Shown: one piece after another, positions 1 to 64,000 of the stretch
Layout of the letters: every line of letters begins with the position of its first letter
Position numbering within the stretch: position 1 is the stretch's first letter
Notes under the pieces: model-generated
What the model was told of the DNA's origin: nothing
The model's database searches: none
Seen by the model: only the letters and a program-made list of their open reading frames with translations
Made by a program: the position numbers and the translations under genes
Source of the DNA: Lactobacillus sp. ESL0684
GTDB lineage: Bacteria > Bacillota > Bacilli > Lactobacillales > Lactobacillaceae
Assembly: GCF_029392675.1 (NCBI RefSeq)
Contig: NZ_CP113941.1
Span: 1,104,001-1,168,000, forward strand
Length of the DNA stretch: 64,000 bases
Reading direction: 5' to 3'

Positions 1-34
1 CTTCAAATTCTTGTGCTAAGTCATCTGGTGTCAC
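1..34 (-). CDS. Baseplate J-like protein (XkdT type), first 11 codons only
   Basis: A GTG start at 34 follows a GAGGTG ribosome site and overlaps the stop of the DUF2634 gene. Only the first 11 residues (MTPDDLAQEFE) lie in the window, too few to identify the protein directly. The call rests on gene order: in PBSX-type tails the DUF2634 (XkdS) gene is followed by the baseplate J gene xkdT. Confidence 0.5.
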   Translation of the reverse strand, partial: MTPDDLAQEFE

Positions 35-473
35 CTAGCTTCACCTCACTTTCTATTGGCACTTTGCCATATATTGTTGTGCAAGTACCTTTTACAAACA
101 GTGTCGTACTATCTTGCTGCTGAATAGAATCAATAACCAAATCAGTGACTCGGTCATCGTCAAGTAGTGCTTCTTCTAGCATGCGCTGTATTTCAACGCG
201 AGCATAAGAAAACGACTTGCCAAATAAATCTGGTAAGTCGTTGCCGTATTGGTCACTATAAATTGGATAAACAAAGCGCTCAGTGCGCAATATCTTATCG
301 ACTGCCTGCACCATAGCTGGTAGTTCATCAAACTTGCTACGAATTCTTCCATTTTTAACTTGAAAAGTTAGTGTTGGTTCATCTTCTTCAAGTTCTTCAT
401 CGTCATCATCAACTGTATCCAAATCAGGATCGAAAGCTAAATCTTCATCAATGATTAAGTCATCATCGTCCAT
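21..473 (-). CDS. DUF2634 baseplate protein (XkdS-like)
   Basis: 150 aa. The N-terminus is very acidic (runs of Asp and Glu to about residue 35) and the rest resembles the gp25-like wedge proteins of contractile tails. The ATG at 473 is chosen because GAGGGGAG lies just upstream; an in-frame ATG at 491 has no such site. It lies in a string of overlapping tail genes between the XkdR-like protein and the start of the baseplate J gene. A baseplate wedge role is inferred from family and order. Confidence 0.75.
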   Translation of the reverse strand: MDDDDLIIDEDLAFDPDLDTVDDDDEELEEDEPTLTFQVKNGRIRSKFDELPAMVQAVDKILRTERFVYPIYSDQYGNDLPDLFGKSFSYARVEIQRMLEEALLDDDRVTDLVIDSIQQQDSTTLFVKGTCTTIYGKVPIESEVKLGDTR

Positions 474-487
474 TGACAGTACTCCCC

Positions 488-868
488 TCATTCCAGTTCT
501 AGTGGCTTCTTTGGTTCTCTTTCAAACAGATAGAACTGCTGACCGCCATCCATCCGAATCATCGTCACCTTATCATCTTTTTTAAGACTATTGTCTAGCT
601 CGTACTTTACTTTTTCAGTAATAGTCGGTCGATTGCCCGATTCTTTACCGATTTGGTCATCATGAGCATATACCTTAGTCTTACCATTTAGTACGATTTT
701 GCCGATATTTTTACCTAACACGATAAAATCGTCAGTTAAAATCATGTCATTAGCCAGTTGTACTTCTAATGGATCAACTGAGCTAACAGTACCATAGACA
801 ATATCGCTATATTCGCTGTCGCTGCCGCCACGCTCATGCATCATTCTCCAGAGTTGTTCGCCAGCCAT
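488..868 (-). CDS. DUF2577 tail protein (XkdR-like)
   Basis: About 126 aa starting at the ATG at 868, which is preceded by AAGGTGG and overlaps the end of the XkdQ-like gene. Small proteins of this family sit between XkdQ and XkdS in PBSX-type tails. The sequence has an SSVDPLEVQL stretch typical of a small beta-barrel baseplate protein. The precise role is unknown. Confidence 0.7.
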   Translation of the reverse strand: MAGEQLWRMMHERGGSDSEYSDIVYGTVSSVDPLEVQLANDMILTDDFIVLGKNIGKIVLNGKTKVYAHDDQIGKESGNRPTITEKVKYELDNSLKKDDKVTMIRMDGGQQFYLFEREPKKPLELE

Positions 869-1866
869 GAGGCCACCTTCAGTTCTAATTGACAAGTATA
901 GTCTGTGCCGAAATTATGCGTTGCTTTTAAAATGGCACAGTTCTTTATTGTTTTATATCCCTTAATCTTCACTTCAACACTATTACCAGCTACCAAATCC
1001 AAATTACCAATGCAATCAATCGTTAGCGACTTATTAGCTTTATTTTTTTGTTTAAGTGTGTTTTTGGCCTGCTTGACCATTTGAGCATGATTAGCCTTAT
1101 TCTTCTTATTTTCGGTAATTTGCAGCTTACCCCAGCGACTAACCGTACTACCCTTTTTAGTCACAGACTTAAAGCTAGTCTTCTTAGGATCGTCGCTTTT
1201 AGCAGTAGCCGACTTTGATTTCGATTTTTTCTCATTCTTTTGGATTATCTTAACTACGTTTGCTGTATTATCAATATCTTTGGAATAAGTAAAACCAGTC
1301 ATACCTGATTTATCACCAATAATAATTTTGAGTTTTTTCCTTGGCGCACGGTGTAATTCCAATTTAGAATAGTTAGCATAGATAAAATACATGTGATCTG
1401 TGGACTTAAGTGTCTTCTTAATTGCTGACTTGAGCATATCAAAATAGCTTTTGCCATCACATACTTCAGCAGCAACTTTATGCTTAGGCTTATCAACCAC
1501 CTTATGACTGATACCTGCTCGTTTGCAGACATTATTGAAACGATCTGCTATTGTACCTGATTTCCACACAATGCTGTCTTGGGTCTTCAGATACCGACTT
1601 TTATCATAAGCAGTAATACTGACAGCCTTTTCATGTGTAAGTTTTGCTTTAAAAACATAGCCGTAAAACACCTTTTTGTGATCCCAATAAAACTTTACGA
1701 TACTGCCAAGTGCTGGTAAATAAGTCTTGTCTTGGTAAACCAAATCAAAATCTAATTGGCCAGCTGAAAAATTGAGGTCAGTAATCCATTTTAAATTAGC
1801 TACGATATTCTTAACGTCATAGCCTTTCTTTTTATCTCGTGACCAAATTTGAAAAAATGTAATCAT
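841..1866 (-). CDS. Baseplate hub protein, XkdQ/YqbQ-like
   Basis: 341 aa. Length, position (between the XkdP-like and DUF2577 genes) and a central region rich in Lys, Ser and Thr (about residues 205-270) fit the XkdQ hub family, related to gpD/gp27 of contractile tails. The N-terminal half carries the hub-like beta sequence. It probably forms the hub that joins tube, spike and baseplate. Its start overlaps the upstream gene by four bases, which indicates translational coupling. Confidence 0.72.
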   Translation of the reverse strand: MITFFQIWSRDKKKGYDVKNIVANLKWITDLNFSAGQLDFDLVYQDKTYLPALGSIVKFYWDHKKVFYGYVFKAKLTHEKAVSITAYDKSRYLKTQDSIVWKSGTIADRFNNVCKRAGISHKVVDKPKHKVAAEVCDGKSYFDMLKSAIKKTLKSTDHMYFIYANYSKLELHRAPRKKLKIIIGDKSGMTGFTYSKDIDNTANVVKIIQKNEKKSKSKSATAKSDDPKKTSFKSVTKKGSTVSRWGKLQITENKKNKANHAQMVKQAKNTLKQKNKANKSLTIDCIGNLDLVAGNSVEVKIKGYKTIKNCAILKATHNFGTDYTCQLELKVASWLANNSGE

Positions 1867-2606
1867 GCCTTCTTCACTTCACTTTTCTTAACCCAGCCGC
1901 GTGCACCACCAGAAGTCAGTGACACATGGATTGGGTATTTATGCCCGTTGGCAATATTGGTTACCTTACGCTTAGCATTTTTCTCGTATAAGCCTTTACC
2001 ATGACCGTCAGAATCAGCATGCAATCGCCCATTGACAATTACTGTTGAGCCTATACCAATCTTTTTAGCAGGACTAGTACGCTTCTTTTTATGCGAAGAC
2101 TTTTTGCTTTTTTTCTTCTTTTTCTTTTTGACTTTGGTATAGCTGGCTTTACGATATTCTTTTAGCTCAAGCGTATAAGCATATTCGCCGTCATACCCAT
2201 CTTTAAAGCCTACTTCAAAACTGCCAATGGTCATTGTCTTACTAAGAGTAGTTGATGACACAACTAGCTGCAGATGACCCCGATCTTTTTCAATTTTCTT
2301 GAGCCACTTTATGTAATAGTCTGGCTCGTGAAAGTCGTCTGTTGTGACATAATGCTCCTCCTCTTTAGGAAAGGTACTTTCAATTTGTAAAGTGCTAAGT
2401 TTCAAAAAGCCTTGTTGATTAATTTCGCCTAGATTGACTACTGTCTGCGACTTATCATCAGATTCATACTTGACCATTAAATCAGCCGGATTAACCGGTA
2501 ATTCAATGGTTTTATTGTCTTTATAATTCGTTAAATAAATCGTAAATTGGTCTTCTTCTAATTCATCTTTAGCTTTCTTTTTCACTTTACTGCTAATACT
2601 AGTCAT
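1863..2606 (-). CDS. XkdP/YqbP-like tail protein with C-terminal SH3-like domain
   Basis: 247 aa. Residues 20-155 look like the XkdP core that connects tube and hub. A lysine/serine-rich linker (about 156-183) follows, then a C-terminal SH3-like domain (VIVNGRLHADSDGHGKGLY onward). Many relatives carry LysM at this position; here a wall-binding SH3-like domain takes its place. It lies directly downstream of the tape measure gene in transcription order, and its stop is coupled to XkdQ. A role in peptidoglycan contact is inferred. Confidence 0.7.
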   Translation of the reverse strand: MTSISSKVKKKAKDELEEDQFTIYLTNYKDNKTIELPVNPADLMVKYESDDKSQTVVNLGEINQQGFLKLSTLQIESTFPKEEEHYVTTDDFHEPDYYIKWLKKIEKDRGHLQLVVSSTTLSKTMTIGSFEVGFKDGYDGEYAYTLELKEYRKASYTKVKKKKKKKSKKSSHKKKRTSPAKKIGIGSTVIVNGRLHADSDGHGKGLYEKNAKRKVTNIANGHKYPIHVSLTSGGARGWVKKSEVKKA

Positions 2607-2618
2607 TAATACACCTCC

Positions 2619-5600
2619 TTAAAGTTTCCGATTATCAATCTCAACCATTTTATTTTCAATTGCAGCAAGTACATCTTCGGCTGTTTGTTCAGGGTTATGT
2701 GAGCCCGTAATTTGAATTGCACCTTTTTCAATCGTAAGCACACGGCTATTGTCACTGCTACTATTCTGGGTTGAAATATTCTGACTACGCGCAAGGCTAT
2801 CAGCTGTAATGGCACCTAAGCCTTTATAGTCGAGCCCAACTGAACCACTTGCACCACTATTAGCAGCGTTAATTAAGTTACCACCAGCAGTGGATACTAG
2901 ACCTACCGTGTCCATCATACCCATTGCCATACCTTGACCGATAAAACCACCAACCTCAGCAAAAAGCTTAGATGGCGAGTGAATTTTAGCTTTGGCTCGA
3001 GCAGCCCGGTTAGCTTGAGCAACTAATGCATCAGCTGCAGCTGCAACAGCACCAATTTGCGATCGCATACCTGCCGCTAGTCCCGCACCAATCATAGAAC
3101 CTGCGCTACGCATTGGACCTACACCAGTTCGAGCAATTGCTGCGGCACGACTTACTGCTTGCTGAACAGCAGCGCCCATTTTAGTACCACCAGCTCTTAC
3201 TGCTGCAACAGCCTGATTCATTCCCGATCTAATTGCAGACACTACGCCTGCCATCGATGGCTTACCAACTTTAGGTGCGGCTATCTTGGCCAATTTAGGC
3301 ATTTTAGGTGTAGGAATTGTTGGACGTGCTACTTTGACATGTAATGTCATAAGTTTTGGTCGCTTAGGTTGCGGTATGGTTGGTCTAGCTACTTTAACGT
3401 GTAATGGCTTGATTTTAGGTCGTTTTGGCTGTGGTATTTTAGGACGTGCTACTTTAACCTTTAGTGGCTTCACTTTAGAACTTTTTGGAGTTGGTACTTT
3501 AGGCGTTGCAACTTTCATTTTCATTGGCTTGGTACCAAATTTAGCCTGAGCTTTTTGCTGGGTTTCTGTTAGTGATGACGTATCTGCTTTAAATTTAGTT
3601 TTAACTGGTTTAGCACCAAATTTAGCCGCCATTCTTTGTTGCGTCTGATCAACTGATGAAGTGTCTGCTTTGACTTTCATCTTTGCTGGAACTTTCATTT
3701 TAGCAAGTGGGTTAGCGTCGAATTCATAACCAACTTTAACTTTTGCTTTACCTAGAGCCTGCTTATTACCAGCAATATTGTTCATGCTCATAACATTAGC
3801 ATTGCTTTGAGCAATATTTGGCGCTTTTATATTATCAATATTAGCTTTAGCATTTTTAGCCTTACTACTTATTTGGTCAAAAACACTATTAATGGTAGCA
3901 GTTGCACCGTTATTAAATACGTCTCCGATACCAGCAAAGGATCTCTTCATGTTGTCAACGTCAGATTGCACATCTTTCATGGCATTCTTGGCATTGCTAA
4001 AACTCCAATTCCGAGTAACTAAGTCTCTAATTGCTTGTAGTGCAACATTACAGCCATCAGCAAACATTCTTAACATCGAAATTATTCCAGCTATAGCATC
4101 TATAGCCATTGTAATAGCGTCAACCAATAATCCAAAAAGCTGAACAGCCTTCATAATAGCTCCAGCTACGCCACTTGCGATTATTTTACCGAGTCCAGAT
4201 AACATGTTACCGATTGGCGACAGCGCATTGCCTAGATTGCCTAATGCCTGCATAAATGGTGCAAAAATATTTCCAATATTATTAAAAATACCAGAAATGA
4301 AATTTCTAAAACCTAATAGATTATTTTGCCACGCATAAACCGCAGATATTATCACAACAGTGACGGCAGCAAGTGCTATTGCGATTGTACCAGCTATCGG
4401 TGCCATTGCTGCTGTTAGTGCTGTTCCCATAGTCTGCATACCTTCCAGCATCGCTTTTAAACCATTAAGAGCGCCGCTTATTGACATAATTGTATTAGCA
4501 ATTCCTCCAAGTACTTTAAATCCAATTAAAGCTGCAACAAGTGCCTTGATTGCACTAGCAACATTATTTATTTGACCCGAATCCATTTGACCAATTTTAC
4601 TTAGTCCAGCAACTACACCAGCAAGTACTAAGCCTTTGACGCCGCCTTTTAAGACAATAAAAGCTGCTCCTAATGCTTTTAGAGTACTTGGATCCATCTG
4701 TCCTATCGCTTGTGCAATTGCACTAATCGCATTAGCTGCACCTCTGACTGCACCACCAGCAAAACTGCCAAGCTGGGTAAAGAAATTGTTACCACCGCCT
4801 GCTGAAGCTTTGTTCATGACATTACCGATTGAATCTCCAAGTTCATGCAACATATCATTAACAGCCGATAAAGCTCCAGTTGACTTGAAGCCACTAAAAA
4901 CGTCAGTTGAAATTGATTTAACCTTAACGATGATTTGTGAAAATGCATCAGCGATTTTAGGACCAGATGCCTTTATTTTGTTTGTTAGTTGATTCAGAGT
5001 ATCGGTTAAACCAGCATCTACCAACGGCTTAAGTATGCCAGTTGCCAGCGCATTCTTTATACCGGTTTGTAAATTAGCAAAGCTTGTTTTTATTCCCTTT
5101 GTGGAATCAGCTGCAATTTGGGTAAGAGATTTTAATCCACCCCCTCCATGTTTATCTAAATCAATCAACTGATCTTCAAAACTTTTAACGGATATTTTTC
5201 CTTGAGATAGACCTTCTTTTAATGCTCCAGTAGTTATACTCATTTTTTTAGCTACGGCTTCAAGAGCTGGTCCCATATTGCTATTTATCATACTGTTCCA
5301 GGTTGTTCCATCAATTTTGCCATTAGCTAAAGATTGAGAGAGTTGTAACACAGCATTATTAACCATGGCTGAAGTTCCACCAAATCCTAGAATTCCGTCA
5401 TTCATTGCCTTAAATATTTGCGTCGATTTATCTAAATTACCAGTCGATGCTGCCAATAGCTGTGTATTGCGCAGTGCAGAATCAATAGGAGTAGGTAACC
5501 CATTAACAGCTTGATCTAAACTTGAAATAGCTGATTGGGTACTCTTAGCAGAAAAACCCATGTTCTGAAATGACCTGCTGGCATTGTCAATAGTATCTAA

Positions 5601-5855
5601 TCTATCAATTGCTCCAGCTAACGAACCGGTTATTGTTTGAATACCCTTATTAAGAGCGCCCCCTATAACAGTTCCACCAACCATTGACTTAAAAAAGCCA
5701 TTTGATTGCTTAGTTGCATTGCCAAAGGTATTGCCGCCTAGTGAACTTTTCAGCTTTTCAAAACCACCCATACTTTTCTGCAATCCACCAGACAATCGAT
5801 TCAGAGGACCACTAAAAGCGTCAACTATCTTTATCGTTGCCTCAATTGTACTCAT
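2619..5855 (-). CDS. Tail tape measure protein
   Basis: 1078 aa. The N-terminal segment (residues 1-330) carries a tape-measure domain. Several long hydrophobic stretches follow (about 390-620), and the C-terminus has alternating Ala-rich helices. Residues about 770-860 contain a Lys/Pro-rich tandem repeat of 20 aa. The protein sets tail length and probably enters the cell envelope during DNA injection. It starts after AAGGAGG at 5855. A terminator and the HigBA-like pair separate it from the tail chaperone gene, so it must rely on read-through or a promoter I did not identify. Confidence 0.9.
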   Translation of the reverse strand: MSTIEATIKIVDAFSGPLNRLSGGLQKSMGGFEKLKSSLGGNTFGNATKQSNGFFKSMVGGTVIGGALNKGIQTITGSLAGAIDRLDTIDNASRSFQNMGFSAKSTQSAISSLDQAVNGLPTPIDSALRNTQLLAASTGNLDKSTQIFKAMNDGILGFGGTSAMVNNAVLQLSQSLANGKIDGTTWNSMINSNMGPALEAVAKKMSITTGALKEGLSQGKISVKSFEDQLIDLDKHGGGGLKSLTQIAADSTKGIKTSFANLQTGIKNALATGILKPLVDAGLTDTLNQLTNKIKASGPKIADAFSQIIVKVKSISTDVFSGFKSTGALSAVNDMLHELGDSIGNVMNKASAGGGNNFFTQLGSFAGGAVRGAANAISAIAQAIGQMDPSTLKALGAAFIVLKGGVKGLVLAGVVAGLSKIGQMDSGQINNVASAIKALVAALIGFKVLGGIANTIMSISGALNGLKAMLEGMQTMGTALTAAMAPIAGTIAIALAAVTVVIISAVYAWQNNLLGFRNFISGIFNNIGNIFAPFMQALGNLGNALSPIGNMLSGLGKIIASGVAGAIMKAVQLFGLLVDAITMAIDAIAGIISMLRMFADGCNVALQAIRDLVTRNWSFSNAKNAMKDVQSDVDNMKRSFAGIGDVFNNGATATINSVFDQISSKAKNAKANIDNIKAPNIAQSNANVMSMNNIAGNKQALGKAKVKVGYEFDANPLAKMKVPAKMKVKADTSSVDQTQQRMAAKFGAKPVKTKFKADTSSLTETQQKAQAKFGTKPMKMKVATPKVPTPKSSKVKPLKVKVARPKIPQPKRPKIKPLHVKVARPTIPQPKRPKLMTLHVKVARPTIPTPKMPKLAKIAAPKVGKPSMAGVVSAIRSGMNQAVAAVRAGGTKMGAAVQQAVSRAAAIARTGVGPMRSAGSMIGAGLAAGMRSQIGAVAAAADALVAQANRAARAKAKIHSPSKLFAEVGGFIGQGMAMGMMDTVGLVSTAGGNLINAANSGASGSVGLDYKGLGAITADSLARSQNISTQNSSSDNSRVLTIEKGAIQITGSHNPEQTAEDVLAAIENKMVEIDNRKL
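3290..3540 (-). repeat. 60-bp tandem repeats inside the tape measure gene
   Basis: About four consecutive units of exactly 60 bp. Each encodes a variant of VARPTIPQPKRPKIKPLHVK. Units are imperfect: some read PQPKRPK, others PTPKMPK or PTPKSSK. No gaps break the frame. Such blocks can change copy number and therefore protein length. Confidence 0.8.
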
Positions 5856-5882
5856 TTCTTACCTCCTTCCTTTTTTAACAAC

Positions 5883-5906
5883 AAAAAAACGATCTTAATA
5901 GATCGT
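5883..5906 (-). terminator. Intrinsic terminator after the HigBA-like pair
   Basis: On the minus strand, ACGATCT and AGATCGT form a 7-bp stem with a TATTA-type loop, followed by seven T. It stands between the antitoxin stop (5938) and the tape measure ribosome site. Confidence 0.8.
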
Positions 5907-5937
5907 CTTTCTCACACAATATTTTTTATAATAGGGA

Positions 5938-6222
5938 TTAGGCAAAACTAATTTTAACCATTTTACCAAAGGCACTACCAATTTTTGACATGGTATCAAT
6001 ACTGGTATTAGCACCATTTTCAATTCTAGCAATAGTTGATTGCGGTACCCCTGCTTTGTCAGCTAATTCTTGCTGCGTCCAACCAAATTTATCACGTTCT
6101 TGACGAACAATAATCGCACTTTCTAACTTATTAGATTCAGCTTCATAAGCCTTTTTAAATTCAGGATTTTTTTCATACTTAGCAAAAATGTCATCTACAT
6201 CTATAACAGCGTCTTTTCTCAT
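5938..6222 (-). CDS. HigA-like XRE antitoxin
   Basis: 94 aa from the ATG at 6222, which follows a strong AGGAGG site; the longer upstream frame overlaps the toxin gene and lacks a site. Residues about 45-94 form a helix-turn-helix (WTQQELADKAGVPQSTIARI). The N-terminal half (FAKYEKNPEFKKAYEAES) is typical of antitoxins paired with Gp49/HigB toxins. It should neutralise the upstream toxin and repress the promoter at 6593. The pair lies inside the tail gene cluster, an unusual place. Confidence 0.85.
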   Translation of the reverse strand: MRKDAVIDVDDIFAKYEKNPEFKKAYEAESNKLESAIIVRQERDKFGWTQQELADKAGVPQSTIARIENGANTSIDTMSKIGSAFGKMVKISFA

Positions 6223-6223
6223 A

Positions 6224-6586
6224 CTACTTACCCTCCTTTTCATGCCAATACTCAGCTCTGATAACCTTGGCATGTTCAATCTCACGTTTAGGTGTCTTTT
6301 GCGTTTTTTTAGTAAACCCATGAGTTATCATATATTGATTATCCTCAACATGAAAATATACAGCCCTTTGAATATTAGAACTGACTTTAGAACGAATTTC
6401 ATACAAATTCTTGTCTAACTTTTTAACCCATTCTAACCGAATAGCAATTTCTAAGCCGTGACTTTGAATTTTATCAATTTGCGCAGCTAGCTTTCCCTTA
6501 TCCTTTTCAGACAGGCTAATAAAAAATTCTAAAAATTCATCATGTCCATTAGGACGAGTATAACTCTTAAATCTTGGCTTTTTCAT
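6224..6586 (-). CDS. HigB/Gp49-type toxin
   Basis: 120 aa, RelE-superfamily mRNA interferase of the phage-derived Gp49-like group. The conserved pattern includes GLEIAIRLEWVKKLDKNLYEIR and the late ITHGFTKKTQKTPKREIEHA segment. The toxin gene comes first and the antitoxin second, as in hig operons. The ATG coincides with the predicted transcription start, so the mRNA may be leaderless. Activity is inferred from the family. Confidence 0.85.
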   Translation of the reverse strand: MKKPRFKSYTRPNGHDEFLEFFISLSEKDKGKLAAQIDKIQSHGLEIAIRLEWVKKLDKNLYEIRSKVSSNIQRAVYFHVEDNQYMITHGFTKKTQKTPKREIEHAKVIRAEYWHEKEGK

Positions 6587-6592
6587 GAGTTA

Positions 6593-6601
6593 ATTATAGC
6601 A
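6593..6601 (-). promoter_or_regulatory. Extended -10 promoter of the HigBA-like pair
   Basis: TGCTATAAT on the minus strand, seven bases upstream of the toxin ATG. No good -35 is visible, as is usual for extended -10 promoters. Confidence 0.65.
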
Positions 6602-6640
6602 CATATTGATATTTTAGAGATATAAGTAATACTTGAAGCT

Positions 6641-7242
6641 TTATGCCTTGCTCTCCCGTTTCATGTTCTCAACATCTTCTTTTTCATGTTCTTGTCTAAT
6701 CTCGATTGATGCTTGAATTAGGATTTTTTCTCGATCACTCAATGAATCCCATTGCTTTGGTGTCCAGTGATACTCATTAAGCACATAATGGAATACCGCA
6801 AAATCACCAATCGAGTTTTCAATTAGTTTTTTGCTGTTTTCTTAACTTCCTCGGCATCTTCTTGTCCAATACCAGAAATCTTAATAACACGCTCGGACAA
6901 TTCGTTGTATTCGCCAATCGTCAGCATTCTTTGCAGCAGTTTGGCTGCATCTCCATCAACCACACCATAGCTCTTCATCAAATCGGCATTGTGTAAGTCA
7001 GGTGACGTAACACTTGCTTCAACGATTAGGTCAGTAAACTTGTTTTGATCAGTTTGTGCCTCATACTGGTGTGTTTTAGAATTTAAAACTTGTCTGGTTG
7101 CTTGATTACGCAGCTTAGTGACATCATCTGCTAATAGCGACTTGATTTTGAACGGTGATTTAAACCGTTTAAATTTAACATTTTCCTTTTTAATCGGGTT
7201 TTCAACATTTTCCATTAAAAAATCTTTTACTGTTTCAGTCAT
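6641..7242 (-). CDS. Tail assembly chaperone GT fusion made by -1 frameshift
   Basis: The chaperone frame (6823-7242) ends in ...KTAKN followed by TAA. The heptamer A AAA AAC (6826-6832) sits directly before that stop. A -1 slip there gives 61 further codons beginning LIENSIGDFAVFHYVLNEY and ending at 6641. Tail assembly chaperones of many phages use this G/GT arrangement, and the extension is read in full frame without a stop. The extension probably binds the tape measure protein. Frameshifting is inferred from the sequence, not measured. Confidence 0.82.
6823..7242 (-). CDS. Tail assembly chaperone, zero-frame product (XkdN-like)
   Basis: 139 aa. It lies right after the tail tube gene and ahead of the tape measure, as for XkdN. 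The composition (short, charged, helix-rich) is typical of gpG-like chaperones. It should coat the tape measure protein during tail assembly and is absent from the mature tail. The C-terminus holds the slippery site that produces the longer GT form. Confidence 0.83.
   Translation of the reverse strand: MTETVKDFLMENVENPIKKENVKFKRFKSPFKIKSLLADDVTKLRNQATRQVLNSKTHQYEAQTDQNKFTDLIVEASVTSPDLHNADLMKSYGVVDGDAAKLLQRMLTIGEYNELSERVIKISGIGQEDAEEVKKTAKN
6826..6832 (-). other. -1 ribosomal frameshift heptamer
   Basis: Minus strand A AAA AAC in the zero frame, followed at once by the TAA stop. It follows the X XXY YYZ rule exactly and joins the G and T frames of the tail chaperone. Confidence 0.82.
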
Positions 7243-7253
7243 TTCTATTCTCC

Positions 7254-7730
7254 TTAAGCTAAACTGCCATTAAACTCGTCGATTAAGTTAAATCCTTCAA
7301 ACGAGAAATCGGACTTAACTTCCATAACACCATCGTCTGCCTTGAAATCGGCGATTGGAATTTCATCAAGATTTACATTGGTTAGTTGGATTACTTGCTT
7401 ACCCCAATCGGTCGTCTTATCCTCAATCGCTAAAGTGATATCGAAATATAGATCACGACCATTCTCAATGTAAGGCATCGCTTGTTTAATCCAGTTTGAA
7501 TTAATCAAGTACCCACTTAAACTACCGGTTCCTTCGATTGAAGTAGTCTTTTTGCGCTTCCAGTGTGTGCCGAGTGTTTGGATGTCTTCCTTTTTCTTTT
7601 CGAGTTTGGCGGTAAACTCCTTACACTCAATCATCTTATAAACTTGACCGTTGATAGTTAAAGTTACTGTTGCTTCTTTAGTCGAAATGGCATTTCTACC
7701 ATTTAAAAAATCACTTGCTTCTAAAGCCAT
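7254..7730 (-). CDS. Tail tube protein (XkdM-like)
   Basis: 158 aa, the usual length for XkdM. It contains the family-like GTGSLSGYLINS segment and a late GVMEVKSDFSFEGF segment. It polymerises into the inner tube of the contractile tail. It sits directly after the sheath gene in transcription order. Confidence 0.85.
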   Translation of the reverse strand: MALEASDFLNGRNAISTKEATVTLTINGQVYKMIECKEFTAKLEKKKEDIQTLGTHWKRKKTTSIEGTGSLSGYLINSNWIKQAMPYIENGRDLYFDITLAIEDKTTDWGKQVIQLTNVNLDEIPIADFKADDGVMEVKSDFSFEGFNLIDEFNGSLA

Positions 7731-7743
7731 TTATTTTCCTCCT

Positions 7744-9108
7744 TTATCCTACGTTAATCGTGACGTATAGTTTTTCCATTGAGTCAACTGGCTTAACAGC
7801 TAAATCAACTACTACAGAATCACTATCAATTCCGGCTTCAACAGCTACATCAGTTGCACTGAAGTCTTGAATGATATTACTATCATTTAACCCTTGTAAA
7901 TAGGTTACTCGATTAGCCTTGAATAGATCACGACCATTAGCATTGTTGCCCACTTTACCCAAGTATGACTTCTCAAAAGTCTCTTCGGTATCAGTTGCAA
8001 TCTCGTCAAGCGTTCGCATTACTCTATTCTTACTAAAACTCTTATGCTTATCCTGAGTGAACTTAGTGAGTGAATTGACATCTTGCTCAATCACTACCCG
8101 TTGACCAGGACGTGTCGTAAAGACAATTTGACCTGCATCCAGTGCCTTGATCGTCTTGTCATTGTTTAATTTCGGATTAGCACTGATTGCATCTTCAACT
8201 TCGTAGTAAGTCAGTGAAGTAGCCGCATCAGCTGAACTGGACAGACCAGCAAAGTACGCTGACGCATCAGTTACTGACAAAGTTGTACCGTCGTTTAGCG
8301 TCAACCCGTTGGCAACCATCGAAATACCTTCATAGTTAACGTTATTGATACTTGAACTCGACGGAATTACGCCACGAATCTTCATGCCTTCACTATCACG
8401 TAGTCGTTTAACAGCACTAACTAATAATGAATGGATATTACTGTCTTCTGGATAACCAGCTGTAGTTACTACCGAATAATTTTCAGTTTCCATTACGTCA
8501 GACATCAAATCTTCAGTAGCTGCCGGTGAAGTCGTCCCGCCAGTTAGTTGATAACTAGCAGCTGCATTGATTGCATCTAGCTTAGCCTGTCCACCGTCTT
8601 CAGCGGTTAGAGTTACGCTGACGTAGTCATTGCTTAACAAATTACCAGCCGTTGTTGTAGTGACTGTTTGTTCATCAACAATTTCTGTGCCAAACAATGT
8701 TGTAATATTAACAATTGTCGTATTATTTGGATCCTTTTCTAAGCTAATAGAAATATCATTGCCCTTAGTTCCAGGATAACGTGCCACAAACTTCCAAGGT
8801 AGGGCTGGATCATTAAGACTAGCTCTTACTCCATCATTAGTATTTAAAAAGAGGACTGTTTCAGCCCCCTTTAGTACCTGTTTTAATGCTAATAATTTTG
8901 GATCATCAATTGTTGTGCCCAGTAATTCCTTAAAATTGCTGTCATTGTGCAACTCAATCACGCCTTTAGCACCCCAACCTAGTTGAGCATTGCTAAGTAA
9001 CAGTGTTCTACCAAGACTTGATTCTGAAGCTGCCTGCGCTGTACTTTTTACATTAACGTAAGCACCTGGACGCCGTTTATTTTGCGTTTTCCATGTTCCA
9101 CCTGCCAT
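7744..9108 (-). CDS. Tail sheath protein (XkdK-like)
   Basis: 454 aa. The start (KTQNKRRPGAYVNVKS) and the C-terminal KPVDSMEKLYVTINVG end match the phage tail sheath family. Sheath subunits contract to drive the tube through the envelope. This gene proves that the phage, when complete, has a contractile tail. It follows a 61-aa protein gene by one base. Confidence 0.92.
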   Translation of the reverse strand: MAGGTWKTQNKRRPGAYVNVKSTAQAASESSLGRTLLLSNAQLGWGAKGVIELHNDSNFKELLGTTIDDPKLLALKQVLKGAETVLFLNTNDGVRASLNDPALPWKFVARYPGTKGNDISISLEKDPNNTTIVNITTLFGTEIVDEQTVTTTTAGNLLSNDYVSVTLTAEDGGQAKLDAINAAASYQLTGGTTSPAATEDLMSDVMETENYSVVTTAGYPEDSNIHSLLVSAVKRLRDSEGMKIRGVIPSSSSINNVNYEGISMVANGLTLNDGTTLSVTDASAYFAGLSSSADAATSLTYYEVEDAISANPKLNNDKTIKALDAGQIVFTTRPGQRVVIEQDVNSLTKFTQDKHKSFSKNRVMRTLDEIATDTEETFEKSYLGKVGNNANGRDLFKANRVTYLQGLNDSNIIQDFSATDVAVEAGIDSDSVVVDLAVKPVDSMEKLYVTINVG

Positions 9109-9294
9109 TTAAATACCTCCTTTGAATTTCTTAATAGCTGCTTGCAGTTCATCAACTGTATATGTTCTTTTATGGTCTAAAACCGTTGCTAGGATATCCT
9201 TATCAACTGTCCCAAAAAGATTGCTATTAAGAATTGCTTTTTTAGTAAATCTATTTTCTTTTCTAATTGGCTTTTTAGTCTTTAATTCCGCCAT
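9109..9294 (-). CDS. Small phage protein between tail terminator and sheath
   Basis: 61 aa, basic N-terminus (KTKKPIRKENRF) followed by a short helical part. It overlaps the tail terminator gene by 20 bases and touches the sheath start, so it belongs to the operon. Small proteins occur here in many PBSX-like phages; no function is recognised. Confidence 0.7.
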   Translation of the reverse strand: MAELKTKKPIRKENRFTKKAILNSNLFGTVDKDILATVLDHKRTYTVDELQAAIKKFKGGI

Positions 9295-9685
9295 TTACTT
9301 CTACCTTTCTTTGTTTAATCGTGTCATCCTGTCCAATTGTCCAAGTCCAAACCTCAAATTTAACCTCTAAAACGGTATTTGCCGTATCAATTTCAAATTC
9401 ACGGTTATGAATACTGGCAAAACCTGATAGTTGTGTAAAATTATCCAATAACTTATCTTCCACACGCTCCATATCAGCATTTGAGTGCTCTTTCTCTGGA
9501 AAATACACCACTTGATAGTGATATTTCCGATCTTGATTCTCAAATAATAGCGGAGCTGTCGCAGTCAATATTTTTTGAATAAAAAAAGACGGTTGCTCAA
9601 AGCTACTGTCTTGATTCTCTGTATAAATTACTGCATCTGGAAAAATACTGGCTATTTCATTTGCAATTCTCTCTGTTATGGTCAT
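9275..9685 (-). CDS. Tail terminator-like protein (XkdJ/YqbJ position)
   Basis: 136 aa with the pattern ERIANEIASIFPDAVIYTEN and FEQPSFFIQ, common in the YqbJ/tail terminator family. It should cap the tail tube where it meets the head. Its start overlaps the gp10-like gene by four bases. Confidence 0.7.
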   Translation of the reverse strand: MTITERIANEIASIFPDAVIYTENQDSSFEQPSFFIQKILTATAPLLFENQDRKYHYQVVYFPEKEHSNADMERVEDKLLDNFTQLSGFASIHNREFEIDTANTVLEVKFEVWTWTIGQDDTIKQRKVEVNGGIKD

Positions 9686-10086
9686 GGTCTTAATATTCTT
9701 TCAAACTCTTTTAGTGCAGGACTAACTAATTGTGGAAGTTGATGATTGATGCTTTCCGTTGCCTTCTTCATGAAAAATAATCCAGGCACCCAGCTACCGC
9801 CTCCTTGAGTTCTATGCCCATTTTCAACAAATGAAGCATATTCAGCATCATTTTTTAAATTAACTACGAAGCCACTACCATCATAGTGCATTCCGGTGTA
9901 AAACCAGGATCGCCTTAAGTGTCCAGTTTTGACAGGCGTAGTAGCTTTTAGCCTCTTCAAAGCTTCAAAAGCAATGTGAGTACCGCTATGTTCAACAGCT
10001 TTCTTTAGTTGCCCCATATCTACAGCACCTTTAATCTTTTCAGTGAAAGCTTTAAATTCAGCATCGTCAACTGTCCCTAGACTCAT
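9682..10086 (-). CDS. HK97 gp10-like / XkdI protein
   Basis: 134 aa. The pattern ATTPVKTGHLRRSW is the hallmark of the HK97-gp10/XkdI family of head-tail completion proteins. It lies between the XkdH-like and terminator-like genes, with coupled start and stop codons. Confidence 0.82.
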   Translation of the reverse strand: MSLGTVDDAEFKAFTEKIKGAVDMGQLKKAVEHSGTHIAFEALKRLKATTPVKTGHLRRSWFYTGMHYDGSGFVVNLKNDAEYASFVENGHRTQGGGSWVPGLFFMKKATESINHQLPQLVSPALKEFERILRP

Positions 10087-10445
10087 GCTTTTTCATCCCT
10101 CACCATCGCTAATTCTTGATGACTAGCATAACCAGTATAGCCTTTGCTGGCATATTTATACTGCACAACTTTGCCATTCACATCAGTAACGGCAATTCTG
10201 GCTCCTGCTGGAATATCAATGCCCGTTCTAATTAGTAATTCAGCATCATACTCATCAGTACCAAAAAACGATTGTGTACTGGCTTTTTGCGTTTTTAAGA
10301 TAACTTTGCATGGCTCATCAGAAACAATCGTCACGGTCTCGCTATCGGTGATAGCGCCATGTTTAATCGTTCGCTTACCAGTTATTGTTGCCTTATCATG
10401 CCAAAGCAGTGGTGCTGCTCTGGTTAAATTGTCAAACACTGTCAT
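10083..10445 (-). CDS. Head closure protein (XkdH-like)
   Basis: 120 aa, position and length of XkdH/head-tail stopper proteins. It is beta-rich with a DIPAGARIAVTDVNGK segment. Start and stop overlap both neighbours. The call depends more on synteny than on sequence. Confidence 0.62.
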   Translation of the reverse strand: MTVFDNLTRAAPLLWHDKATITGKRTIKHGAITDSETVTIVSDEPCKVILKTQKASTQSFFGTDEYDAELLIRTGIDIPAGARIAVTDVNGKVVQYKYASKGYTGYASHQELAMVRDEKA

Positions 10446-10834
10446 TACTCTGGTAACCTCCTGTAGTGATTAAGAATTGCATGGTAGTCATCACTGATTG
10501 TATTAACAGTCAGCAAATCCTTGTAGATTTCGCTCGGCTGCTTAAACGTCACTGACACATCGCCTTCAGAAATGGATTCTACATTACTGTTGTCTCGCTG
10601 ACTATTAAGCCAGCCGTGAGTTTCAAGTAACTGCACAGTCAAACTAACTATCGTACTACTCAATTCTTCCGGTAATTCGTCAATCGGCGTATTACAGTAA
10701 TTTGCTACATCATTAATTGCTTTCTCAAGCGTAAACTTAACAATTACTTCGTAGTTTGGATTACTATCACTATTCGGTAGCAGTAGCCATACCTTAGCAA
10801 GTGTGTCCTCATAAGCAGGATAATCCATATTCAT
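10445..10834 (-). CDS. Head-tail connector (DUF3199/YqbG-like)
   Basis: 129 aa, mostly helical, with DVANYCNTPIDELPEELSST typical of head-tail adaptors of the gp6/YqbG kind. It immediately follows the major capsid gene. Confidence 0.68.
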   Translation of the reverse strand: MNMDYPAYEDTLAKVWLLLPNSDSNPNYEVIVKFTLEKAINDVANYCNTPIDELPEELSSTIVSLTVQLLETHGWLNSQRDNSNVESISEGDVSVTFKQPSEIYKDLLTVNTISDDYHAILNHYRRLPE

Positions 10835-10836
10835 CC

Positions 10837-11832
10837 CTACTTACTTGACTTCTTCTTTGACGCTTTACCTGCCGGGGTATTTTGTTCCGGCTCAACATCT
10901 TGTACCTCTGGTGCAGGTGCAACAGTCGGTTTATCTGATACTACAAATTCAATTCCCGCAGTCTTTGTTTGTAATAACAGCACATCATTGTATGACTCTT
11001 CGTAATACAGGTAGTTGCCTGAATTAGCAGCACTCGGTTGGTCAAATCCAGAAAATGAATACTTCTCAGGTGCCAGTTGAATGCCGTTATAAATTAAGAA
11101 CATGTCAATTTGCTTAGACGAATCGATTACCTTTGAGCCATCGCTAAAGTCAAATGCTGTTTGCATTAAATCAGCCGGAACAATTACAAGCTTGACAGAA
11201 TCAATACTGTAAACTGTTCTTTGTGGATTATTAGCATCAATCGACATGCTTCGGTTCTTGGCCACTGCTCGTTTTAAAATGGCATTAATCTTTGGTGTGA
11301 TATAAAGCACTCGATTTTGTGCTGGTACCCGAGCTTCATCAAAGTCCAACATCATAGTATCAAAGGCTTCAAGAATGTTATTTTCGTCTAGCGTCTCAGT
11401 ATGAATGCCTTGACCACCATCTAATTCTTGCTTCTGACTAAATAACCGGCTAAACATGAATCTGTCTTGCTCAGGCATCTTTTGAGTCAAATTGAATTGC
11501 TTAGTAATGTTAGCAATTGATACTACATAATTTGTTTCATCAACATCAAGTGGATCAACTAGTGTTTGCCAATAACGCTCATTAGTTAGTTCATAGCTTT
11601 CCCAGTCGTTAGAATAATTGGTACTAAAGCCAGTAATCGTTCGCCGTTGTCTATCCTTTCGTCCACTTAAAATTGTAAGCTTCGGTAGTTTAATATGCTT
11701 TGCCCCATCAAATTTAATCATTGAGTTTGCTGGAGAATTCCACAAATCTCTTGAATATAAAACTCCATCTAAATTATAGAATGAGTCCTGAATTGCTTGC
11801 TGATACTGTTCAGCAAAATTAATTGTTGTCAT
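10837..11832 (-). CDS. Major capsid protein
   Basis: 331 aa. It follows the scaffold gene and precedes connector genes, and its length fits an HK97-fold capsid that uses a separate scaffold. The motif IYNGIQLAPEKYSFSGF and the central LYITPKINAILKRAV resemble capsids of PBSX-like phages. The last 35 residues are Pro/Glu then Lys/Ser-rich, a probable disordered tail. No head protease gene is present beside it. Confidence 0.85.
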   Translation of the reverse strand: MTTINFAEQYQQAIQDSFYNLDGVLYSRDLWNSPANSMIKFDGAKHIKLPKLTILSGRKDRQRRTITGFSTNYSNDWESYELTNERYWQTLVDPLDVDETNYVVSIANITKQFNLTQKMPEQDRFMFSRLFSQKQELDGGQGIHTETLDENNILEAFDTMMLDFDEARVPAQNRVLYITPKINAILKRAVAKNRSMSIDANNPQRTVYSIDSVKLVIVPADLMQTAFDFSDGSKVIDSSKQIDMFLIYNGIQLAPEKYSFSGFDQPSAANSGNYLYYEESYNDVLLLQTKTAGIEFVVSDKPTVAPAPEVQDVEPEQNTPAGKASKKKSSK

Positions 11833-12382
11833 TATTTACCAATCCTTTCGTAAAAATATTTGTCATAGTTTGAGCCTCGTTATCGCCAGTTGGATCACCA
11901 TTCTTAGGCTCATAAGTTTGCTTACTACCTTCGTCAAATAGATAGGCATCGGACTTTTTGAGACTTTTAACCTGTTCATCTAAGCCAATTAGATTGCCTT
12001 GCTCATCAAATTTGATATCGTCCATATTGAGTAATGCTTTGGCTGCCTTAGCGTTACGTACTTTGCTTTGCGCTAACGACTGATTAATCGCATTAGATAA
12101 TTTAGTCTGACTTAACTGCTCATTCAGTTTAGTTGTATCTTGCTTGTATTGAGCTTGTAAATCCTTTAACTGATCACTTAAGCCATCGTTATCTTTGACT
12201 TGCTTCTGTAGCTTTTTCAAATCTTTATCACGATTAGTAATTTGCTCAGTCAATGATTTGTTAGTTTCTTCAAGTTCAGTTGCCTTTGTCTTAGCAGCAT
12301 TAATGTCTTCACCATTCATAGTCATGACTTTGTCAATAACGTCTTCGCTCAAACCTAAATCTTTTAAATTTTCTCTTTTCAT
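11819..12382 (-). CDS. Scaffold protein (GP20/XkdF-type)
   Basis: 187 aa. Residues 30-105 are a long coiled coil (LEETNKSLTEQITNRDKDL and onward), and the C-terminus ends in a short acidic tail, the layout of phage minor structural GP20 scaffolds. It shapes the procapsid and is lost on maturation. Its start is separated from the upstream genes by a terminator. Confidence 0.85.
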   Translation of the reverse strand: MKRENLKDLGLSEDVIDKVMTMNGEDINAAKTKATELEETNKSLTEQITNRDKDLKKLQKQVKDNDGLSDQLKDLQAQYKQDTTKLNEQLSQTKLSNAINQSLAQSKVRNAKAAKALLNMDDIKFDEQGNLIGLDEQVKSLKKSDAYLFDEGSKQTYEPKNGDPTGDNEAQTMTNIFTKGLVNNDNN

Positions 12383-12466
12383 TTCTGCTCCTTTAACATC
12401 TTTTTACGAGTTGACTTCTCAAAAGGGTATAAAAAATAAGCCTTTTTACGCCATGCTCAGGGCAAA

Positions 12467-12495
12467 CAAAAAGCACTCAGATAATTCTGAATGCT
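12467..12495 (-). terminator. Terminator between YjcQ-like gene and scaffold
   Basis: Minus strand AGCATTCAG and CTGAGTGCT form a 9-bp stem with one wobble, then TTTTTGTTT. It overlaps the stop codon at 12494 and could limit transcription from the MuF-toxin segment into the scaffold gene. Confidence 0.7.
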
Positions 12496-12823
12496 ACATT
12501 CCAGGAATAATTCCTTTAATATCTTTTAGTGTTCGTTTAACTCGTTCCATCATTGAATTGCTAAATAAGTATTCAATCCCTGTTGGAGTAATTTGCACAT
12601 TGTTATACTTAATAGTTGTTCCTCCCAAAGCCTTTACTGGTGTAATGCCAGTAATATAATCTTGTTCAGACATATTAAGCAAAATATAGGTCCAATATTG
12701 TTGATTATATTGACTACCTATTTCATCTAATTCTTCATTAGAGATAATTTTACCTTGCTTTAGGTAATCATACAGCCGTTTAAGCAGCATGTACATAATT
12801 ACAAAATAGTCATCTTTAGCCAT
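12494..12823 (-). CDS. YjcQ-family protein
   Basis: 109 aa. The opening MAKDDYFVIMYMLLKRLYDYL and the QYWTYILLNMSEQDYITG segment fit the YjcQ family, winged-helix-like proteins of unknown function common in Firmicute prophages. It lies between the MuF-toxin gene and the scaffold and ends at a terminator, which is an odd place for a structural gene. It is one of two candidate partners for the toxin domain. Confidence 0.72.
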   Translation of the reverse strand: MAKDDYFVIMYMLLKRLYDYLKQGKIISNEELDEIGSQYNQQYWTYILLNMSEQDYITGITPVKALGGTTIKYNNVQITPTGIEYLFSNSMMERVKRTLKDIKGIIPGM

Positions 12824-13032
12824 TAAACTGCCTCTGCACTAACTACGTCAGATATCCAAATATCATCTGATTCACTTCCGCCCATAAACACAGTTTCAGG
12901 TTGATCGTCATCTTCATTTTCAATCTCACTAACAAATGTTTTCTTTTGAGTGCCATCTTTAAGAGTAAACAAAACTTCTCTGGCTCTAAATTTAGCTAAA
13001 ATATCTGTAAAATTCATTTTATTTGGATCCAT
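12823..13032 (-). CDS. Small acidic protein after MuF-toxin gene
   Basis: 69 aa, with many Asp and Glu residues in the second half (EIENEDDDQPETVFMGGSES). It follows the MuF-toxin gene by two bases and overlaps the YjcQ-like start. Small acidic proteins directly after polymorphic toxins are often immunity proteins, so this is a candidate immunity gene; that is inference. No family is recognised. Confidence 0.6.
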   Translation of the reverse strand: MDPNKMNFTDILAKFRAREVLFTLKDGTQKKTFVSEIENEDDDQPETVFMGGSESDDIWISDVVSAEAV

Positions 13033-13034
13033 GA

Positions 13035-14450
13035 TTAACCTCTGTTGCCTTCATCAGGAATAATTGGTGTAATATGCGCACCTTTTTTGCTATAGCTAAT
13101 ACGTCCCTTTTTAGTAGGGCGATGGACGCCTTTACTATCAACCCAGTAGCCAATATAATCATCAGCTTTAAAATATACTTGATGTTTATTAAATCTATTA
13201 ATCCCATATTTCTCAAGCAACTCATTAGCTTCTTCAAACGAAACTGTTAATTCACTAACTGGTCGCTTACTGTTAGCACTATAGTTATCAAACTCTGGTG
13301 TTCCCTTTACATGCTTATTATACGCCTCGGCATTAAGTTCATTCCACTCATATTTACCATTTTTCTTTGGTTCCATACGAACAGCACGATTTTCAATCTT
13401 GATATCAGTATGATCAACATATTGCTTCTTCCAATCGTGAAAGCTCATGCTGCCGACCAACCTACCTTTACCTGTTTCAGGATCACGCATCCACCGTGTC
13501 TCTATGTCAGGTAAGTTCTCATCATAAGGCACTGTTGTGCAGCGACAATACGGATGGATCAGCGGATAATTCTCACCGTCAATTCTATCTTTAACATTAA
13601 AAATCTTGCCATCTAAATAGCCACACTCTTCGCAAGTATGCGACTCAAGCGTGGCCATGTATTCGTACTGTTCAATTTTGGAATCTTTGTAAAAAGTTGC
13701 AGTTGCCTCTTCGGCAACGTGTCCCATTTCTGTGATAACTAACCGGTGAATTTGCTTTCTTTGGATATCCACAAATCTGTCTTGTAGCATCTTAGTAACA
13801 CGCTCAGGCGAATAGCCAAGCAATGTACCACGCAATAATACATCAGTCAGCTGGTTAGGCAAAACATCATGATAGTTCTTCCAAATCCTCTTAGAAAAAT
13901 TGCTGCCTTGCCAAGGTTGATTAGCTATCTGCTTTAGTTGTGTTTCATTAAAATGTGTAAAATCAATACTAAAGCCGTTGTGTGAATCTTGCCAATTGTA
14001 ATTTTGGTGGAGGTAAATATCTTGGAATTGATTAGCTAACGCATCTCCCATATTGTTAGACTCTTTGTTGGCAAACTTACCACATAATTCTTGTAGTTGC
14101 TCATTGATATTCTGCAAACGAGCAATTCTACTTTTAAAATACTCGTTATCTAATTCCTTATCAAAGCCACCTGCTTTAGCCTTTGTTTCGAATTCCTTAA
14201 GGGTCATCTGCCAATTAGTGGTGTTGATATGTGCAAGCAACTTTCTTGCAGCACCAACAGATATATCATTATTTGCCGCATAACGCTTCATAAATTTATC
14301 TGTTTCTTGCCGAATTTCGACAAACAAGCTTTTCATGCGACTACGCAATGCTGCTTCGTAATCGATAGCGTTGTCTAACTGACGTTGCTTTTCATCTAAT
14401 TGACGTTGTTGCCAATATCTAAGCGTCTGTTTCTTCGTCATTATCGGCAC
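13035..14450 (-). CDS. MuF head morphogenesis protein with C-terminal Ntox50-like toxin
   Basis: 471 aa. Residues about 200-330 form the Mu gpF domain, with the zinc-type cysteines HTCEECGYLDG and HPYCRCTTVPY. Residues about 373-471 are separate: KHVKGTPEFDNY, then GYWVDSKGVHRPTKKGRISY and KKGAHITPIIP, which match the pattern of Ntox50, a predicted nuclease toxin known to be fused to MuF in temperate phages. The protein is packaged in heads, so the toxin could be delivered with DNA. Toxicity is inferred. The start overlaps the portal gene by 32 bases. Confidence 0.82.
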   Translation of the reverse strand: MPIMTKKQTLRYWQQRQLDEKQRQLDNAIDYEAALRSRMKSLFVEIRQETDKFMKRYAANNDISVGAARKLLAHINTTNWQMTLKEFETKAKAGGFDKELDNEYFKSRIARLQNINEQLQELCGKFANKESNNMGDALANQFQDIYLHQNYNWQDSHNGFSIDFTHFNETQLKQIANQPWQGSNFSKRIWKNYHDVLPNQLTDVLLRGTLLGYSPERVTKMLQDRFVDIQRKQIHRLVITEMGHVAEEATATFYKDSKIEQYEYMATLESHTCEECGYLDGKIFNVKDRIDGENYPLIHPYCRCTTVPYDENLPDIETRWMRDPETGKGRLVGSMSFHDWKKQYVDHTDIKIENRAVRMEPKKNGKYEWNELNAEAYNKHVKGTPEFDNYSANSKRPVSELTVSFEEANELLEKYGINRFNKHQVYFKADDYIGYWVDSKGVHRPTKKGRISYSKKGAHITPIIPDEGNRG

Positions 14451-15843
14451 CGTCTACTCGCTTATAGTCATCACCAGCATATTGATCATCATTGGCAATA
14501 TCCTGCTTCTGGTCTTCCAACTCTTGTTGCCAATCTTCAACCAGCGGATTATTTCTAGCAATAGCTTCCTTACTTGTATAGTTAGCTAGCTGGGCAACAG
14601 TTTGTGCCTGCGTTAGATCATCTTCAACTTGTGTACGTGTCCATGTCTGTGTAATTTTACGTCCATCTGGATTAGATAAACCAAGATAGTTCATAACCGC
14701 TCGTACTAACTCAGTAATTGCATCTCTAAATTGCGTTTCAGTGTTAGCTGCCTTCATTTCTAGGTGTGAATACAGCATCTTAATGGCCACTCCACTTGCA
14801 TTAGTTGATTCAAACTTGGCTGGATCAACACCTTGGCCATAAAGAAAGATATCTTCACGTGTGATTTTTAGCGCATCGTCTCTTGCTTCTGTCGGTATGT
14901 CAATTGTTAGCTTATCAACACCGGACTTATCGCCAGTCCCAATATTATCTAATTTAATGGCTTTATGCTGTTTCAGTTCATTTTCAAACTTGTCTACATC
15001 TTCACCACCATAGTTGGTCAACACCAGAATAACTTCTTGCACGTCGTCTAGGTCATTGATAAACCCGTTGTAAATATCATCATAGGCATCTATCAAACCC
15101 TTATATTTCATCAAATCAGGTTGCTGATACTTGTTTTTAGGAAACGCAATAAACGGTACTCGACCCATATCATGTTCATATACATTACTTTGCCCAGTCT
15201 CATAGCCTGCCGTCATATCAAAGCTAGTGAAGCAATTATATGGCTCAAGCTCATACTTATTAGCATTATCCTTTTCTCGATAAACTTGGCAAACCTTATC
15301 AGTCCAATATTCATGAACATTGAAGTATTCGCCTTTTTCTTCGTCAAACTGTCGATAGCTACGCAACACTGCAAGTAGCTTGCGATTAAGTTCAGTCGAC
15401 CATATCGGAGTTATCTGACTTGGTTCAATTACGCCATATCTAAAATTACCGTCTTCATCAAGCCAATAGTGTAGCCATGCAATGCCCGCATTAGCAGCAT
15501 CAATAACCAGCTGGTTGAGTGTGAGATTAAAGTTATCACCCAACACATCAGCTACTTTATTACTATCTGCCTGACTGCCCACATCAATCTGCGGAGCAAC
15601 CGTAGCCACATAACCTGCTTCTTGATTAACCAGCAACTGATGGAAGTTTGAACTAACACGATTATCAGCATGCCTTAGTGGCTCGTCTTTACCATCCTTA
15701 TTCGTTTGTGACTTACCACTGTTTTTATTAGTAATATCGTTTTGCGTCTTATAATAGCGTAGTGACTTTTCATATTCATTTTTAAATGACTCACGACTTT
15801 TTGAAGTACTTTTTATTAATTCTTGTATTGCTGTTATTTCCAA
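14419..15843 (-). CDS. Portal protein
   Basis: 474 aa, SPP1 gp6-type portal. Recognisable parts are GEDVDKFENELKQHKAIKLD, the long C-terminal helix (SGVAIKMLYSHLEMKAANTE) and a flexible acidic tail. It forms the DNA gate of the capsid and docks terminase and connector. It overlaps the end of terL by ten bases. Confidence 0.9.
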   Translation of the reverse strand: MEITAIQELIKSTSKSRESFKNEYEKSLRYYKTQNDITNKNSGKSQTNKDGKDEPLRHADNRVSSNFHQLLVNQEAGYVATVAPQIDVGSQADSNKVADVLGDNFNLTLNQLVIDAANAGIAWLHYWLDEDGNFRYGVIEPSQITPIWSTELNRKLLAVLRSYRQFDEEKGEYFNVHEYWTDKVCQVYREKDNANKYELEPYNCFTSFDMTAGYETGQSNVYEHDMGRVPFIAFPKNKYQQPDLMKYKGLIDAYDDIYNGFINDLDDVQEVILVLTNYGGEDVDKFENELKQHKAIKLDNIGTGDKSGVDKLTIDIPTEARDDALKITREDIFLYGQGVDPAKFESTNASGVAIKMLYSHLEMKAANTETQFRDAITELVRAVMNYLGLSNPDGRKITQTWTRTQVEDDLTQAQTVAQLANYTSKEAIARNNPLVEDWQQELEDQKQDIANDDQYAGDDYKRVDGADNDEETDA

Positions 15844-17084
15844 GGAACAAAACCTCCTTTCACCATTGCTCTTCTCATACCGTATCTAACTGCATCAATT
15901 GTATGATCGTCACCATCAGGATAATTCTCGATGAAGTTACCCATGCCATCTCTTTCATATTCATAGTCTTTAAATTCTCTTGCGGCATTTGGACATGTAA
16001 CGGGGTCAATTACAATCTCTGCTAGTCCTTGCAGCCATTTATAAGTAAACTCACGGCTACCTTTACCTTTGGGCGCACCAACAACGTTAAGACCTAATCT
16101 GCGTAATTCAGCAATCGTATTCGGCTCTGCCGCATCCGCTGATATTAGTTCGTGTTCTACACCAGCATTCTTAATCTTTTCAGCTGCTTCATTGTTCATT
16201 AAACGGCGTTGATATATTTCATTAAAAATAAGTATTCGTCGCTTATTGGGTTCGTAGGCAATATCAACGTAAGCAGTTGGATCGTTGGTAAAACCAAAGT
16301 CCATACCGTGATAAATACTCTCAAAGTTGTCACGCTCTTGTTGAGTAATCTGACGGATAGTCAGGTTATCAAAGACCTCTGCACCTGTACCTGTGACTTC
16401 ACCCAAATACTCATGCTGATAAGCTTTTTCGTTATCATGCTTCAACTGTTCAGCATCAGCAATAAACTCCTTACCAAGCCACTCTTGCGGCACTGAACGA
16501 TAATCAGAAGAATGCACCAATGTATCAGAACGTAAACTTTGCTGCTCAGTTGCTTCATTAACCCAATTACGTTGACTAGCTGGCGGATTATAAGAACTGA
16601 ACGTAACAATGCCTGAACCACCACGATTGAGTGATTGATTGATGTTACGGATTTCTTCCATGCCTTTGAAGTCTGAAATCTCTTCAAAATGTTTGAACTT
16701 CGTATAACCGCGCCTAAATTTCTGTGACTTAATCTTTTGCGGTTTGTCAGCACCCTTGAAACGAATTTGCTGTCCCGTTGGTAAGTAAGTCAGCTGCATC
16801 GGACTTGTACTGGAAGCCCAGTAATCAGCCACTCCTAGCTTATCTATTGCCCACAGGTATTGGTCAAATACCGAATCACGCAATGTTACGGCGACCTTTC
16901 TGATCACTACAGCATTAGCTTCGGGGTCTTGCATCATGCCCAAGATAATTACGAGTGAAACAAAAGAGGACTTGGTTGAACCACGTCCTCCTTTTAGCCA
17001 GTAGTTGGCATATTTATGATGTTTAACGTCTTGATAGACCGAATAAAAAGACGGTGCAATTAGCTTTGTCAGTCTAACCACCAT
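15834..17084 (-). CDS. Terminase large subunit, PBSX family
   Basis: 416 aa from the ATG at 17084, which follows AGGTGAAG; an in-frame ATG at 17108 lacks a site. Walker A is GGRGSTKSS, the Walker B-like acidic run is FKHFEEISD, and the nuclease half holds GMDFGFTNDP and DDHTIDAVRYG. It packages DNA with ATPase and nuclease activity. It overlaps terS by eleven bases. Confidence 0.95.
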   Translation of the reverse strand: MVVRLTKLIAPSFYSVYQDVKHHKYANYWLKGGRGSTKSSFVSLVIILGMMQDPEANAVVIRKVAVTLRDSVFDQYLWAIDKLGVADYWASSTSPMQLTYLPTGQQIRFKGADKPQKIKSQKFRRGYTKFKHFEEISDFKGMEEIRNINQSLNRGGSGIVTFSSYNPPASQRNWVNEATEQQSLRSDTLVHSSDYRSVPQEWLGKEFIADAEQLKHDNEKAYQHEYLGEVTGTGAEVFDNLTIRQITQQERDNFESIYHGMDFGFTNDPTAYVDIAYEPNKRRILIFNEIYQRRLMNNEAAEKIKNAGVEHELISADAAEPNTIAELRRLGLNVVGAPKGKGSREFTYKWLQGLAEIVIDPVTCPNAAREFKDYEYERDGMGNFIENYPDGDDHTIDAVRYGMRRAMVKGGFVPWK

Positions 17085-17493
17085 CGTCTTCACCTGGTAC
17101 ATCATCAATAATCTGCACTGGGCTCACCAGCTTAGCATTCACGTCATGTTTCTCCGTCCACATCGCTGACCGTTTACCTAGCAATTCAGCAGCCTTAATC
17201 CTATCTTTTGCGCCAACTGCAACGCCTTTTGCAGTTGCCACATCTTCCTTTTGCTCGCCTCGCATCACAGATGATAAATACTCAAGTATTTCTTGTTGAT
17301 CTGCAACTTTGCTATTAGATATTTCTTTCATACGCTTCTCCAAGTAATTTGCGATTTCAACTTTCTTCAGGTTTTCTTGTCCAATTGAGTAAGCTGTTCG
17401 TTTAGAATAACCTGCTTTAATCGCTGCCTCTGTAGCATTACCAGATTTAATGTACTCATCTGCAAATTTTCGTTGTTTTACTGTTAAGCTCAA
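17074..17493 (-). CDS. Terminase small subunit
   Basis: 139 aa of the Terminase_2 family. The helix-turn-helix LTVKQRKFADEYIKSGNATE and AAIKAGYSKRTA are characteristic. It recognises the packaging site and regulates the large subunit. It begins the late cluster just downstream of a terminator. Confidence 0.92.
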   Translation of the reverse strand: MSLTVKQRKFADEYIKSGNATEAAIKAGYSKRTAYSIGQENLKKVEIANYLEKRMKEISNSKVADQQEILEYLSSVMRGEQKEDVATAKGVAVGAKDRIKAAELLGKRSAMWTEKHDVNAKLVSPVQIIDDVPGEDDGG

Positions 17494-17518
17494 GCATTAC
17501 CACCTTCTTTCTGCATCA

Positions 17519-17545
17519 AAAAAGACGGATGGTTGGTCCGTCTTT
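17519..17545 (-). terminator. Terminator upstream of terS
   Basis: Minus strand AAAGACGGA and TCCGTCTTT form a 9-bp stem with a 7-base loop, then six T. It separates the late operon from the accessory genes to its right. Confidence 0.85.
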
Positions 17546-17558
17546 GAGATTATATATT

Positions 17559-17936
17559 TTAATAATTTTCAGTTTCAGTATCTACAATGGTTCCACAAGC
17601 TGCACATCTATGACTGTATTTATGTACCCCCAATCTATCAATACCTTTTCTAGGCATTAAAGATAATTTTCTTTCCTTATTCCAACAACCAGGACAATAT
17701 TTACGATCATCGCCTTTTTTGACTATAAAGCCATCATTGTCTATATCAATATCTTCCGGAATTTCTACTTTGCTTTTTAATTCATTAATTTGATTTTGCA
17801 ATTCCAAATTTTCTTCACTAAGGGATATTAAATACTCTTGTAAATTTATAATTTGTTCATTTAAATTTTTATCATGATGATCCTTTGCAATCTTTTTAGT
17901 TTCATCTATTATTTTTATACCGTCAGATATTGACAT
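17559..17936 (-). CDS. Coiled-coil protein with zinc ribbon
   Basis: 125 aa from the ATG at 17936, which follows GAGAGGTAG. Residues 15-70 form a coiled coil (NLNEQIINLQEYLISLSEEN), and the C-terminus has YCPGCW and HRCAACG, two CxxC pairs that would bind zinc. Many Firmicute prophages carry such a protein near the terminase; its role is unknown. It originally followed the DUF4145 gene and is now separated from it by an IS. Confidence 0.72.
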   Translation of the reverse strand: MSISDGIKIIDETKKIAKDHHDKNLNEQIINLQEYLISLSEENLELQNQINELKSKVEIPEDIDIDNDGFIVKKGDDRKYCPGCWNKERKLSLMPRKGIDRLGVHKYSHRCAACGTIVDTETENY

Positions 17937-18018
17937 AAAACTACCTCTCAATTCAAAAAAATACATTAATTTATATTTTTTACCGTTTATAATCACTATT
18001 AAATTTAAAATTAATTAA

Positions 18019-19571
18019 CTGAAACTTGAAAGCAGTAAAACTAGCCAGATTCCTTATTGAGTCTGGCTTTTTTGGTTCTTAATTATATTTTAAACGCTTC
18101 TCTGCAGCTGCTTTTGAATAAATCCTGGCAGTAATTTAATAAAATTATTTATTATCCGCTCGACTTCTGTAGTTATTTCTTCTTTAACTGCTTTTAGGGC
18201 ACTTAGCAGGTAGACCAATGCTTCTTCAAACGCCAAATCCGGCAACGCATCATTCATCAAATAGAATAAATCCCCAATTGTTCGCTCATCAACTGCTTGT
18301 CTCTCTTGCCAAGCCAGCAAGTCATAAGTTAAGGCGGTAATTGCAAAATATCCGCACTGACCATCGTAACTTTGAATTTGTGATTTATCTAAAGCTAGGT
18401 ATTGCTTAGCTGCTTTAAAGTAGGTTTCTATCTGCCATCTACGACCATAAAGCTGAATGACTTCTTTAGGTTGCAGCTGATATCTGGTGGTAGCCAAGAC
18501 CAAGTACTTTCCCTTATTACCACGTTTAGTAACATATACTAATCTGATAGGAAAACTATGTCCTTGATACTCTGCCTCGACTACACAACTATAAAGATAG
18601 TCATCTTTGGCTTTCAGCTTTGAGCCAGCTAAGCGTTCATACAAACTTTTACATCATAAAGGCGACCACGATAGCAGTAGTATACCTTCTTGCTCAACTT
18701 AAGCATCGAGACACTGTCTAATCCTAACTGCTTTAACTGCCAGAACATTTTGGGCGAGGCAAACCAGCTGTCAAACAGTACATAGTCTGCTGGTACACCT
18801 TCATTGATAGCTTGCTTAAGCAATTCAACCGTGACATCATTCATTTGCCTTTGGGCTTGGGTTCTTCTTCTGCCTGCAATAGAACGATTATCGGTTGTAG
18901 TGGCTTTACTGCCAAGCAGATTTTGTTTTCTCTTGGTGGACATCAAAGCAAAATTAACTGGCAAAAAAGTATTGCCGTCACTCCAACCAACGGTCAAGCC
19001 ACGATAACCATTAACATATTTATGCTCATTATGATCGTAAACTTTGGCAAGTAATTCCGCTTTCTTAGAATAGGAACGTGCTAGCAAAGTATCATCTACA
19101 ATCAAAGCTAGTCTTCTACGCTTGTCGATTACCGGTTTAAGTACCTTAATTAGTTTGGCAGCAGCTAAGCAAAGCAGTTTTTGCCAATTGATGCGGCCAT
19201 CATTAAGGATATTTCTGCCAGTCTTAGAGGTAAATTCAGCTGGTTGGTCAAAACGATACAGTGATTTACGGGCAAAACGTGATTGGATTAGCCATTTAAC
19301 TACCATCAGCAGGCTAACTAAAGAATGACGTCTAAAATTAACCTGTTTACTTAAGTCAGCTAGACCAATTAATTTTGTAAAAGATGAAATTAAGGAAGAA
19401 GTGTCCTTTTCTTGATTGAATTGCGGTATACTGTTCATAACGTAAGAACTCCTGTAACTTTAGTTTTGGTTATTTAAAGTATAACGCAGAGAGGGCTTGC
19501 GTTTTTATTTTTTAGGCAAAAAAGCTAGAAATCACGCTCTTTTGAGGTGATTTCTAGCTTTCAAGTTTCAG
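18019..19571 (-). mobile_element. IS4-type insertion sequence, 1553 bp
   Basis: The terminal inverted repeats CTGAAACTTGAAAGC are perfect over 15 bp. They are flanked on both sides by TTAATTAA (18011-18018 and 19572-19579), a likely 8-bp target duplication; because this sequence is itself a palindrome it also looks like an extension of the inverted repeat. One transposase lies inside, in two frames. A strong hairpin (19525-19558, GCTAGAAATCAC) stands between the right end and the transposase start. Confidence 0.88.
18090..19438 (-). pseudogene. DDE transposase, frameshifted
   Basis: The N-terminal part (18629-19438) has the first catalytic Asp in LALIVDDTLLARS and the second in YVLFDSWFASPK. 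The C-terminal part (18090-18644) carries the Glu motif in GRRWQIETYFKAAKQ. The frames join at GTA AAA GTT, where a -1 change restores GRLYDVKSLYERLAGS. IS4-type transposases are normally one frame, so this is probably a one-base loss. A programmed slip on A AAA G cannot be excluded. Confidence 0.82.
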
Positions 19572-20122
19572 TTAATTAATAATAGCATTTGTACAAAATC
19601 TAAAATTTTTTGAGCATCATCTTTATTTTTTGATGTTTGATTATGAGTTGCAGAATTACCTTCTAACCTTATTTCATCAATCCATTCCTTACTCTTTTCA
19701 GGTACATATCCATTTTCAATTAAATAATCTATATATTTTACAAAAGATTGTCCATCTTTTGCTCCATAATAAACTGCTACATTGGCTAATATCTTTCTAC
19801 AAATCAAGATTACACCAGTATATGCACCAACTCGATAAGAATTACGAGCTTCATCATAAATACTAGATACACTATCTGGTAAATTGATTATTTCTTCTCC
19901 ATACGTAGTTCCTGGTACCAAAACTTCATCTTCTTTATAAGTTGGGCATCCGCAGATAGGACAAATATAAATTGCTACATCATTAGTTACCCCCACGCTA
20001 TTTATTCTATATCCTTTATTAGTACCTGTATCGCTTCCACAATAACCACATGTATAACTGAAAGACGGTAACTCAACCAGGTCTGCCCAATCTTTTTGTT
20101 CAATATTATTATTCATACCCAT
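19568..20122 (-). CDS. DUF4145 protein with N-terminal zinc ribbon, 3' end cut by the IS
   Basis: About 184 aa. The N-terminus has YTCGYCG and YICPICGCP, two CxxC pairs. The C-terminal half (YDEARNSYRVGAYTGVILICR, HNQTSKNKDDAQKIL) is the DUF4145 helical domain. The ATG at 20122 is chosen for its spacing from GAGGTG. The stop codon TGA is supplied by the right end of the IS. Joining the two flanks shows the original end was ...LLLINFKFNSDYKR, so only nine residues were lost. DUF4145 proteins are often found with defence or restriction genes. Confidence 0.75.
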   Translation of the reverse strand: MGMNNNIEQKDWADLVELPSFSYTCGYCGSDTGTNKGYRINSVGVTNDVAIYICPICGCPTYKEDEVLVPGTTYGEEIINLPDSVSSIYDEARNSYRVGAYTGVILICRKILANVAVYYGAKDGQSFVKYIDYLIENGYVPEKSKEWIDEIRLEGNSATHNQTSKNKDDAQKILDFVQMLLLIN

Positions 20123-20148
20123 TTTCATTCACCTCACTGCAATAATAC

Positions 20149-20344
20149 AAAGTGTCTGGGAAATAACTCTGATTTTTAAAAATTAGGGTTAAAAGTGGCC
20201 GTTAAAATCGAATATTATTGCAAATGTTTTTAAGCTTTGTAACTTTTTCAGAGCATAATATGAACAAAAGATTGCATCAAAAAAGGAATGCTAGCTTTTT
20301 ATTCTAACATTCCCTTTTGTGCTGAGTTTTTTCCCAGACACTTT
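20149..20344. repeat. MITE-like element, 196 bp
   Basis: Inverted repeats of 21 bp (AAAGTGTCTGGGAAATAACT, one mismatch) bound the segment. Inside there is no ORF, only a hairpin near the right end (GGAATG ... CATTCC). No clear target duplication is visible, so the ends may be slightly off. It is probably a deletion derivative of an IS whose parent is not in the window. Confidence 0.62.
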
Positions 20345-20383
20345 TTGAGATGAATATATTTAGTTTACCGTCATCACGGACTA

Positions 20384-20428
20384 CAGCAGCCATAGGAATC
20401 GAACCTATGTAAGAGACCATCGCTGCTG
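20384..20428 (-). other. tRNA-like minihelix (acceptor plus T arm only)
   Basis: On the minus strand CAGCAGC pairs with GCTGCTG, and an ATAGG TTCGATT CCTAT arm has a canonical T loop. A 12-base linker stands where D and anticodon arms should be. It is either a remnant of a phage tRNA or a tRNA mimic. No other gene lies in 20123-20613 apart from this and the MITE-like element. Confidence 0.5.
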
Positions 20429-20575
20429 ACCATTAATTATGTTAAGGAAATTGATGCATCGTATGATCAGGTATTTTCGTTTCCTAATCTTTCGACATTA
20501 CCATAATATAACTTAATAACTCCACCTGTTCTCTACTAAATCTCCAGCTTTTCTCCATCAAACCTCTACCCAAAT

Positions 20576-20606
20576 CAAAAAGTCACTATCCTTTTAAATA
20601 GTGGCT
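20576..20606 (-). terminator. Terminator after hicB
   Basis: Minus strand AGCCACTAT and ATAGTGACT form a 9-bp stem, followed by TTTTT. It lies just after the antitoxin stop. Confidence 0.75.
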
Positions 20607-20613
20607 TATTCTT

Positions 20614-21009
20614 TTATTTTGCTAATAACTGCTTTTCTAACGCTTCTGTCAAAGTCTTTGAAAAGTTAATCTGTTGTTCTTTACCTAGTTCAACCAGATA
20701 CTCTGGTACCGAAACAGTTTTACGAATAGTCTTTTCATTTAGCTTGCGATACTTATTCATATCAACTGAAGCAATTGTTTTAACTTCATTATCCGATACC
20801 TCAATTTCTTCAATAGGCGTTGGAGTAGGATACTTAGCTTCACTGACTAACATGGCACCAATCGCATCACTTGCCATATAAATCGCATCAGCCATATCTT
20901 CACCCTGTGTCCAAGTTCCTCCGGCAATGTCTGGAATCTCTACACTATAACCGCCTTGTTCTTCTGGATGCAAAATAATTGGATATGCTAAAATATTTTT
21001 ATCTTTCAT
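20614..21009 (-). CDS. hicB: HicB-type antitoxin
   Basis: 131 aa. Residues 5-60 are the HicB degenerate RNase H-like fold (ILHPEEQGGYSVEIPDIAGG), and the C-terminus carries a ribbon-helix-helix-like DNA-binding part (RKTVSVPEYLVELGKEQQIN). It should neutralise HicA and repress the promoter at 21274-21302. A terminator follows the gene. Confidence 0.88.
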   Translation of the reverse strand: MKDKNILAYPIILHPEEQGGYSVEIPDIAGGTWTQGEDMADAIYMASDAIGAMLVSEAKYPTPTPIEEIEVSDNEVKTIASVDMNKYRKLNEKTIRKTVSVPEYLVELGKEQQINFSKTLTEALEKQLLAK

Positions 21010-21049
21010 CGTAATCCACCTTTAATCAATATAGATACAACAAAGAGGG

Positions 21050-21241
21050 TCACTTTAACCCCGCTTGCTTCAATATGCCTTGTTCCATACCTTTTTTAAG
21101 TTCTTTAGCATGCATTGGTATGGGAACCGTCTTTTTGGTCTCTGGATTGTACATAATTATATGTGACGTTCCACGCTGACGTTTTTTAACAAAGCCATTA
21201 GCTTTTAAGAGTTTAAGCATTTCCTTTGGTGACATCGGCAT
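21050..21241 (-). CDS. hicA: HicA-type mRNA interferase toxin
   Basis: 63 aa, the usual HicA size. The double-stranded RNA-binding fold shows as LLKANGFVKKRQRGTSHIIM, with the catalytic His in GTSH and a PMHAKELKKGM segment. It precedes hicB and has a strong AGGAGG site. It cleaves mRNA when not bound by HicB. Confidence 0.9.
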   Translation of the reverse strand: MPMSPKEMLKLLKANGFVKKRQRGTSHIIMYNPETKKTVPIPMHAKELKKGMEQGILKQAGLK

Positions 21242-21273
21242 ATTGGTTGTACCTCCTTTCTTAGCTATGCATA

Positions 21274-21302
21274 ATTATACGTATAGTTGTGCATGATGTC
21301 AA
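21274..21302 (-). promoter_or_regulatory. hicAB promoter with overlapping palindrome
   Basis: Minus strand TTGACA, 17-bp spacer, TATAAT: a consensus promoter. An ATGCA ... TGCAT dyad surrounds TACGTA across the spacer and -10, a likely operator for HicB. Confidence 0.8.
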
Positions 21303-21305
21303 TCC

Positions 21306-21345
21306 AAAAATATAGGGCACCTTAGTTTCTTTACTAAAGCGCCCA
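21306..21345 (-). terminator. Terminator upstream of hicAB
   Basis: Minus strand GGGCGCTTTAGT pairs with ACTAAGGTGCCC (wobbles allowed), then TATATTTTT. It stops early-operon transcription, leaving hicAB on its own promoter. Confidence 0.7.
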
Positions 21346-21350
21346 TATCT

Positions 21351-21539
21351 CTATACCAATTTTGCTGGCACATACATCTGTAATAACCGTCGTGGCATGT
21401 ATGTCACTATCACGGTCTTTTCATCTGCTATTTCCTCTACCTTTTTGATAAACAAATATTCGTCTGATAACAAAAAGTCATGCACATCTTGCTTTACTGC
21501 GTCAAAGCTATTGTCGTCATGAACCACTAACGTTTGCAT
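21351..21539 (-). CDS. Small phage protein, unknown
   Basis: 62 aa, unrecognised. It overlaps the end of the 232-aa gene by 23 bases and ends just before a terminator, so it is the last gene of the early operon. The sequence is mixed alpha/beta with a basic MPRRLLQMY end. Confidence 0.6.
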   Translation of the reverse strand: MQTLVVHDDNSFDAVKQDVHDFLLSDEYLFIKKVEEIADEKTVIVTYMPRRLLQMYVPAKLV

Positions 21540-22215
21540 GTTCTCCCTCCTTTACTACATCTAAATTAAATACTACTTTTTTAATATTATTCATCTTGGC
21601 CTCTATCTCATGGATCACCGAATTAATTTGCTCAATCTTAGTCTGCTTATCATCAAATACATCATGATGGGTACTGCCTGACTGCATCTTATATAATGCT
21701 GCTAGCTCAATATGTAAATCACATAATTCTTTGGCATACTTGCGACCGTCTTGATAATAACGATCAACGAATACTGATTGCACATAATTACTGTCAAAAT
21801 CATCCAGTTTCAGTAACTTTTTCTTGATCGTTGCTGCTAAAGAATCATATACCTTAGTATCTTTGTTATATGACATAGGATAGCAAGTAAGACACTTTTT
21901 TCCATGAATTGAATAGACAATAATAATTTGTTTGCACTTTACCAGCAATGCATCATCACCCGACTGCTCAATCTCATCATAGTCTTTAAGCAGCTCTAAC
22001 GCCCAACTCGTTACGTAATCATGATTCTTAGCACTATCATGTAAGTCTCTAACTCCAAATCGTTCATGTGCTCGCTCAATGAAGTGATCAGTTACACTCA
22101 AGCCATTAGTAAAATCATGTTCAACAATTTTAAACTTTTGCCTAGGCTTGGGTTTCTGAGTTATTAGCTCTGCTTTAAGTTGTTTAATCGTCCGATGTTT
22201 GCTCATGTTCATCAT
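21517..22215 (-). CDS. Phage protein of unknown function, 232 aa
   Basis: Not recognised. Residues 36-60 (VTDHFIERAHERFGVRDLHD) and the beta-rich QIIIVYSIHGKKCLTCYPM part suggest a compact N-terminal domain. Residues 165-215 are a predicted coiled coil. It is coupled to the acidic protein gene upstream, which it overlaps by 32 bases. Confidence 0.65.
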   Translation of the reverse strand: MMNMSKHRTIKQLKAELITQKPKPRQKFKIVEHDFTNGLSVTDHFIERAHERFGVRDLHDSAKNHDYVTSWALELLKDYDEIEQSGDDALLVKCKQIIIVYSIHGKKCLTCYPMSYNKDTKVYDSLAATIKKKLLKLDDFDSNYVQSVFVDRYYQDGRKYAKELCDLHIELAALYKMQSGSTHHDVFDDKQTKIEQINSVIHEIEAKMNNIKKVVFNLDVVKEGEHANVSGS

Positions 22216-22486
22216 CGACCAATCCTAAGTTAGCTGATTCATTCAGGTCACTAGTATCATCAAATAACTCACCTTGCCCATCTGGAACTTCTCCAGTAGC
22301 CTCATCGTCAATTAATTCTTGCTGACTAGCTTCTAAGCCAAAGCTCAAACTACCGGCTTGTGATACCTCATTCAGCTCATCTAGCGATACATCTTCTGTA
22401 TCAGCGGTAACTGTGATTGTTACTTCACCAGCTTGCGCTTTAAAATTCTTAATCTTACCGTTAAAATCTAAAGTTTTTCCTGCCAT
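22184..22486 (-). CDS. Acidic phage protein, unknown
   Basis: 100 aa. The first 35 residues are beta-like (GEVTITVTADTEDVSLDEL); the last 50 are strongly acidic and probably disordered. It lies between rusA and the 232-aa gene. No family is recognised. Confidence 0.62.
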   Translation of the reverse strand: MAGKTLDFNGKIKNFKAQAGEVTITVTADTEDVSLDELNEVSQAGSLSFGLEASQQELIDDEATGEVPDGQGELFDDTSDLNESANLGLVDDEHEQTSDD

Positions 22487-22491
22487 ATTAT

Positions 22492-22953
22492 TTACCTCTT
22501 CAACTCTGTTACTGTAACTTCCACTCTAGCGGGTTCACCATATAACTTAGTTGTCTTACCAGCTACCACCTGTTTGTCATCCAAATACAAGCCCTCAGCC
22601 TTAATTATTCGCTTACGTGTCGCCTTATCAGTTTCTGACACAGGATTCATACCATCAAGGACAACTTTTTCAATATTGTCCTTATCGGGCTTCTTAGTTG
22701 GTCGCTCTAATCCCGCTAAACAGCGTTCTTTTTGCTTCTTAGAAGTCGATTTAGGAATTGGAAAGAAAGCTTTTATGTCCACGATTACTGGGCAACTAAT
22801 CATTTGTGCCTGCTCAATGGCTGCTCTGCGCACTTTTGCTTCATAATCTTTAGTGTCTTGAGGCGTATACATATGAACATGACCGCCAAGAATGGTTGCT
22901 CGTGGGCGTTGCTTGCCAAAGGGTTTTCCCATTACTGTAAATTTATACTGCAC
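22492..22953 (-). CDS. rusA: RusA-like Holliday junction resolvase
   Basis: 153 aa from a GTG at 22953 preceded by AAGGAGCAG; a longer frame exists but would overlap the ArpU gene. GKPFGKQRPRA opens the protein, and the acidic residues in RPTKKPDKDNIEKVVLDGM are the RusA metal-binding signature. It resolves branched DNA before packaging. Confidence 0.9.
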   Translation of the reverse strand: MQYKFTVMGKPFGKQRPRATILGGHVHMYTPQDTKDYEAKVRRAAIEQAQMISCPVIVDIKAFFPIPKSTSKKQKERCLAGLERPTKKPDKDNIEKVVLDGMNPVSETDKATRKRIIKAEGLYLDDKQVVAGKTTKLYGEPARVEVTVTELKR

Positions 22954-22954
22954 C

Positions 22955-23431
22955 CTACTGCTCCTTTTGATATATATGTAAATCTGGAATATGAGTACCA
23001 AAGCGAACTGCCCAAACTTCAATCCTATCGGCAAATTCGCATAAGGCTGCTTGCTTCTTGGCATAATAGGCTGCTTCAGACAATCCTAGCCTCTCTTGAA
23101 CTTGCCAATTCTCTAATTCTTTGAGATAGACATCCTGTAAAATAGTCCGATTACGAACTCCACGTCCAACGTTCTCACGACAGTTCTTAATCGCTGTGAT
23201 GATTGCCTTACATTTATTCTCGTAATCGATAATTTGGACCATCTTATACTCGGCACTATTGCCACCATGACTACTCACTCCAGTGGGGTCTAGTTGCGGA
23301 CTGCTTAGATCAGCTTTATGCAGGCCAGCCTTATCTAAATAGTGGATAAAGTCTTTATTCAAGAAGTCACGAACCTTTTCAGCCGTCTTGTTTCTGTTGA
23401 TATCAACTTGTTCTAAGCTATCAAACTCCAC
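22955..23431 (-). CDS. ArpU-family late transcription regulator
   Basis: 158 aa with the ArpU pattern ENKCKAIITAIKNC and a C-terminal sigma-like helix-turn-helix (LSEAAYYAKKQAALCEFADR). ArpU-type proteins control late genes in Firmicute phages. It sits at the end of the early region, as expected. Confidence 0.85.
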   Translation of the reverse strand: MEFDSLEQVDINRNKTAEKVRDFLNKDFIHYLDKAGLHKADLSSPQLDPTGVSSHGGNSAEYKMVQIIDYENKCKAIITAIKNCRENVGRGVRNRTILQDVYLKELENWQVQERLGLSEAAYYAKKQAALCEFADRIEVWAVRFGTHIPDLHIYQKEQ

Positions 23432-23452
23432 TACTAAAACCCCTTTATCTTG

Positions 23453-23947
23453 TTACTTAACAAAAATCATGTCGTCATTACCTTTAACCATGTAGCTATC
23501 ACCTCGATCTAAGTCAAACCAATGATTATCAAAGCGATATAGCTTAAAACCTCGTTTAGCTAATGATTTCTCAGTAATTGCAAAATTACTCCTCACAGGT
23601 CCAAATGGCTTTACATTTGCTAATTCAGCCAAAAAGTAAGACTCACCATATGGATCAATCAACAAGTATTTAAACTTAGGTCTAATCAATAAACCTTGCT
23701 CTGCAATCACAGTATTAACCCTTTTAGAGGTAACTCCTAGTTCAAATTCAATTTCCCTTGAACTATAACCCAAGTCAACATAACGTGCGATATTCTTATC
23801 TGTTTTCACATGTGGATTTAAAGTAATTATTATCTGGTTCAGCTTTTGAACATCTGCTTTATCTGAATTTTTATTAATTCTGGTTACATGTTTGTACTTA
23901 TCCTCTAATTCATGAAGTTCTATCCACGGAATTGCAGTTCTAGTCAT
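23453..23947 (-). CDS. Phage protein with helix-turn-helix, unknown
   Basis: 164 aa from the ATG at 23947 behind GAGGTG. Residues 55-85 (ARYVDLGYSSREIEFELGVT) look like a helix-turn-helix; the C-terminal half is beta-rich. It overlaps the stop of the small XRE gene, so they are probably co-translated. Confidence 0.6.
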   Translation of the reverse strand: MTRTAIPWIELHELEDKYKHVTRINKNSDKADVQKLNQIIITLNPHVKTDKNIARYVDLGYSSREIEFELGVTSKRVNTVIAEQGLLIRPKFKYLLIDPYGESYFLAELANVKPFGPVRSNFAITEKSLAKRGFKLYRFDNHWFDLDRGDSYMVKGNDDMIFVK

Positions 23948-23952
23948 TGCTT

Positions 23953-24138
23953 TCACCTCAATTCGTCTAAGCTGATACCCAAGGCATCAGCGATTTTACA
24001 TGCTTTACTAAAACTGGGTTCTTGCCCAGCAAATTTATATTTTTTCAACGTTTCATAATTTACATTGGATTCCTTAGCTAGTCTTACTAAAGACCAATGT
24101 TTTTTATTTAAAATTATTTGTATTTTATCCCACAACAT
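23953..24138 (-). CDS. Small XRE repressor (cassette A)
   Basis: 61 aa from the ATG at 24138. Almost the whole protein is a helix-turn-helix (WSLVRLAKESNVNYETLKKY), ending ADALGISLDELR. It is a clear relative of the 65-aa XRE protein at 30239-30436: both begin MLW, share KACxI(A/S)DALGISLDELR, and stand divergently to plus-strand genes. It probably controls the 62-bp region at 24139-24200. Confidence 0.85.
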   Translation of the reverse strand: MLWDKIQIILNKKHWSLVRLAKESNVNYETLKKYKFAGQEPSFSKACKIADALGISLDELR

Positions 24139-24200
24139 TATGTGTCTCTTTCGTGTATAATAATACATAAATCAATATATTGTATTTATGGAAGGGAAAT
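24139..24200. promoter_or_regulatory. Divergent promoter/operator region A
   Basis: A plus-strand TGTATAAT lies at about 24154-24161. AATACA and TGTATT half sites occur at 24163 and 24181. A 13-bp string, AAATACAATATAT on the minus strand (24175-24187), recurs in region B at 30459-30471. Confidence 0.6.
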
Positions 24201-25106
24201 ATGAATAAAGAAAATAATCATAATCAAAATTTAGTTAATGCTTTTAACTACACTAAGCTCAATAATCATTTCTTAACTGCTAAGAGTATTTCACCATACA
24301 ACTCTTGGAACAAGGAACTTACTAATTCTTTTAAAAGAACTCAAACAAGTTTATCTAAATCAAACCCATACTTAGAAGAATTACAATCACTTAAAAATCT
24401 TAATCCAAAACAATATATCCCAAATTATCCACTTAAAAATACTCTAAATAGCCTTAATAAGTTGTTACCATCATCAAATTATTCTTTTGCAACAGAATAC
24501 GTTAGGCCAATGCAATTTTCTAAAAGCTCTTTAAGTTTATATAAAGCTAACGAAATAACTTCTTCAATCACCAAATGGGAATCAATATATAAAAATTCAT
24601 TTAAAAGAACCAACTTAGCCTCTACTATCCCTAAAGATATATTTCAAACTACTTCAGTAGAAGAAATACAGTCTTTAGCAAATAATTTTCGTAATCAAGA
24701 CTTTAGATTTCCTAACATGATTTCAGAAATACTTGATAAAACTGAGTCTTTATCCCAAGCTACCGACACCAATATTGATCAAGAAATAGAAAATTTTTAT
24801 ACAAAAGAAACAGATCATAATGATCAGACTGACATAGAAGAAGACATATTTCCGAGCTATTATTCTTTGGGTTTTGTAAAAGCTTTATTTTCTTTTTATA
24901 AATCTAATAAGGATACTCAATTTACGGCTAAAATATCTATAAAAGGGGAAATATTTACTTTTGCTGATTTTATACACTCTTACCCAAACATAATTCAAAA
25001 TATTATGTACATTTGTTTATTAATGAACGATTTCATATTGGAACCCATGGAAAATGTTATGACCCTCATTAGTTTTATTAACTGGCTGTTAAGCATTTTC
25101 AATTAA
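24201..25106 (+). CDS. Unknown protein, moron-like gene in opposite orientation
   Basis: 301 aa, starting at the ATG at 24201 after GGAAGGG. It is Asn/Ser/Lys-rich and AT-rich compared with its neighbours. Residues 1-200 look helical with low complexity (NKENNHNQNLVNAFNYTKL). The C-terminus is hydrophobic (IIQNIMYICLLMNDFILEPM and LISFINWLLSIF) and could touch a membrane. No family is recognised. It is the only plus-strand gene between 17 and 30 kb and has its own divergent repressor, which suggests expression in the lysogen. Confidence 0.7.
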   Translation: MNKENNHNQNLVNAFNYTKLNNHFLTAKSISPYNSWNKELTNSFKRTQTSLSKSNPYLEELQSLKNLNPKQYIPNYPLKNTLNSLNKLLPSSNYSFATEYVRPMQFSKSSLSLYKANEITSSITKWESIYKNSFKRTNLASTIPKDIFQTTSVEEIQSLANNFRNQDFRFPNMISEILDKTESLSQATDTNIDQEIENFYTKETDHNDQTDIEEDIFPSYYSLGFVKALFSFYKSNKDTQFTAKISIKGEIFTFADFIHSYPNIIQNIMYICLLMNDFILEPMENVMTLISFINWLLSIFN

Positions 25107-25360
25107 GTCTTCTTGTCATCCTTTTTATAAAGATACAGCAGTAAAAGCCAGCATATTAGCATTGTTAGCAATATCAATACAGCAATAAATATTACAAAAA
25201 TACTCATAAAAATATAATACTCACTAATTGCTATTTTTGAAGAAATGACTACTAGTCCACCACTTATCATATATATTATTGGCAGGATTATTTTTAGCTG
25301 TTGCTTAAATACAAGTTTCATAATTGTTATCCAATCAACTAAAAAGTTATTATTTTTCAT
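25103..25360 (-). CDS. Small membrane protein, two segments
   Basis: 85 aa from the ATG at 25360, overlapping the upstream stop as TAATG. Two hydrophobic stretches (IILPIIYMISGGLVVI and FMSIFVIFIAVLILLTMLIC). It converges with the 301-aa gene with a four-base overlap. Function is unknown. Confidence 0.6.
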   Translation of the reverse strand: MKNNNFLVDWITIMKLVFKQQLKIILPIIYMISGGLVVISSKIAISEYYIFMSIFVIFIAVLILLTMLICWLLLLYLYKKDDKKT

Positions 25361-25554
25361 TAGCCATGCATTACCTTCAACTCTCTGCCACACCATGGAC
25401 AATATTTAACTTTGAATTCTAATTTCTGTTTAGCTTCATAATCCCAAACATTAAGAATGCCTAGCTCTTCATCTAGATAAAAATCACCTTTTCTACCTGA
25501 GATATCTTCTAAATCAAGTGCAGCCTGACAAAATGCACATCTATTATCTGTCAT
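25360..25554 (-). CDS. Small zinc-ribbon phage protein
   Basis: 64 aa with CAFC near the N-terminus and YCPWCGREL near the C-terminus, a two-CxxC zinc ribbon. It overlaps both neighbours slightly. Such proteins are common in early phage operons and have no assigned role. Confidence 0.68.
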   Translation of the reverse strand: MTDNRCAFCQAALDLEDISGRKGDFYLDEELGILNVWDYEAKQKLEFKVKYCPWCGRELKVMHG

Positions 25555-25771
25555 GCGGCACCTCCATTAGTGTCACACTCAAATTGACTGGTTGCATACC
25601 TTGGCAAACATAGTTAGCCGTTGTTTTATCAATTCGGCTACAAATTACCAATCCTTTGCTTAAATTGATTACATCAACAGCATAAGGCAAATTATGCTTG
25701 TTTTTATAGTTATATATAACGAAATAATCACCGCTATCATCTTTGAATGCTTCAAATTTTCTATTTTGCAT
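25544..25771 (-). CDS. Small phage protein, paralogue of 26459-26671
   Basis: 75 aa. It shares the frame MQN(R/K)K(F/I)EAxK...GDY and the ...V.LSVTLME ending with the 70-aa protein at 26459. The two genes flank ssb. Function is unknown. Confidence 0.65.
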   Translation of the reverse strand: MQNRKFEAFKDDSGDYFVIYNYKNKHNLPYAVDVINLSKGLVICSRIDKTTANYVCQGMQPVNLSVTLMEVPHDR

Positions 25772-25784
25772 TTAAGCACCTCCA

Positions 25785-26234
25785 TTAAAATGGCAGATCA
25801 TCATCCGAAATGTCAATTGTGTCACCCTTGCCGACAAATGGATCTGTCTCATTTTGATTGCTGTTATAGCCGTTATTGTTTTGTTGATAGCCACCTTGTT
25901 GTCTTTGATTGCTATCCTTTGGATCAAGTAGTGCAATCTGGTCTGCTACGATTTCAGTAACGTAAACTCGCTGGCCATTCTTATCGTCATAATTTCTAGT
26001 TTGAATGCGACCATCTACACCAATCATTGAACCTTTGTGGCAATATTGATTAATTATCTCCGCCGTTTTTTTCCAAGCAACACACTGGATAAAGTCAGCG
26101 TCACGTGAGCCATCTTTATTTTTAAAAGTTCGTTCAACCGCTAAAGTAAACGACAATACCGACAAACCTCTTTGTGTCGTTCTTAGTTCTGGGTCACGTG
26201 TTAGCCGTCCTACTAATACAGTTCTATTAATCAA
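25785..26234 (-). CDS. ssb: Single-stranded DNA-binding protein
   Basis: 149 aa. The OB fold begins [18 protein letters not shown] and includes [14 protein letters not shown] Gln/Asn-rich linker follows, and the acidic tip DISDDDLPF recruits repair and replication partners. It works with the ERF recombinase and the replisome organiser encoded upstream. Confidence 0.96.
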
Positions 26235-26455
26235 TAGAAGCCTCCCCTTTCTTTGGCATCTTTTGCTGTCTCAAATTGATATTCAAAGCCGCCTTCTTTA
26301 ACAGCTTCTTCTAACGCTGCCAAGCGACATTTTCGTTTAACTTGCTTTGCTGACAATGTGGCAGGCAACTTAATTACCTTAGATTGATAGTCAAAACAGG
26401 TATCAGTTGCCCACCAAATAACATATTCTTTCATTCGCTTTTTATTCTTTACCAT
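26231..26455 (-). CDS. Small phage protein, unknown
   Basis: 74 aa, basic, overlapping ssb by four bases. Sequence is helix-rich in the second half ([18 protein letters not shown]). No family recognised. Confidence 0.6.
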
Positions 26456-26458
26456 TTA

Positions 26459-26671
26459 CTACATCTCCATCAAAGTGTCACTTACCTTAACTGGTACAGC
26501 ACCCGCATCAAGCAAATCTTGTCTTGCTGTGTCAACACCAATGTACATGCCCGCTATTGCATGTTTGCTAAGATTGAAAGTGACGGCATCATAGTACTCG
26601 CCTTCGTTTTCAACTATCTCGTAGTAATCGCCGTCCTTACCCTTATAAGCTTCAATTTTCTTATTCTGCAT
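26459..26671 (-). CDS. Small phage protein, paralogue of 25544-25771
   Basis: 70 aa. It begins MQNKKIEAYKGKDGDYYEI and ends VKVSDTLMEM, matching the 75-aa protein at 25544. It overlaps the end of the replisome organiser gene. Confidence 0.65.
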   Translation of the reverse strand: MQNKKIEAYKGKDGDYYEIVENEGEYYDAVTFNLSKHAIAGMYIGVDTARQDLLDAGAVPVKVSDTLMEM

Positions 26672-27584
26672 TTTTATTCATTCCACTTTTTTCTTCTAAA
26701 TTCTTGAAAAAGTCCTTTAACTTATCCGAATTAACCTCAGTTGTGGGCTTAGCCTTTTTATTACTCCAGTCAGTGCCATGTTCAATACGCTTAACTGGCC
26801 CCCAGCTCTTTCCGCTTGGCTTATCAGTATCTAATTCATCATCAAATCTGCCATTAAACCAAGTACTGCCATTCATTGGGTGATACCAATCAGAATTAAG
26901 TTTGACGTACTTTAAGTAATCAACTAGTTTATTTGCCAGATATTTGTAGGTATTAGCCTTCGATTTCTTTCGCCAAGACTTGTAGTGATTAAAAGCTTGC
27001 TGTTTTCCTTTTTTATTTGGATAGTGATCCCATAATTTTTCAAATTCACCTTTAACCTGCTGATTAAACTCTTGAGTTTTATTTTTTATGGATTCATCTT
27101 TCACATTGTGCATAACCTGCTTGTCAGGTTTGCACTGTATGTTTTTATTAGTTACTTCTTGATAATAGTTATTATTAATATTAGTTAGTGACCCATTTAC
27201 CGTCCGACGGGTTTCTCCGTCGACGGTTGTTTGGCACTTTTTTGCTTGATTTTGTTCCATTTGACCGTCAACGGTTAAATGGGGTTGACGGTTGGGCTCA
27301 TCTGTTAAAATCCACTCTTTTCCGCCAAACACTCCTTTATCAGTATGCTTATTATTTCTTTCAAGATAGCCAAATCTTTCTAGTTCAAGTAAACCACCTT
27401 GCAATGATTTTTTACCATCAGTAGCATGCCTTACTAGTTCGCTGACATAAAACTGCCAGTTATCAGCTTGACCCCAAAGATAAGCGAAAATTCCACGTGC
27501 TTTCCAACTCAACCTATCATCTGATATCAATCGTTGACTGATATTCACATAGTTATCTTTTTTACGTTTTAACAATTTAACCAT
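26661..27584 (-). CDS. Replisome organiser (DnaD-like replication initiator)
   Basis: 307 aa from the ATG at 27584, just after the ERF stop. Residues 10-90 form the winged-helix N-terminus (DDRLSWKARGIFAYLWGQAD, SLQGGLLELERFGYL). Residues 185-250 form the C-terminal helicase-loader-type domain (FEKLWDHYPNKKGKQQAFNH). Between them the DNA carries the repeat cluster proposed as the origin. It should bind its own gene and load the replicative helicase. Confidence 0.85.
   Translation of the reverse strand: MVKLLKRKKDNYVNISQRLISDDRLSWKARGIFAYLWGQADNWQFYVSELVRHATDGKKSLQGGLLELERFGYLERNNKHTDKGVFGGKEWILTDEPNRQPHLTVDGQMEQNQAKKCQTTVDGETRRTVNGSLTNINNNYYQEVTNKNIQCKPDKQVMHNVKDESIKNKTQEFNQQVKGEFEKLWDHYPNKKGKQQAFNHYKSWRKKSKANTYKYLANKLVDYLKYVKLNSDWYHPMNGSTWFNGRFDDELDTDKPSGKSWGPVKRIEHGTDWSNKKAKPTTEVNSDKLKDFFKNLEEKSGMNKNAE
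27190..27300. other. Putative phage origin: iteron-like palindromes
   Basis: Within the organiser gene, variants of ACCGTTGACGGT (27262-27273 perfect palindrome; also CCGTCGACGG near 27221, CCGTCCGACGGG near 27202) recur, with adjacent CGGT(A/C)AATGG copies. Lactobacillus and Lactococcus phages often place iterons inside this gene. The encoded peptide reflects this as repeated TVDG/TVNG. Confidence 0.6.
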
Positions 27585-27585
27585 G

Positions 27586-28323
27586 CTATGCACCACCCTT
27601 ACTGTTTTCCAACCACTTCTTATAAAGTTGCTGCTTATAAATTTGGGCATAAGCTTGTTTACTTTCGCCACCTAAGCCATGTAAGGTAGCCTTACTTTCT
27701 TGATTGCCGGCTACCGCTTCTGAGACAACTTGTACTAGCTTTACTTCTCCGTGCTTATCAGTAATTGTGTAATCTAGCAATTCTTTATCAGTAAAGGTTT
27801 TAGTCGGTGGAGCTTGTTTCTTGGTTGCTGGTTGCTGGCGTTTAGTAGTTCGCTGTTGTTTTTGATAGCCACCACCTGGATTACTATCTTGTGCATCTGG
27901 ATCTTCGTCTTTATCCGTAATATTAAATAGTTGCTTATAAAAATATTTTTGTGCACTTGTACAAGCCTTCTGTACGGCTTTCTCACCCGTATCTGCACCT
28001 GCACCTGGCATTGACCCTGTTAAAGTTTCAACTCCGTCAGTAATAGTAAATGTACCCAAAACATAAACGAAATTATTTACCCCTCGGTTCTTAGTTGGTT
28101 GTTGTTCCCGCTCAATAATTTCAAACTTAGGAATAATTGAAAATTGATTCTCAGAAACTACTCGTTGCACAGCTGCTTTAATCGCTGCTTCTGATTGAAA
28201 AGAATATCGTTGAAAGTTATTGTTACCGTCTTTGGCAATTGCTCCGATATCATGATTAGCCTTAGCAATCTTTTCAGCTAGTGGTACATAATCTTTAGGT
28301 TGCTCTTTAATTGATTCTGTCAT
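27586..28323 (-). CDS. ERF-family single-strand annealing protein
   Basis: 245 aa. Residues 10-150 are the ERF core (NFQRYSFQSEAAIKAAVQRV, GADTGEKAVQKACTSAQKYF). The C-terminus is Gln/Lys-rich and likely disordered. ERF proteins anneal single strands in phage recombination and act with SSB. The next gene is the replisome organiser. Confidence 0.93.
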   Translation of the reverse strand: MTESIKEQPKDYVPLAEKIAKANHDIGAIAKDGNNNFQRYSFQSEAAIKAAVQRVVSENQFSIIPKFEIIEREQQPTKNRGVNNFVYVLGTFTITDGVETLTGSMPGAGADTGEKAVQKACTSAQKYFYKQLFNITDKDEDPDAQDSNPGGGYQKQQRTTKRQQPATKKQAPPTKTFTDKELLDYTITDKHGEVKLVQVVSEAVAGNQESKATLHGLGGESKQAYAQIYKQQLYKKWLENSKGGA

Positions 28324-28334
28324 GTGCTTGCCTC

Positions 28335-28814
28335 CTAGCTAATCGTTGTCTTTCGGTTAGGTTTCAAGTGTGCACCTGCTACTTCTTTGCCGTCTTTCAA
28401 GTCCTGATAAATCTTTTGGCGATCAATCTTGACGACTTCTTCTTTGATCTTGTACTCGGCTGGTAGCTTGTCACTATCCGAAACAATCGTTTTATCACGA
28501 TAATTACGAGGTTTCAGAATATGATTCTTAGTCTGCAATTTCTTAATGTTTGCTTCGTCCAAAATACCAGTCATGTACTCTTGCAGATTATTTATTCTGT
28601 TTTCAGCAAAGTGTTTTTGATCAGTTAACTTTCTGATTTTATCTTTTAGAAAAGTAACTTCAGAGTTTGTTTTCTCAATAACAGCTGCTAGACTGTCTAG
28701 CTTTTCGTCACGTGTTAATTCCAGTGCATCAAGCGTGTCTTTCATCGCAACTGGATCAAGGTCATCCTTATCCATAATTTGTTTAATGGCATCGTTAATT
28801 TCAAAAAGCTTCAT
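28335..28814 (-). CDS. Gp157-family protein
   Basis: 159 aa. The central coiled coil (EVTFLKDKIRKLTDQKHFAE) and the basic C-terminus fit the siphovirus Gp157 family. These occur beside ERF-like genes and may protect or handle recombining DNA. The start is coupled to the upstream gene. Confidence 0.85.
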   Translation of the reverse strand: MKLFEINDAIKQIMDKDDLDPVAMKDTLDALELTRDEKLDSLAAVIEKTNSEVTFLKDKIRKLTDQKHFAENRINNLQEYMTGILDEANIKKLQTKNHILKPRNYRDKTIVSDSDKLPAEYKIKEEVVKIDRQKIYQDLKDGKEVAGAHLKPNRKTTIS

Positions 28815-29079
28815 AGTTATCTCCTGCTTCCTTAATCATGTCTGGTATCTTACCAAGTTGGCTTAGTAGATTATTAGTTAGTGCTCTGTTGTGAAATTCA
28901 ATAAAGCTCTGCTTAAATTGTTTGAATTCTATTGTGTTTTGGAGCGCTTGATAAGCCATTCTTACCTTTTGGTATGATTCCCCTTGTCCTTGTGGCAAAA
29001 GCTCTGTGAGCCTATTTTCAACATCTTCAGTAGCCTGCTGTTCAATCATTTCTGTTAAATCATCTTTAGTAATATTCAT
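28801..29079 (-). CDS. Small phage protein, unknown
   Basis: 92 aa, fully helical in appearance. It overlaps Gp157 by 14 bases and the 149-aa gene by four. No family is recognised. Confidence 0.62.
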   Translation of the reverse strand: MNITKDDLTEMIEQQATEDVENRLTELLPQGQGESYQKVRMAYQALQNTIEFKQFKQSFIEFHNRALTNNLLSQLGKIPDMIKEAGDNYEAF

Positions 29080-29525
29080 GACCTGTCCTCCTCAATTGGT
29101 TCGCTAAACTTAAGCCAGACTTTATGCCAATCATCATCCGAAATATTTGTGTGCTTTGAGTCAACTAAGTCAAAATAGGCGTCTCTAAATTCCGCAGCAA
29201 TCAATGGTTCGGGACTATAGCCTGATCTGGAATAGTTACCAAAGAACCACTCTCCATCGAGTTTGAATAAAAAGCTTTCTCCAATTTTAAAAATGCGTTT
29301 TTCTTCAGCTAACTCACATTGTTCCCATAGCCAAGCTGCACCGCCCATTGCTTTTACAAGGTCAGCTTCACCCGGATTTACTAATTCTTGATTAACTATC
29401 TCCTTTAGCTGATCAAAAGTGAATGGCGTAGATGGTATATCCTCTCTAAATCCCCAAACATTACCTAACCGGTAATTCGCTAGATTCACACCATTTTTAC
29501 TAAAAACTCGTCTCTCTTCGCTCAT
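29076..29525 (-). CDS. Phage protein, unknown, 149 aa
   Basis: Start at the ATG at 29525 behind AAGGAGAG; it overlaps the TGA of the 50-aa gene as ATGA. The sequence includes GGAAWLWEQCELAEEKRIF and a beta-like FKLDGEWFFGNYSRSG. No family is recognised. Confidence 0.62.
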   Translation of the reverse strand: MSEERRVFSKNGVNLANYRLGNVWGFREDIPSTPFTFDQLKEIVNQELVNPGEADLVKAMGGAAWLWEQCELAEEKRIFKIGESFLFKLDGEWFFGNYSRSGYSPEPLIAAEFRDAYFDLVDSKHTNISDDDWHKVWLKFSEPIEEDRS

Positions 29526-29674
29526 TGTGCTATACTCTCCTTGTATATATTTATATTGCATAGTCCACAATCTGTACCAGAGATTGCGGACTTTTTGTTT
29601 TCACCATAGCAGTTACTCGCAATAACTAAATTTTCTTCCAAATGCTTTTTATGTAGTTTTTCTTTAAAGCTCAT
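29522..29674 (-). CDS. Small Cys-containing phage protein, 50 aa
   Basis: MSFKEKLHKKHLEENLVIA opens the protein; later cysteines are NCYG and TDCGLC, a possible zinc site. A strong AAAGGAG precedes the ATG at 29674. It overlaps the ends of both neighbours, with ATGA coupling downstream. Confidence 0.68.
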   Translation of the reverse strand: MSFKEKLHKKHLEENLVIASNCYGENKKSAISGTDCGLCNINIYKESIAQ

Positions 29675-29891
29675 CTTTCGTCGCTCCTTTCTTATCACGC
29701 TTCAGAAAATACAAAGCACTGATAAACAGCACTGCTGCAATCACCAATAGGATTGCTCCAACATCTTCGAACAATTGCGTTACACCGTTATTCCAGATGC
29801 AGTTCGCGTCATAAGCTGCAAACTCCACAACTGCCATGGCTAGTAGTCCAATCAGCGTTGTTGCCGCATAATCTTTATCTCGTTCAATCAT
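29664..29891 (-). CDS. Small membrane protein, unknown
   Basis: 75 aa with two hydrophobic stretches (TTLIGLLAMAVVEFAAY and VGAILLVIAAVLFISALYFL) and a charged tail. It is in the early operon; no function is recognised. Confidence 0.62.
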   Translation of the reverse strand: MIERDKDYAATTLIGLLAMAVVEFAAYDANCIWNNGVTQLFEDVGAILLVIAAVLFISALYFLKRDKKGATKDEL

Positions 29892-29904
29892 TTAGATCAC
29901 CTCC

Positions 29905-30204
29905 CTATTTAGCATTCCAATTAATTTCACTTCGGTGTTCCTCCATCCATTTGGCAGCTGGTTTTTCAAAAATTGTAAAGCCACGCCCAGGTCCAGGATG
30001 GATATCTTGGCACCAATCAGGTTCAAATTTATATAAAATATTCGCCTTAACCCAATCTTTGCCATGTGGCTTGCAATATTTCTTGGCAAACTCATCAATT
30101 CCAATTGTTTTTCCCATCAAACTATCTTCCGGAACCAAATGTAACTCTTTAGCGAATTCCATAAATTCAGCTTTGCGTTCCTCCTTAGTCACTGGAATCT
30201 GCAT
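29905..30204 (-). CDS. DUF771-like phage protein
   Basis: 99 aa. The IGIDEFAKKYCKPHGKDWVKAN segment with FEKPAAKWMEEHRSEI resembles DUF771 proteins, a helix-turn-helix-like family found next to replication genes of Firmicute phages. Confidence 0.68.
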   Translation of the reverse strand: MQIPVTKEERKAEFMEFAKELHLVPEDSLMGKTIGIDEFAKKYCKPHGKDWVKANILYKFEPDWCQDIHPGPGRGFTIFEKPAAKWMEEHRSEINWNAK

Positions 30205-30238
30205 GTTTACTCACCTCCTTATCTTCAAAGCAATCAAA

Positions 30239-30436
30239 TTATTCTCTTTTACCTCGTAATTCATCCAAACTGATGCCTAGTGCATCAGATATTTGACATG
30301 CTTTGCTAAATCCTGGATCTCTTTTACCAGATTTATATCTTACTAAGCTGTCATATTTAACACCGGATACGTCAGACAATGTTTTCAATGTCCAATGCCT
30401 TCTATTTAATTCTTTTTGTATTACTCTCCACAGCAT
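30239..30436 (-). CDS. Small XRE repressor (cassette B)
   Basis: 65 aa from the ATG at 30436, after AAGGAAC; a longer frame has no site. HWTLKTLSDVSGVKYDSLVR is the helix-turn-helix and the end is SDALGISLDELRGKRE. It is a paralogue of the XRE protein at 23953-24138. It faces the DUF2188 gene across 75 bp and probably binds there. Confidence 0.85.
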   Translation of the reverse strand: MLWRVIQKELNRRHWTLKTLSDVSGVKYDSLVRYKSGKRDPGFSKACQISDALGISLDELRGKRE

Positions 30437-30511
30437 CTTGTATGTTCCTTCTGTATTAAAATACAATATATATGGTATAATTAACCTTAATTTAGAAGAG
30501 AGGTGAATTAT
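30437..30511. promoter_or_regulatory. Divergent promoter/operator region B
   Basis: TGTATT AA AATACA (30452-30465) is a tight dyad. TGGTATAAT (30473-30481) is an extended -10 for the plus-strand gene. AAATACAATATAT (30459-30471) is shared with region A. Confidence 0.65.
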
Positions 30512-30736
30512 ATGGGTAAAAATCAACATGTCGTTCCTAACCATAAGGGTGGTTGGAATGTTAAAGGCGAAGGCAATTCTAAGGCAACTGTTCATACACA
30601 TACCAAAGCAGAAGCCAAAAATATTGCTCGCAAGATTTCAAATAATCAGAATTCCGAATTATTTATTCATGGTAAAGACGGTAAAATTCAGAGTCGTGAT
30701 AGCCATGGACATGACCCATTTCCACCTAAAGGTTAA
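30512..30736 (+). CDS. DUF2188-like protein
   Basis: 74 aa from the ATG at 30512 behind AGAGAGGTG. The pattern NQHVVPNHKGGWNVKGEG, KAEAKNIARKI and FIHGKDGKIQSRDSHGHD is diagnostic of DUF2188, a small domain of unknown role often in mobile elements. It is transcribed opposite to the early operon, with the XRE protein as its likely repressor. Confidence 0.85.
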   Translation: MGKNQHVVPNHKGGWNVKGEGNSKATVHTHTKAEAKNIARKISNNQNSELFIHGKDGKIQSRDSHGHDPFPPKG

Positions 30737-30862
30737 TTAATTTTTGAAGCCGATTGTTTCAGATTCTTCATCTACATTCTCGTCAAAGTGTTCTTTGCTA
30801 CTCGTAACAGCTTGGAGCACTTTTTTTATTTCTTCCAGATCCCCTTCAATCGTTAATTTCAT
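30737..30862 (-). CDS. Small phage protein, 41 aa
   Basis: MKLTIEGDLEEIKKVLQAV followed by an acidic end. CAGGAAGTG precedes the ATG at 30862. It ends one base after the DUF2188 stop. It resembles the 45-aa protein at 34759-34896 (same M-x-I/L-x-I-x-G-EI-K-x-L pattern). Confidence 0.6.
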   Translation of the reverse strand: MKLTIEGDLEEIKKVLQAVTSSKEHFDENVDEESETIGFKN

Positions 30863-30936
30863 TAAATTTCACTTCCTGTGTAAAAATATAAGTGCTAAAA
30901 TTTACTAAAATATTTTTTTATAAAGGAGTAATACAA

Positions 30937-31632
30937 TTGTCAACAATAATTGCCATAATGTCAGCTATATTCACTGGTGGTGGATTCTTAATTGCATTTT
31001 TAAGCTATATACTCAAAAAGCCAAAAATTGATTGTAAGTTAGATGACCAATTTGATTCATACTGGATTCATGGAAAAGATTTGAAGCTTCTCAATTCAGA
31101 TAAAAGCCAAAAATCAGTGATTTGTGATTACGATGTAGCTGTATTATCACTACTAATAATTAATAAAAGATCTACACCAATATCTATAATTGGAATATAC
31201 AAATTTGGCGAAGAAGATGATTTCTTGGATGAAAACATACATTTTAATAATCCAGTTCATACATTTCGACTCTTACACTCACAAATCTTAAATAGATCAG
31301 TAAAAAGTCATAAAGTAAAATTTCCACATAGACTCAACAGCTACGATGTTGTCAGAACCTCAGTATCATTTCTTGTTGGCGATTCAAATATTTATTACTC
31401 AGATCGAAAGTCTAATAATAAAAACTTAAAGATAAAATTTGCAATAAAAACTCCATATCGAACATTTTATTTTTTTAAAACAATCAATTATTTTGATGAA
31501 TACATGAAAAATAAAAAATTAGGATCAATCGATAATCCAGCATTATATACGGAAGTTAAAAACATTAAGAAAGAAATTGATCATGATTATTCCAAAAAGA
31601 ATAAAGCCAATAATGGTAGTGAAAAGAATTAA
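30937..31632 (+). CDS. Membrane-anchored protein, unknown (cassette B)
   Basis: 231 aa from a TTG at 30937, chosen because AAAGGAG lies eight bases upstream. Residues 1-27 are a membrane segment (IMSAIFTGGGFLIAFLSYIL). The rest is a beta-rich cytoplasmic or outer domain (ISIIGIYKFGEEDDFLDENI; VRTSVSFLVGDSNIYYSD). The C-terminus is Lys/Asn-rich. No family is recognised. Orientation and location suggest a moron co-expressed with DUF2188. Confidence 0.65.
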   Translation: MSTIIAIMSAIFTGGGFLIAFLSYILKKPKIDCKLDDQFDSYWIHGKDLKLLNSDKSQKSVICDYDVAVLSLLIINKRSTPISIIGIYKFGEEDDFLDENIHFNNPVHTFRLLHSQILNRSVKSHKVKFPHRLNSYDVVRTSVSFLVGDSNIYYSDRKSNNKNLKIKFAIKTPYRTFYFFKTINYFDEYMKNKKLGSIDNPALYTEVKNIKKEIDHDYSKKNKANNGSEKN

Positions 31633-31836
31633 TATTTTAAAAACATAGTTTTGTACTTTTCTTTGCTTTCTTAATTTATCCTGAATAAATACGTGCTTAA
31701 ACCTATGGTGCCCAAAAACTTCATCAAGTGTTAAATTAGGGTTCATTTCTTTTAAAATTTCAGTCCCTCCTTCAACAATTTTATATGTCCTATCCCTTAC
31801 AGGAGGGGATATTTTTTTGTTTTCTTTTTTAATCAT
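31543..31836 (-). CDS. Small protein with C-terminal membrane segment
   Basis: 97 aa. A strong GAGAGGAGAAGG precedes the ATG at 31836. The N-terminal half is charged (NLTLDEVFGHHRFKHVFI) and the last 30 residues are a membrane helix (ILILFTTIIGFILFGIIMI). It overlaps the convergent gene by 90 bases, so one of the two ends could be misjudged. Confidence 0.55.
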   Translation of the reverse strand: MIKKENKKISPPVRDRTYKIVEGGTEILKEMNPNLTLDEVFGHHRFKHVFIQDKLRKQRKVQNYVFKILILFTTIIGFILFGIIMINFFLNVFNFRI

Positions 31837-31850
31837 TTTCCTTCTCCTCT

Positions 31851-32594
31851 CTACACCAATTCCATTTGCTCTAGCACTGGATGAATACCATCTTTAGCAA
31901 GCAAGTCATAAATGAACTTCTTGCCTTTTTGCGTCCACTTCAAGTTATTGTGAACGCCTTGCGCTTTTTTACCGTCCTTGGAATAAGAGTACGGCTCGTA
32001 TTGCGTGTAACCTTTAGCATCATATTTGCGATACAACACCCACACTTTGCCTTGACGATAAATGACATGCCGCTTGTGCAGCTCAACATTCAGCTTCTTA
32101 GCCGTCATACCAAAATCCTTAGCAATCTCAGTTGTGGTCATTAATCCTGGATTTCGCATTTGGCTGTCGTAATAATCTGCTTTAGGCTTAGCTTTTAGAT
32201 ATGCCTTCTGCTCCTCAAGCCATTTCTCAGCTCGCTTTACGGGATCTTCAATCATGTAACTGTCAAGGTGACCAGCTTGAATTGCCTTAATCTCGCTCTC
32301 CATTTGATTAAAGGCATTAATGTACTTTAACTTGAATTCCATTGCTTTAGCACCTGTGTAGCCCATAGCTAACAATGTAAAGCCATCACGATTCATAAAA
32401 TACATTTCTTTTAGACGACCGTAGCTGTCGCTATATGTTGACCTTTCGAACATGGGTCCAATTTTGGCCCCATCTTTTTTAATTATGTCTCTGACATCTC
32501 TTAACACTTTCTTGTGTTGCTTTCCAAATACTTCTGCAACTTGCAAGCTGCTTGTAATAGCTTGTTGATTTTGCATGATCACTAATTCTTGCAT
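31851..32594 (-). CDS. Rha-type antirepressor with KilAC (ANT) domain
   Basis: 247 aa. Residues 15-105 are the Rha domain (VAEVFGKQHKKVLRDVRDI, MYFMNRDGFTLLAMGY, YTGAKAMEFKLKYI). Residues 150-247 are the ANT/KilAC domain (TTTEIAKDFGMTAKKLNVEL). Its last residues, EQMELV, are the same as those of the AntA-type protein at 33821, so the two share a C-terminal module. It may oppose the CI-like repressor. Confidence 0.85.
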   Translation of the reverse strand: MQELVIMQNQQAITSSLQVAEVFGKQHKKVLRDVRDIIKKDGAKIGPMFERSTYSDSYGRLKEMYFMNRDGFTLLAMGYTGAKAMEFKLKYINAFNQMESEIKAIQAGHLDSYMIEDPVKRAEKWLEEQKAYLKAKPKADYYDSQMRNPGLMTTTEIAKDFGMTAKKLNVELHKRHVIYRQGKVWVLYRKYDAKGYTQYEPYSYSKDGKKAQGVHNNLKWTQKGKKFIYDLLAKDGIHPVLEQMELV

Positions 32595-32609
32595 CTTGTT
32601 TCCTTCTTT

Positions 32610-32825
32610 CTAATATCTGTAATACAAGCCTAATTTTTCAGCAGCCTGTTTGCGAATCTCTTTAGAACGCGGACTCATATCACCATGAAGCGCACGATTA
32701 AGCTGCTGCGGTCCAGTTCCAATTGCTTTTGCTAACTCATATTGCTTCATATGATGCTTTTTTAAAGCAACAGTAAATTTAATCTCCATATCTTCAACGA
32801 TATTTGATAATTCTTCTTCAACCAT
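32610..32825 (-). CDS. Cro-like XRE regulator
   Basis: 71 aa with a helix-turn-helix HMKQYELAKAIGTGPQQLNR. The ATG follows AAAGGAAG. It lies next to the Rha gene, on the lytic side. It probably regulates early promoters; it is distinct from the two LDELR-type XRE paralogues. Confidence 0.75.
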   Translation of the reverse strand: MVEEELSNIVEDMEIKFTVALKKHHMKQYELAKAIGTGPQQLNRALHGDMSPRSKEIRKQAAEKLGLYYRY

Positions 32826-32850
32826 GATTTCACTTCCTTTCGGTTATTTC

Positions 32851-32880
32851 TTGACTACCAATCATATTTTTAGTTATAAT
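32851..32880 (+). promoter_or_regulatory. Promoter of long RNA 1
   Basis: TTGACT, 18-bp spacer, TATAAT on the plus strand, immediately upstream of a region without ORFs and opposite to the Cro-like gene. Confidence 0.78.
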
Positions 32881-32886
32881 AAAAGC

Positions 32887-33332
32887 GCTTCAACATATGA
32901 CACATAAAGATGTTGGCATATTCCGTAAGGAGGTGATAACATCTTGTCACAATTTTTGGAGTAGTGTGTATTTCTGTAGGTTGAAAAATATGAGCTAATA
33001 AAAAAACTGTTACTGATATGATCAATGGTGACTGGTTATTGCCTGACTGATTTGATTTAGCATTTCTAGTAATTAGTGAAAGTAAATTAAGAGTAACTTT
33101 GCCTATATCTATCAGCTGCAAATACCTAATTGAAGTTTAGCGACTGATTTTGAGTACTTGTAACTGTTGATACAGGAAAACCCTTAGGAACTTTTAAAGT
33201 TAATTTCCATATAAGTAAATCGATGCTGATGCACCGCTGGAACAATAAGCAGTCAAATGATGCGGGCTTTGCAACCTAGAAATTTTTAAAAATATTGAAA
33301 ATTTGTCCCTTAGCAAGGGGATATTTTTTTGC
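32887..33332 (+). ncRNA. Candidate long noncoding RNA 1, about 445 nt
   Basis: It runs from the promoter at 32851-32880 to a terminator (TCCCTT AGC AAGGGG then TATTTTTTT, 33307-33331). No plausible plus-strand ORF exists. Stable hairpins are visible: AAGATGTT with AACATCTT (32908-32915 with 32937-32944), and CCGC/GCGG near 33227-33272 enclosing CTG/CAG. It is opposite to the early operon, in a gap between the AntA-type gene and the Cro-like gene. Existence as a transcript is inferred. Confidence 0.6.
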
Positions 33333-33347
33333 ACTTTTTATCCTCCT

Positions 33348-33371
33348 TTCAGTATTTTTTTAATCAAGTTC
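33348..33371. repeat. Partial copy (24 bp) of the 48-bp repeat
   Basis: GTATTTTTTTAATCAAGTTC then TTGA, identical to the core of the copies at 33779 and 34912. It places an A/T-rich stretch upstream of the -35 of RNA 2. Confidence 0.75.
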
Positions 33372-33400
33372 TTGATGAAACACACTAAAATTGATAATAT
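33372..33400 (+). promoter_or_regulatory. Promoter of long RNA 2
   Basis: TTGATG, 17-bp spacer, TAATAT. The preceding sequence is the partial 48-bp repeat, which may act as an UP element. Confidence 0.65.
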
Positions 33401-33406
33401 AAAAAC

Positions 33407-33753
33407 AGGTTTTGAAAGGAGTTGTTCACTTTGAAAGACTTTTTGAGAGACCTGTTTTCTCGCGGATAACTGTTTAACCGTTAAGCTGGTGAGGACTTTA
33501 GCGTTAGTGTCTACGTTAAGACGCACAACCTTGTGGGAGATAAATTTATCTGTCGTGTAAATTTAACTCGATAGGATTTATTATTCGACGTAAAGGTAAA
33601 TCCTTTAAAGCAAGACTACACATTAAAGTTAAGCAGCTGAACTAGGTACAGGCTTGGGCGACGATACCATCAAGTCCTAGTTGGTGTTTCAGGACGCACT
33701 TGAGAATAAAACAATTTCGCAGTCATAGCTTTCCTGAGAGCTATGATTTTTTT
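33407..33753 (+). ncRNA. Candidate structured RNA 2, about 347 nt
   Basis: It starts with AAAACAGGT, which pairs perfectly with ACCTGTTTT at 33454-33462 and closes a 5' domain. Further stems are AGATAAATTTATCT (a palindrome), GGATTTA/TAAATCC, and AACTAGG/CCTAGTT enclosing CTTG/CAAG. It ends in a strong terminator, TCATAGCT/AGCTATGA plus seven T. Only a 12-codon ORF with a TTG start is present. Stops interrupt every longer frame. The many long-range stems suggest an RNA gene. Confidence 0.62.
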
Positions 33754-33778
33754 AATGCATTATATTTCCTTCTTTCTC

Positions 33779-33826
33779 AATGCAATAAACGGTATTTTTT
33801 TAATCAAGTTCTTGACTTATTTAGAC
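33779..33826. repeat. 48-bp direct repeat, copy A
   Basis: Identical over 48 bp to 34912-34959. It covers the end of the AntA-type gene and the adjoining noncoding DNA, and contains TTGAC TTATTTAGAC. Confidence 0.9.
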
Positions 33827-34546
33827 CAGTTCCATTTGCTCACTACCCAATAGTTTGTTAATGAAATACTTCTGACCCTCACCAGTTACCATCGTTGTGT
33901 AAGTTACATAAGTGCTGCCGTCAGGATTGCTTGAAGCCTTTTCTCTGACTTTGAACCAACCATGATCAATTGCCCATTGAGTTGGCGTATTCCATAATCT
34001 GCCACGCTTTTTGATTAGATAACCATGCTCTCTCAACCAAGCAAACAATCTGTTCTGACCAATATTCACGCCATTACCACGTAAAATTTTTGCTAACTGT
34101 CCAATTAAAATAGTTGCTTTACTGGTAGATACTGCGTCTGCAAAAATTGCCTTTGGCTTCATCTTTTCGTTTTCAATTTTGAGATGATTGTTTTCGTCTT
34201 GCAGAATGGCGTAGCCTCGTTTGACAATTTCGGCTGGATCGTTCCATTTCTTTTCAACCTCAATTAGATATTTGCGATATTGCTTACCTTTCTCAGTTCG
34301 ACTTAATAGGCAAAGTTGTTTTGCCATGTCGATTGTTAAAGCGTAGTCTAAAAGTGGCTTAGTACCACCGTTTGGCATGTCCGTAACTGTAGTTACAGTC
34401 GTAAAATCTACGTCTTCTTCGAAGTCTTTAAAATTCTGTTCAACCCATTTACTAAATCTTGTAGTTAAACCTAATCCTTTGTGCAAGTCCCTGGCACTAA
34501 CCAATTGTTGGTCACCTTTGACCTGTACTTTTATTAATTCCTGCAT
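33821..34546 (-). CDS. AntA/AntB-type antirepressor with KilAC domain
   Basis: 241 aa. Residues 10-95 are the AntA domain (VSARDLHKGLGLTTRFSKWV, LTIDMAKQLCLLSRTEKGKQ). Residues 140-235 are the KilAC/ANT part. The gene is the first of the early (rightward-to-left) operon, after the operator region. It probably inactivates the CI-like repressor on induction. Confidence 0.88.
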   Translation of the reverse strand: MQELIKVQVKGDQQLVSARDLHKGLGLTTRFSKWVEQNFKDFEEDVDFTTVTTVTDMPNGGTKPLLDYALTIDMAKQLCLLSRTEKGKQYRKYLIEVEKKWNDPAEIVKRGYAILQDENNHLKIENEKMKPKAIFADAVSTSKATILIGQLAKILRGNGVNIGQNRLFAWLREHGYLIKKRGRLWNTPTQWAIDHGWFKVREKASSNPDGSTYVTYTTMVTGEGQKYFINKLLGSEQMELV

Positions 34547-34603
34547 TTAAATTCCTTCTTTCTTGTTATACTTAAATCATCTCAGTTAAAGGAGGTGACA
34601 ATC

Positions 34604-34762
34604 ATGGCTAAGGATAGAGATTTGTTAAAGCAAGCTATTAAGTTAACTTGCTCTCAAATAGAAGCAAATTCACGTACTACAAATGATGTAGTTTATAAAA
34701 AAGACATGATTAATTTGGTCAAAATGTATTACGATGAATTAGTCAACTTAGAAAGCAGTTAA
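34604..34762 (+). CDS. Small plus-strand phage protein, 52 aa
   Basis: MAKDRDLLKQAIKLTCSQIE opens a helical protein. AAAGGAGGTGA precedes the ATG at 34604, one of the best sites in the window. It overlaps the convergent 45-aa gene by four bases. Unknown function. Confidence 0.65.
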   Translation: MAKDRDLLKQAIKLTCSQIEANSRTTNDVVYKKDMINLVKMYYDELVNLESS

Positions 34763-34896
34763 TATTCTTCTGTTCTTTCGGAAATCTTTTTTCCATCAAC
34801 ACCAGAATACAAATATTTTTTTCGCTCTCTTGTAATTTTTAAATTATGGAGAGCTTTTTCTATCTCTTCAGATGTCCCTGTAATTCTTATTTCCAT
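34759..34896 (-). CDS. Small phage protein, 45 aa
   Basis: MEIRITGTSEEIEKALHNL followed by a basic end. An AAGGAGGTGAG site precedes the ATG at 34896. Similar in pattern to the 41-aa protein at 30737-30862. Confidence 0.62.
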   Translation of the reverse strand: MEIRITGTSEEIEKALHNLKITRERKKYLYSGVDGKKISERTEEY

Positions 34897-34911
34897 TTGT
34901 CTCACCTCCTT

Positions 34912-34959
34912 AATGCAATAAACGGTATTTTTTTAATCAAGTTCTTGACTTATTTAGAC
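34912..34959. repeat. 48-bp direct repeat, copy B
   Basis: Perfect copy of 33779-33826. In this copy the repeat supplies the -35 of the plus-strand promoter at 34945-34972. Confidence 0.9.
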
Positions 34960-34972
34960 AATCGGCTATACT
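34945..34972 (+). promoter_or_regulatory. Plus-strand promoter with operator-like half site
   Basis: TTGACT, 16-bp spacer, TATACT. The spacer contains TTTAGACAAT, the inverse of ATTGTCTAAA found at 35112-35121. Downstream there is only an 18-codon ORF (34979) with no good ribosome site. Confidence 0.6.
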
Positions 34973-35078
34973 AAGGCCATGACAAATAAGCAAATAAACG
35001 TTGCTATATCAATCTTCACTCGCCAAAGTAACTGAATTGATAGGCTGGTTTTTTCTTGCTCAATTACTTGATGAATTA

Positions 35079-35123
35079 AATATAAGATAATTATCTAAAT
35101 AAGTCAAGCTAATTGTCTAAATT
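35079..35123 (-). promoter_or_regulatory. Early promoter and CI-like operators
   Basis: Minus strand TTGACT (35102-35107), 17-bp spacer, TATATT (35079-35084). The spacer contains the perfect palindrome AGATAATTATCT (35085-35096). A second half site, ATTGTCTAAAT, lies at 35112-35122. This is the probable switch between the repressor (plus) and the antirepressor operon (minus). Confidence 0.72.
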
Positions 35124-35151
35124 GTTTTTATAAATTTGGAGAAATGCTTTT

Positions 35152-35502
35152 ATGACACTGTTTGATAACTTGAAAATTATGGCAAAAAATCATGGAATGA
35201 GTTTGCTACAAATTAACGAAAAAGCTGGTTTAGGTAAAAATGCAATTTACAAATGGAAAACTCAGCAGCCCTCTACAGAAAATCTGCAGAAGGTTGCCAG
35301 AGTGCTTCATACTTCCACCGACTACCTGCTTGGTAATACAGATGATCCCTCACCTGTGTCGAATAAGGACGAAAAGCCATTCCTTGATATCGGGGATGAT
35401 GAAAGAATTTATTCTTATCGTGGAAAGCCGGTACCCAAAGAATACTTAGATGTTATCCGTGGTTTGATGGATTCTGACATCAGAAAAGGTAAAGGTAGAT
35501 AA
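35152..35502 (+). CDS. CI-like phage repressor (XRE)
   Basis: 116 aa. Residues 5-62 form the helix-turn-helix (MSLLQINEKAGLGKNAIYKW, LHTSTDYLLGNTDDP). The short C-terminal part lacks a peptidase domain, so induction likely needs the ImmA/IrrE-like protease encoded downstream or an antirepressor. It is the first gene of the plus-strand lysogeny operon. Confidence 0.88.
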   Translation: MTLFDNLKIMAKNHGMSLLQINEKAGLGKNAIYKWKTQQPSTENLQKVARVLHTSTDYLLGNTDDPSPVSNKDEKPFLDIGDDERIYSYRGKPVPKEYLDVIRGLMDSDIRKGKGR

Positions 35503-35505
35503 ATT

Positions 35506-36135
35506 ATGTTAAACAGAACCTATTCTTTACCATCAAAGACTTCTGTACAATTGCTTGATTTAGCTGAAAATGCAAAAGATTTAAAAATTGACAATACTCC
35601 TTTTAGAAAGTTAGCTCGTTCTATGCCATCTATGGAAGCCAAAGCAATTTTAAAGGGAGCAATAAAAACTATAGATCGTATGGAACCATCTATTTTAAGT
35701 GGGAAAGATTATGAGTTGACGACAAAGTTTTTGATTCCTATAAATGATAATATTTATAGGGCTACACTTACTATGAGTAAAAAAATCAGACTTTTACATA
35801 GAAATCCGATATTTGAAATAAGAAACACCATCAGTAACCTTGTATTGCTTCAAAACGGTGTACCTAAAAAAATCCCACCAGAATATTTAAGTGCAGAACG
35901 ATTGCTAGCTTTCATTGATACAAGAGAAAATAAGTTAGAAAAAGAATACTTTATAGTTTCTGCTTTCAGTAAAGATGATAAGCTTAACTCTGATGCAAAA
36001 TCACTCACTAATGAAGAAACTAAAAAAACAAGCAATATACATGATGATTATAATAAAAACAAGCACCTATGGTGGAATGACCCAAAACTAAAAGTTTTTC
36101 TTGAGCAGCATATTGATGAAAGCATACTACAATAA
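35506..36135 (+). CDS. Unknown protein in lysogeny operon, 209 aa
   Basis: It follows the repressor by three bases. Mixed alpha/beta sequence (FLIPINDNIYRATLTMSKKI); the C-terminal 50 residues are charged and low in complexity. No family is recognised. Tight spacing with the next three genes points to one operon. Confidence 0.68.
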   Translation: MLNRTYSLPSKTSVQLLDLAENAKDLKIDNTPFRKLARSMPSMEAKAILKGAIKTIDRMEPSILSGKDYELTTKFLIPINDNIYRATLTMSKKIRLLHRNPIFEIRNTISNLVLLQNGVPKKIPPEYLSAERLLAFIDTRENKLEKEYFIVSAFSKDDKLNSDAKSLTNEETKKTSNIHDDYNKNKHLWWNDPKLKVFLEQHIDESILQ

Positions 36136-36154
36136 ATATATTAGGAGAATTATT

Positions 36155-36592
36155 ATGATAGAGCTACACGAAAAATATGGTAATTATTCAGAATTTCAGA
36201 TATGCAGAAGATTATCCCTAGTGGGAACAAACTCAATCGATTCATACTCTTACGAAAACATAGAGCATGATACTGGACTAACTAAATATGAGATTATGCT
36301 GACATATTCTGGATATGAAGCTTCCGAAGATGCAACTATGAAAATTTATAATTGGCTATTAGAACACGATAAGGAATTTAAATTGTTTTTATATAAAAAC
36401 AATGATCCTGCTTCATACAAAGAACTGCCTAGAACATTAATAAATGTAAAGAGCGACTGGAATATATACAAAACGATTCAAATTAACAATGGTAGTGAAT
36501 CTCAGTTAGATTTTGACACATCAAATAAATATACAGAACCGTCAAAGAGAGACAATCAAGTTCAAACAGATATTCAAGTTCAATATGTATAA
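36155..36592 (+). CDS. Unknown protein in lysogeny operon, 145 aa
   Basis: The ATG at 36155 follows TTAGGAGAA. SYENIEHDTGLTKYEIMLTY and IYNWLLEHDKEFKLFLYKN look like a compact alpha/beta domain; the C-terminus is polar. No family is recognised. Confidence 0.65.
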   Translation: MIELHEKYGNYSEFQICRRLSLVGTNSIDSYSYENIEHDTGLTKYEIMLTYSGYEASEDATMKIYNWLLEHDKEFKLFLYKNNDPASYKELPRTLINVKSDWNIYKTIQINNGSESQLDFDTSNKYTEPSKRDNQVQTDIQVQYV

Positions 36593-36604
36593 GGAGTTAA
36601 AAAA

Positions 36605-37120
36605 ATGGAAAGCAAACTTTCTTTCAATTTGATCGATACAACTTTAAATGAAATATATTGTGGTGAGCTCAATGAAGCTAAAAAAGTAATCAAGAATATC
36701 AAAAAATTCGAAAACTTCAGTCTAACTTTGGATAAATTTTTTATTACTATCAATATAAGCAAACCCAAAAAAATAAAAGATTTGACTGAAGTTATAAGTT
36801 CTTACAATTCAGAAAATTACTCTGTTATTTGTAGCATTTCAGCTGCCTATACAGATTCTATGTCTAACTTCAGCATGGCAGCCACATTATCCTCACGAGT
36901 TGAATTAGTAAATAGTAGTTCTATGTCTATAAAAGATATCGAGGAGCTTATTAACAATCAGCGTGTTCCCTTTCTTCGACCTACTATAAGTAAACTAGTA
37001 AATATTTTTTCATTTTTATTAACTGAAAACACACGTATTAATTCTATTCCTGGAGCAAATGACCTGCTAAATTATATTGCCAAAGACAAGTCGGGAATAA
37101 AGTTTAAAGAAGAAAGTTAA
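36605..37120 (+). CDS. Possible SecB-like chaperone, lysogeny operon
   Basis: 171 aa. The final part (RVPFLRPTISKLVNIFSFLL, SIPGANDLLNYIA) and the beta-rich middle (YSVICSISAAYTDSMSNFSM) resemble the layout of SecB-like proteins, which in some mobile elements protect antitoxins. The resemblance is weak, so this is only a suggestion. It lies five bases before the protease gene. Confidence 0.5.
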   Translation: MESKLSFNLIDTTLNEIYCGELNEAKKVIKNIKKFENFSLTLDKFFITINISKPKKIKDLTEVISSYNSENYSVICSISAAYTDSMSNFSMAATLSSRVELVNSSSMSIKDIEELINNQRVPFLRPTISKLVNIFSFLLTENTRINSIPGANDLLNYIAKDKSGIKFKEES

Positions 37121-37124
37121 AATT

Positions 37125-37535
37125 ATGAACGAATTAATACATTATCTTTTAAACCTTGCATTCGATTGTGGTATTTCTTATTCCCTTGTTACTAAAGACA
37201 AATCGTATCAATCAATTTCATTGCCCGATCAAAGTTTTATGGTTATCAATTTGAATTGTTTCAATCACTACGAACTACCCTTTATTATAGGGCATGAGAT
37301 TGGCCATATAATGAACGAAAATGATGGCAAGTTCAAATACACATATGGCAAAGTAATAACCTCTGAAGAACACGCTGCTGACCTGTATTCACTAAATACC
37401 ATCTTCGATTATGCAACAAAACAGTATTCTTCCTATGAAGAACCCATACAATTCATGCAGCAATATGGAATACCCAACAGAATGTTTGATGACACTGTTG
37501 ATTTATTTAGAAATAACAATGATTTATTATTTTGA
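37125..37535 (+). CDS. ImmA/IrrE-family metalloprotease
   Basis: 136 aa. The zinc site is IIGHEIGHIMN (His57, Glu58, His61), with the third ligand in SEEHAADLYS. In ICEBs1 the homologous ImmA cleaves the XRE repressor ImmR. The repressor at 35152 is the likely target here. It is the last gene of the five-gene cluster. Confidence 0.88.
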   Translation: MNELIHYLLNLAFDCGISYSLVTKDKSYQSISLPDQSFMVINLNCFNHYELPFIIGHEIGHIMNENDGKFKYTYGKVITSEEHAADLYSLNTIFDYATKQYSSYEEPIQFMQQYGIPNRMFDDTVDLFRNNNDLLF

Positions 37536-37620
37536 TTTTAAAGTAAGCGGATTATTTAATAGTTTATTTCGATTAATTTATAAAATAGTTCATTAATATT
37601 ACTTAAAGGAGAATTATGTA

Positions 37621-38325
37621 ATGAAAGAGAAAACCTCTAGCAAGCGCCCTTTTTACAAGCAAATTTGGTTTTGGATAATCATCGTTGTAGCCTTTACAGG
37701 ATTATTGGGAGCTGTATTTATGGCTGGTAAAAATAGTAATGAGTCTACTAGTCACACTAAAACAGATCAAAAAAGTTATGACTCTTCCACTGAATCTAGT
37801 AATTTGGTTACTGATGATTATGGAGATCAAACTTCAAAGGATAACATAACGCTTCAAAAAATATATTATAAAATCAATGTAGGGGATCTCATGAAGGATG
37901 GCAAAGGTGGTTCAACATACACGTATGTTAAAAAATCGCTTCAATCTGGTCCATCAGAAACATCCTCTAATGAAATTTCTGGTGTTGAAACCAAAGTTGC
38001 CAAATGGGAATATGATGACATGACACTTAACTTCACTTTTGTTAATAATCGAGTAGTAAAAAGCTCTATAACTGATTTTCGTTGGGAAAGACCAGAAAAT
38101 AGAATTACCCTCAAAGCTTATAAAAAGTTATCAGATAAAACATCCCCTGATTCCGTAACCAAAAAGTTTGGTTTACCTGATGAAGTGGAACAGTCTCAGA
38201 CTCTTGGAATATATAAAACAATTTATAGTTGGTACACTGGCATACAAGGCAGTGAAGGCTCTAGTTTAGATTTAGAATTTACAGGTACCTTGCTTACAAA
38301 TAAATCTGAAACAGGACTAAGTTAA
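37621..38325 (+). CDS. Membrane-anchored extracellular protein, possible superinfection exclusion
   Basis: 234 aa. A membrane anchor at residues 14-35 (IWFWIIIVVAFTGLLGAVFM) is followed by a Ser/Thr-rich linker and an outer domain (INVGDLMKDGKGGSTYTYVK, LKAYKKLSDKTSPDSVTKKF) that resembles DUF3862/SmpA-like folds. Proteins of this layout between repressor and integrase in Lactobacillales phages can block superinfecting DNA; the function here is inferred from position. Confidence 0.68.
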   Translation: MKEKTSSKRPFYKQIWFWIIIVVAFTGLLGAVFMAGKNSNESTSHTKTDQKSYDSSTESSNLVTDDYGDQTSKDNITLQKIYYKINVGDLMKDGKGGSTYTYVKKSLQSGPSETSSNEISGVETKVAKWEYDDMTLNFTFVNNRVVKSSITDFRWERPENRITLKAYKKLSDKTSPDSVTKKFGLPDEVEQSQTLGIYKTIYSWYTGIQGSEGSSLDLEFTGTLLTNKSETGLS

Positions 38326-38348
38326 ATAATCACAACGCAAAAAATTTC

Positions 38349-38419
38349 CCGTGCGTAAGCACGGAGGAAAATAAAAATCGATTAATAGCTCGTCTGGAAA
38401 ACTTAACTACTAATCGATT
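38349..38419. other. Two hairpins in the gap before abi
   Basis: CCGTGC GTAA GCACGG (38349-38364) and AATCGATTAAT with ACTAATCGATT (38376-38419, one mismatch). The gap 38326-38592 holds no ORF. A T-run after the first is absent, so it is not a clear terminator. Confidence 0.55.
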
Positions 38420-38558
38420 AAAAGTAATATTCTTTGATTTTTTTGAGCATATTATTTTTTATACTATCTTTAATATTAATACAAGATATTGTATTTTTAA
38501 AAATAAATTTGTTGATTTATCAACCTGCTAAGTTATAGTAGGCTGCTACATATTGTGA

Positions 38559-38586
38559 TTGAAATTTAAAATCAATCTGTTATAAT
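38559..38586 (+). promoter_or_regulatory. Promoter of the abi-linked RNA
   Basis: TTGAAA, 16-bp spacer, TATAAT, with start expected near 38593. Confidence 0.82.
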
Positions 38587-38592
38587 ACAGAC

Positions 38593-38690
38593 ATAGATCA
38601 AGTTCAGAGGGCCCTAGGAGTTAGGTGCTGGACTAACAGAACCTCACATCTGTATTATTTTTACAGAATGTGGGGTTTTTGTTTTTTTGG
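38593..38690 (+). ncRNA. Structured RNA upstream of the abi gene (abiF-type)
   Basis: About 98 nt between a strong promoter and a strong terminator. GTTC (38602) can pair with GAAC (38639) around an inner GTTAG/CTAAC hairpin. The 3' hairpin CCTCACAT-CTGTA pairs with TACAG-AA-TGTGGGG and is followed by TTTTTGTTTTTTT, ending two bases before the GGAGG of the abi gene. A conserved RNA is known to accompany abiF genes, and such RNAs act as antitoxins for HEPN Abi proteins related to Cas13 ancestors. Identity with that family should be tested by covariance search. Confidence 0.72.
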
Positions 38691-38701
38691 AGGCTTTTTT
38701 A

Positions 38702-39724
38702 ATGACTGACAATCCTAAACCGTTTACTACTCATAATCAACAACTAAAAATTCTCCGCAGCAGAGGTTTGATTGTCAAGCCTAGTGCGAATAGAGCTTTA
38801 GAAGAACATGGCTATTACTCTATTATCAATGGCTATAAGAAATTGTTTTTAGAAAAAGATTCAAATGGACGTCCTATCGATCCTGAAAGATATATCACCG
38901 GTTCAACTTTTGAAGAAATTAAAAGTTTATATGATTTTGATAGAGAGCTTCGCCAGATCTTATATGGTCCACTAATGGAATACGAAAGTAATCTTGGCGC
39001 AGAGTTGTCTTACAAATTTTCCAAACGTTATACTGAACCACATTCATATCTTGCTATGAACAACTTTTCAAGAAATGACGCCGATGCTTTTAATGTTGTT
39101 AAAACAATCAATTCTCTATCTTATGAGATACAAAAAAATACTAAGGGTGATAATGCAATTAGACATTACATAAACAAGTACGGTTATGTTCCATTATGGG
39201 TACTAGTAAATTTTATGACATTTGGAGAATTAAATTACTTTTATCAAAATTGTAGTGATAAACCTGATAGAGAGCATCATTTAATTGGATTAAAAACAGA
39301 AATTGCTAAAGACTTTGCATTAAAATATAAAAGAAATTATAAGCAAAACATACAAGTGCATCCATTATCAATAGAATCAATTAATACTTTAGTAAATCAT
39401 TTTAGAAATTCAGTTGCACATAGTGAAATAACTTATAGGAAAATTGTTAAGAAAGGAGTTAATTTTTCTAGTATTTTAAGTGATTTACAAATACCACGTA
39501 CTCTCAGACAGACAATTAGTCAGTCTAATCGTAATAGTAGCCAATGTGGAGTATTCGAATTAATAGTTTCACTCAAATTGGTTTTAAATAAAAGGCAGTA
39601 TACCGTGTTAAAGAAAAATATTCAAAACTTAATTTCTAAATATCAAAATGAATTTCATTCGGTTAGCTTTACTGCTATTTTAAATGATATGCATTTCCCT
39701 AGAAACTATGACGAATTTTTATAA
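38702..39724 (+). CDS. abiF: Abi_2 (AbiD/F) HEPN protein
   Basis: 340 aa from the ATG at 38702; GGAGG lies eight bases upstream. The Abi_2 pattern shows as HGYYSIINGYKKLFL, SLYDFDRELRQILYGPLMEY and YVPLWVLVNFMTFGELNYFY. The HEPN RNase motif is FRNSVAH (Arg235 to His240). It is predicted to cleave RNA on phage infection. It lies in the lysogeny module, so it would be made in the lysogen and would exclude other phages. abiD is an equally fair symbol. Confidence 0.88.
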   Translation: MTDNPKPFTTHNQQLKILRSRGLIVKPSANRALEEHGYYSIINGYKKLFLEKDSNGRPIDPERYITGSTFEEIKSLYDFDRELRQILYGPLMEYESNLGAELSYKFSKRYTEPHSYLAMNNFSRNDADAFNVVKTINSLSYEIQKNTKGDNAIRHYINKYGYVPLWVLVNFMTFGELNYFYQNCSDKPDREHHLIGLKTEIAKDFALKYKRNYKQNIQVHPLSIESINTLVNHFRNSVAHSEITYRKIVKKGVNFSSILSDLQIPRTLRQTISQSNRNSSQCGVFELIVSLKLVLNKRQYTVLKKNIQNLISKYQNEFHSVSFTAILNDMHFPRNYDEFL

Positions 39725-39727
39725 AAT

Positions 39728-39804
39728 AAAAAAATCCCACAAGAGCCACATCGCCAAACATTACTCTTGTAGGATTAATCATCATCTGCGCTATTAGTGC
39801 GCTT
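39728..39804 (-). ncRNA. Small minus-strand RNA candidate before the integrase gene
   Basis: TGCTATAAT (39811-39819) is an extended -10. The RNA would contain a GCGC/GCGC hairpin and end in AATCCTACAAGAG paired with CTCTTGTGGGATT plus seven T. Length is about 77 nt. It lies between the abi and integrase genes and does not overlap either. It may be an integrase-linked RNA of Lactobacillales phages. Confidence 0.58.
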
Positions 39805-39839
39805 AAAATTATTATAGCACAATTGGAGGTGCGTTTAAA

Positions 39840-40934
39840 ATGCCAGTAAGAAAACGTGGCAAATCATGGTCAGCTAGAATAAACTGGCGTGATGCTAATG
39901 GTAAGCTTCATCAAATGGAAAAAGGCGGCTTTAAAACTAAAGTTGAAGCTGAACAATATGTAGTTAAACAGCAATACATGCATACACAAGGTGTAGACAT
40001 TGAAGAAAATCCAGTCTTTGCTGATTACTTTCATGAATGGTGGATTACCTTTAAAAAACCGCATATCCGACATGAAACGCAAAAACGTTATATCACTAAT
40101 GACAAAATTATTCACGACTACTTTAAAGATACTAGAATTAAAAAAATCAAACGAATTCATTGGCAGCAATTTATCAATGATGTTTGTAAGACACATTCAA
40201 CCACAACAGTAAGGCTACTCAATCGCCAATTTAGAGCCTGTGTGAAGAATGCAATTGCAGATGGCATAATTACCCTAGACTTCACTCAAGGCGTCAATAT
40301 CAATGGAAATGATGCAAATACGCGCAAACCTATCTTCTTATCCTATGCCGAGGCGCAAAAGCTATTAAAAACTGCGCTAGATGACAGAGAACCTGCTGTC
40401 CCCTCCACTTACATTATCATTGCAATTATTCTAACTGGTGCCCGTATTGGCGAAATTAGCGGACTAAAGTGGCACAACCTTAATATCAAAAAACATACTA
40501 TTGCGATTCATCATTCTTACAACAGTGATATTAAAGAACTAGGGCCAACTAAAAACACCTCTTCTTATCGCACAATTCGAATTAACGCCAAACTGATTGA
40601 ATTGCTAAAAGAAATCAAAACTGACGATCAGGACGGTTATATCTTTAAAGAAAAAGATACTGACCTGCCACCTGCTAATCGAACGGTTAATAGTAAATTG
40701 CAAGTAATTATGAAACACGCCAATTTAACTAAGAAAGATTTTACAATTCATAGTTTACGTCATGTGCATGTGGCTATACTTCATCACAAAAATGTTGATT
40801 GGATGGCTATCTCAAAAAGACTAGGTCACAAAAATTTATCAATGACATTAAATGTGTATGCTTATTACATTGATGAGGATAAAAGAAAAAGTGACAAAGA
40901 AATAGAAAAAAAGCTAGACGATTTATTCATCTAA
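39840..40934 (+). CDS. int: Tyrosine integrase
   Basis: 364 aa. The N-terminal arm-binding domain (AP2-like: RKRGKSWSARINWRDANGK) is followed by a SAM-like core domain and the catalytic domain: Arg202 in LTGARIGEI, Lys238, HSLR (His304, Arg307), His330 in LGHKN, Tyr340. It inserts and excises the prophage. It ends 83 bases from the tRNA-Gln 3' end. Confidence 0.96.
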   Translation: MPVRKRGKSWSARINWRDANGKLHQMEKGGFKTKVEAEQYVVKQQYMHTQGVDIEENPVFADYFHEWWITFKKPHIRHETQKRYITNDKIIHDYFKDTRIKKIKRIHWQQFINDVCKTHSTTTVRLLNRQFRACVKNAIADGIITLDFTQGVNINGNDANTRKPIFLSYAEAQKLLKTALDDREPAVPSTYIIIAIILTGARIGEISGLKWHNLNIKKHTIAIHHSYNSDIKELGPTKNTSSYRTIRINAKLIELLKEIKTDDQDGYIFKEKDTDLPPANRTVNSKLQVIMKHANLTKKDFTIHSLRHVHVAILHHKNVDWMAISKRLGHKNLSMTLNVYAYYIDEDKRKSDKEIEKKLDDLFI

Positions 40935-41017
40935 CTTTTTTTAATAACCCTGATGGGCATTTGTTGGGCAAATCAGTTTTTCAAAGCTCTCAAGCCTTGC
41001 TGTTAAGCCACCTATAT
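40935..41017. other. Probable attachment-site region at the tRNA-Gln 3' end
   Basis: The integrase gene points at the 3' end of tRNA-Gln, the typical phage arrangement. The core is expected to include TATCCCA of the tRNA. The partner site is outside the window, so the exact core cannot be given. Confidence 0.55.
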
Positions 41018-41088
41018 TGGGATATCCGGGCTCGAACCGAAACATGCAGGAACCAGAAACCTGTGCCTTACCATTTGGCTATATCCCA
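41017..41088 (-). tRNA. tRNA-Gln (CTG)
   Basis: 72 nt. The TGGGATA acceptor pairs with TATCCCA; the anticodon loop is TTCTGGT, giving CTG; the T arm is TTCGG TTCGAGC CCGGA. CCA is not encoded. There is one T-T mismatch at the base of the anticodon loop. Confidence 0.9.
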
Positions 41089-41097
41089 TTGATAAAA

Positions 41098-41169
41098 TCA
41101 CCCGTACGAGAATTGAACTCGTAACTCCACCTTGAGAGGGTGGCGTCTTAACCATTTGACCAACGGGCA
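41098..41169 (-). tRNA. tRNA-Glu (CTC)
   Basis: 72 nt. Acceptor TGCCCGT pairs with ACGGGTG by wobble at the end; the CCACC/GGTGG anticodon stem carries loop CTCTCAA, giving CTC. CCA is not encoded. It is nine bases from tRNA-Gln; both decode codons ending in G. Confidence 0.9.
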
Positions 41170-41267
41170 AAATCAACATAAATTATTATGCTTGTAAAAA
41201 GTGTTCTTGTCAAGAGAAAATTCGCTATAATAAATAATAAAAACAATTTTGCAAAGGAAAACCTATT

Positions 41268-42275
41268 ATGAGTAATTATTCAGCTACACAAACCTTAATT
41301 GAATCAATGGTTTCAGAGCGAATTGTCCCTGGAGTAAATTATGCTTTTATTGAAAATGAACAAAGCTTTACTTCTACAATTGGCTTTGCCAGTATTTATC
41401 CAACCGTAACACAACTCAGTCCTTTTGCTAAATACGATCTTGCTAGTTTAACTAAAGTACTAGCAACTGAAAATATTTTATTAAAATTATACGATCAAGG
41501 CAAAATTAACTTTTCAGAGCCGCTACATGATTTTATTCCTGAATTTAGTGATAAGCGAGTACGTCTATATCACTTATTAACTCACACCAGTGGTATCGCC
41601 GGTTGGATTCCTAATCGCGATCAACTTACTCATGATGACTTACTCGATTCAATTATTCACTTACCAGTAACTAGTGAATTTGAGCATAAAATGCGTTATT
41701 CGGATACTAACTTTATCTTACTTGGAATGGTTATTACCAAAATCTACGGTCAATCAATCCAAGATGTCGCAATGAAAGAGATATTTGCACCAATGGGTTT
41801 GAAACATACTACTTTTTCACCCATTAAAAAAGATTGTGTCCCAACTACTAGCAACGATCAAATATTGCAAGGAATTGCTCACGATCCTAAGGCACGTCAA
41901 TTAGGAAAGGACTGTGGATCTGCCGGACTTTTTGCTAATCTTCCAGACCTAATCACTATCAGTAACGGCTATCTGGGAATTGACCGCAATATTCTGCCTT
42001 TTGGACAAAATACAGTCAGCCAGTTATTTGAAAATAAAAATCCAATTGGACTAAAAGCTCGATCTTGGGGCTGGGACTTACGCTTTGATCCGCAAGACCA
42101 TTATCCACTCATTTTGCATACAGGCTACACTGGCACCTTAATGCTGCTCGATCGAGTTAAAAAAACAGGCTTGATAATCCTAACTAACCGTGTTCATCCA
42201 ACTGGTCATAATCAGATCTTTTTAACTATTCGAGAAAAAATCATCCAAAGTTTTTTAAAAGAAAACGACCAATAA
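41268..42275 (+). CDS. Serine hydrolase, beta-lactamase/class C family
   Basis: 335 aa. Catalytic motifs are SLTK (Ser60, Lys63), YSDTN and HTGYTG, the three of class C-type serine hydrolases. No signal peptide is seen, so it is probably cytoplasmic or released by another route. Typical substrates are peptidoglycan peptides or esters; this one cannot be assigned. A TATAAT lies near 41225. Confidence 0.88.
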   Translation: MSNYSATQTLIESMVSERIVPGVNYAFIENEQSFTSTIGFASIYPTVTQLSPFAKYDLASLTKVLATENILLKLYDQGKINFSEPLHDFIPEFSDKRVRLYHLLTHTSGIAGWIPNRDQLTHDDLLDSIIHLPVTSEFEHKMRYSDTNFILLGMVITKIYGQSIQDVAMKEIFAPMGLKHTTFSPIKKDCVPTTSNDQILQGIAHDPKARQLGKDCGSAGLFANLPDLITISNGYLGIDRNILPFGQNTVSQLFENKNPIGLKARSWGWDLRFDPQDHYPLILHTGYTGTLMLLDRVKKTGLIILTNRVHPTGHNQIFLTIREKIIQSFLKENDQ

Positions 42276-42304
42276 GGTTAAATCAATAAATTTTTGCAAA
42301 TAAA

Positions 42305-42345
42305 AAAGCTACTAAAACTAGTCAAAGAAACTTTAGTAGCTTTAA
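42305..42345. terminator. Terminator between the serine hydrolase and small protein genes
   Basis: AAAGCTACTAAA pairs perfectly with TTTAGTAGCTTT; A and T runs on both sides allow action in both directions. Confidence 0.82.
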
Positions 42346-42347
42346 AT

Positions 42348-42524
42348 TTAGCATTTTTTGTGACTTGGTAAAAAATGATAGACCAAATCCACAACAGCTT
42401 GTGAAAGCATCCCACCAGCCATCCAATACATTGCTGGCATCATTTTACCCGTAAAAGTAAAATAAGCGGTTATTCCGTAAATGATTACCCATAAAATTTT
42501 GAAAAATAAGTTATCACACATCAT
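42348..42524 (-). CDS. Small membrane protein, 58 aa
   Basis: Two membrane segments: FFKILWVIIYGITAYFTF and MPAMYWMAGGMLSQAVVDLV. A strong AAAAGGAG lies nine bases before the ATG at 42524. It resembles small lactobacillus membrane proteins of unknown role. The gap 42525-42809 holds only its promoter region and the pgi terminator. Confidence 0.7.
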   Translation of the reverse strand: MMCDNLFFKILWVIIYGITAYFTFTGKMMPAMYWMAGGMLSQAVVDLVYHFLPSHKKC

Positions 42525-42764
42525 CGTAAAAAACTCCTTTTGATTTGCTAGTTCAATTATACTGTTTTTTTGCCTAAATGAAAGCGATTATGATGTTCTT
42601 TAACTTCGATTTGTCAATCACCAAAATCTGCGTCTTATTTATCCTGCATGGTTGTCAAATGTTTACAAGCGTAAGCTCCAGAAAAATAAATTTAGAATTT
42701 TCTAAGTAGCAATTGCAAATTTATAAAATCAGCTTACAATGTAATTTAATTATTTTATCTCAAA

Positions 42765-42803
42765 CAAAAACAGAGCATCACTATTAAGCTCTACTCCGTT
42801 TTA
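42765..42803 (-). terminator. pgi terminator
   Basis: Minus strand AGAGC and GCTCT form the inner stem with flanking A/T pairs, then TTTTTGTTT. Confidence 0.55.
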
Positions 42804-42809
42804 ATTTAA

Positions 42810-44156
42810 TTATTCCTGCTCAAAACGTGCAGTTAAATTGTCATGTAATTCTTCATAACCAGGTTTATTCAATAAGCCAAACATATTGCGCTTGTATTCT
42901 TCAACTCCTGGCTGGTTAAATGGGTTAATGCCGTTAAGATATCCTGAAATCGCAATTGCCAGCTCAAAGAAGTAAATGAGATACCCCAAAGTATGTTCAG
43001 TTTGATCAGGAATGTTAACTGTCATTACGGGAACCCCGCCATCTGTATGCGCCAAAACCACACCTTCATATGCACGATCGTTAACGTAATTTAAACTCTT
43101 CCCTGACAAGAAATTCAACTGATCCAAATTATTTTCATCATCTGGAATTTCAACATCATTAGATGGATTTTCTACTCTAATCACTGTCTCAAATAAGTTA
43201 CGCAGGCCTTCTTGAATATATTGCCCTAATGAATGCAAATCTGTAGTAAAGTTGGCACTTGCTGGCCAAATACCTTTATTATCCTTACCTTCAGACTCAC
43301 CCATTAACTGTTTGCACCATTCAGCAAACATTCTCAAAGTTGGTTCATAATTTTCAACAATTTCAGTCGTGTAACCTTTACGATAAAGAATATTACGCAA
43401 AGCTGCATATTGATATGGCGTTGATTTACTTAAATCAGTATCACTATAATCACTACGTGCATCAGCAGCACCCTGCATTAATTGATCAATATCTGCACCA
43501 GAAGCTGCAATTGGCAATAAACCAACAGCAGACAACACACTATAACGCCCACCAATATCATCAGGTACAACAAATTCAGCATAGCCTTCTGCATCAGCTT
43601 CAGTCTTAAGTGCACCTTTAGCACGGTCAGTTGTTGCATAAATTCGCTTTTTGGCAGCTTCCTTGCCATACTTTTTAATTAGCTTTTCTTTAAAAATTCT
43701 AAAAGCAACTGCAGGTTCAGTAGTAGTTCCTGATTTAGAAATAATATTAATACTGAAGTCTTTATCGCCTAGCCATGCCATTAAATCGTGCAGATATGAA
43801 CCTGAAAGTGAATTACCACAAAAAACGATTGTCGGATAATTTTCTTTAGACTTACCATAAAAAGCACTATTTAAAAATTCAATTGCAGCTTGGGCGCCAA
43901 GATATGAGCCACCGATGCCAATACAAATTAATACTTCTGAATCACTTTGAATCTGTTTAGCAGCTTGCTTGATTCTCGCAAATTCCTCTCGGTCATAATT
44001 AACTGGCAAGTCAACCCAACCTAAAAAATCGCTACCGGCTCCAGTTCCAGTTCTTAACTCTTTATCTGCTGCATCAACTAATGCTTGCATCTCACCAAGC
44101 TCATTTTCATGAATAAATGGTGTTAGTTTAGTATTGTCAAAATTAATTAAACTCAT
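42810..44156 (-). CDS. pgi: Glucose-6-phosphate isomerase
   Basis: 448 aa, full length for lactobacilli. The family signatures are [20 protein letters not shown] and the C-terminal [20 protein letters not shown]. It interconverts glucose 6-phosphate and fructose 6-phosphate in glycolysis, in the cytoplasm. Single gene with its own terminator. Confidence 0.98.
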
Positions 44157-44258
44157 AAATTTGCTTCCTTACTGTATATAATATTTACTTCACAAGAACA
44201 TTTTAGCAATCTTATTTTGTAAATTCCAGTGCTTTTTCCTAGTTTTAAAAAGTTTGCC

Positions 44259-44870
44259 TTAATTAGACCGAAAGCGATTAACTAACCAATAAAATAGATA
44301 ACCAATTATTGCCCCACAACTATTAAAAAAAACATCATCAATATCACTAACACCAGTCTGTAATAAAAACTGCATCCCTTCGATAAAAACTGATAAAATA
44401 ATTCCAGCTAGTATAACTCGCCAAAAAGATTGCTTCTTTGAAAAAACAAACGGCGCCAAAAAACCAAATGGAATAAAGCATAAGATATTACCTAATGAAT
44501 TGTAAAAAAAATCCAATTGACTACTGGCATAAAACAATTTCCATGTTTCCTTTAAAAAGGTTAAATTAATCTCATTCAACGGACGACTAAAATCAAACGA
44601 TAATTGCCAAGGAAAATAAGTGTTGCGGAAAGTAGTTACCATTAGTAATAAAATTAGATAAAAACTAAATAGCCAGACCCCAGCTTCTGATTTGATTGTC
44701 CGGCGTCTTCTTACTGCCAATAGCCAAACCAATCGCAATAAAGCAAACAATAAAAAGTAAAATAGAGTCTTATCAATCGCTAGCATCGTCAATTTGACTA
44801 AGGCAAAATGGTTAAGTTTAGTAGCAAAATTTTGAGCAAGTAAATTATAAAGTGGTCCTAAAAAAATCAT
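44259..44870 (-). CDS. VanZ-family membrane protein
   Basis: 203 aa with five or so membrane segments (LFYFLLFALLRLVWLLA, WLFSFYLILLLMVTTF, NILCFIPFGFLAPFVF). The VanZ end SVFIEGMQFLLQTGVSDIDD and VFFNSCGAIIGYLFYWLV is clear. VanZ proteins are linked with glycopeptide or phosphate-lipid effects; the role here is unknown. Confidence 0.9.
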   Translation of the reverse strand: MIFLGPLYNLLAQNFATKLNHFALVKLTMLAIDKTLFYFLLFALLRLVWLLAVRRRRTIKSEAGVWLFSFYLILLLMVTTFRNTYFPWQLSFDFSRPLNEINLTFLKETWKLFYASSQLDFFYNSLGNILCFIPFGFLAPFVFSKKQSFWRVILAGIILSVFIEGMQFLLQTGVSDIDDVFFNSCGAIIGYLFYWLVNRFRSN

Positions 44871-45013
44871 ATCTCAATCAATTCCTAAAATAGAGTACAG
44901 CTCATTATACAAAACTTTGGTATGATAAATCTTAAAAAAAGACTAACAATATCGAAAAAAATGACTAAAGCTAACTAAACTATTAAAATTAAAACTATTA
45001 AGGAGAGTTCATT

Positions 45014-47197
45014 TTGCAAAAAAAGCGATTAATCAATTTTATTCAAACCAGAACTGGATTTTTCATCTTACTAGTTAGTTTATTTACTCTGAAATATATC
45101 TTTGCCGCTTATCATGACTTCAATTTAGGAATCAACGATCCTTACCAGCACTTCATTATGTGGCTTAGCCCAATTGGAACAGCCACTCTTTTGTTCAGTA
45201 TCGGGTTTTACTTTCCTAAGCCCCTAGTATCATACGGCGTTATGCTGCTAATGGATTTTGCTAACACCGGTCTGCTCTTTGCTAATGTTCTATATTATCG
45301 ACAGTTCTCCGATTTTATTACTGTTAAAACTATCGCTAATGCTGGCAAAGTAGCACCAGGCCTAGGTAAAAGTGCCGTTGCCTTATTGCAACCAAGTGAC
45401 CTTTTACTTTGGCTCGATCTAATTATCATTTTGATCTTGTTGTGCAGTCATAAGCTCCAAGTAGATCAACATTCTTATGGGTTACTAACACCTTTTGCTG
45501 CAAGCACTGTTGGTGTCCTAATACTAGTTACTAATATTTTCTTAGCAGAAACCTCCAGACCGCGCCTATTGGGGACTACTTTTGATCGTTCTTATGTCGT
45601 AAAATACTTGGGAATCGATACCTATACTGTTTATGATGCTGTGAAAAATGAGCAAACTGAACAAACAAATCGCAATGCAAATGCGGCTGACTTGAATAAA
45701 GTTCTAACGTTTACCAAGCAAAGCAAACTGCCAATTAATTCACAGTATTTTGGTAAGGAAAAGGGCAAAAACGTAATTGTTATCCACCTCGAGAGTTTTC
45801 AGCAATTTCTGATTAACTTAAAGATTAATGGCAAGCCTGTGACACCATTTCTTAACTCACTTTACAATAATCAGCATACAATTAGTTTTGCCAATTTCTA
45901 TCATCAGGTTGGTGTCGGACGGACAAGTGATGCCGAAAATATGCTTGAAACTGGTACTTATGGTATTTCTGACGGCTCACTTTTCACTTCTCTTGGCAGT
46001 AGCAATGTTTTTCAAGCAGCTCCACAAATTTTACACGAAAATGGTAACTATACTTCTGCAGTTTTTCACGGTAATGCTAGTACTTTTTGGAATCGCGATG
46101 ATGTCTACAAAAACATGGGCTATAATTATTTCTTTGATCAAAAATACTTCAGTAACGCCAAAAGCGATACTCTAGGTTATGGCATTAAGGATAAGCTGAT
46201 GTTTGATGAAAGTATCAAATACCTTGAACGCATGCAACAACCCTTTTATAGTAAATTCATTACACTCACCAACCATACCCCATTTGATATGGACAAAGAG
46301 GACCTTGATCCAGCTTTTCAGACTACCGATACCAGTGATAAATCAATCAATAATTACTTTGAAACAGCTCATTATCTTGATCAAGCAGTCAAAGAGTTCT
46401 TCGATTACCTTACTAAATCTGGATTAATTAAAAACACTATGGTAATTATCTATGGCGATCATTACGGACTAAGTAATTCAGAAAATCAGACGCTAGCCCC
46501 CATTATTGGAGAAAGTGCTGATACCTGGAATAGTTATAATGATGTCCAAATGCAGCGCGTCCCCTTCATGATCCATGCACCTAACCTAAAAGGTCAAATA
46601 AAAAAAGAAGTAGCTGGAGAAATCGATGTCTTACCAACGCTTCTTCATTTATTAGGGATTTCTAACCAAAATTACATCCAATTCGGCAGTGACTTATTTT
46701 CTAAACAATACCAACCTTGGCTTGTCTTCAGAAATGGAACTGTGGTCAGTCAAAAATATGTCATCATTGGCGGAAAAGGTAAAAAAGGTGATGTCTATGA
46801 TCGTAAAACCGGCAAACAAATTATTAATTTTACCAAACAAGAAAAAATTGAAATTAATGCTTTAGCTAAAAAGGCTAAAAAGTCACTCAAATACTCTGAT
46901 TTGTTAAATAATCATAACTTGTTGCGTTTCTATACTCCAGTTGGTTTTAAACCAGTAAATCCTGAACAATTTGATTATCTGACAAACTATCAGCAGATGG
47001 AAGATATCATTACTAAATTAAAGACGAATTCAACTGCCTTAATTAGTCGTCATCACGGCACCACTACTAAACTGTACAAAACTGATGCTCCCCAACTCAA
47101 AAATCGTTCAGATGATATTACCAAAATTCCAGCAGATGTGAAAAATAATCAGTTAAGTCAGCAAAAAAAGGCTAAAAATAAAGATAGTAAAAAATAA
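45014..47197 (+). CDS. LtaS-family lipoteichoic acid synthase-like enzyme
   Basis: 727 aa from a TTG at 45014 after AAGGAGAG. Five membrane segments (about 12-180) precede the outer sulfatase-type domain. Metal and catalytic residues: Glu260 in VIVIHLESFQ, Thr304 in GVGRTSDAE, and IYGDHYG. It builds or primes polyglycerolphosphate on the cell surface. The C-terminal 100 residues are Lys-rich. Other lactobacilli have several paralogues, so I avoid ltaS as a symbol. Confidence 0.9.
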   Translation: MQKKRLINFIQTRTGFFILLVSLFTLKYIFAAYHDFNLGINDPYQHFIMWLSPIGTATLLFSIGFYFPKPLVSYGVMLLMDFANTGLLFANVLYYRQFSDFITVKTIANAGKVAPGLGKSAVALLQPSDLLLWLDLIIILILLCSHKLQVDQHSYGLLTPFAASTVGVLILVTNIFLAETSRPRLLGTTFDRSYVVKYLGIDTYTVYDAVKNEQTEQTNRNANAADLNKVLTFTKQSKLPINSQYFGKEKGKNVIVIHLESFQQFLINLKINGKPVTPFLNSLYNNQHTISFANFYHQVGVGRTSDAENMLETGTYGISDGSLFTSLGSSNVFQAAPQILHENGNYTSAVFHGNASTFWNRDDVYKNMGYNYFFDQKYFSNAKSDTLGYGIKDKLMFDESIKYLERMQQPFYSKFITLTNHTPFDMDKEDLDPAFQTTDTSDKSINNYFETAHYLDQAVKEFFDYLTKSGLIKNTMVIIYGDHYGLSNSENQTLAPIIGESADTWNSYNDVQMQRVPFMIHAPNLKGQIKKEVAGEIDVLPTLLHLLGISNQNYIQFGSDLFSKQYQPWLVFRNGTVVSQKYVIIGGKGKKGDVYDRKTGKQIINFTKQEKIEINALAKKAKKSLKYSDLLNNHNLLRFYTPVGFKPVNPEQFDYLTNYQQMEDIITKLKTNSTALISRHHGTTTKLYKTDAPQLKNRSDDITKIPADVKNNQLSQQKKAKNKDSKK

Positions 47198-47256
47198 TAA
47201 AAAGATTATAATTAATAGTAAAAATTATAGTATTAGGATATTGAAGGAGAACTATA

Positions 47257-48117
47257 ATGCTTAAAGCTATTATAATAATTTTATTAATTTGTGTGTTGCT
47301 ATCTGGCTTTCGAGTTGTTCCACAAAACAATGAGGGACTGATTGAAACGCTTGGCAAGTATTCTAGAACCGTTAAGGCTGGCTTTGTTTTCATCATTCCA
47401 TTAGTCCAACATATTCGCCGTGTATCTTTGGCAATGTTTCCAGCAGAAATATCCAAATATTCAATTATCACTAAAGACAATGCAGAAATCACAACTAGTC
47501 TAACTTTAAATTACCTAGTTACTGATTCATATAAATACTTTTACAATAACACTGATTCTGTTAAATCGATGGTTGAATTAATTAGAGGTCACTTGCGTGA
47601 TATTATTGGGCGGATGGATCTTAATGATGCCTTGGGCTCAACTAGCGAGATCAACGCCCAGTTGTCAGATGCAATTGGTGATTTGACTGACATTTATGGG
47701 ATTCGTGTTGTTAGGGTCAATATTGATGAGCTCTTGCCAAGTACTGAAATTCAAAAGGCAATGGACAAACAACTAACTGCTGATCGTGAAAAGATTGCTG
47801 CGATTGAAAAAGCTGAAGGTGAAGCAAAAAACATTGAACTGACTACTAAAGCTAAAAATGAGGCGCTAGTTGCCACAGCTAAAGCTAATGCCGAAGCGGT
47901 CAAAACTAGAGCAGACGCAGAAGCTTACCGAATTGCTAAACTGCAAGCAAGTTTAGCCGATGCAAGCGATGGTTATTTTAAGAATCAAAGTTTAGATAGT
48001 TTCAATAACTTGGCCACAGGGCCAAATAATTTAATTGTTGTTGATAAAGACGATATTACCAATCTAGGCAAGATCCCAGCTACCGCAAAGGTATGGCAAC
48101 AAACAGAAGATAAATAG
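47257..48117 (+). CDS. SPFH/stomatin-like protein
   Basis: 286 aa. One N-terminal membrane helix (AIIIILLICVLLSGF), then the SPFH domain (VVPQNNEGLIETLGKYSRTV, DIYGIRVVRVNIDELLP) and an Ala/Glu/Lys coiled coil (residues about 175-235). It forms ring-like scaffolds in membranes and is thought to recruit proteases or signalling proteins. Its terminator is shared with the convergent kinase gene. Confidence 0.92.
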   Translation: MLKAIIIILLICVLLSGFRVVPQNNEGLIETLGKYSRTVKAGFVFIIPLVQHIRRVSLAMFPAEISKYSIITKDNAEITTSLTLNYLVTDSYKYFYNNTDSVKSMVELIRGHLRDIIGRMDLNDALGSTSEINAQLSDAIGDLTDIYGIRVVRVNIDELLPSTEIQKAMDKQLTADREKIAAIEKAEGEAKNIELTTKAKNEALVATAKANAEAVKTRADAEAYRIAKLQASLADASDGYFKNQSLDSFNNLATGPNNLIVVDKDDITNLGKIPATAKVWQQTEDK

Positions 48118-48125
48118 AATTTAAA

Positions 48126-48156
48126 GAAGCACCACCAAACTAACTGGTAGTGCTTC
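48126..48156. terminator. Bidirectional terminator
   Basis: GAAGCACCACCA pairs with TGGTAGTGCTTC around a 7-base loop; A run left, T run right. It serves the SPFH gene and the sensor kinase gene. Confidence 0.85.
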
Positions 48157-48157
48157 T

Positions 48158-49609
48158 TTATTTACTAATAACTTCTTCATAACCCTGATCATAAATCGTT
48201 ATCACAAACGTTGACCCTTGATTTGGTACCGAATTAACTCTAATTTTACCGCCATGCTGTTTAACCAATGAAGCAACGATTGCTAGACCTAACCCTGACT
48301 CTCCCTTACCAAGTCTTGCTCTAGAAGGATCAGCCTTAAAGAAACGCTCAAAAATATATTGCATCTGCTCTTGACTCATACCAATTCCATTATCCGTAAC
48401 GACGATTTCACTCCCATGTTCAATCCTGCGACCAGTAATCGTAATCTGACCATTAGTAGTAAATTGGATAGCATTTTGGACTAAATTAACAACAATTTGG
48501 GTAAAGCGATCACGATCAGCATAAATCAGCAATTTTTGCGGTGATATTACCTGCAACTGATCGTTTGCTTTAACTGCATTTTGTTTGAGTTGAATCTTAA
48601 CGTCCTCTAGCACCTTAGTTGCATTAAACTGAGTCTTAGTAAGATTAACCTTGTTATTACGAATCTTCTCGTAATCAAGATTTTCATTAACTAGTCGAAT
48701 CAAACGTTTAGTTTCCCTACTCATCAATGCAATCGATTTTGGCTTCGATTCTTCAGGAATCGCATCATACTGTAAGCCTTCCAAAATACCATTAATCGTT
48801 GTAAGTGGAGTCCTCATTTCATGGGCAGCATCAGCCATAAACTGATCTCGGCGCTTTTCTTGTTGTCTAACTTCTTCGTTAGATTTTTTTAGCGTACGCA
48901 CCATTTGGTTAAAACTAGCAGCTAATTGGTCTATTTCATCATTTCCCTGATATTTAATCTGAACATCAAAGTCGCCAGCTTGCACCTTTTTAGTTGCCCG
49001 TGATAATCGTTTAATTTTGCTAGTTGAATAATATGACAAAACTAGACTCAAAATTAATCCAACAATCAAGGCAATAATTAGTGCATTAAATAAATTATGC
49101 TTAGCAGTGACAATTGAGCGCTCCACATTCTTGACTCGTGAACCTAGCCAAATCGACCCAATCAGCTTATTTTTATTTGTCCATGGAACTAATACACCGG
49201 TATATGCATCCTTAGTATGTCCAAAATAGGCCTTCGAATCATTATTATTTTTTACCCGAATTTCACGTCCCTGGTTCAAAATAGAAAAAACTGACTGGGG
49301 TAAACGGAATTTTTGTTCATTTTTAGGATAAATTTGCTTACCAGCTGCATCAAAAATTCTCAAATGCAAGTCATCACTACGTAAAACAAATTGTAATTGA
49401 TTTAGGAATTCTGAATTAAGCGTGACCGTTCCATTTTTTTGATTAGCAACAGCCAAATCACTTAAAGAAGCAGCATAATCATCCATGCGCTGGTAGTTTT
49501 GGGTATAAGCTTGATCTGTAACATACGTGATTTCCGCATAACCAATAATCGCAACCGTAGTAAAAATTATTAGTAAAAAGCTAAGCAGATGTTGATAAAT
49601 TAACTTCAT
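48158..49609 (-). CDS. Sensor histidine kinase
   Basis: 483 aa. Membrane segments at about 8-29 and 176-196 enclose an outer sensor of 145 residues. A HAMP domain (197-248) precedes the phosphorylated His263 in HEMRTPLT. The ATPase part contains NLVQNAIQFT, DNGIGM and GESGLGLAI. It overlaps the response regulator gene by four bases. The signal is not known; the layout is like the VicK/PhoR or WalK kinases without PAS. Confidence 0.95.
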   Translation of the reverse strand: MKLIYQHLLSFLLIIFTTVAIIGYAEITYVTDQAYTQNYQRMDDYAASLSDLAVANQKNGTVTLNSEFLNQLQFVLRSDDLHLRIFDAAGKQIYPKNEQKFRLPQSVFSILNQGREIRVKNNNDSKAYFGHTKDAYTGVLVPWTNKNKLIGSIWLGSRVKNVERSIVTAKHNLFNALIIALIVGLILSLVLSYYSTSKIKRLSRATKKVQAGDFDVQIKYQGNDEIDQLAASFNQMVRTLKKSNEEVRQQEKRRDQFMADAAHEMRTPLTTINGILEGLQYDAIPEESKPKSIALMSRETKRLIRLVNENLDYEKIRNNKVNLTKTQFNATKVLEDVKIQLKQNAVKANDQLQVISPQKLLIYADRDRFTQIVVNLVQNAIQFTTNGQITITGRRIEHGSEIVVTDNGIGMSQEQMQYIFERFFKADPSRARLGKGESGLGLAIVASLVKQHGGKIRVNSVPNQGSTFVITIYDQGYEEVISK

Positions 49610-50337
49610 TTGTCTGCCTGTGAATCATCAAACTTATAGCCAACACCCCAAACTGTTTGAATTACGTTAGCACCAACCTTTTCTAATTTTTGCCGTAATT
49701 TTTTAATATGTGCATCAACAGTTCTTTCTTCACCAAAATAATCGTAGCCCCAAACGGACTCTAATAATTGTTCACGCGAAAAGACTTGCTTTGGCTTTTG
49801 AGCCATCGTATACAACAAGTCAAATTCTTTCGGTGTAATATTATCTACTAATTGACCATCAAACAGTACTTCGCGCCTAGTTTTGGAAATTTGTACATGA
49901 TTGGTAGTAAGATCAAAAGATTCAGGTTTGTCACTTGCCTGTACCAGCTTTTGATTATCCTCAATCATAATTCGGCGTAATAGTGCCTTAATTCGAGCAA
50001 TCAGTGCCAATGGACTAAAAGGTTTAGAAACATAGTCATCCGCTCCTACACCCAATCCTAAAATTTGATCAGCCTCACTATCACGGGCTGTTAACATGAT
50101 AATAGGAACAGTTGGTGAAATCACGCGAACTTCCTTAGCAACTTGAATCCCATCCTTTTTAGGCAAATTCAGATCTAAAGTAATTAAGTCATATTGGTCT
50201 GGGTGTTTGGTGAACTTAGCAATTGCCTCCTCGCCATCAACAGCTACTTCTTGGCTCCAACCCTCTTTTTTAAAGAACATACCCATCATTTCAGCAACTG
50301 AGGCATCATCTTCAACCATTAAAATTTTAAGCTTCAT
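49606..50337 (-). CDS. OmpR-type response regulator
   Basis: 243 aa. The receiver has Asp10/11, phospho-site Asp55 in LITLDLNLPK and Lys105 in DDYVSKPFSP; the winged helix is at 140-235 (DLLYTMAQKPKQVFSREQLL). It pairs with the overlapping kinase downstream. Targets are unknown. Confidence 0.96.
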   Translation of the reverse strand: MKLKILMVEDDASVAEMMGMFFKKEGWSQEVAVDGEEAIAKFTKHPDQYDLITLDLNLPKKDGIQVAKEVRVISPTVPIIMLTARDSEADQILGLGVGADDYVSKPFSPLALIARIKALLRRIMIEDNQKLVQASDKPESFDLTTNHVQISKTRREVLFDGQLVDNITPKEFDLLYTMAQKPKQVFSREQLLESVWGYDYFGEERTVDAHIKKLRQKLEKVGANVIQTVWGVGYKFDDSQADK

Positions 50338-50729
50338 TTTCGATCCTTAAGTCCTTTAGTTTTTTCGTGTTTTACTTGATCGGGTTCCACATAATCTGGT
50401 GGTAATTCATGACGTTTTTGCAAAAATGCTTTTAAACTTTTTTCCGTTGCCACAATTGGAAATAAAATAAAAAAGTAAAACGTCAATAACCACAGCAAAA
50501 AATACCGATCCCATTGCAAAAGATGGATCACTACTCCAATTCCAAGTTGAAGTAGTCCAAAAATAATGCAAAATTGACTTGCTCGTTTTTGGGCAAACTG
50601 AAAACTAGCTTGATTAACTTGAGCCAAGTATGAAGAGTAACCATAAAGTGGATTAGCCTGCTTAGCTGGTGCAATTAACCACAAAAGTCCCACACCTAAA
50701 ATTAGCAAACCACAAGCAATGTATATCAT
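50334..50729 (-). CDS. SdpI-like membrane protein
   Basis: 131 aa with three membrane segments (YIACGLLILGVGLLWLIAP, QFCIIFGLLQLGIGVVIHLL, FLLWLLTFYFFILFPIVATE). NPLYGYSSYLAQVNQASFQF matches the SdpI-family signature. SdpI gives immunity to a peptide toxin and signals to a regulator in Bacillus; here it overlaps the response regulator gene, so it may feed this two-component system. That link is inference. Confidence 0.65.
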   Translation of the reverse strand: MIYIACGLLILGVGLLWLIAPAKQANPLYGYSSYLAQVNQASFQFAQKRASQFCIIFGLLQLGIGVVIHLLQWDRYFLLWLLTFYFFILFPIVATEKSLKAFLQKRHELPPDYVEPDQVKHEKTKGLKDRK

Positions 50730-50850
50730 CCTTTCCCCTTTCTATTTCTTCGCTTAACAAAAATAGTTATTACTTTCTTAATTTTAAACTTTTCACAAGC
50801 AAAATAAAAATTGTATTGATAATTTAACAAATTAATTAGTAAAAAGTAAA

Positions 50851-50885
50851 GGACTAACCTCCAAAAATCAATTGGAAGTTAGTCC
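50851..50885. terminator. Terminator after glpO
   Basis: GGACTAACCTCC pairs with GGAAGTTAGTCC, flanked by A/T runs. It lies in the gap 50730-50916 and works in either direction. Confidence 0.78.
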
Positions 50886-50916
50886 CTTAAAAATTAATAG
50901 TGTTAAGCATGCTACT

Positions 50917-52659
50917 TTAATTAGTATTCTTTAACCTTTCAAGCCGAGAATCTGCAATTACTTGTTCTAGTTCTTGTGTGCAATAATCCAGTTGCTGCTG
51001 ATCCCAACCATAATAATTAGCCATGCGGTTAACAACACCCACTTTAACTTTATCTAAAGTATCATTCTTAAATAAGACATGATATGTGCGCCGCAATAAA
51101 TAATCAACTGGTGTGAGCGTCATTTCTTCTGCTAAGGAATAATCCAGTGCTGCAGTCTGTCCCAAAGTAAGTCCTGGTTCTGGAGTAATTTGCTTAGCAC
51201 GGTCATAAATTTTGGCTGCTTCTGAACCAAACAGGCTAGCAATTTCTTGAGCATCAGCTGGTGAAATACCAACTGCCTCTCCGGCTTGCGCAATTTTTGC
51301 TAGTTCTGCCTCTGCATTATCTGAATCAAAATCGCCACCCGCGACTTTGACTTTAGCTGAATCTGGTAAAACAAAAGCTTCTCCAAAATCATCATGCAGT
51401 TTTTGAGCAATCTTTTCCATTGCTCCATTAGCCATAATCCGGTAGTCAGTTAGCTTGCCACCTGCAAGCGTAATAAGTCCATCATCGGCAGTTGTCAATG
51501 AACTTCCTCGAGAAACAGCAGAAGGCGCCGAGGTACTATCTGAAACGCTGGCACCAGTCACTGCATCAGCAGCCGCATTACCAGCATCTTCTACGCCGAT
51601 TAATGGCCGTACACCTGCCCAACTAGCTTCAACGTCAGCCAGTGTTAAATGTGCTGTAGGATATTTTCGATTGATGATCTTTAGTAGGTAATCAACATCA
51701 CTTTGTTCAACAACTGGATGATTATAATCACCATGAAAATCAGTATCTGTAGTACCAATATAGGTTTTCCCTTCTCTTGGAATGGTAAAAATCATTCTGC
51801 CATCTGCGGTGCCTGAACCAAAATAGGTTGGTTGTGGAACCTTTAGCCGTGATTGATCAACTACCAAATGAACCCCTTTAGTTGGACGCAAACGGGCTTC
51901 CTTATAAGTTAACTGATCTGTCTGTCTGACTTCATCTGACCACGGACCAGCGGCATTAATAACAACTTTAGCATGAATGTCAAATTCTGTTCCATCTAGC
52001 AAATCTTTAACTCTTACGCCATTAACCTGTTTGGCTTCATTATGTAAAATTTTAATTGCTTTTAGCCTACTAACCGCTAAACAGCCAAGTTCGTGGGCCT
52101 TTTTGACATTTTCCAAAACTAGCCGAGAGTCATTATTTTGATAGTCTAAATAAACCCCTGCGCCTTCTAAGTTAACTGGATTTAGTTGCGGTTCACGTTT
52201 TAACGTTTCTGCTTTATCAATCGTATAATTGGCATATTTAGTTAATGGGGAGTCTCCTTCGATACCAGCTAAGTGATCATATAAATCCATAGCGACCTTA
52301 ACCGAAAACATTGTAAATGTAGTATCTGGCTCATCATAAATTGGTAAAATCATTGGATCTGGTTGAGTCATGTGCGGTGCAATATGGTGAATGACCGCCC
52401 GTTCTTTAACCGTATCAGACACCACTTGTACATCAAAAGTTTTGAGATAGCGTATCCCGCCATGAACTAGTCTAGTTGAACGCGATGAAGTTCCGGCGCC
52501 AAAGTCCTGCATATCAATTAATCCAGTTTTCATTTTGGCGCTGCTAGCTTGCAAGGCAATTCCTGCACCAGTAATGCCACCACCAATAACTAATAAATCT
52601 AAGTCGATATTTTTTAGCTGCTCAATTTCTTTTTTTCTAGTTTTAAGTGAAAATTCCAT
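50917..52659 (-). CDS. glpO: Glycerol-3-phosphate oxidase/dehydrogenase, FAD type
   Basis: 580 aa. The FAD-binding GGGITGAGIALQA opens the enzyme, and STRLVHGGIRYL is a family signature. An insertion of about 35 residues (NAAADAVTGASVSDSTSAPS) stands where streptococcal GlpO also carries an insert, which supports the oxidase form that gives hydrogen peroxide. It converts glycerol 3-phosphate to dihydroxyacetone phosphate. glpK is immediately upstream in the operon. glpD would be the alternative symbol. Confidence 0.9.
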   Translation of the reverse strand: MEFSLKTRKKEIEQLKNIDLDLLVIGGGITGAGIALQASSAKMKTGLIDMQDFGAGTSSRSTRLVHGGIRYLKTFDVQVVSDTVKERAVIHHIAPHMTQPDPMILPIYDEPDTTFTMFSVKVAMDLYDHLAGIEGDSPLTKYANYTIDKAETLKREPQLNPVNLEGAGVYLDYQNNDSRLVLENVKKAHELGCLAVSRLKAIKILHNEAKQVNGVRVKDLLDGTEFDIHAKVVINAAGPWSDEVRQTDQLTYKEARLRPTKGVHLVVDQSRLKVPQPTYFGSGTADGRMIFTIPREGKTYIGTTDTDFHGDYNHPVVEQSDVDYLLKIINRKYPTAHLTLADVEASWAGVRPLIGVEDAGNAAADAVTGASVSDSTSAPSAVSRGSSLTTADDGLITLAGGKLTDYRIMANGAMEKIAQKLHDDFGEAFVLPDSAKVKVAGGDFDSDNAEAELAKIAQAGEAVGISPADAQEIASLFGSEAAKIYDRAKQITPEPGLTLGQTAALDYSLAEEMTLTPVDYLLRRTYHVLFKNDTLDKVKVGVVNRMANYYGWDQQQLDYCTQELEQVIADSRLERLKNTN

Positions 52660-52691
52660 TAGTTATCCTCCATTAAAAATTATTATTACCA

Positions 52692-54203
<1,512 letters not shown>

Positions 54204-54282
54204 TCACTCCTTTTAATATCAATAATCTTAAGTTTTAAGTAAAAATTCCTTGCTTGCAACTTTAACTCTATACTATCTTTTA

Positions 54283-54296
54283 AGTAAGCGCTAACA
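54283..54296. promoter_or_regulatory. cre-like CcpA site
   Basis: AGTAAGCGCTAACA matches the CcpA consensus TGWAAGCGYTWWCA at 12 or more of 14 positions. It lies between glpK and the LysR gene and overlaps a likely minus promoter (TTAGCG, 16 bp, TATAGA). Confidence 0.72.
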
Positions 54297-54346
54297 TAGA
54301 ATGATAATAACTTATTACCTAAAGTTATAAGCTCAAGGAGAAACTT

Positions 54347-55222
54347 ATGAAATACAATTTATTGGCTTTTAAATATTTTATTGATGTAGTGGAAACACAA
54401 GGATTCACGCCTGCAGCTAAACGTAATTTTGTGTCGCAAACAGCAATTAGTAAGGCTATCAAAAATTTGGAAAATGAGCTCCAACTTAATTTAATCGATC
54501 GCTCAACTTCTCATTTTCAGGTTACTCCTGCTGGTATTAACCTATATCATTACTCAATTGCCTTGCTCAAGCATTATGATAACTTTAACGAAAAAGTTAG
54601 CAAGCTAGATGATAGTTACCAAACTCTAAAAATCCACTATTTACGTGGATTTAGCCATTGGGCACTCGAGTTATCAAAGAAATTAAGATTAATAAATCCA
54701 CAGTTACAATTGGAACTTGATACCGAAAAGTTTTCTAGTAGTATAACTAAATTAGCGGCAAATGACTATGATATTTTAGTGGGCTTCTCAACTGCCGTCA
54801 GCAAAATTAAGGATATCAGAATTAAGAAGATTGGTACTGCTAACTTTGGGGTACTGCTTCATCAGTCTACTTTTCATAATCAGACGATAAATAAAGAAAC
54901 TGTAGCTAAACAGTCGCTTTTTTTACAAAAATGGTCAGCTACCGATGGTAACGACGTTCAGACTAAAATTCAAATTATTTTGCAAAAATTGCAGATAAGC
55001 TATCAAAAAGTAATTTATCTCGACAGCTTTGACGCTGCGCTAACAAACGTCTACTTAAATCATGGTCTAGCACTTTATCCAAAAGAATTACCACTTAATA
55101 TCCCCTATACTGACACACTTGGCTATTTACCAGAAATTCCTGCCTTGCAATACGATGTAGTAGCAATCTATAAGGAACCGGCAATCGGCAATATTTTAAA
55201 CAAAGCTCTGTCGGCAAGTTGA
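54347..55222 (+). CDS. LysR-family regulator
   Basis: 291 aa. The N-terminal helix-turn-helix (AKRNFVSQTAISKAIKNLEN) is clear, followed by a substrate-binding domain. It is divergent from glpK and shares the intergenic region, but it may regulate something else. The effector is unknown. Confidence 0.92.
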   Translation: MKYNLLAFKYFIDVVETQGFTPAAKRNFVSQTAISKAIKNLENELQLNLIDRSTSHFQVTPAGINLYHYSIALLKHYDNFNEKVSKLDDSYQTLKIHYLRGFSHWALELSKKLRLINPQLQLELDTEKFSSSITKLAANDYDILVGFSTAVSKIKDIRIKKIGTANFGVLLHQSTFHNQTINKETVAKQSLFLQKWSATDGNDVQTKIQIILQKLQISYQKVIYLDSFDAALTNVYLNHGLALYPKELPLNIPYTDTLGYLPEIPALQYDVVAIYKEPAIGNILNKALSAS

Positions 55223-55237
55223 TTTTTGAGCATAAAA

Positions 55238-55265
55238 AATCACTTTGGTTACAGCCAAAGTGATT
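55238..55265. terminator. Bidirectional terminator
   Basis: AATCACTTTGG pairs with CCAAAGTGATT around TTACAG; A and T runs on both sides. Shared by the LysR and OppA-like genes. Confidence 0.85.
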
Positions 55266-55278
55266 TAGATGATGATTA

Positions 55279-56925
55279 TTAATCTGTCAATCTCAGGGTA
55301 GCCAAATTGTAATTTCCATTAGGTGAAATTATCAAGTTTTTAACTCGAGATTTAGTTAAATGGGCTTCTCCGAGCTGGTATAGCGGACTTACACCTTGCT
55401 CTTCATTTAAAATATTTTGAGCATTCTTCAAATCTTGCCAGCGCCTGTTGGCATTATTGGCATCTTCTTTCATACTCCTTGCAACTAACTGATCAAATTT
55501 TTTATTAGTCCATTTACCCCAATTGTAACTTGCTTTAGAAGTCATTAACGTTAGAAAATTAATTGGGTCTGGAAAATCTGCCGTCCACGTTGTCACTACT
55601 AAGTCAAAATCACCACTACCAGAGCGACTAATTCGACTTTTGAATGGCACATTATTTAACGTGATTTTCATTCCTGGTAATTTTTCTAATTGATTTTGGA
55701 TAAATTCACATTGCTTCTTGGAAACATCAGTATCGTCACCTAATAAGACTAAATTAAACTTTTTACCTTGATTACCTGTTTCAGCTAAGCCTTGTTGCCA
55801 AAGCTTTTTAGCCTTTTTGGGATCATACTTGACATATTTAGCCGCACTAGGTTTAACTTCATCCACAAAATCCTTGGTTTTATCAGCTGGATCAAAAGAC
55901 ATATTCTGCGGTACCAGGCTACTAAGCGGCTTACTACCATCACCTAGAACTTTTTTTGTTAATTGAACTCGATCAATTGATAATGAAATTGCTTGCCTAA
56001 TCTTTTTATTTCTAAATAATGCCTGCCGCTTTAGGTTAGGTGCCAAATAAAAAATAGAATTCATTTTACGAGAATTATAATCTTTATCGCCTCGCATTTG
56101 CTTAGCATTATCACCACTAATAGTCACATCATCTAACTTATTTGATTGATATAAATTTAAAGCAGTAGTTGGATCCTTAACTACCTGATATTGCAGCTTT
56201 TTAACTTTAACATTTTTGGCATTCCAATAATTATTATTCTTTATTTCGGTCCAAGTATTATCTGGACTGTCCCAATTAACCAATTTATACGGTCCATTAA
56301 AAACTGACGCTTTGGAATTTGTGCCAAACTTTTTACCCCATTTTTTCACAACTTTCTTATTTTGTGGAAAATAAAATTCACCGGTCATTAATTTATTAAA
56401 ATATGGAATAGGTTTTTCCAAAGTAACCTGCAAAGTATATTTGTCTAAAGCTTTTACTCCTAACGAATTGACTGGTTCTTTACCAGCAGTGATTGCTTCT
56501 GCGTTAGCAATCCCTTCATAAATATAGGCATACTGTGATTTAGTCTTAGGATCAACTGTTCGACGCCATGCAAAGACAAAATCAGCAGCTGTCAATTCAT
56601 CGCCATTGCTCCATTTTGAATGTCGCAAAGGAAAAGTATAGGTCAAGCCGTTGTTAGTCGGTTTAACAATTTTAGTGGCAAGTGCTGGCTTAAGCGTTTT
56701 GCCCTCATAACGATATAAACCTTCCATTGTATTTGTTGCAGCCTGACTGCCAATCACATCAGTATTGAGCGACGGATCCATTGTCGCAATGATATCCTTA
56801 ACCATAAATTTCGCAGTACTATTAACTTTTTTAGGTTGCGAACTATTATTAGTGCCACACCCCACCAAAGTTACCATACTTAATAAACTGGTTATTCCAA
56901 CTATTACCAATCGTTTTACCTTCAT
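55279..56925 (-). CDS. Oligopeptide ABC transporter substrate-binding lipoprotein (OppA-like)
   Basis: 548 aa from the ATG at 56925 behind GGGAG. The lipobox is TLVGC with Cys23. SBP_bac_5 signatures are WSNGDELTAADFVFAWRRT and the YNWGKWTNKKFDQLVARSM end. It binds peptides at the cell surface for an Opp transporter whose membrane genes are not nearby. It stands alone between a terminator and the CRISPR array. Confidence 0.93.
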   Translation of the reverse strand: MKVKRLVIVGITSLLSMVTLVGCGTNNSSQPKKVNSTAKFMVKDIIATMDPSLNTDVIGSQAATNTMEGLYRYEGKTLKPALATKIVKPTNNGLTYTFPLRHSKWSNGDELTAADFVFAWRRTVDPKTKSQYAYIYEGIANAEAITAGKEPVNSLGVKALDKYTLQVTLEKPIPYFNKLMTGEFYFPQNKKVVKKWGKKFGTNSKASVFNGPYKLVNWDSPDNTWTEIKNNNYWNAKNVKVKKLQYQVVKDPTTALNLYQSNKLDDVTISGDNAKQMRGDKDYNSRKMNSIFYLAPNLKRQALFRNKKIRQAISLSIDRVQLTKKVLGDGSKPLSSLVPQNMSFDPADKTKDFVDEVKPSAAKYVKYDPKKAKKLWQQGLAETGNQGKKFNLVLLGDDTDVSKKQCEFIQNQLEKLPGMKITLNNVPFKSRISRSGSGDFDLVVTTWTADFPDPINFLTLMTSKASYNWGKWTNKKFDQLVARSMKEDANNANRRWQDLKNAQNILNEEQGVSPLYQLGEAHLTKSRVKNLIISPNGNYNLATLRLTD

Positions 56926-57021
56926 TATCAAACTCCCTATTTTGAGACTGTAAAAGTGTTTTCGTAATTTTACATCGTTTAATATTAAAAGTAAATATAT
57001 TTTTTATTAAATATAAATAAA

Positions 57022-58270
57022 AAAGACCCCACATTCGCGTGGGGAATACTGGATACCGATTTTGTCTTCTTTGACAACCGCGGGATCACCCCCACATACG
57101 TGGGGAATACGGGTACCAATTCGGTAATCCATTAGATTTTCAAGGATCACCCCCACATACGTGGGGAATACTATAGCCACCAGTTTGTATATGTTCTTGG
57201 CTCAGGATCACCCCCACATACGTGGGGAATACGGGTACCAATTCGGTAATCCATTAGATTTTCAAGGATCACCCCCACATACGTGGGGAATACTATAGCC
57301 ACCAGTTTGTATATGTTCTTGGCTCAGGATCACCCCCACATACGTGGGGAATACGGGTACCAATTCGGTAATCCATTAGATTTTCAAGGATCACCCCCAC
57401 ATACGTGGGGAATACTATTTTTTTTCAGCTTTTAAAGGACTACCTTCAGGATCACCCCCACATACGTGGGGAATACATCCATGTATTAGCTCCACTACAA
57501 ACCTAGCAGGGATCACCCCCACATACGTGGGGAATACCTTTACAAAATTCTGATAATCGCCATTTACCCAGGATCACCCCCACATACGTGGGGAATACGG
57601 CAATCCTTATAATTTTAAGCGTATTGTCCAAGGATCACCCCCACATACGTGGGGAATACTTTCGAAACACGGGAATTACATCAGATTATGAGGGATCACC
57701 CCCACATACGTGGGGAATACGATTTTGTTCGGTTTTAGTCCAACTTTGTTCGAGGATCACCCCCACATACGTGGGGAATACCATAGTCTTTTGGGTCAAA
57801 GCGAAGCACATTAAGGATCACCCCCCACATACGTGGGGAATACTATGGTTGCAAACTCGAGTTCAGCTGCAAGAAGGATCACCCCCCACATACGTGGGGA
57901 ATACAATGTGGTAAAATTATCATTAGTTATAGATGGAGATCACCCCCCACATACGTGGGGAATACAAACAGCCATGCAACGCTCCTGCATATCAAAAAAT
58001 CACCCCCCCACATACGTGGGGAATACGAATCGTGATCAGGTTGGTTATTTATGGGTAAGATCCCCCCCCACATACGTGGGGAATACTTCGCCGGTCGCCT
58101 GTAGGGACAGAGTTCCTGAATCACCCCCCCACATACGTGGGGAATACCGTTCGCGTCTTTGTTCAGCTTCTTGTTGTTGAAATCACCCCCCCACATACGT
58201 GGGGAATACGCAATTTCATGCTGATTATTGATTAATCCTTTAATCACCCCCCCACATACGTGGGGAATAC
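57022..58270 (-). CRISPR. CRISPR array, 21 repeats and 20 spacers, type I-E-like repeat
   Basis: The repeat (minus strand GTATTCCCCACGTATGTGGG, then 2 or more G and TGATCC) is 28 bp with a 61-bp period. The first repeat (57022-57049) at the left end is degenerate, as expected for the old end. The array should be transcribed on the minus strand from the promoter at 58347-58375. Spacers 2, 4 and 6 are identical, as are 3 and 5. From 57815 rightward the C run (plus strand) grows from five to six, then seven. No cas gene lies in the window. Confidence 0.96.
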
Positions 58271-58346
58271 AGTAAAAAATCACTGATACATCAACATTCA
58301 AAAATTAAAAAGATTGAAAAATCATTAGTTCATATTTGTAAACCAT

Positions 58347-58375
58347 ATTATATTAGTTAAAATATTTCTAATCAA
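58347..58375 (-). promoter_or_regulatory. CRISPR leader promoter
   Basis: Minus strand TTGATT, 17-bp spacer, TATAAT, about 75 bases before the first repeat. Leader DNA 58271-58480 is A/T-rich and holds no ORF. Confidence 0.78.
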
Positions 58376-58482
58376 GCAAGTTTTTAATTTATTAAATACC
58401 ACTGAAATACAATAAATTTTTCCATATCAAATATTAAAAATATCGAAGACTGGATAATAAGTTTGTATCAAAAGCAATCAAA

Positions 58483-58516
58483 AAGCCTACCAAATATTAA
58501 TTTGATAAGCTTTTCA
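58483..58516 (-). terminator. tmRNA terminator
   Basis: Minus strand AAGCTTATCAAAT pairs with ATTTGGTAGGCTT (wobbles), followed by TTTTTGATT. Confidence 0.75.
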
Positions 58517-58525
58517 GTTTGTTAA

Positions 58526-58889
58526 TGGAGATGAGGGGAATTGAACCCCTGTCCAAACGCATTCCATCACTGACCTCTACGATCATAGTTATATTATTTG
58601 AACTTCACTAGTCCAAAACGCCATATAACAGAGCTAGGATGGACTAGCTAATCTGCTCAGACTCTTTTTAACTATTCAGATGAGGTAGTTAAACGTAACT
58701 CATTGATTTGATACCCAATACTAGACATGAGCAATCCAATACCAGGCAAGGCATAACTGCTAAACTAAGCAGCTAATGCGTATGAATTTTCTTTATTTGC
58801 AGTTAAAGTTCTGTAACGTTTTAATGTAGCCGTAACCTACAAATCGCAGTCAATGCGAATCTACGCCTGTCGAATCCCAAAACATCCCC
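58526..58889 (-). ncRNA. ssrA: tmRNA
   Basis: 364 nt. The 5' GGGGATG pairs with 3' CATCTCC; the T arm is GGGTTCAATTCCC. The tag region reads ANKENSYALAA then TAG, ending in the usual ALAA degradation signal. CCA is not encoded. An extended -10, TGCTATAAT, lies near 58904. It rescues ribosomes stalled on broken mRNA. Confidence 0.96.
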
Positions 58890-58950
58890 GTTTTGACTTC
58901 TTAATTATAGCATAAACTACACTTAACATACGAATTAAAAACCTAAAAAA

Positions 58951-60135
58951 CTAGTTCAAATTAGCTAAACGAACAACATCACGTTCAATCATTAATTCCT
59001 CATCTGTTGGTATAATCATTGCCTTAACTTTTGAATCAGGCTTAGAAATAAACTTTTCACCATTTGACTTGTTGGCTTCAAAATCAGGTTCCAATCCAAC
59101 ATATTCGAATGATTTCATAACATTTTCACGTACACTACTATCATGTTCACCAATACCAGCCGTAAAGATAATTGCATCTACGCCATTCATTTCAGCAATA
59201 TACGAACCAACATACTGTACTACGCGATTAACAAAGATATTACGAGCTAGACTAGCTTTTTTATCAGGATTAGTTTCTAAGTCACGCATATCTGAAGAAA
59301 TTCCAGAAATTCCTACCAAGCCTGATTCATCATTCAAAATATCAATCATTTGATTAATATCAAGATTTTCTTTGTTCATAATATATTGCAAAACAGACGG
59401 ATCAACATCACCTGAACGTGTACCCATCGTCACACCAGCAAGTGGTGTAAAGCCCATTGAAGTATCAAAAGATTTACCATCTTTAACAGCCGTAACAGAG
59501 GCTCCAGATCCCAAGTGACAAACTACCAGCTTTAAATTCTTAGCATCTTTATTTAATAATTCAGCTGCTCTAGCAACAATATATCTAACTGAGGTACCAT
59601 GAGCACCATATTTACGGACACCATACTTTTCATAGTATTTATTAGGAATAGAATACATATAATGAACTGGATCCAGACTCTGATGAAACGAAGTATCAAA
59701 TACACCAACTTCTGGTACATTAGGCAATAATTTCATAAATGCCTCAATGCCTTTAGCTTCAGCCGGATTATGCAAAGGAGCATACTCTTTTAAATCATAA
59801 ATTTTCTGCAATTTTTTTTGATCAATAATTGCAGAATCTGCAAAATCTTCACCACCAGCAACAATTCGATGACCAACACCAACTATCTCATTGAGATCAT
59901 CAATTACTTGGTATTTCTTTAAAGAATCTAATAATAAGTTAACTGCTGTTTCCTGATCAGGTATAGCAACTTCTTCAGTGTGCTTCTCTGCGTTAGCTAA
60001 TTCAATTTCAAAAGAAGAGCCATCGATACCAACTCGATCAGCAATTCCTTCAGCTAAAACTTTCTCTTCAGGTAGCGCAAACAGCTTATATTTAAAAGAA
60101 GAGCTACCTGAGTTAATTGCTAAAACTTTTTTCAT
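58951..60135 (-). CDS. ackA: Acetate kinase
   Basis: 394 aa from the ATG at 60135, which follows GGAGG; the frame is open further upstream but without a site. VLAINSGSSSFKYKLF and GVFDTSFHQSLDP with the TMGTRSGDVDPSVLQY segment are family signatures. It makes ATP from acetyl phosphate, in the cytoplasm. Confidence 0.98.
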   Translation of the reverse strand: MKKVLAINSGSSSFKYKLFALPEEKVLAEGIADRVGIDGSSFEIELANAEKHTEEVAIPDQETAVNLLLDSLKKYQVIDDLNEIVGVGHRIVAGGEDFADSAIIDQKKLQKIYDLKEYAPLHNPAEAKGIEAFMKLLPNVPEVGVFDTSFHQSLDPVHYMYSIPNKYYEKYGVRKYGAHGTSVRYIVARAAELLNKDAKNLKLVVCHLGSGASVTAVKDGKSFDTSMGFTPLAGVTMGTRSGDVDPSVLQYIMNKENLDINQMIDILNDESGLVGISGISSDMRDLETNPDKKASLARNIFVNRVVQYVGSYIAEMNGVDAIIFTAGIGEHDSSVRENVMKSFEYVGLEPDFEANKSNGEKFISKPDSKVKAMIIPTDEELMIERDVVRLANLN

Positions 60136-60179
60136 AAATAAAATTCCTCCGCACAAATAACTTTTAAATTTTTCACAAA

Positions 60180-61181
60180 TTAATCAATGTTTTTATTATA
60201 CCACTCATTTAGCTTAACATTAAGTTTAACCAGTGCTTCCTCTTGCTTAGTTGAGTCCAACTTTGTGAGAAATACTTCACTATTAGTTGCTTCTTGTCCA
60301 TGATTTTGGAAAACTAAAATTGATTTTTGATTAAATTTATTTTTAAACATTTTATCAGGCAACTCGATTATCGAACGTATAAAAACTTTTTTTGTTAACC
60401 AAGGCATAAAATCTGCCCCAACCTTGCCCGCAAGAATTGATTGTGGAACTACTATAAAAGCATAACCAGCTGGCTTAAGATTTTTAATTATTTGCTCAAT
60501 AAATAATAAGTGAGCAAATGAATGTCCTTGCTGGGCCTTAGTGGCAAATTTTTTAGCATTTTCGTCAACCGGATAATAACCAATGGGCAAATCACTGACT
60601 ACCACATCTGGACTATCAATTAGCCAAGGATTTAACGCATCCTGGCAATATAAGTCAATTTTAAGGTCATTTAAATGTGCACCAATATCTGCAAAACTTA
60701 AAATTTCTTCATCGTTATCAATACCTGTTAATTTGAATTGAAAACTTGAATGATTGACACCCTTAAGTTGATTAATTACCGAATACAATAAATCGCCAGT
60801 TCCAATTGCTGGATCAACAACTGTAAGTTGCTTGTTTGGCAGTAATTTTTGCATCATCAACGCTATTACCGTCGAAATTAGCGGCGGTGTTGGCATTTGA
60901 TTGGTATCTATGCTGTCTTCAGTTTCCGCTTTTAACGTTAATAAAGTAAAAAGTTGCACCTTAGTAGCTCGCGAGAGTTGTCCATATCTTAGCTCTGCAT
61001 ATTTCTGACTTAATATGGCTACAGACTCTTTGTCTGGTGCACCCATTTCAACCTTGATTTTGCCGCTCTCGAGATTATCAAACGTTTCAATTAGTGCATC
61101 ACTATATGAAACGTTCAACTTTTCCTGTAAAAACTCAACACAATCCGTAAATTTATTAAAAAGATCTTCGATTTTATCCAT
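60180..61181 (-). CDS. YtxK-like class I SAM methyltransferase
   Basis: 333 aa. The SAM site is VVDPAIGTGDLLYSV; the motif IV position reads SDLPIGYY instead of NPPY or DPPY. It resembles N6-adenine methylases of type I systems but lacks a restriction partner. It lies between comGG and ackA, as in many lactobacilli. The substrate is unknown. Confidence 0.88.
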   Translation of the reverse strand: MDKIEDLFNKFTDCVEFLQEKLNVSYSDALIETFDNLESGKIKVEMGAPDKESVAILSQKYAELRYGQLSRATKVQLFTLLTLKAETEDSIDTNQMPTPPLISTVIALMMQKLLPNKQLTVVDPAIGTGDLLYSVINQLKGVNHSSFQFKLTGIDNDEEILSFADIGAHLNDLKIDLYCQDALNPWLIDSPDVVVSDLPIGYYPVDENAKKFATKAQQGHSFAHLLFIEQIIKNLKPAGYAFIVVPQSILAGKVGADFMPWLTKKVFIRSIIELPDKMFKNKFNQKSILVFQNHGQEATNSEVFLTKLDSTKQEEALVKLNVKLNEWYNKNID

Positions 61182-61238
61182 TATATTCCCCTATCTCTTA
61201 GATATTTTAATAGAAATAGGGTAATGCATGCAAGGAAA

Positions 61239-61397
61239 TCATTCGTTAATCAAATATTCAATCAACAATAAGTTATTTTCCATACTATCTCGATAAACTG
61301 TTTGATAAAACTGAATAAAAACTATACATGTCGCTAACACTAATACACTGCTTAATAAGGCACTAGCTTTTACTTTTAGGGATTTTAATTTGTGCAT
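61239..61397 (-). CDS. comGG: ComGG-like minor pseudopilin, 52 aa
   Basis: MHKLKSLKVKASALLSSVLV opens the protein, then a hydrophobic helix (LATCIVFIQFY) and an acidic end. It overlaps comGF by 35 bases in another frame and is the last gene of the comG operon. Size and place fit ComGG; the sequence is too short and variable for proof. Confidence 0.62.
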   Translation of the reverse strand: MHKLKSLKVKASALLSSVLVLATCIVFIQFYQTVYRDSMENNLLLIEYLINE

Positions 61398-61899
61398 TTC
61401 TTGTCTTCTTTTTTATTGGTGGTTGCTCTAATTCAAATACTAATTCGGAATAACGATTATCTGTTTCCGTAACCTTTATCAAAATTTGCTTACTAGTATG
61501 CGTGAAAATCGCACGCTTGACATTTAGTAACAGCGGCATATGACCACCTTCAGGAGTAGTCATGCGCAACATATTTTTATAAAAGTTCAAAAGATAGGTT
61601 TTCTTCTGACCAGATTTTTCTACTTTAACTATGCCGACCTGCCTAGAATTAGAACCACCTTCAAAAATATAAGCAGTTTCGGTTTCATTATCATGAAAAA
61701 AACGATCAAATTGAACATAAGCAAACGCGATATCGTCTGTTCGATGACCAGCACGATCAGCCGTTGTAACACTCTTTAACAGGTTCTGTAAAATAGTCAC
61801 CACCAGTAAAGTAACAAATATGGCAAATATTGCTTCAGAAAGCATAAAACCCTTATTTTTTAATTTGATAAATTTTTTTATTTGTTGCGTCATAAACAC
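61363..61899 (-). CDS. comGF: ComGF-like competence pseudopilin
   Basis: 178 aa from a GTG at 61899. The prepilin segment is NKGFMLSEAIFAIFVTLLVV, followed by the ComGF-type domain (DDIAFAYVQFDRFFHDNETE). It overlaps comGE. It is part of the DNA-uptake pilus. Confidence 0.83.
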   Translation of the reverse strand: MFMTQQIKKFIKLKNKGFMLSEAIFAIFVTLLVVTILQNLLKSVTTADRAGHRTDDIAFAYVQFDRFFHDNETETAYIFEGGSNSRQVGIVKVEKSGQKKTYLLNFYKNMLRMTTPEGGHMPLLLNVKRAIFTHTSKQILIKVTETDNRYSELVFELEQPPIKKKTRNAQIKIPKSKS

Positions 61900-62131
61900 T
61901 TTGATTACCTGCTAATTCATAAACACAATCATGAACTTCAATTTTAGTTAAACTGGCTTTCTTTAATACATGCCAAGCATAAACACGATCGGTTTTTAAC
62001 TCCAGCTTGCGTTCTGTTGCTCGACTTTGCCCAACAATCAATGCGATCGAGGTTACCCCTAAGATTGCAATAATTAATGCAATCATACTTTCAGCCAGCA
62101 AAAAGCCCTTGAGTTTAATCTTTACCATCAA
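61853..62131 (-). CDS. comGE: ComGE-like minor pseudopilin
   Basis: 92 aa. The prepilin cleavage and helix are KLKGFLLAESMIALIIAILG. It overlaps comGD and comGF, and length fits ComGE. Confidence 0.78.
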   Translation of the reverse strand: MMVKIKLKGFLLAESMIALIIAILGVTSIALIVGQSRATERKLELKTDRVYAWHVLKKASLTKIEVHDCVYELAGNQSVYDATNKKIYQIKK

Positions 62132-62555
62132 TCACTCTTCCCCACATCATTTGTAATTTGATTTTTTGTGAACTTTTATGGTTACTTATAGTGATTGTTT
62201 GTGGTGAAATTGATCCCTTTGCTGATATCTTTAAGCTAGTCAAGTTATAAACTTCAATTTGTGAATCTAGCTTTATTTGACGTGAATAATTTTTGCCAAT
62301 CAAAGCTATTCTTTTAGAAACTGGATAATAATTAATCATTATTGCTTGATGTCTAATCGTACAGACTCTGGCAGCTTGCTCAATTGAGCTTTTAACTTCC
62401 TTAGTGGTATTATTTAAAATCAACTGATCTTGATATGTTCCTAATTGAACAACCCCTAACATAATTAGACTAATCGAGATCACCAGTGTGACCATCATTT
62501 CAACCAAGCTAAAACCAGTTAATTTGATTTTACTTATTATTTTCAACCACACCAT
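62115..62555 (-). CDS. comGD: ComGD-like pseudopilin
   Basis: 146 aa with prepilin segment KLTGFSLVEMMVTLVISISL and the later AARVCTIRHQAIMINYY. Overlaps comGC by 26 bases. Minor pilin of the competence pseudopilus. Confidence 0.84.
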   Translation of the reverse strand: MVWLKIISKIKLTGFSLVEMMVTLVISISLIMLGVVQLGTYQDQLILNNTTKEVKSSIEQAARVCTIRHQAIMINYYPVSKRIALIGKNYSRQIKLDSQIEVYNLTSLKISAKGSISPQTITISNHKSSQKIKLQMMWGRVIDGKD

Positions 62556-62877
62556 TAACTACCTTATAATTCTTGGACTTTTCTAACTGGTTCTTGGTCA
62601 GATATCCATCATCAAACATATTCTGAAAATTCAATTCCTTACCTTTTCGGGAACTATCTTCTTCATATAATTCCGTTTGTGTCTGTAATGTCGTCTTAAA
62701 GGCATCATCAGTCTTATCACTAGCATTTTGCTTTTGCTTAGTTAGATTGGGGGCAATAATCAAAATCAACAAGACGATTATAGCAATAACAACTACCATT
62801 TCAATCAAGGTAAAGCCTTGAGGTTTGCGTGTCTTAGCAATAATATTTAATAAATAATTTTTCGCTTTTTTCTTCAT
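62530..62877 (-). CDS. comGC: ComGC major pseudopilin
   Basis: 115 aa. The prepilin site is KPQGFTLIEMVVVIAIIVLL, cut before Phe22, with Glu26 for pilin assembly. It is the main subunit of the competence pseudopilus, processed by ComC. Confidence 0.94.
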   Translation of the reverse strand: MKKKAKNYLLNIIAKTRKPQGFTLIEMVVVIAIIVLLILIIAPNLTKQKQNASDKTDDAFKTTLQTQTELYEEDSSRKGKELNFQNMFDDGYLTKNQLEKSKNYKVVNGVVENNK

Positions 62878-62890
62878 CTTGGTTAACTCC

Positions 62891-63895
62891 TTAAATTTGC
62901 TGCATCATCGAATACATCGGCAGCAATAATTTTAAATACATCCCGATAATACATAACCCAATCAAAATAAAACAAAAGGGTTGTACGTTGATAATCGTTT
63001 TCTCAATTCTATTAGTTAATTCCGTAAATAAGCTCTGGCCTAATAACAAACATCTGCTACTTAAATCGCCCTTTTTAGACCCTGTTTGCAGCAATAATAT
63101 TAATTCATCCGGCAAAAATATTTCTTGTTTAATAATTTGCGATAAACTTTTTCCACGTTCTAGCTGCTTTCCAACTTTTACTCCAACAAATTGCTGCAAA
63201 GATCCCTTAGTTTGCCTAGAAGCATATTCACACATTTTTTGTAAGGAAAAGCCACTAGCGATCAACAAGCCAACATCATAAACCAATAAATAATTAACAT
63301 ATACTTTAATAACTGGTCCAATAATCGGATAGTGCGACAGTTTTTTTAATGAGTGGTAGTCTTGCTTTTTTAGTAATGCCAATATCTGCGTCAAAAAATA
63401 CAAAAACAATATGCTCAAAGCTAATATTCCTAGTAATAATAAATCGCCTGTATATTCATTAGTATCTGTAAACTGATCAGATACAAAAGTTTGCATAAAG
63501 ACTAATAACGCCACCATCATAATTACCAACATAAAGGGATATGACATTTCTGCTTTTAATTTTTTGATTTGCTCATTCTTTAAGCGATTTAAGGTTGCTA
63601 GTTGCTTTAAACAGTTTAACAAGTTACCTTGCTCTAAAGCCAAATCAATTTGTGTCACAGTAGTTTTAGAAAAACCGAGTTTAAGCATTTCGTTGCCCAA
63701 TTGCCCTCCTTGCTGCATTGCTAGATTCAATTTAGTCAAGGTCTTACTTCGCTTAACCCATAATATTGAAATTAGTTCCAAGCTAGTATTCAACGAAAAG
63801 CCATTCGCCAAACAATTTTGTAAATAATCAAGAAAAGTCAGTTGTTCCATACTAGATAGCTTATCCTGCTTGAAACTGCTCACATATTTGCGCAC
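62891..63895 (-). CDS. comGB: ComGB, pseudopilus membrane platform
   Basis: 334 aa, type II secretion F-like. A GTG at 63895 follows AGAGGCGAG and overlaps comGA by 35 bases; an internal ATG at 63850 is an alternative start. Membrane segments include MLVIMMVALLVFMQTFV, LALSILFLYFLTQILALL and the C-terminal FILIGLCIIGMYLKLLLPMY. Confidence 0.93.
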   Translation of the reverse strand: MRKYVSSFKQDKLSSMEQLTFLDYLQNCLANGFSLNTSLELISILWVKRSKTLTKLNLAMQQGGQLGNEMLKLGFSKTTVTQIDLALEQGNLLNCLKQLATLNRLKNEQIKKLKAEMSYPFMLVIMMVALLVFMQTFVSDQFTDTNEYTGDLLLLGILALSILFLYFLTQILALLKKQDYHSLKKLSHYPIIGPVIKVYVNYLLVYDVGLLIASGFSLQKMCEYASRQTKGSLQQFVGVKVGKQLERGKSLSQIIKQEIFLPDELILLLQTGSKKGDLSSRCLLLGQSLFTELTNRIEKTIINVQPFCFILIGLCIIGMYLKLLLPMYSMMQQI

Positions 63896-64000
63896 TAATC
63901 TCGCCTCTTTTCTTTAACTCAGTTAAATTCTGACTCCAAGCAACAAAATTACCTCTTTGACTTTGTAAAATATTTCTCCGTAATACTGATCCAGCTGCAA
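63861..64000 (-). CDS. comGA: ComGA, 3' end only
   Basis: The last 46 codons (GSVLRRNILQSQRGNF ... ICEQFQAG) are present; the rest lies right of the window. Identification rests on operon order: ComGA is the ATPase upstream of ComGB. Confidence 0.85.
   Translation of the reverse strand, partial: AAGSVLRRNILQSQRGNFVAWSQNLTELKKRGEISAQICEQFQAG

Follow-up and report, generated by a model that had tools for sequence, protein, structure and literature searches.

A previously unnamed class of structured RNAs in the lysogeny modules of Lactobacillales phages

The window, i.e. the whole stretch of 64 kb that was analysed, covers positions 1104001-1168000 of a 1.89-Mb Lactobacillus genome and contains a prophage whose early genes are read leftward according to the ORF list and Pfam. 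Among them is a gene-free gap of 1 kb (32826-33820), bordered on the left by a Cro-like HTH gene (32610..32825, - strand; PF01381) and on the right by the gene of an AntA antirepressor with a KilAC domain (33821..34546, - strand; PF08346 and PF03374). A CI-like repressor gene, assigned by PF01381 and position, lies at 35152..35502 on the + strand, downstream of it a protein with the HEIGH metalloprotease motif is encoded, and the integrase is found at 39840-40934. Between the repressor operon and the integrase we noticed by eye a protein resembling the Abi_2 (AbiD/AbiF) family (38687-39724, + strand), in which RNSVAH, also seen by eye, is a possible HEPN motif. A conserved hairpin at about 34985-35060, within what is presumably the leader of the repressor mRNA, has the loop core ACUCGCCAAAG; it was also seen in L024, L026, L027, L153, L116, L082 and L112, and in other phages the loop reads UUCCCCAAC or UUUGGCGAC. 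Possibly this hairpin is a second structured element at the switch.

A preliminary description had placed two promoter/terminator units in the gap, facing opposite to the early genes exactly between the AntA and the Cro-like gene. Both units are present, and orientation and position are correct by the ORF list and Pfam. The predicted promoter of the first, TTGACT-18-TATAAT (32851..32880, + strand), was recovered by a consensus scan with 11 of 12 matches. The promoter proposed for the second, TTGATG-17-TAATAT (33372..33400, + strand), exists as well, yet its consensus is weak with 8 of 12 matches, below the threshold of the scan, and its -35 element overlaps a 24-bp repeat. Terminators of both units were scanned at 33304-33323 and 33721-33748. 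In the region as a whole terminator-like sites were enriched (10 found vs 2.8 ± 1.6 expected), and the 13 promoter-like sites were not above chance with 13.6 expected. The gap has no convincing ORF, as had been said, but two tiny frames, each preceded by a strong ribosome binding site (RBS), at 32944-32964 and 33431-33469, had been overlooked.

The second unit, RNA2 (about 33402..33753, + strand), is a real structured RNA with homologues in three other species. A search across the genus yielded a relative of 77% identity in genome G007, and a search across the family added two in the Levilactobacillus genomes G299 and G440 (L. brevis CD0817 and L. fujinensis), whose flanking DNA is for the most part too divergent for alignment. 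The four RNA2 sequences can be aligned end to end. RNAalifold reported 27 pairs with compensatory change, and the count including a pseudoknot gave 28 of 89 pairs; the covariation was 0.468 as compared to 0.275 ± 0.024 in shuffled alignments, and 0.122 at most when the pairing partners were slid. RNA2 also folds significantly better than its shuffles with a z of -3.8. Two stems singled out earlier both exist: AAAACAGGT/ACCTGTTTT has the counterpart ATAGGCT/AGCCTGT in the Levilactobacillus homologues, and AACTAGG/CCTAGTT is a covarying helix (helix 10 of the RNA2 alignment).

The 5' end of RNA2 carries the RBS AAAGGAG (33415..33421) and a mini-ORF with a TTG start (33431..33469) that reads MKDFLRDLFSRG up to its stop codon, at a position homologous to the frames of the family described below. 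The end of this mini-ORF is at the same time the 5' strand of a closing helix, P1 (33457..33462), which pairs with 33701..33706; two of the six pairs are double-changed (helix 2). Further downstream the RNA2 alignment and the family comparison delimit a hairpin with a conserved loop, TGG-GCGACGATA-CCA (33655..33669). The strand TCAGGA (33689..33694) forms a pseudoknot with TCCTGA (33732-33737; helix 13) in the loop of the terminator hairpin (33721..33753), which was identified by the scan and the covariation count. All of these elements lie on the + strand.

The first unit, RNA1 (about 32887..33330, + strand), has an RBS, AAGGAGGTGAT (32927..32937), that aligns with the family 5' end, and by frame comparison a mini-ORF with a TTG start (32944..32964) that reads MSQFLE and stops; its terminator extends from 33304 to 33330 on the same strand. 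A near-twin of this terminator, also on the + strand, is located at 31791-31818 within the start of the leftward ORF 31543-31836. The genus search found a homologue of RNA1 with 80% identity in genome G055, sited between Cro and the repressor. RNA1 folds weakly better than its shuffles (z -1.6), and by eye a GAACAATA hairpin and a possible P1, TAGGTTG/CAACCTA, can be drawn. The covariance model of the family 3' domain did not match RNA1, and a terminator-loop pseudoknot was not found (score 4.0). Therefore we class RNA1 as a diverged and probable member on its 5' end, which a held-out model recognised, and its position.

RNA1 and the Levilactobacillus RNA2 have an odd 5' end in common, in which an RBS is followed by TTGTCACAATTTTTG. 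Blastn with RNA1 plus RNA2, or with the RNA of L. fujinensis, gave no match in collections of phages and plasmids; only a motif scan with this 5' element opened up the family: in IMG/VR it found, next to unrelated sequence, prophages with the same element before a different structured RNA. Blastn with two of the RNAs found in this way matched 17 and 19 Streptococcus phages, 315.6 and P9 among them, and two more scans returned 36 and 43 contigs, part of them unrelated. The hosts of the prophages matched by blastn include S. pyogenes, S. agalactiae, S. suis, S. anginosus, S. gallolyticus and S. mitis. Nearly all streptococcal records that we inspected have the RNA in an unannotated gap on the strand of the repressor, adjoining a Cro-like or small early gene and mostly between Cro and the repressor; in MissC and Javan74 the downstream gene order differs. 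In L151-L155 leftward genes surround the RNA, with HTH/Cro-like genes towards the repressor and, at L153 and L155, a gene of antirepressor type on the opposite side. The window RNAs share with those of other loci the location in the lysogeny module and on the repressor strand.

Held-out tests were made with two models. R1, a covariance model restricted to the 3' domain, was run over 321 and 197 genomes and recovered additional members, both from other genera of Lactobacillaceae and from four more Lactobacillales families (f3, f4, f5 and f9); relatives occur in prophages of at least five families of this order. Seven of the eight new R1 matches with E < 1e-3 have an upstream mini-ORF, which the model does not see, the exception being L158. 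The five matches at E 0.025-0.05 (L150, L162-L165) all lacked it and were taken as chance. Sampled prevalence is low, as only 7 of the 321 Lactobacillaceae genomes matched with E up to 0.05. The 3' model scored 67 bits on the window RNA2, whose sequence is part of that model. R2, a sequence model of the 5' end, was built without any member of the window lineage. In the 64-kb window it gave exactly two matches, RNA1 with E=3e-4 and RNA2 with E=3.8e-4 (33415-33450), and nothing else up to E=10; both have the RBS and a mini-ORF with TTTTTG. R2 also recovered the four relatives. A 53-nt match in G381 (L028), shortly before the gene of an ABC transporter of the bacteriocin type, is probably due to chance.

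No Rfam 15 family, ROOL and GOLLD included, matched any tested RNA of the family at the gathering threshold, and for the window RNAs nothing credible emerged at E up to 10; the RNAs had not been recognised at first sight either. The sole new Rfam match in the last set was the Spy779816 sRNA (RF02589) at 4188-4273 on the - strand of L085, near the integrase and on the strand opposite to it. Searches of the open-access literature found no description of the RNA family. We assign RNA2, and probably RNA1, to a hitherto unnamed class of structured RNAs in the lysogeny modules of temperate Lactobacillales phages. The novelty is in the class and rests on Rfam and the open-access literature; ornate orphan RNAs borne by phages, ROOL and GOLLD, are already known as such.

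Members of the family are about 260-450 nt in size and consist of a constant frame and, inside it, a hypervariable core that is exchangeable and differs greatly in length and sequence. The 5' element comprises a strong RBS and an 11-codon frame, M-(A/S/T)-x-(F/L)-L-(K/R/N)-x-T-V-S-Q, with TTG or ATG as start and TAA, TAG or TGA as stop, nearly always at codon 12; in the window lineage the mini-ORF is shorter or divergent (MSQFLE and MKDFLRDLFSRG). P1, the 5' strand of which is the end of the mini-ORF, was tested formally in RNA2 and recognised by eye in the streptococcal and RNA1 types. A hairpin with a conserved loop of the GRCGAUA type is a family element, and AAUUUC(C)G is the next one. In nearly every type the loop of the terminator hairpin pairs with a strand 32-35 nt upstream, e.g. 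CUGCUAU/AUAGCAG, CUGCUUC/GAAGCAG, CUCCUAC/GUAGGAG, CCGUUAU/AUAACGG, CUAGUAC/GUACUAG, GUCCGAU/AUCGGAC, GUCCGAG/CUCGGAC and UCAGGA/UCCUGA. With terminators hand-picked from the printed sequence, the mean score of this pairing was 6.05 for a loop and its own strand vs 4.16 for swapped ones, a difference reached in 0 of 300 permutations. Across 15 3' domains 99.5% of the cells were paired, 19 of 27 pairs were double-changed and the covariation was 0.576 vs 0.242 ± 0.019 in shuffled alignments. RNA2 itself possesses the conserved loop hairpin and the terminator-loop pseudoknot UCAGGA/UCCUGA (helices 10, 11, 13 and 14). The claim of structured RNA genes with promoters and terminators of their own is thus borne out: other prophages conserve them and the covariation is strong, quite the reverse of the absent covariation and poor conservation that had been named beforehand as refuting it.

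In L085 and L089 the terminator of the RNA itself marks its end, and behind it remains the 3' end of another cassette, a trace of cassette replacement. The 3' ends of the streptococcal RNAs (TTGAGCAGAATAATTTCCG; L081-L090, e.g. L085 at 2060 and 2503) repeat, nearly unchanged and in inverted orientation, the spacer of a putative early promoter that lies beside the RNA promoter; this copy may be an operator or an evolutionary scar. The inverted copy (TTGAGCAGAATAA..ATTTCC), recognised by eye in the streptococcal RNAs, was not seen in Lactobacillus.

The 24-bp repeat, an operator-like sequence with the palindrome TCAAGTTCTTGA, is common to the promoter of RNA2 and the promoter region of the repressor. 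Its copies on the + strand are located at 33352..33375, overlapping the -35 element of RNA2, at 33792..33815 without a clear promoter, and at 34926..34948, overlapping the -35 element of a promoter before the repressor gene (34945-34972). The exact 23-mer core occurred three times in the window and not once in shuffles. TATTTTTTTAATCAAGTTCTTGA is present in three copies at 33353, 33793 and 34926, the second of which has the look of a scar left by recombination between switch modules. A 28-bp repeat takes the same part at the RNA and repressor promoters of L. fujinensis. Most other loci tested had no such long shared repeat, and some have palindromes near the RNA promoter. Therefore we only infer, for this lineage, that the phage repressor may control the RNA.

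The position of the RNAs opposite the early genes and adjoining Cro and the antirepressor, in the window and at other loci, had suggested antisense or trans-acting riboregulators of the lytic switch that would work on the mRNAs of Cro, the antirepressor or the repressor, like c4 of P1 or Sar of P22. The operator-like repeat in common with the repressor promoter is in line with this proposal as well. Yet complementarity to the prophage did not exceed the shuffled level: the longest stretches in RNA1 and RNA2 were 16 and 14 nt, and shuffles reached 16 and 14. The 16-nt match, between the terminator tail of RNA1 and 31804-31819, arises because the two terminators are similar. Pairing with the own repressor or Cro leader was no better than with swapped ones. 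A pairing of an RNA loop with the hairpin of the repressor leader (UCGCC or UCCCC) looked promising in a few loci and was dropped: the GGGGNCGAUA loop is retained in L112 and L116 although their leader motif differs, and own pairs did no better than swapped ones. Moreover, in streptococcal phages the RNA is situated beyond the putative early promoter.

The type of the RNA is also uncoupled from the types of repressor and Cro. The core is replaced between similar flanks, with identities upstream, in the core and downstream of 98%, 33% and 100% in L085/L089, 97%, 40% and 81% in L082/L125, and 86%, 45% and 96% in L132/L137. P9, phiGBSVK-E2 and Javan486 have repressors of 98-99% identity and three different RNA types. 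Conversely, Javan485 and Javan486, both recorded with S. pyogenes HSC5 as host, have 0 differences in 521 nt of the RNA region and repressors of 44% identity. The core swaps and the HSC5 pair imply that the core is not matched to the own repressor or Cro and that identical RNAs coexist in one strain, which argues against a cis or antisense regulator of the switch and against an incompatibility determinant. We consider a riboregulator of the own switch unlikely, and RNA genes with roles of their own, the other proposal of the preliminary description, fit better.

Might the mini-peptide be the product, with the structured part controlling or stabilising its messenger? Frame, start and stop are conserved across families with the motif M-x-x-F-L-x-x-T-V-x-x. 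On the other hand, the peptides of the Lactobacillus types differ strongly (MSQFLE, MKDFLRDLFSRG and MSQFLFCLYFLQILV), TTTTTG is fixed at the level of nucleotides, and conservation and covariation are mostly found 3' of the frame. We hold a peptide product to be distinctly improbable. As for a type I toxin-antitoxin RNA, i.e. the messenger of a small hydrophobic toxin paired with an antisense RNA, the peptides of the family have 6-15 amino acids and are mostly polar.

An RNA of superinfection immunity or incompatibility, its immunity type set by the variable core, would agree with the exchange of the hypervariable core among phages with the same flanks; the two HSC5 prophages with identical RNA regions make this very unlikely. 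The arrangement of mini-ORF, P1 and terminator resembles that of an attenuator, and in streptococcal phages the repressor is next on the strand, so that translation of the mini-ORF could set the read-through into the repressor gene. Such a leader is even harder to credit: the repressor of the window has its own promoter past the terminator, genes on the opposite strand separate RNA and repressor in L151-L155, and the terminator loop belongs to the conserved fold. Finally, that there is no RNA gene, just conserved DNA such as operators or recombination joints that folds by chance, would suit the direct repeats flanking RNA2 and its weak promoter, but has next to no chance of being correct, given that almost all helices show compensatory changes among genera as well as families, and given the held-out recovery by the 3' and 5' models.

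The most likely remaining reading is that of a trans-acting cargo RNA with a target outside of the own switch, and its best own evidence for such a target is negative, namely the uncoupling. In this model the RNA, a constant frame with a swappable core, would be made under the control of the phage repressor. Ribosomes on the mini-ORF would hold P1 open. By geometry a ribosome at the end of the mini-ORF would sit on the 5' strand of P1, so that translation could gate folding. Once P1 and the pseudoknot close, a compact and stable RNA particle may result, the variable core of which would act in trans on something beyond the own switch, in the host or in competing phages. The RNA would then be the counterpart of a lysogenic-conversion gene instead of a switch regulator. 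We give this combination of repressor control, translation-gated folding and cargo function about an even chance. More tentatively, and with considerable doubt, the RNAs may be ribosome-licensed effectors: translation of the mini-ORF would gate the knotted RNA, cores would swap by recombination in the constant ends, and interchangeable RNA-only effectors would be directed against host functions or rival phages.

Small cargo may have a docking place here. In several streptococcal phages unannotated Fst-like small hydrophobic proteins, similar to type I toxins and with their own promoter and terminator, share the gap between Cro and the repressor (by eye; L085 at about 2610-2840, L088 at about 2540-3000), and L088 (Javan576) has two copies. 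It is this sharing that suggests the gap to be such a place.

A lead as to expression is given by a tiling array of S. pyogenes MGAS2221, which reported the prophage signals SR1173300 (50 nt), SR1175500-1175800 and SR1175900-1176100 on one strand and does not describe a structured family (PMC2765633). With one assumed offset to Javan514, a prophage of MGAS5005, the three signals fall on an intergenic gap of 141 nt, the family RNA (about 2842-3197 of L166) and an Fst-like unit (about 3302-3509). Sizes, strand and spacing of SR1175500 and SR1175900 would fit the family RNA and the Fst-like unit under the assumed genome offset, and we regard this as a lead only. Differential RNA-seq of strain S119 listed 19 prophage ncRNAs and described a family upstream of the integrase (PMC6431027), which appears to differ from the one reported here.

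Taken together, prophages of S. pyogenes, S. agalactiae, S. suis, S. equi and lactic acid bacteria carry at their decision locus an elaborate class of RNA that has escaped annotation. Concrete predictions on the coupling of translation and RNA folding follow from the mini-ORF, the pseudoknot of the terminator and the exchangeable core, and the class may extend the gifts of prophages to their hosts by a cargo made of RNA only.

Several known systems invite comparison. AbiF RNA (RF03085) is likewise a prophage ncRNA with its own fold, and the window has the Abi_2-like gene at 38687-39724 noticed by eye. However, RF03085 did not match in the window, including beside this gene, so this identity was rejected, and the annotated neighbours of the streptococcal RNAs do not comprise such a protein. 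c4 of P1, the CI RNA of P4 and Sar of P22 are antisense immunity RNAs of phages. They too are situated at immunity loci with adjoining antirepressor genes; the present RNAs differ in being much larger, in the mini-ORF and the knotted terminator, in a type uncoupled from the repressor and in complementarity at the level of chance. SgrS/SgrT and RNAIII/delta-haemolysin are dual-function small RNAs, in which a regulatory RNA holds a small reading frame. In the family described here the frame of about 11 codons is at the extreme 5' end with its last codons in the closing helix, and the RNA is not known to have a target-pairing region. ROOL and GOLLD are alike in habitat and ornate folding: these orphan RNAs are large and structured and are encoded by phages as well as prophages, also in lactic acid bacteria (PMC12286853). 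Those RNAs measure about 600-800 nt as opposed to 260-450 nt, are unlike in sequence and lie near tRNA islands, while the present family resides beside the Cro/repressor switch and is set apart by its mini-ORF, terminator-loop pseudoknot and hypervariable core.

Follow-up and report, generated by a model that had tools for sequence, protein, structure and literature searches.

A type I-E CRISPR array of Lactobacillus as a probable natural record of fixed 28-bp repeat copying

The array, its polarity and the cas operon

The window, that is, the whole 64-kb stretch of DNA that was analysed, contains a type I-E CRISPR array, which lies on the minus strand and is composed of 20 repeats and a degenerate end repeat, with the leader located above position 58270. 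Its format, a palindromic repeat of 28 nt and spacers of about 33 nt, is that of type I-E systems. Upstream of the leader, the minus strand carries a tmRNA gene (58526-58889) with the tag ANKENSYALAA, and an open reading frame (58951-60156), whose product may be acetate-kinase-like, follows. The repeats, the lengths of their homopolymer runs and the unit lengths were counted by script on the minus strand, where the C run of the plus strand is read as a G run.

The older part of the array (57083-57781) consists of 12 canonical 28-nt repeats with a run of five G (G5), which end at positions from 57781 to 57110 and are all arranged in units of 61 bp. The last, leader-distal repeat (57022-57049) is degenerate. 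Near the old end, two spacers are present in three and two identical copies that alternate (57083-57448), which represents an internal duplication of array segments.

The repeats between the older part and the leader are lengthened in the G run, and the tail of the repeat changes with its form, from TGATCC in the G5 repeats to TGAT next to the leader. The first of them, here called the founder (57815-57843), carries six G (G6) and the full TGATCC tail, and it alone among the lengthened repeats joins this tail to a length of 29 nt and a unit of 62 bp. Two G6 copies of 28 nt follow, both in units of 61 bp and both assigned the tail TGATC; in the first (57877-57904), the TGATC is followed by a C, which is read as the first base of the spacer, and the second (57938-57965) ends directly in TGATC. 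The oldest repeat with seven G (G7; 57999-58026) is trimmed already, with 28 nt, a TGAT end and a unit of 61 bp. Its neighbour (58060-58086) is a G7 repeat without the T beside the run, so that it reads as G8 followed by AT, and its unit is 60 bp. The following G7 repeats, each of 28 nt and each ending in TGAT, occupy 58120-58147 (unit 61 bp), 58182-58209 (unit 62 bp, which implies either a 34-nt spacer or a 29-nt copy) and 58243-58270 (unit 61 bp). The last of these is the newest repeat and is directly abutted by the leader (58271-58330, minus strand), which ends in ...AATGTTGATGTATCAGTGATTTTTTACT. The terminal CC is absent in all five 7-G repeats. The T of the 58086 repeat, an A on the plus strand, was probably lost in place after three newer repeats had been acquired, because these three repeats keep the T.

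The preliminary description, made on the plus strand, had counted a series of five, six and seven C, and the script recount reproduced it with small corrections only. The complete GATCC, the 29 nt and the 62-bp step reported for the founder were found as described. The constant 61-bp period applies to most units, and the new block also includes units of 62, 60 and 62 bp, each of which can be read simply. The proposed stepwise loss of G at the spacer side is visible in the repeat at 57965, which lost one, and in the five 7-C repeats, which lost both; the repeat at 57904 shows GGATC, and there the loss is read from the 61-bp unit. The 7-C form, assigned earlier to the four newest complete repeats, occupies the five newest places if the derivative without the A is counted.

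The direction of growth is given by the leader. The genome has two other type I-E arrays, located at 845 kb and 1762 kb, whose leader ends closely resemble the last 28 bases of the window leader; the leader of the 1762-kb array directly follows the cas operon. In other words, the window array has a leader that resembles the leader of an array located beside type I-E cas genes. At the opposite end of the window array, the degenerate repeat and the duplicated spacers are found. Therefore, the lengthened repeats are the newest, in agreement with the polarity proposed in the preliminary description. All 8 expanded repeats fall into the 8 leader-proximal places of the 20, which is one of 125,970 possible arrangements, and no further run of at least six C or G occurs anywhere in the 64-kb window.

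The source genome consists of one contig of 1,889,244 bases. Its type I-E operon is located at about 1.7621-1.7715 Mb, about 600 kb from the window array, in the order Cas3-Cse1-Cse2-Cas7-Cas5-Cas6e-Cas1e-Cas2. The genome thus carries the signature genes of type I-E (Cse1, Cse2, Cas6e, Cas7e, Cas5e, Cas3, Cas1e and Cas2e), for which the families TIGR02547, TIGR02548, TIGR01907, TIGR01869, TIGR01868, TIGR01587, TIGR03638 and TIGR01873 were matched above their cut-offs. The C-terminal part of Cas2e matches DEDD exonucleases. The adaptation genes are not all intact, as the only cas1e of the genome (G000:C1:1763115-1763918, minus strand) contains one in-frame TAG. Cas1e was found above the family cut-off in 24 of 75 genus genomes, and the internal stop is confined to the source genome, with 23 others free of it. 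With a motif, the position of the TAG could be placed in 7 of 20 loci, all of them from relatives, and in these seven the residue is tryptophan. If the TAG is real, acquisition has stopped in the source strain. As the array did grow, the stop is expected to have arisen later than the array, so that the array may now be frozen and the present genome may be unable to acquire spacers.

Probable fixed-length copying and its controls

The lengthened block is best explained, with a probability of about 0.86, as a record of fixed 28-bp copying by Cas1-Cas2 after slippage in the G run of the leader-proximal repeat. In this scenario, the run, which lies in the second repeat arm, would have been lengthened twice by polymerase slippage, each time in the repeat next to the leader. 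Cas1-Cas2 would cut at the border between the leader and the repeat and then 28 bp further on, with the leader side, or else a motif at the G run or leader-ward of it, as the starting point of the count. Because the distance and not TGATCC would set the second cut, first the terminal C and later CC would fall beyond the stretch that is copied. The first lengthened repeat would stay at 29 nt beside its old spacer, the later copies would be 28 nt long and shorter at the spacer end, and the trimmed, lengthened repeat would become the template for all later acquisitions. The pattern of the repeats, their polarity, their difference from insertions made in place and the presence of a type I-E cas operon were observed directly; slippage as the source of the extra bases and Cas1-Cas2 geometry as the ruler are inferred.

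Copying of the whole repeat predicts units of 62 bp for the G6 repeats and 63 bp for the G7 repeats acquired after the founder. The units observed from 57904 to 58270 are 61, 61, 61, 60, 61, 62 and 61 bp. All seven are below this prediction, and five of the seven are exactly as predicted by the copying of 28 bp. The 60-bp unit (58086) is accompanied by the visible loss of one base adjoining the run. The 62-bp unit (58209), with its required 34-nt spacer or 29-nt copy, counts against the ruler reading, and so do the absence of a 29-nt G7 parent, the visibility of the lost base in the letters of only one of the two G6 copies (57965), the TAG in the only cas1 and the restriction of the pattern to one array.

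The border between repeat and spacer can also be followed by base 29, the first base after the 28-nt repeat. In E. coli, the base corresponding to it derives from the PAM. In 10 genus arrays, 195 of 197 canonical repeats have T or C as base 29, and within the source genome this holds for 19 of 20 distinct cases. The base following the 28 nt is likewise T or C in 7/7 lengthened copies; the base after that is also T or C in 6/7 copies, and the mark thus supports a border held at 28 without being decisive. The spacer borders rest on the unit length and on base 29, because no convincing protospacer was found. For five of the eight newest spacers, a 22-nt exact piece of each was compared with a collection of viral contigs, with no match for any of them. 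The phage records yielded one match at 73% identity and three, at 93%, that all involve a single 30-bp piece; these were judged to be due to chance, and the plasmid matches (56 records), among the 15 listed, look like repeat matches in other arrays. The full array was found only in its own genome among the 75 genus genomes, and the other matches, 64-94% identical, fall mostly on the repeats of other arrays.

The insertion is located in the G run, at about positions 18-22 of the repeat. Since the cut stays 28 bp from the leader, the anchor of the measurement is expected at the run or leader-ward of it, and TGATCC is not the recognised element. An anchor at the leader end, in the first arm or at the start of the second arm fits equally well. 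The earlier proposal of a 28-bp ruler measured from the leader end is therefore retained for the fixed 28-bp copy, and the leader end is one of several anchors that would serve. As judged from the sequence, an insertion downstream of the anchor appears to leave the size of the copied repeat unaffected, which is the behavior of a ruler. No clear inherited indel upstream of the anchor was found among 76 arrays.

The behavior of such insertions elsewhere was examined by scanning genome_contigs, described as a set of 84,980 species genomes, for I-E-like repeats that have at least six G. The scan yielded 96 stretches; the window's own genome, which such a scan may leave out, was not among them. From these, 35 insertions of one to four extra G in repeats inside arrays, distributed over 27 loci and with the downstream bases conserved, were counted. 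Eight seeds located in a chain's final repeat, 52 entries without a chain of three repeats and 10 rows differing at more than one of the five downstream bases were left out of this count; among those 10 rows, the units of four (L047, L084 and two of L111) measure 60-61 bp. The unit was longer by exactly the added bases in 32 of the 35 insertions, longer by more in 3 and unchanged in none. An insertion that occurs in place lengthens the unit, and only insertions inherited through acquisition should be trimmed. The contrast between 0/35 trimmed repeats elsewhere and the trimmed copies of the window therefore indicates that the block was inherited via spacer acquisition, with 28 bp copied. The founder (57843) behaves like the 35 in-place insertions, whereas the seven newer repeats do not. 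The suggestion of the preliminary description that the expansion spread by copying of the leader-proximal repeat is supported.

A general scan for indels, which covered 76 arrays and 1170 units, detected 61 indel variants, 13 of which are without a unit change of their own size. Five of these 13 keep the unit unchanged, namely three repeats of the window, one of L109 and one of L093; the strict filter used here flagged 3 of the 7 window copies. The L093 case, a single repeat (unit 8) that is short of one G, is read as a longer spacer. L109 is an Anaerolineales MAG contig with indels in many repeats and spacers and serves as a contrast case. It was rejected as an inherited deletion; many of its repeats are short, but its indels vary widely in size and are scattered, which is the appearance of an assembly rich in errors. 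L111, with two adjacent seven-G repeats in 61-bp units, was set aside as a T-to-G substitution with no change in length. No second inherited insertion was found among the 96 stretches, and the ruler record is that of one array. The mirror case, an inherited contraction visible as two adjacent four-G repeats, was found in 0 of 295 genomes of the order.

Other lengthened repeats were also observed. In a Lachnospiraceae MAG (L028:2655-2716), the array begins with a repeat that carries a six-G insertion and adjoins leader-like sequence. This is apparently a founder caught before the next acquisition, and a later relative could be used to test the prediction of the ruler. In the 845-kb array of the source genome (G000:C1:845662-845935), two repeats read GTTATTCC, with an extra T at the leader-side end, after steps of 62 bp. 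The extra T seems to have spread by segment duplication rather than by acquisition, because the surrounding spacer block is duplicated.

Two further explanations of the whole block are both very improbable. The first assumes errors of sequencing or assembly in the homopolymer, with all repeats truly carrying five G. C and G runs are indeed prone to errors, and sporadic changes in run length occur in other assemblies, e.g., in L109. Such errors would, however, lengthen the unit, as all 35 insertions elsewhere do, and would not be expected to place all the expanded repeats contiguously at the leader side; moreover, removal of the extra G would leave repeats of 27 and 26 nt. Error as the sole cause is unlikely, because neither errors nor in-place slips delete bases nearby and restore the 61-bp unit. 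Marginally weaker still is the second explanation, in which repeats are copied whole and trimmed later by selection for the 61-bp period or for a fixed crRNA handle length: a constant handle is plausible for the assembly of Cascade, but an independent deletion at the same place would be needed in every new repeat, and the founder and the 35/35 insertions elsewhere are untrimmed.

The step from six to seven G

The two steps of expansion differ in what they left behind. The parent of the step from five to six is present in the array as the founder (57843). For the step from six to seven, a 29-nt G7 parent would be expected, but it is absent, and the oldest G7 repeat is trimmed already. The preliminary description concluded from this that one step needs a contraction or slippage at the time of integration. 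Neither is compelled: the array would look exactly as observed after deletion of the parent unit, and also after integration into a repeat with strands that already differed.

The most likely history, at roughly even odds, is that the 29-nt G7 parent existed and was later deleted with its spacer by recombination between neighbouring repeats. The parent and the next G6 repeat would share the leader-side part up to the run. A crossover within this shared part would leave exactly the present G6 repeat and its spacer.

Alternatively, the G7 parent may still be present as the repeat at 57938-57965, which would have contracted back to G6 later. Runs of six to seven bases do slip, and in the 58086 repeat a base next to the run is missing, a loss that seems to postdate the copying of later repeats from this one. 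For the contraction, the repeat at 57938-57965 would have to slip again and exactly undo the first change, and nothing in the sequence marks such an event; this history is an unlikely second choice. A third possibility is integration into a slipped heteroduplex, with one strand of six and one of seven G, from which the new copy would emerge as G7 trimmed to 28 and the old one as G6. One event would then explain both the trimmed oldest G7 repeat and the G6 neighbour with an intact 28-nt end. According to the available text of PMC13034035, ligation joins each strand of the spacer to one of the repeat ends, from which it would follow that the old strands are partitioned to different daughters. 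Against this, the slip and the acquisition would have to be separated by no more than about a generation, unless slippage is promoted by the integration itself. The heteroduplex is improbable and is ranked below both contraction and, in first place, deletion of the parent, because the slip and the acquisition are needed almost together.

Consequences and relation to known ruler systems

RNA folding predicted a hairpin with a CCCCAC/GUGGGG stem for all five repeat forms folded, and the G6 form gains extra weak pairs (-14.8 compared with -11.7 kcal/mol). The positions of the crRNA handle were taken as in E. coli; if the handle is counted in this way, its length stays constant and its letters are shifted. 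One consequence, hidden in assays of a single step, is that the ends of the repeat erode as its middle grows. A more far-reaching idea is that the ruler acts as an irreversible ratchet, in which each gain in the run leads to a terminal loss and to a shifted handle in later spacers, with the step from six to seven written via the slipped heteroduplex. This combined idea is a shade less probable than the heteroduplex taken by itself. If it were true, Cas1-Cas2 would have split the two strands of a mutant repeat into different daughter repeats. The G5, G6 and G7 repeats provide a series of substrates for locating the anchor and for testing eroded handles.

So far, rulers have been demonstrated on engineered repeats of a few model systems, and the window array offers a natural series over at least seven acquisitions. 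It is a clean natural record of a known mechanism, rare within what could be searched; in the open-licence literature, as far as its accessible text extends, no report of a natural array recording a ruler was found. Insertions in the G run of the second arm also occur in Paucilactobacillus wasatchensis and in the Lachnospiraceae MAG described above. In contrast to the window array, these insertions are not propagated, and the unit is longer by the inserted bases.

For the type I-E system of E. coli, rulers of repeat size were reportedly described with engineered repeats by Goren et al. in 2016 (Cell Rep 16:2811), and the two distances are said to be 8 and 16 bp. The window array shares with this ruler the insertion inside the repeat, the second cut at a fixed distance and the constant size of the repeat. 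It differs in that the repeats were engineered there, whereas here the run gained length naturally over successive acquisitions, and in that the system belongs to a type I-E of Firmicutes, with Cas2 fused to a DEDD exonuclease domain.

The rulers of types I-E and I-B are prior work and are described in the same terms as that of type II-A in the available part of PMC6895254. According to the same part of this source, insertions downstream of the ruler element in Streptococcus thermophilus type II-A keep the site and drop one terminal base of the repeat in vivo. The window array is alike in that an insertion downstream of the ruler element leaves the second site in place and the new repeat loses a terminal base; the S. 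thermophilus system differs in its 36-bp type II-A repeat and in its engineered single steps. On the main reading, the window array is a natural instance, in a Lactobacillus-type system, of the ruler already known for Cas1-Cas2, and not a new system.
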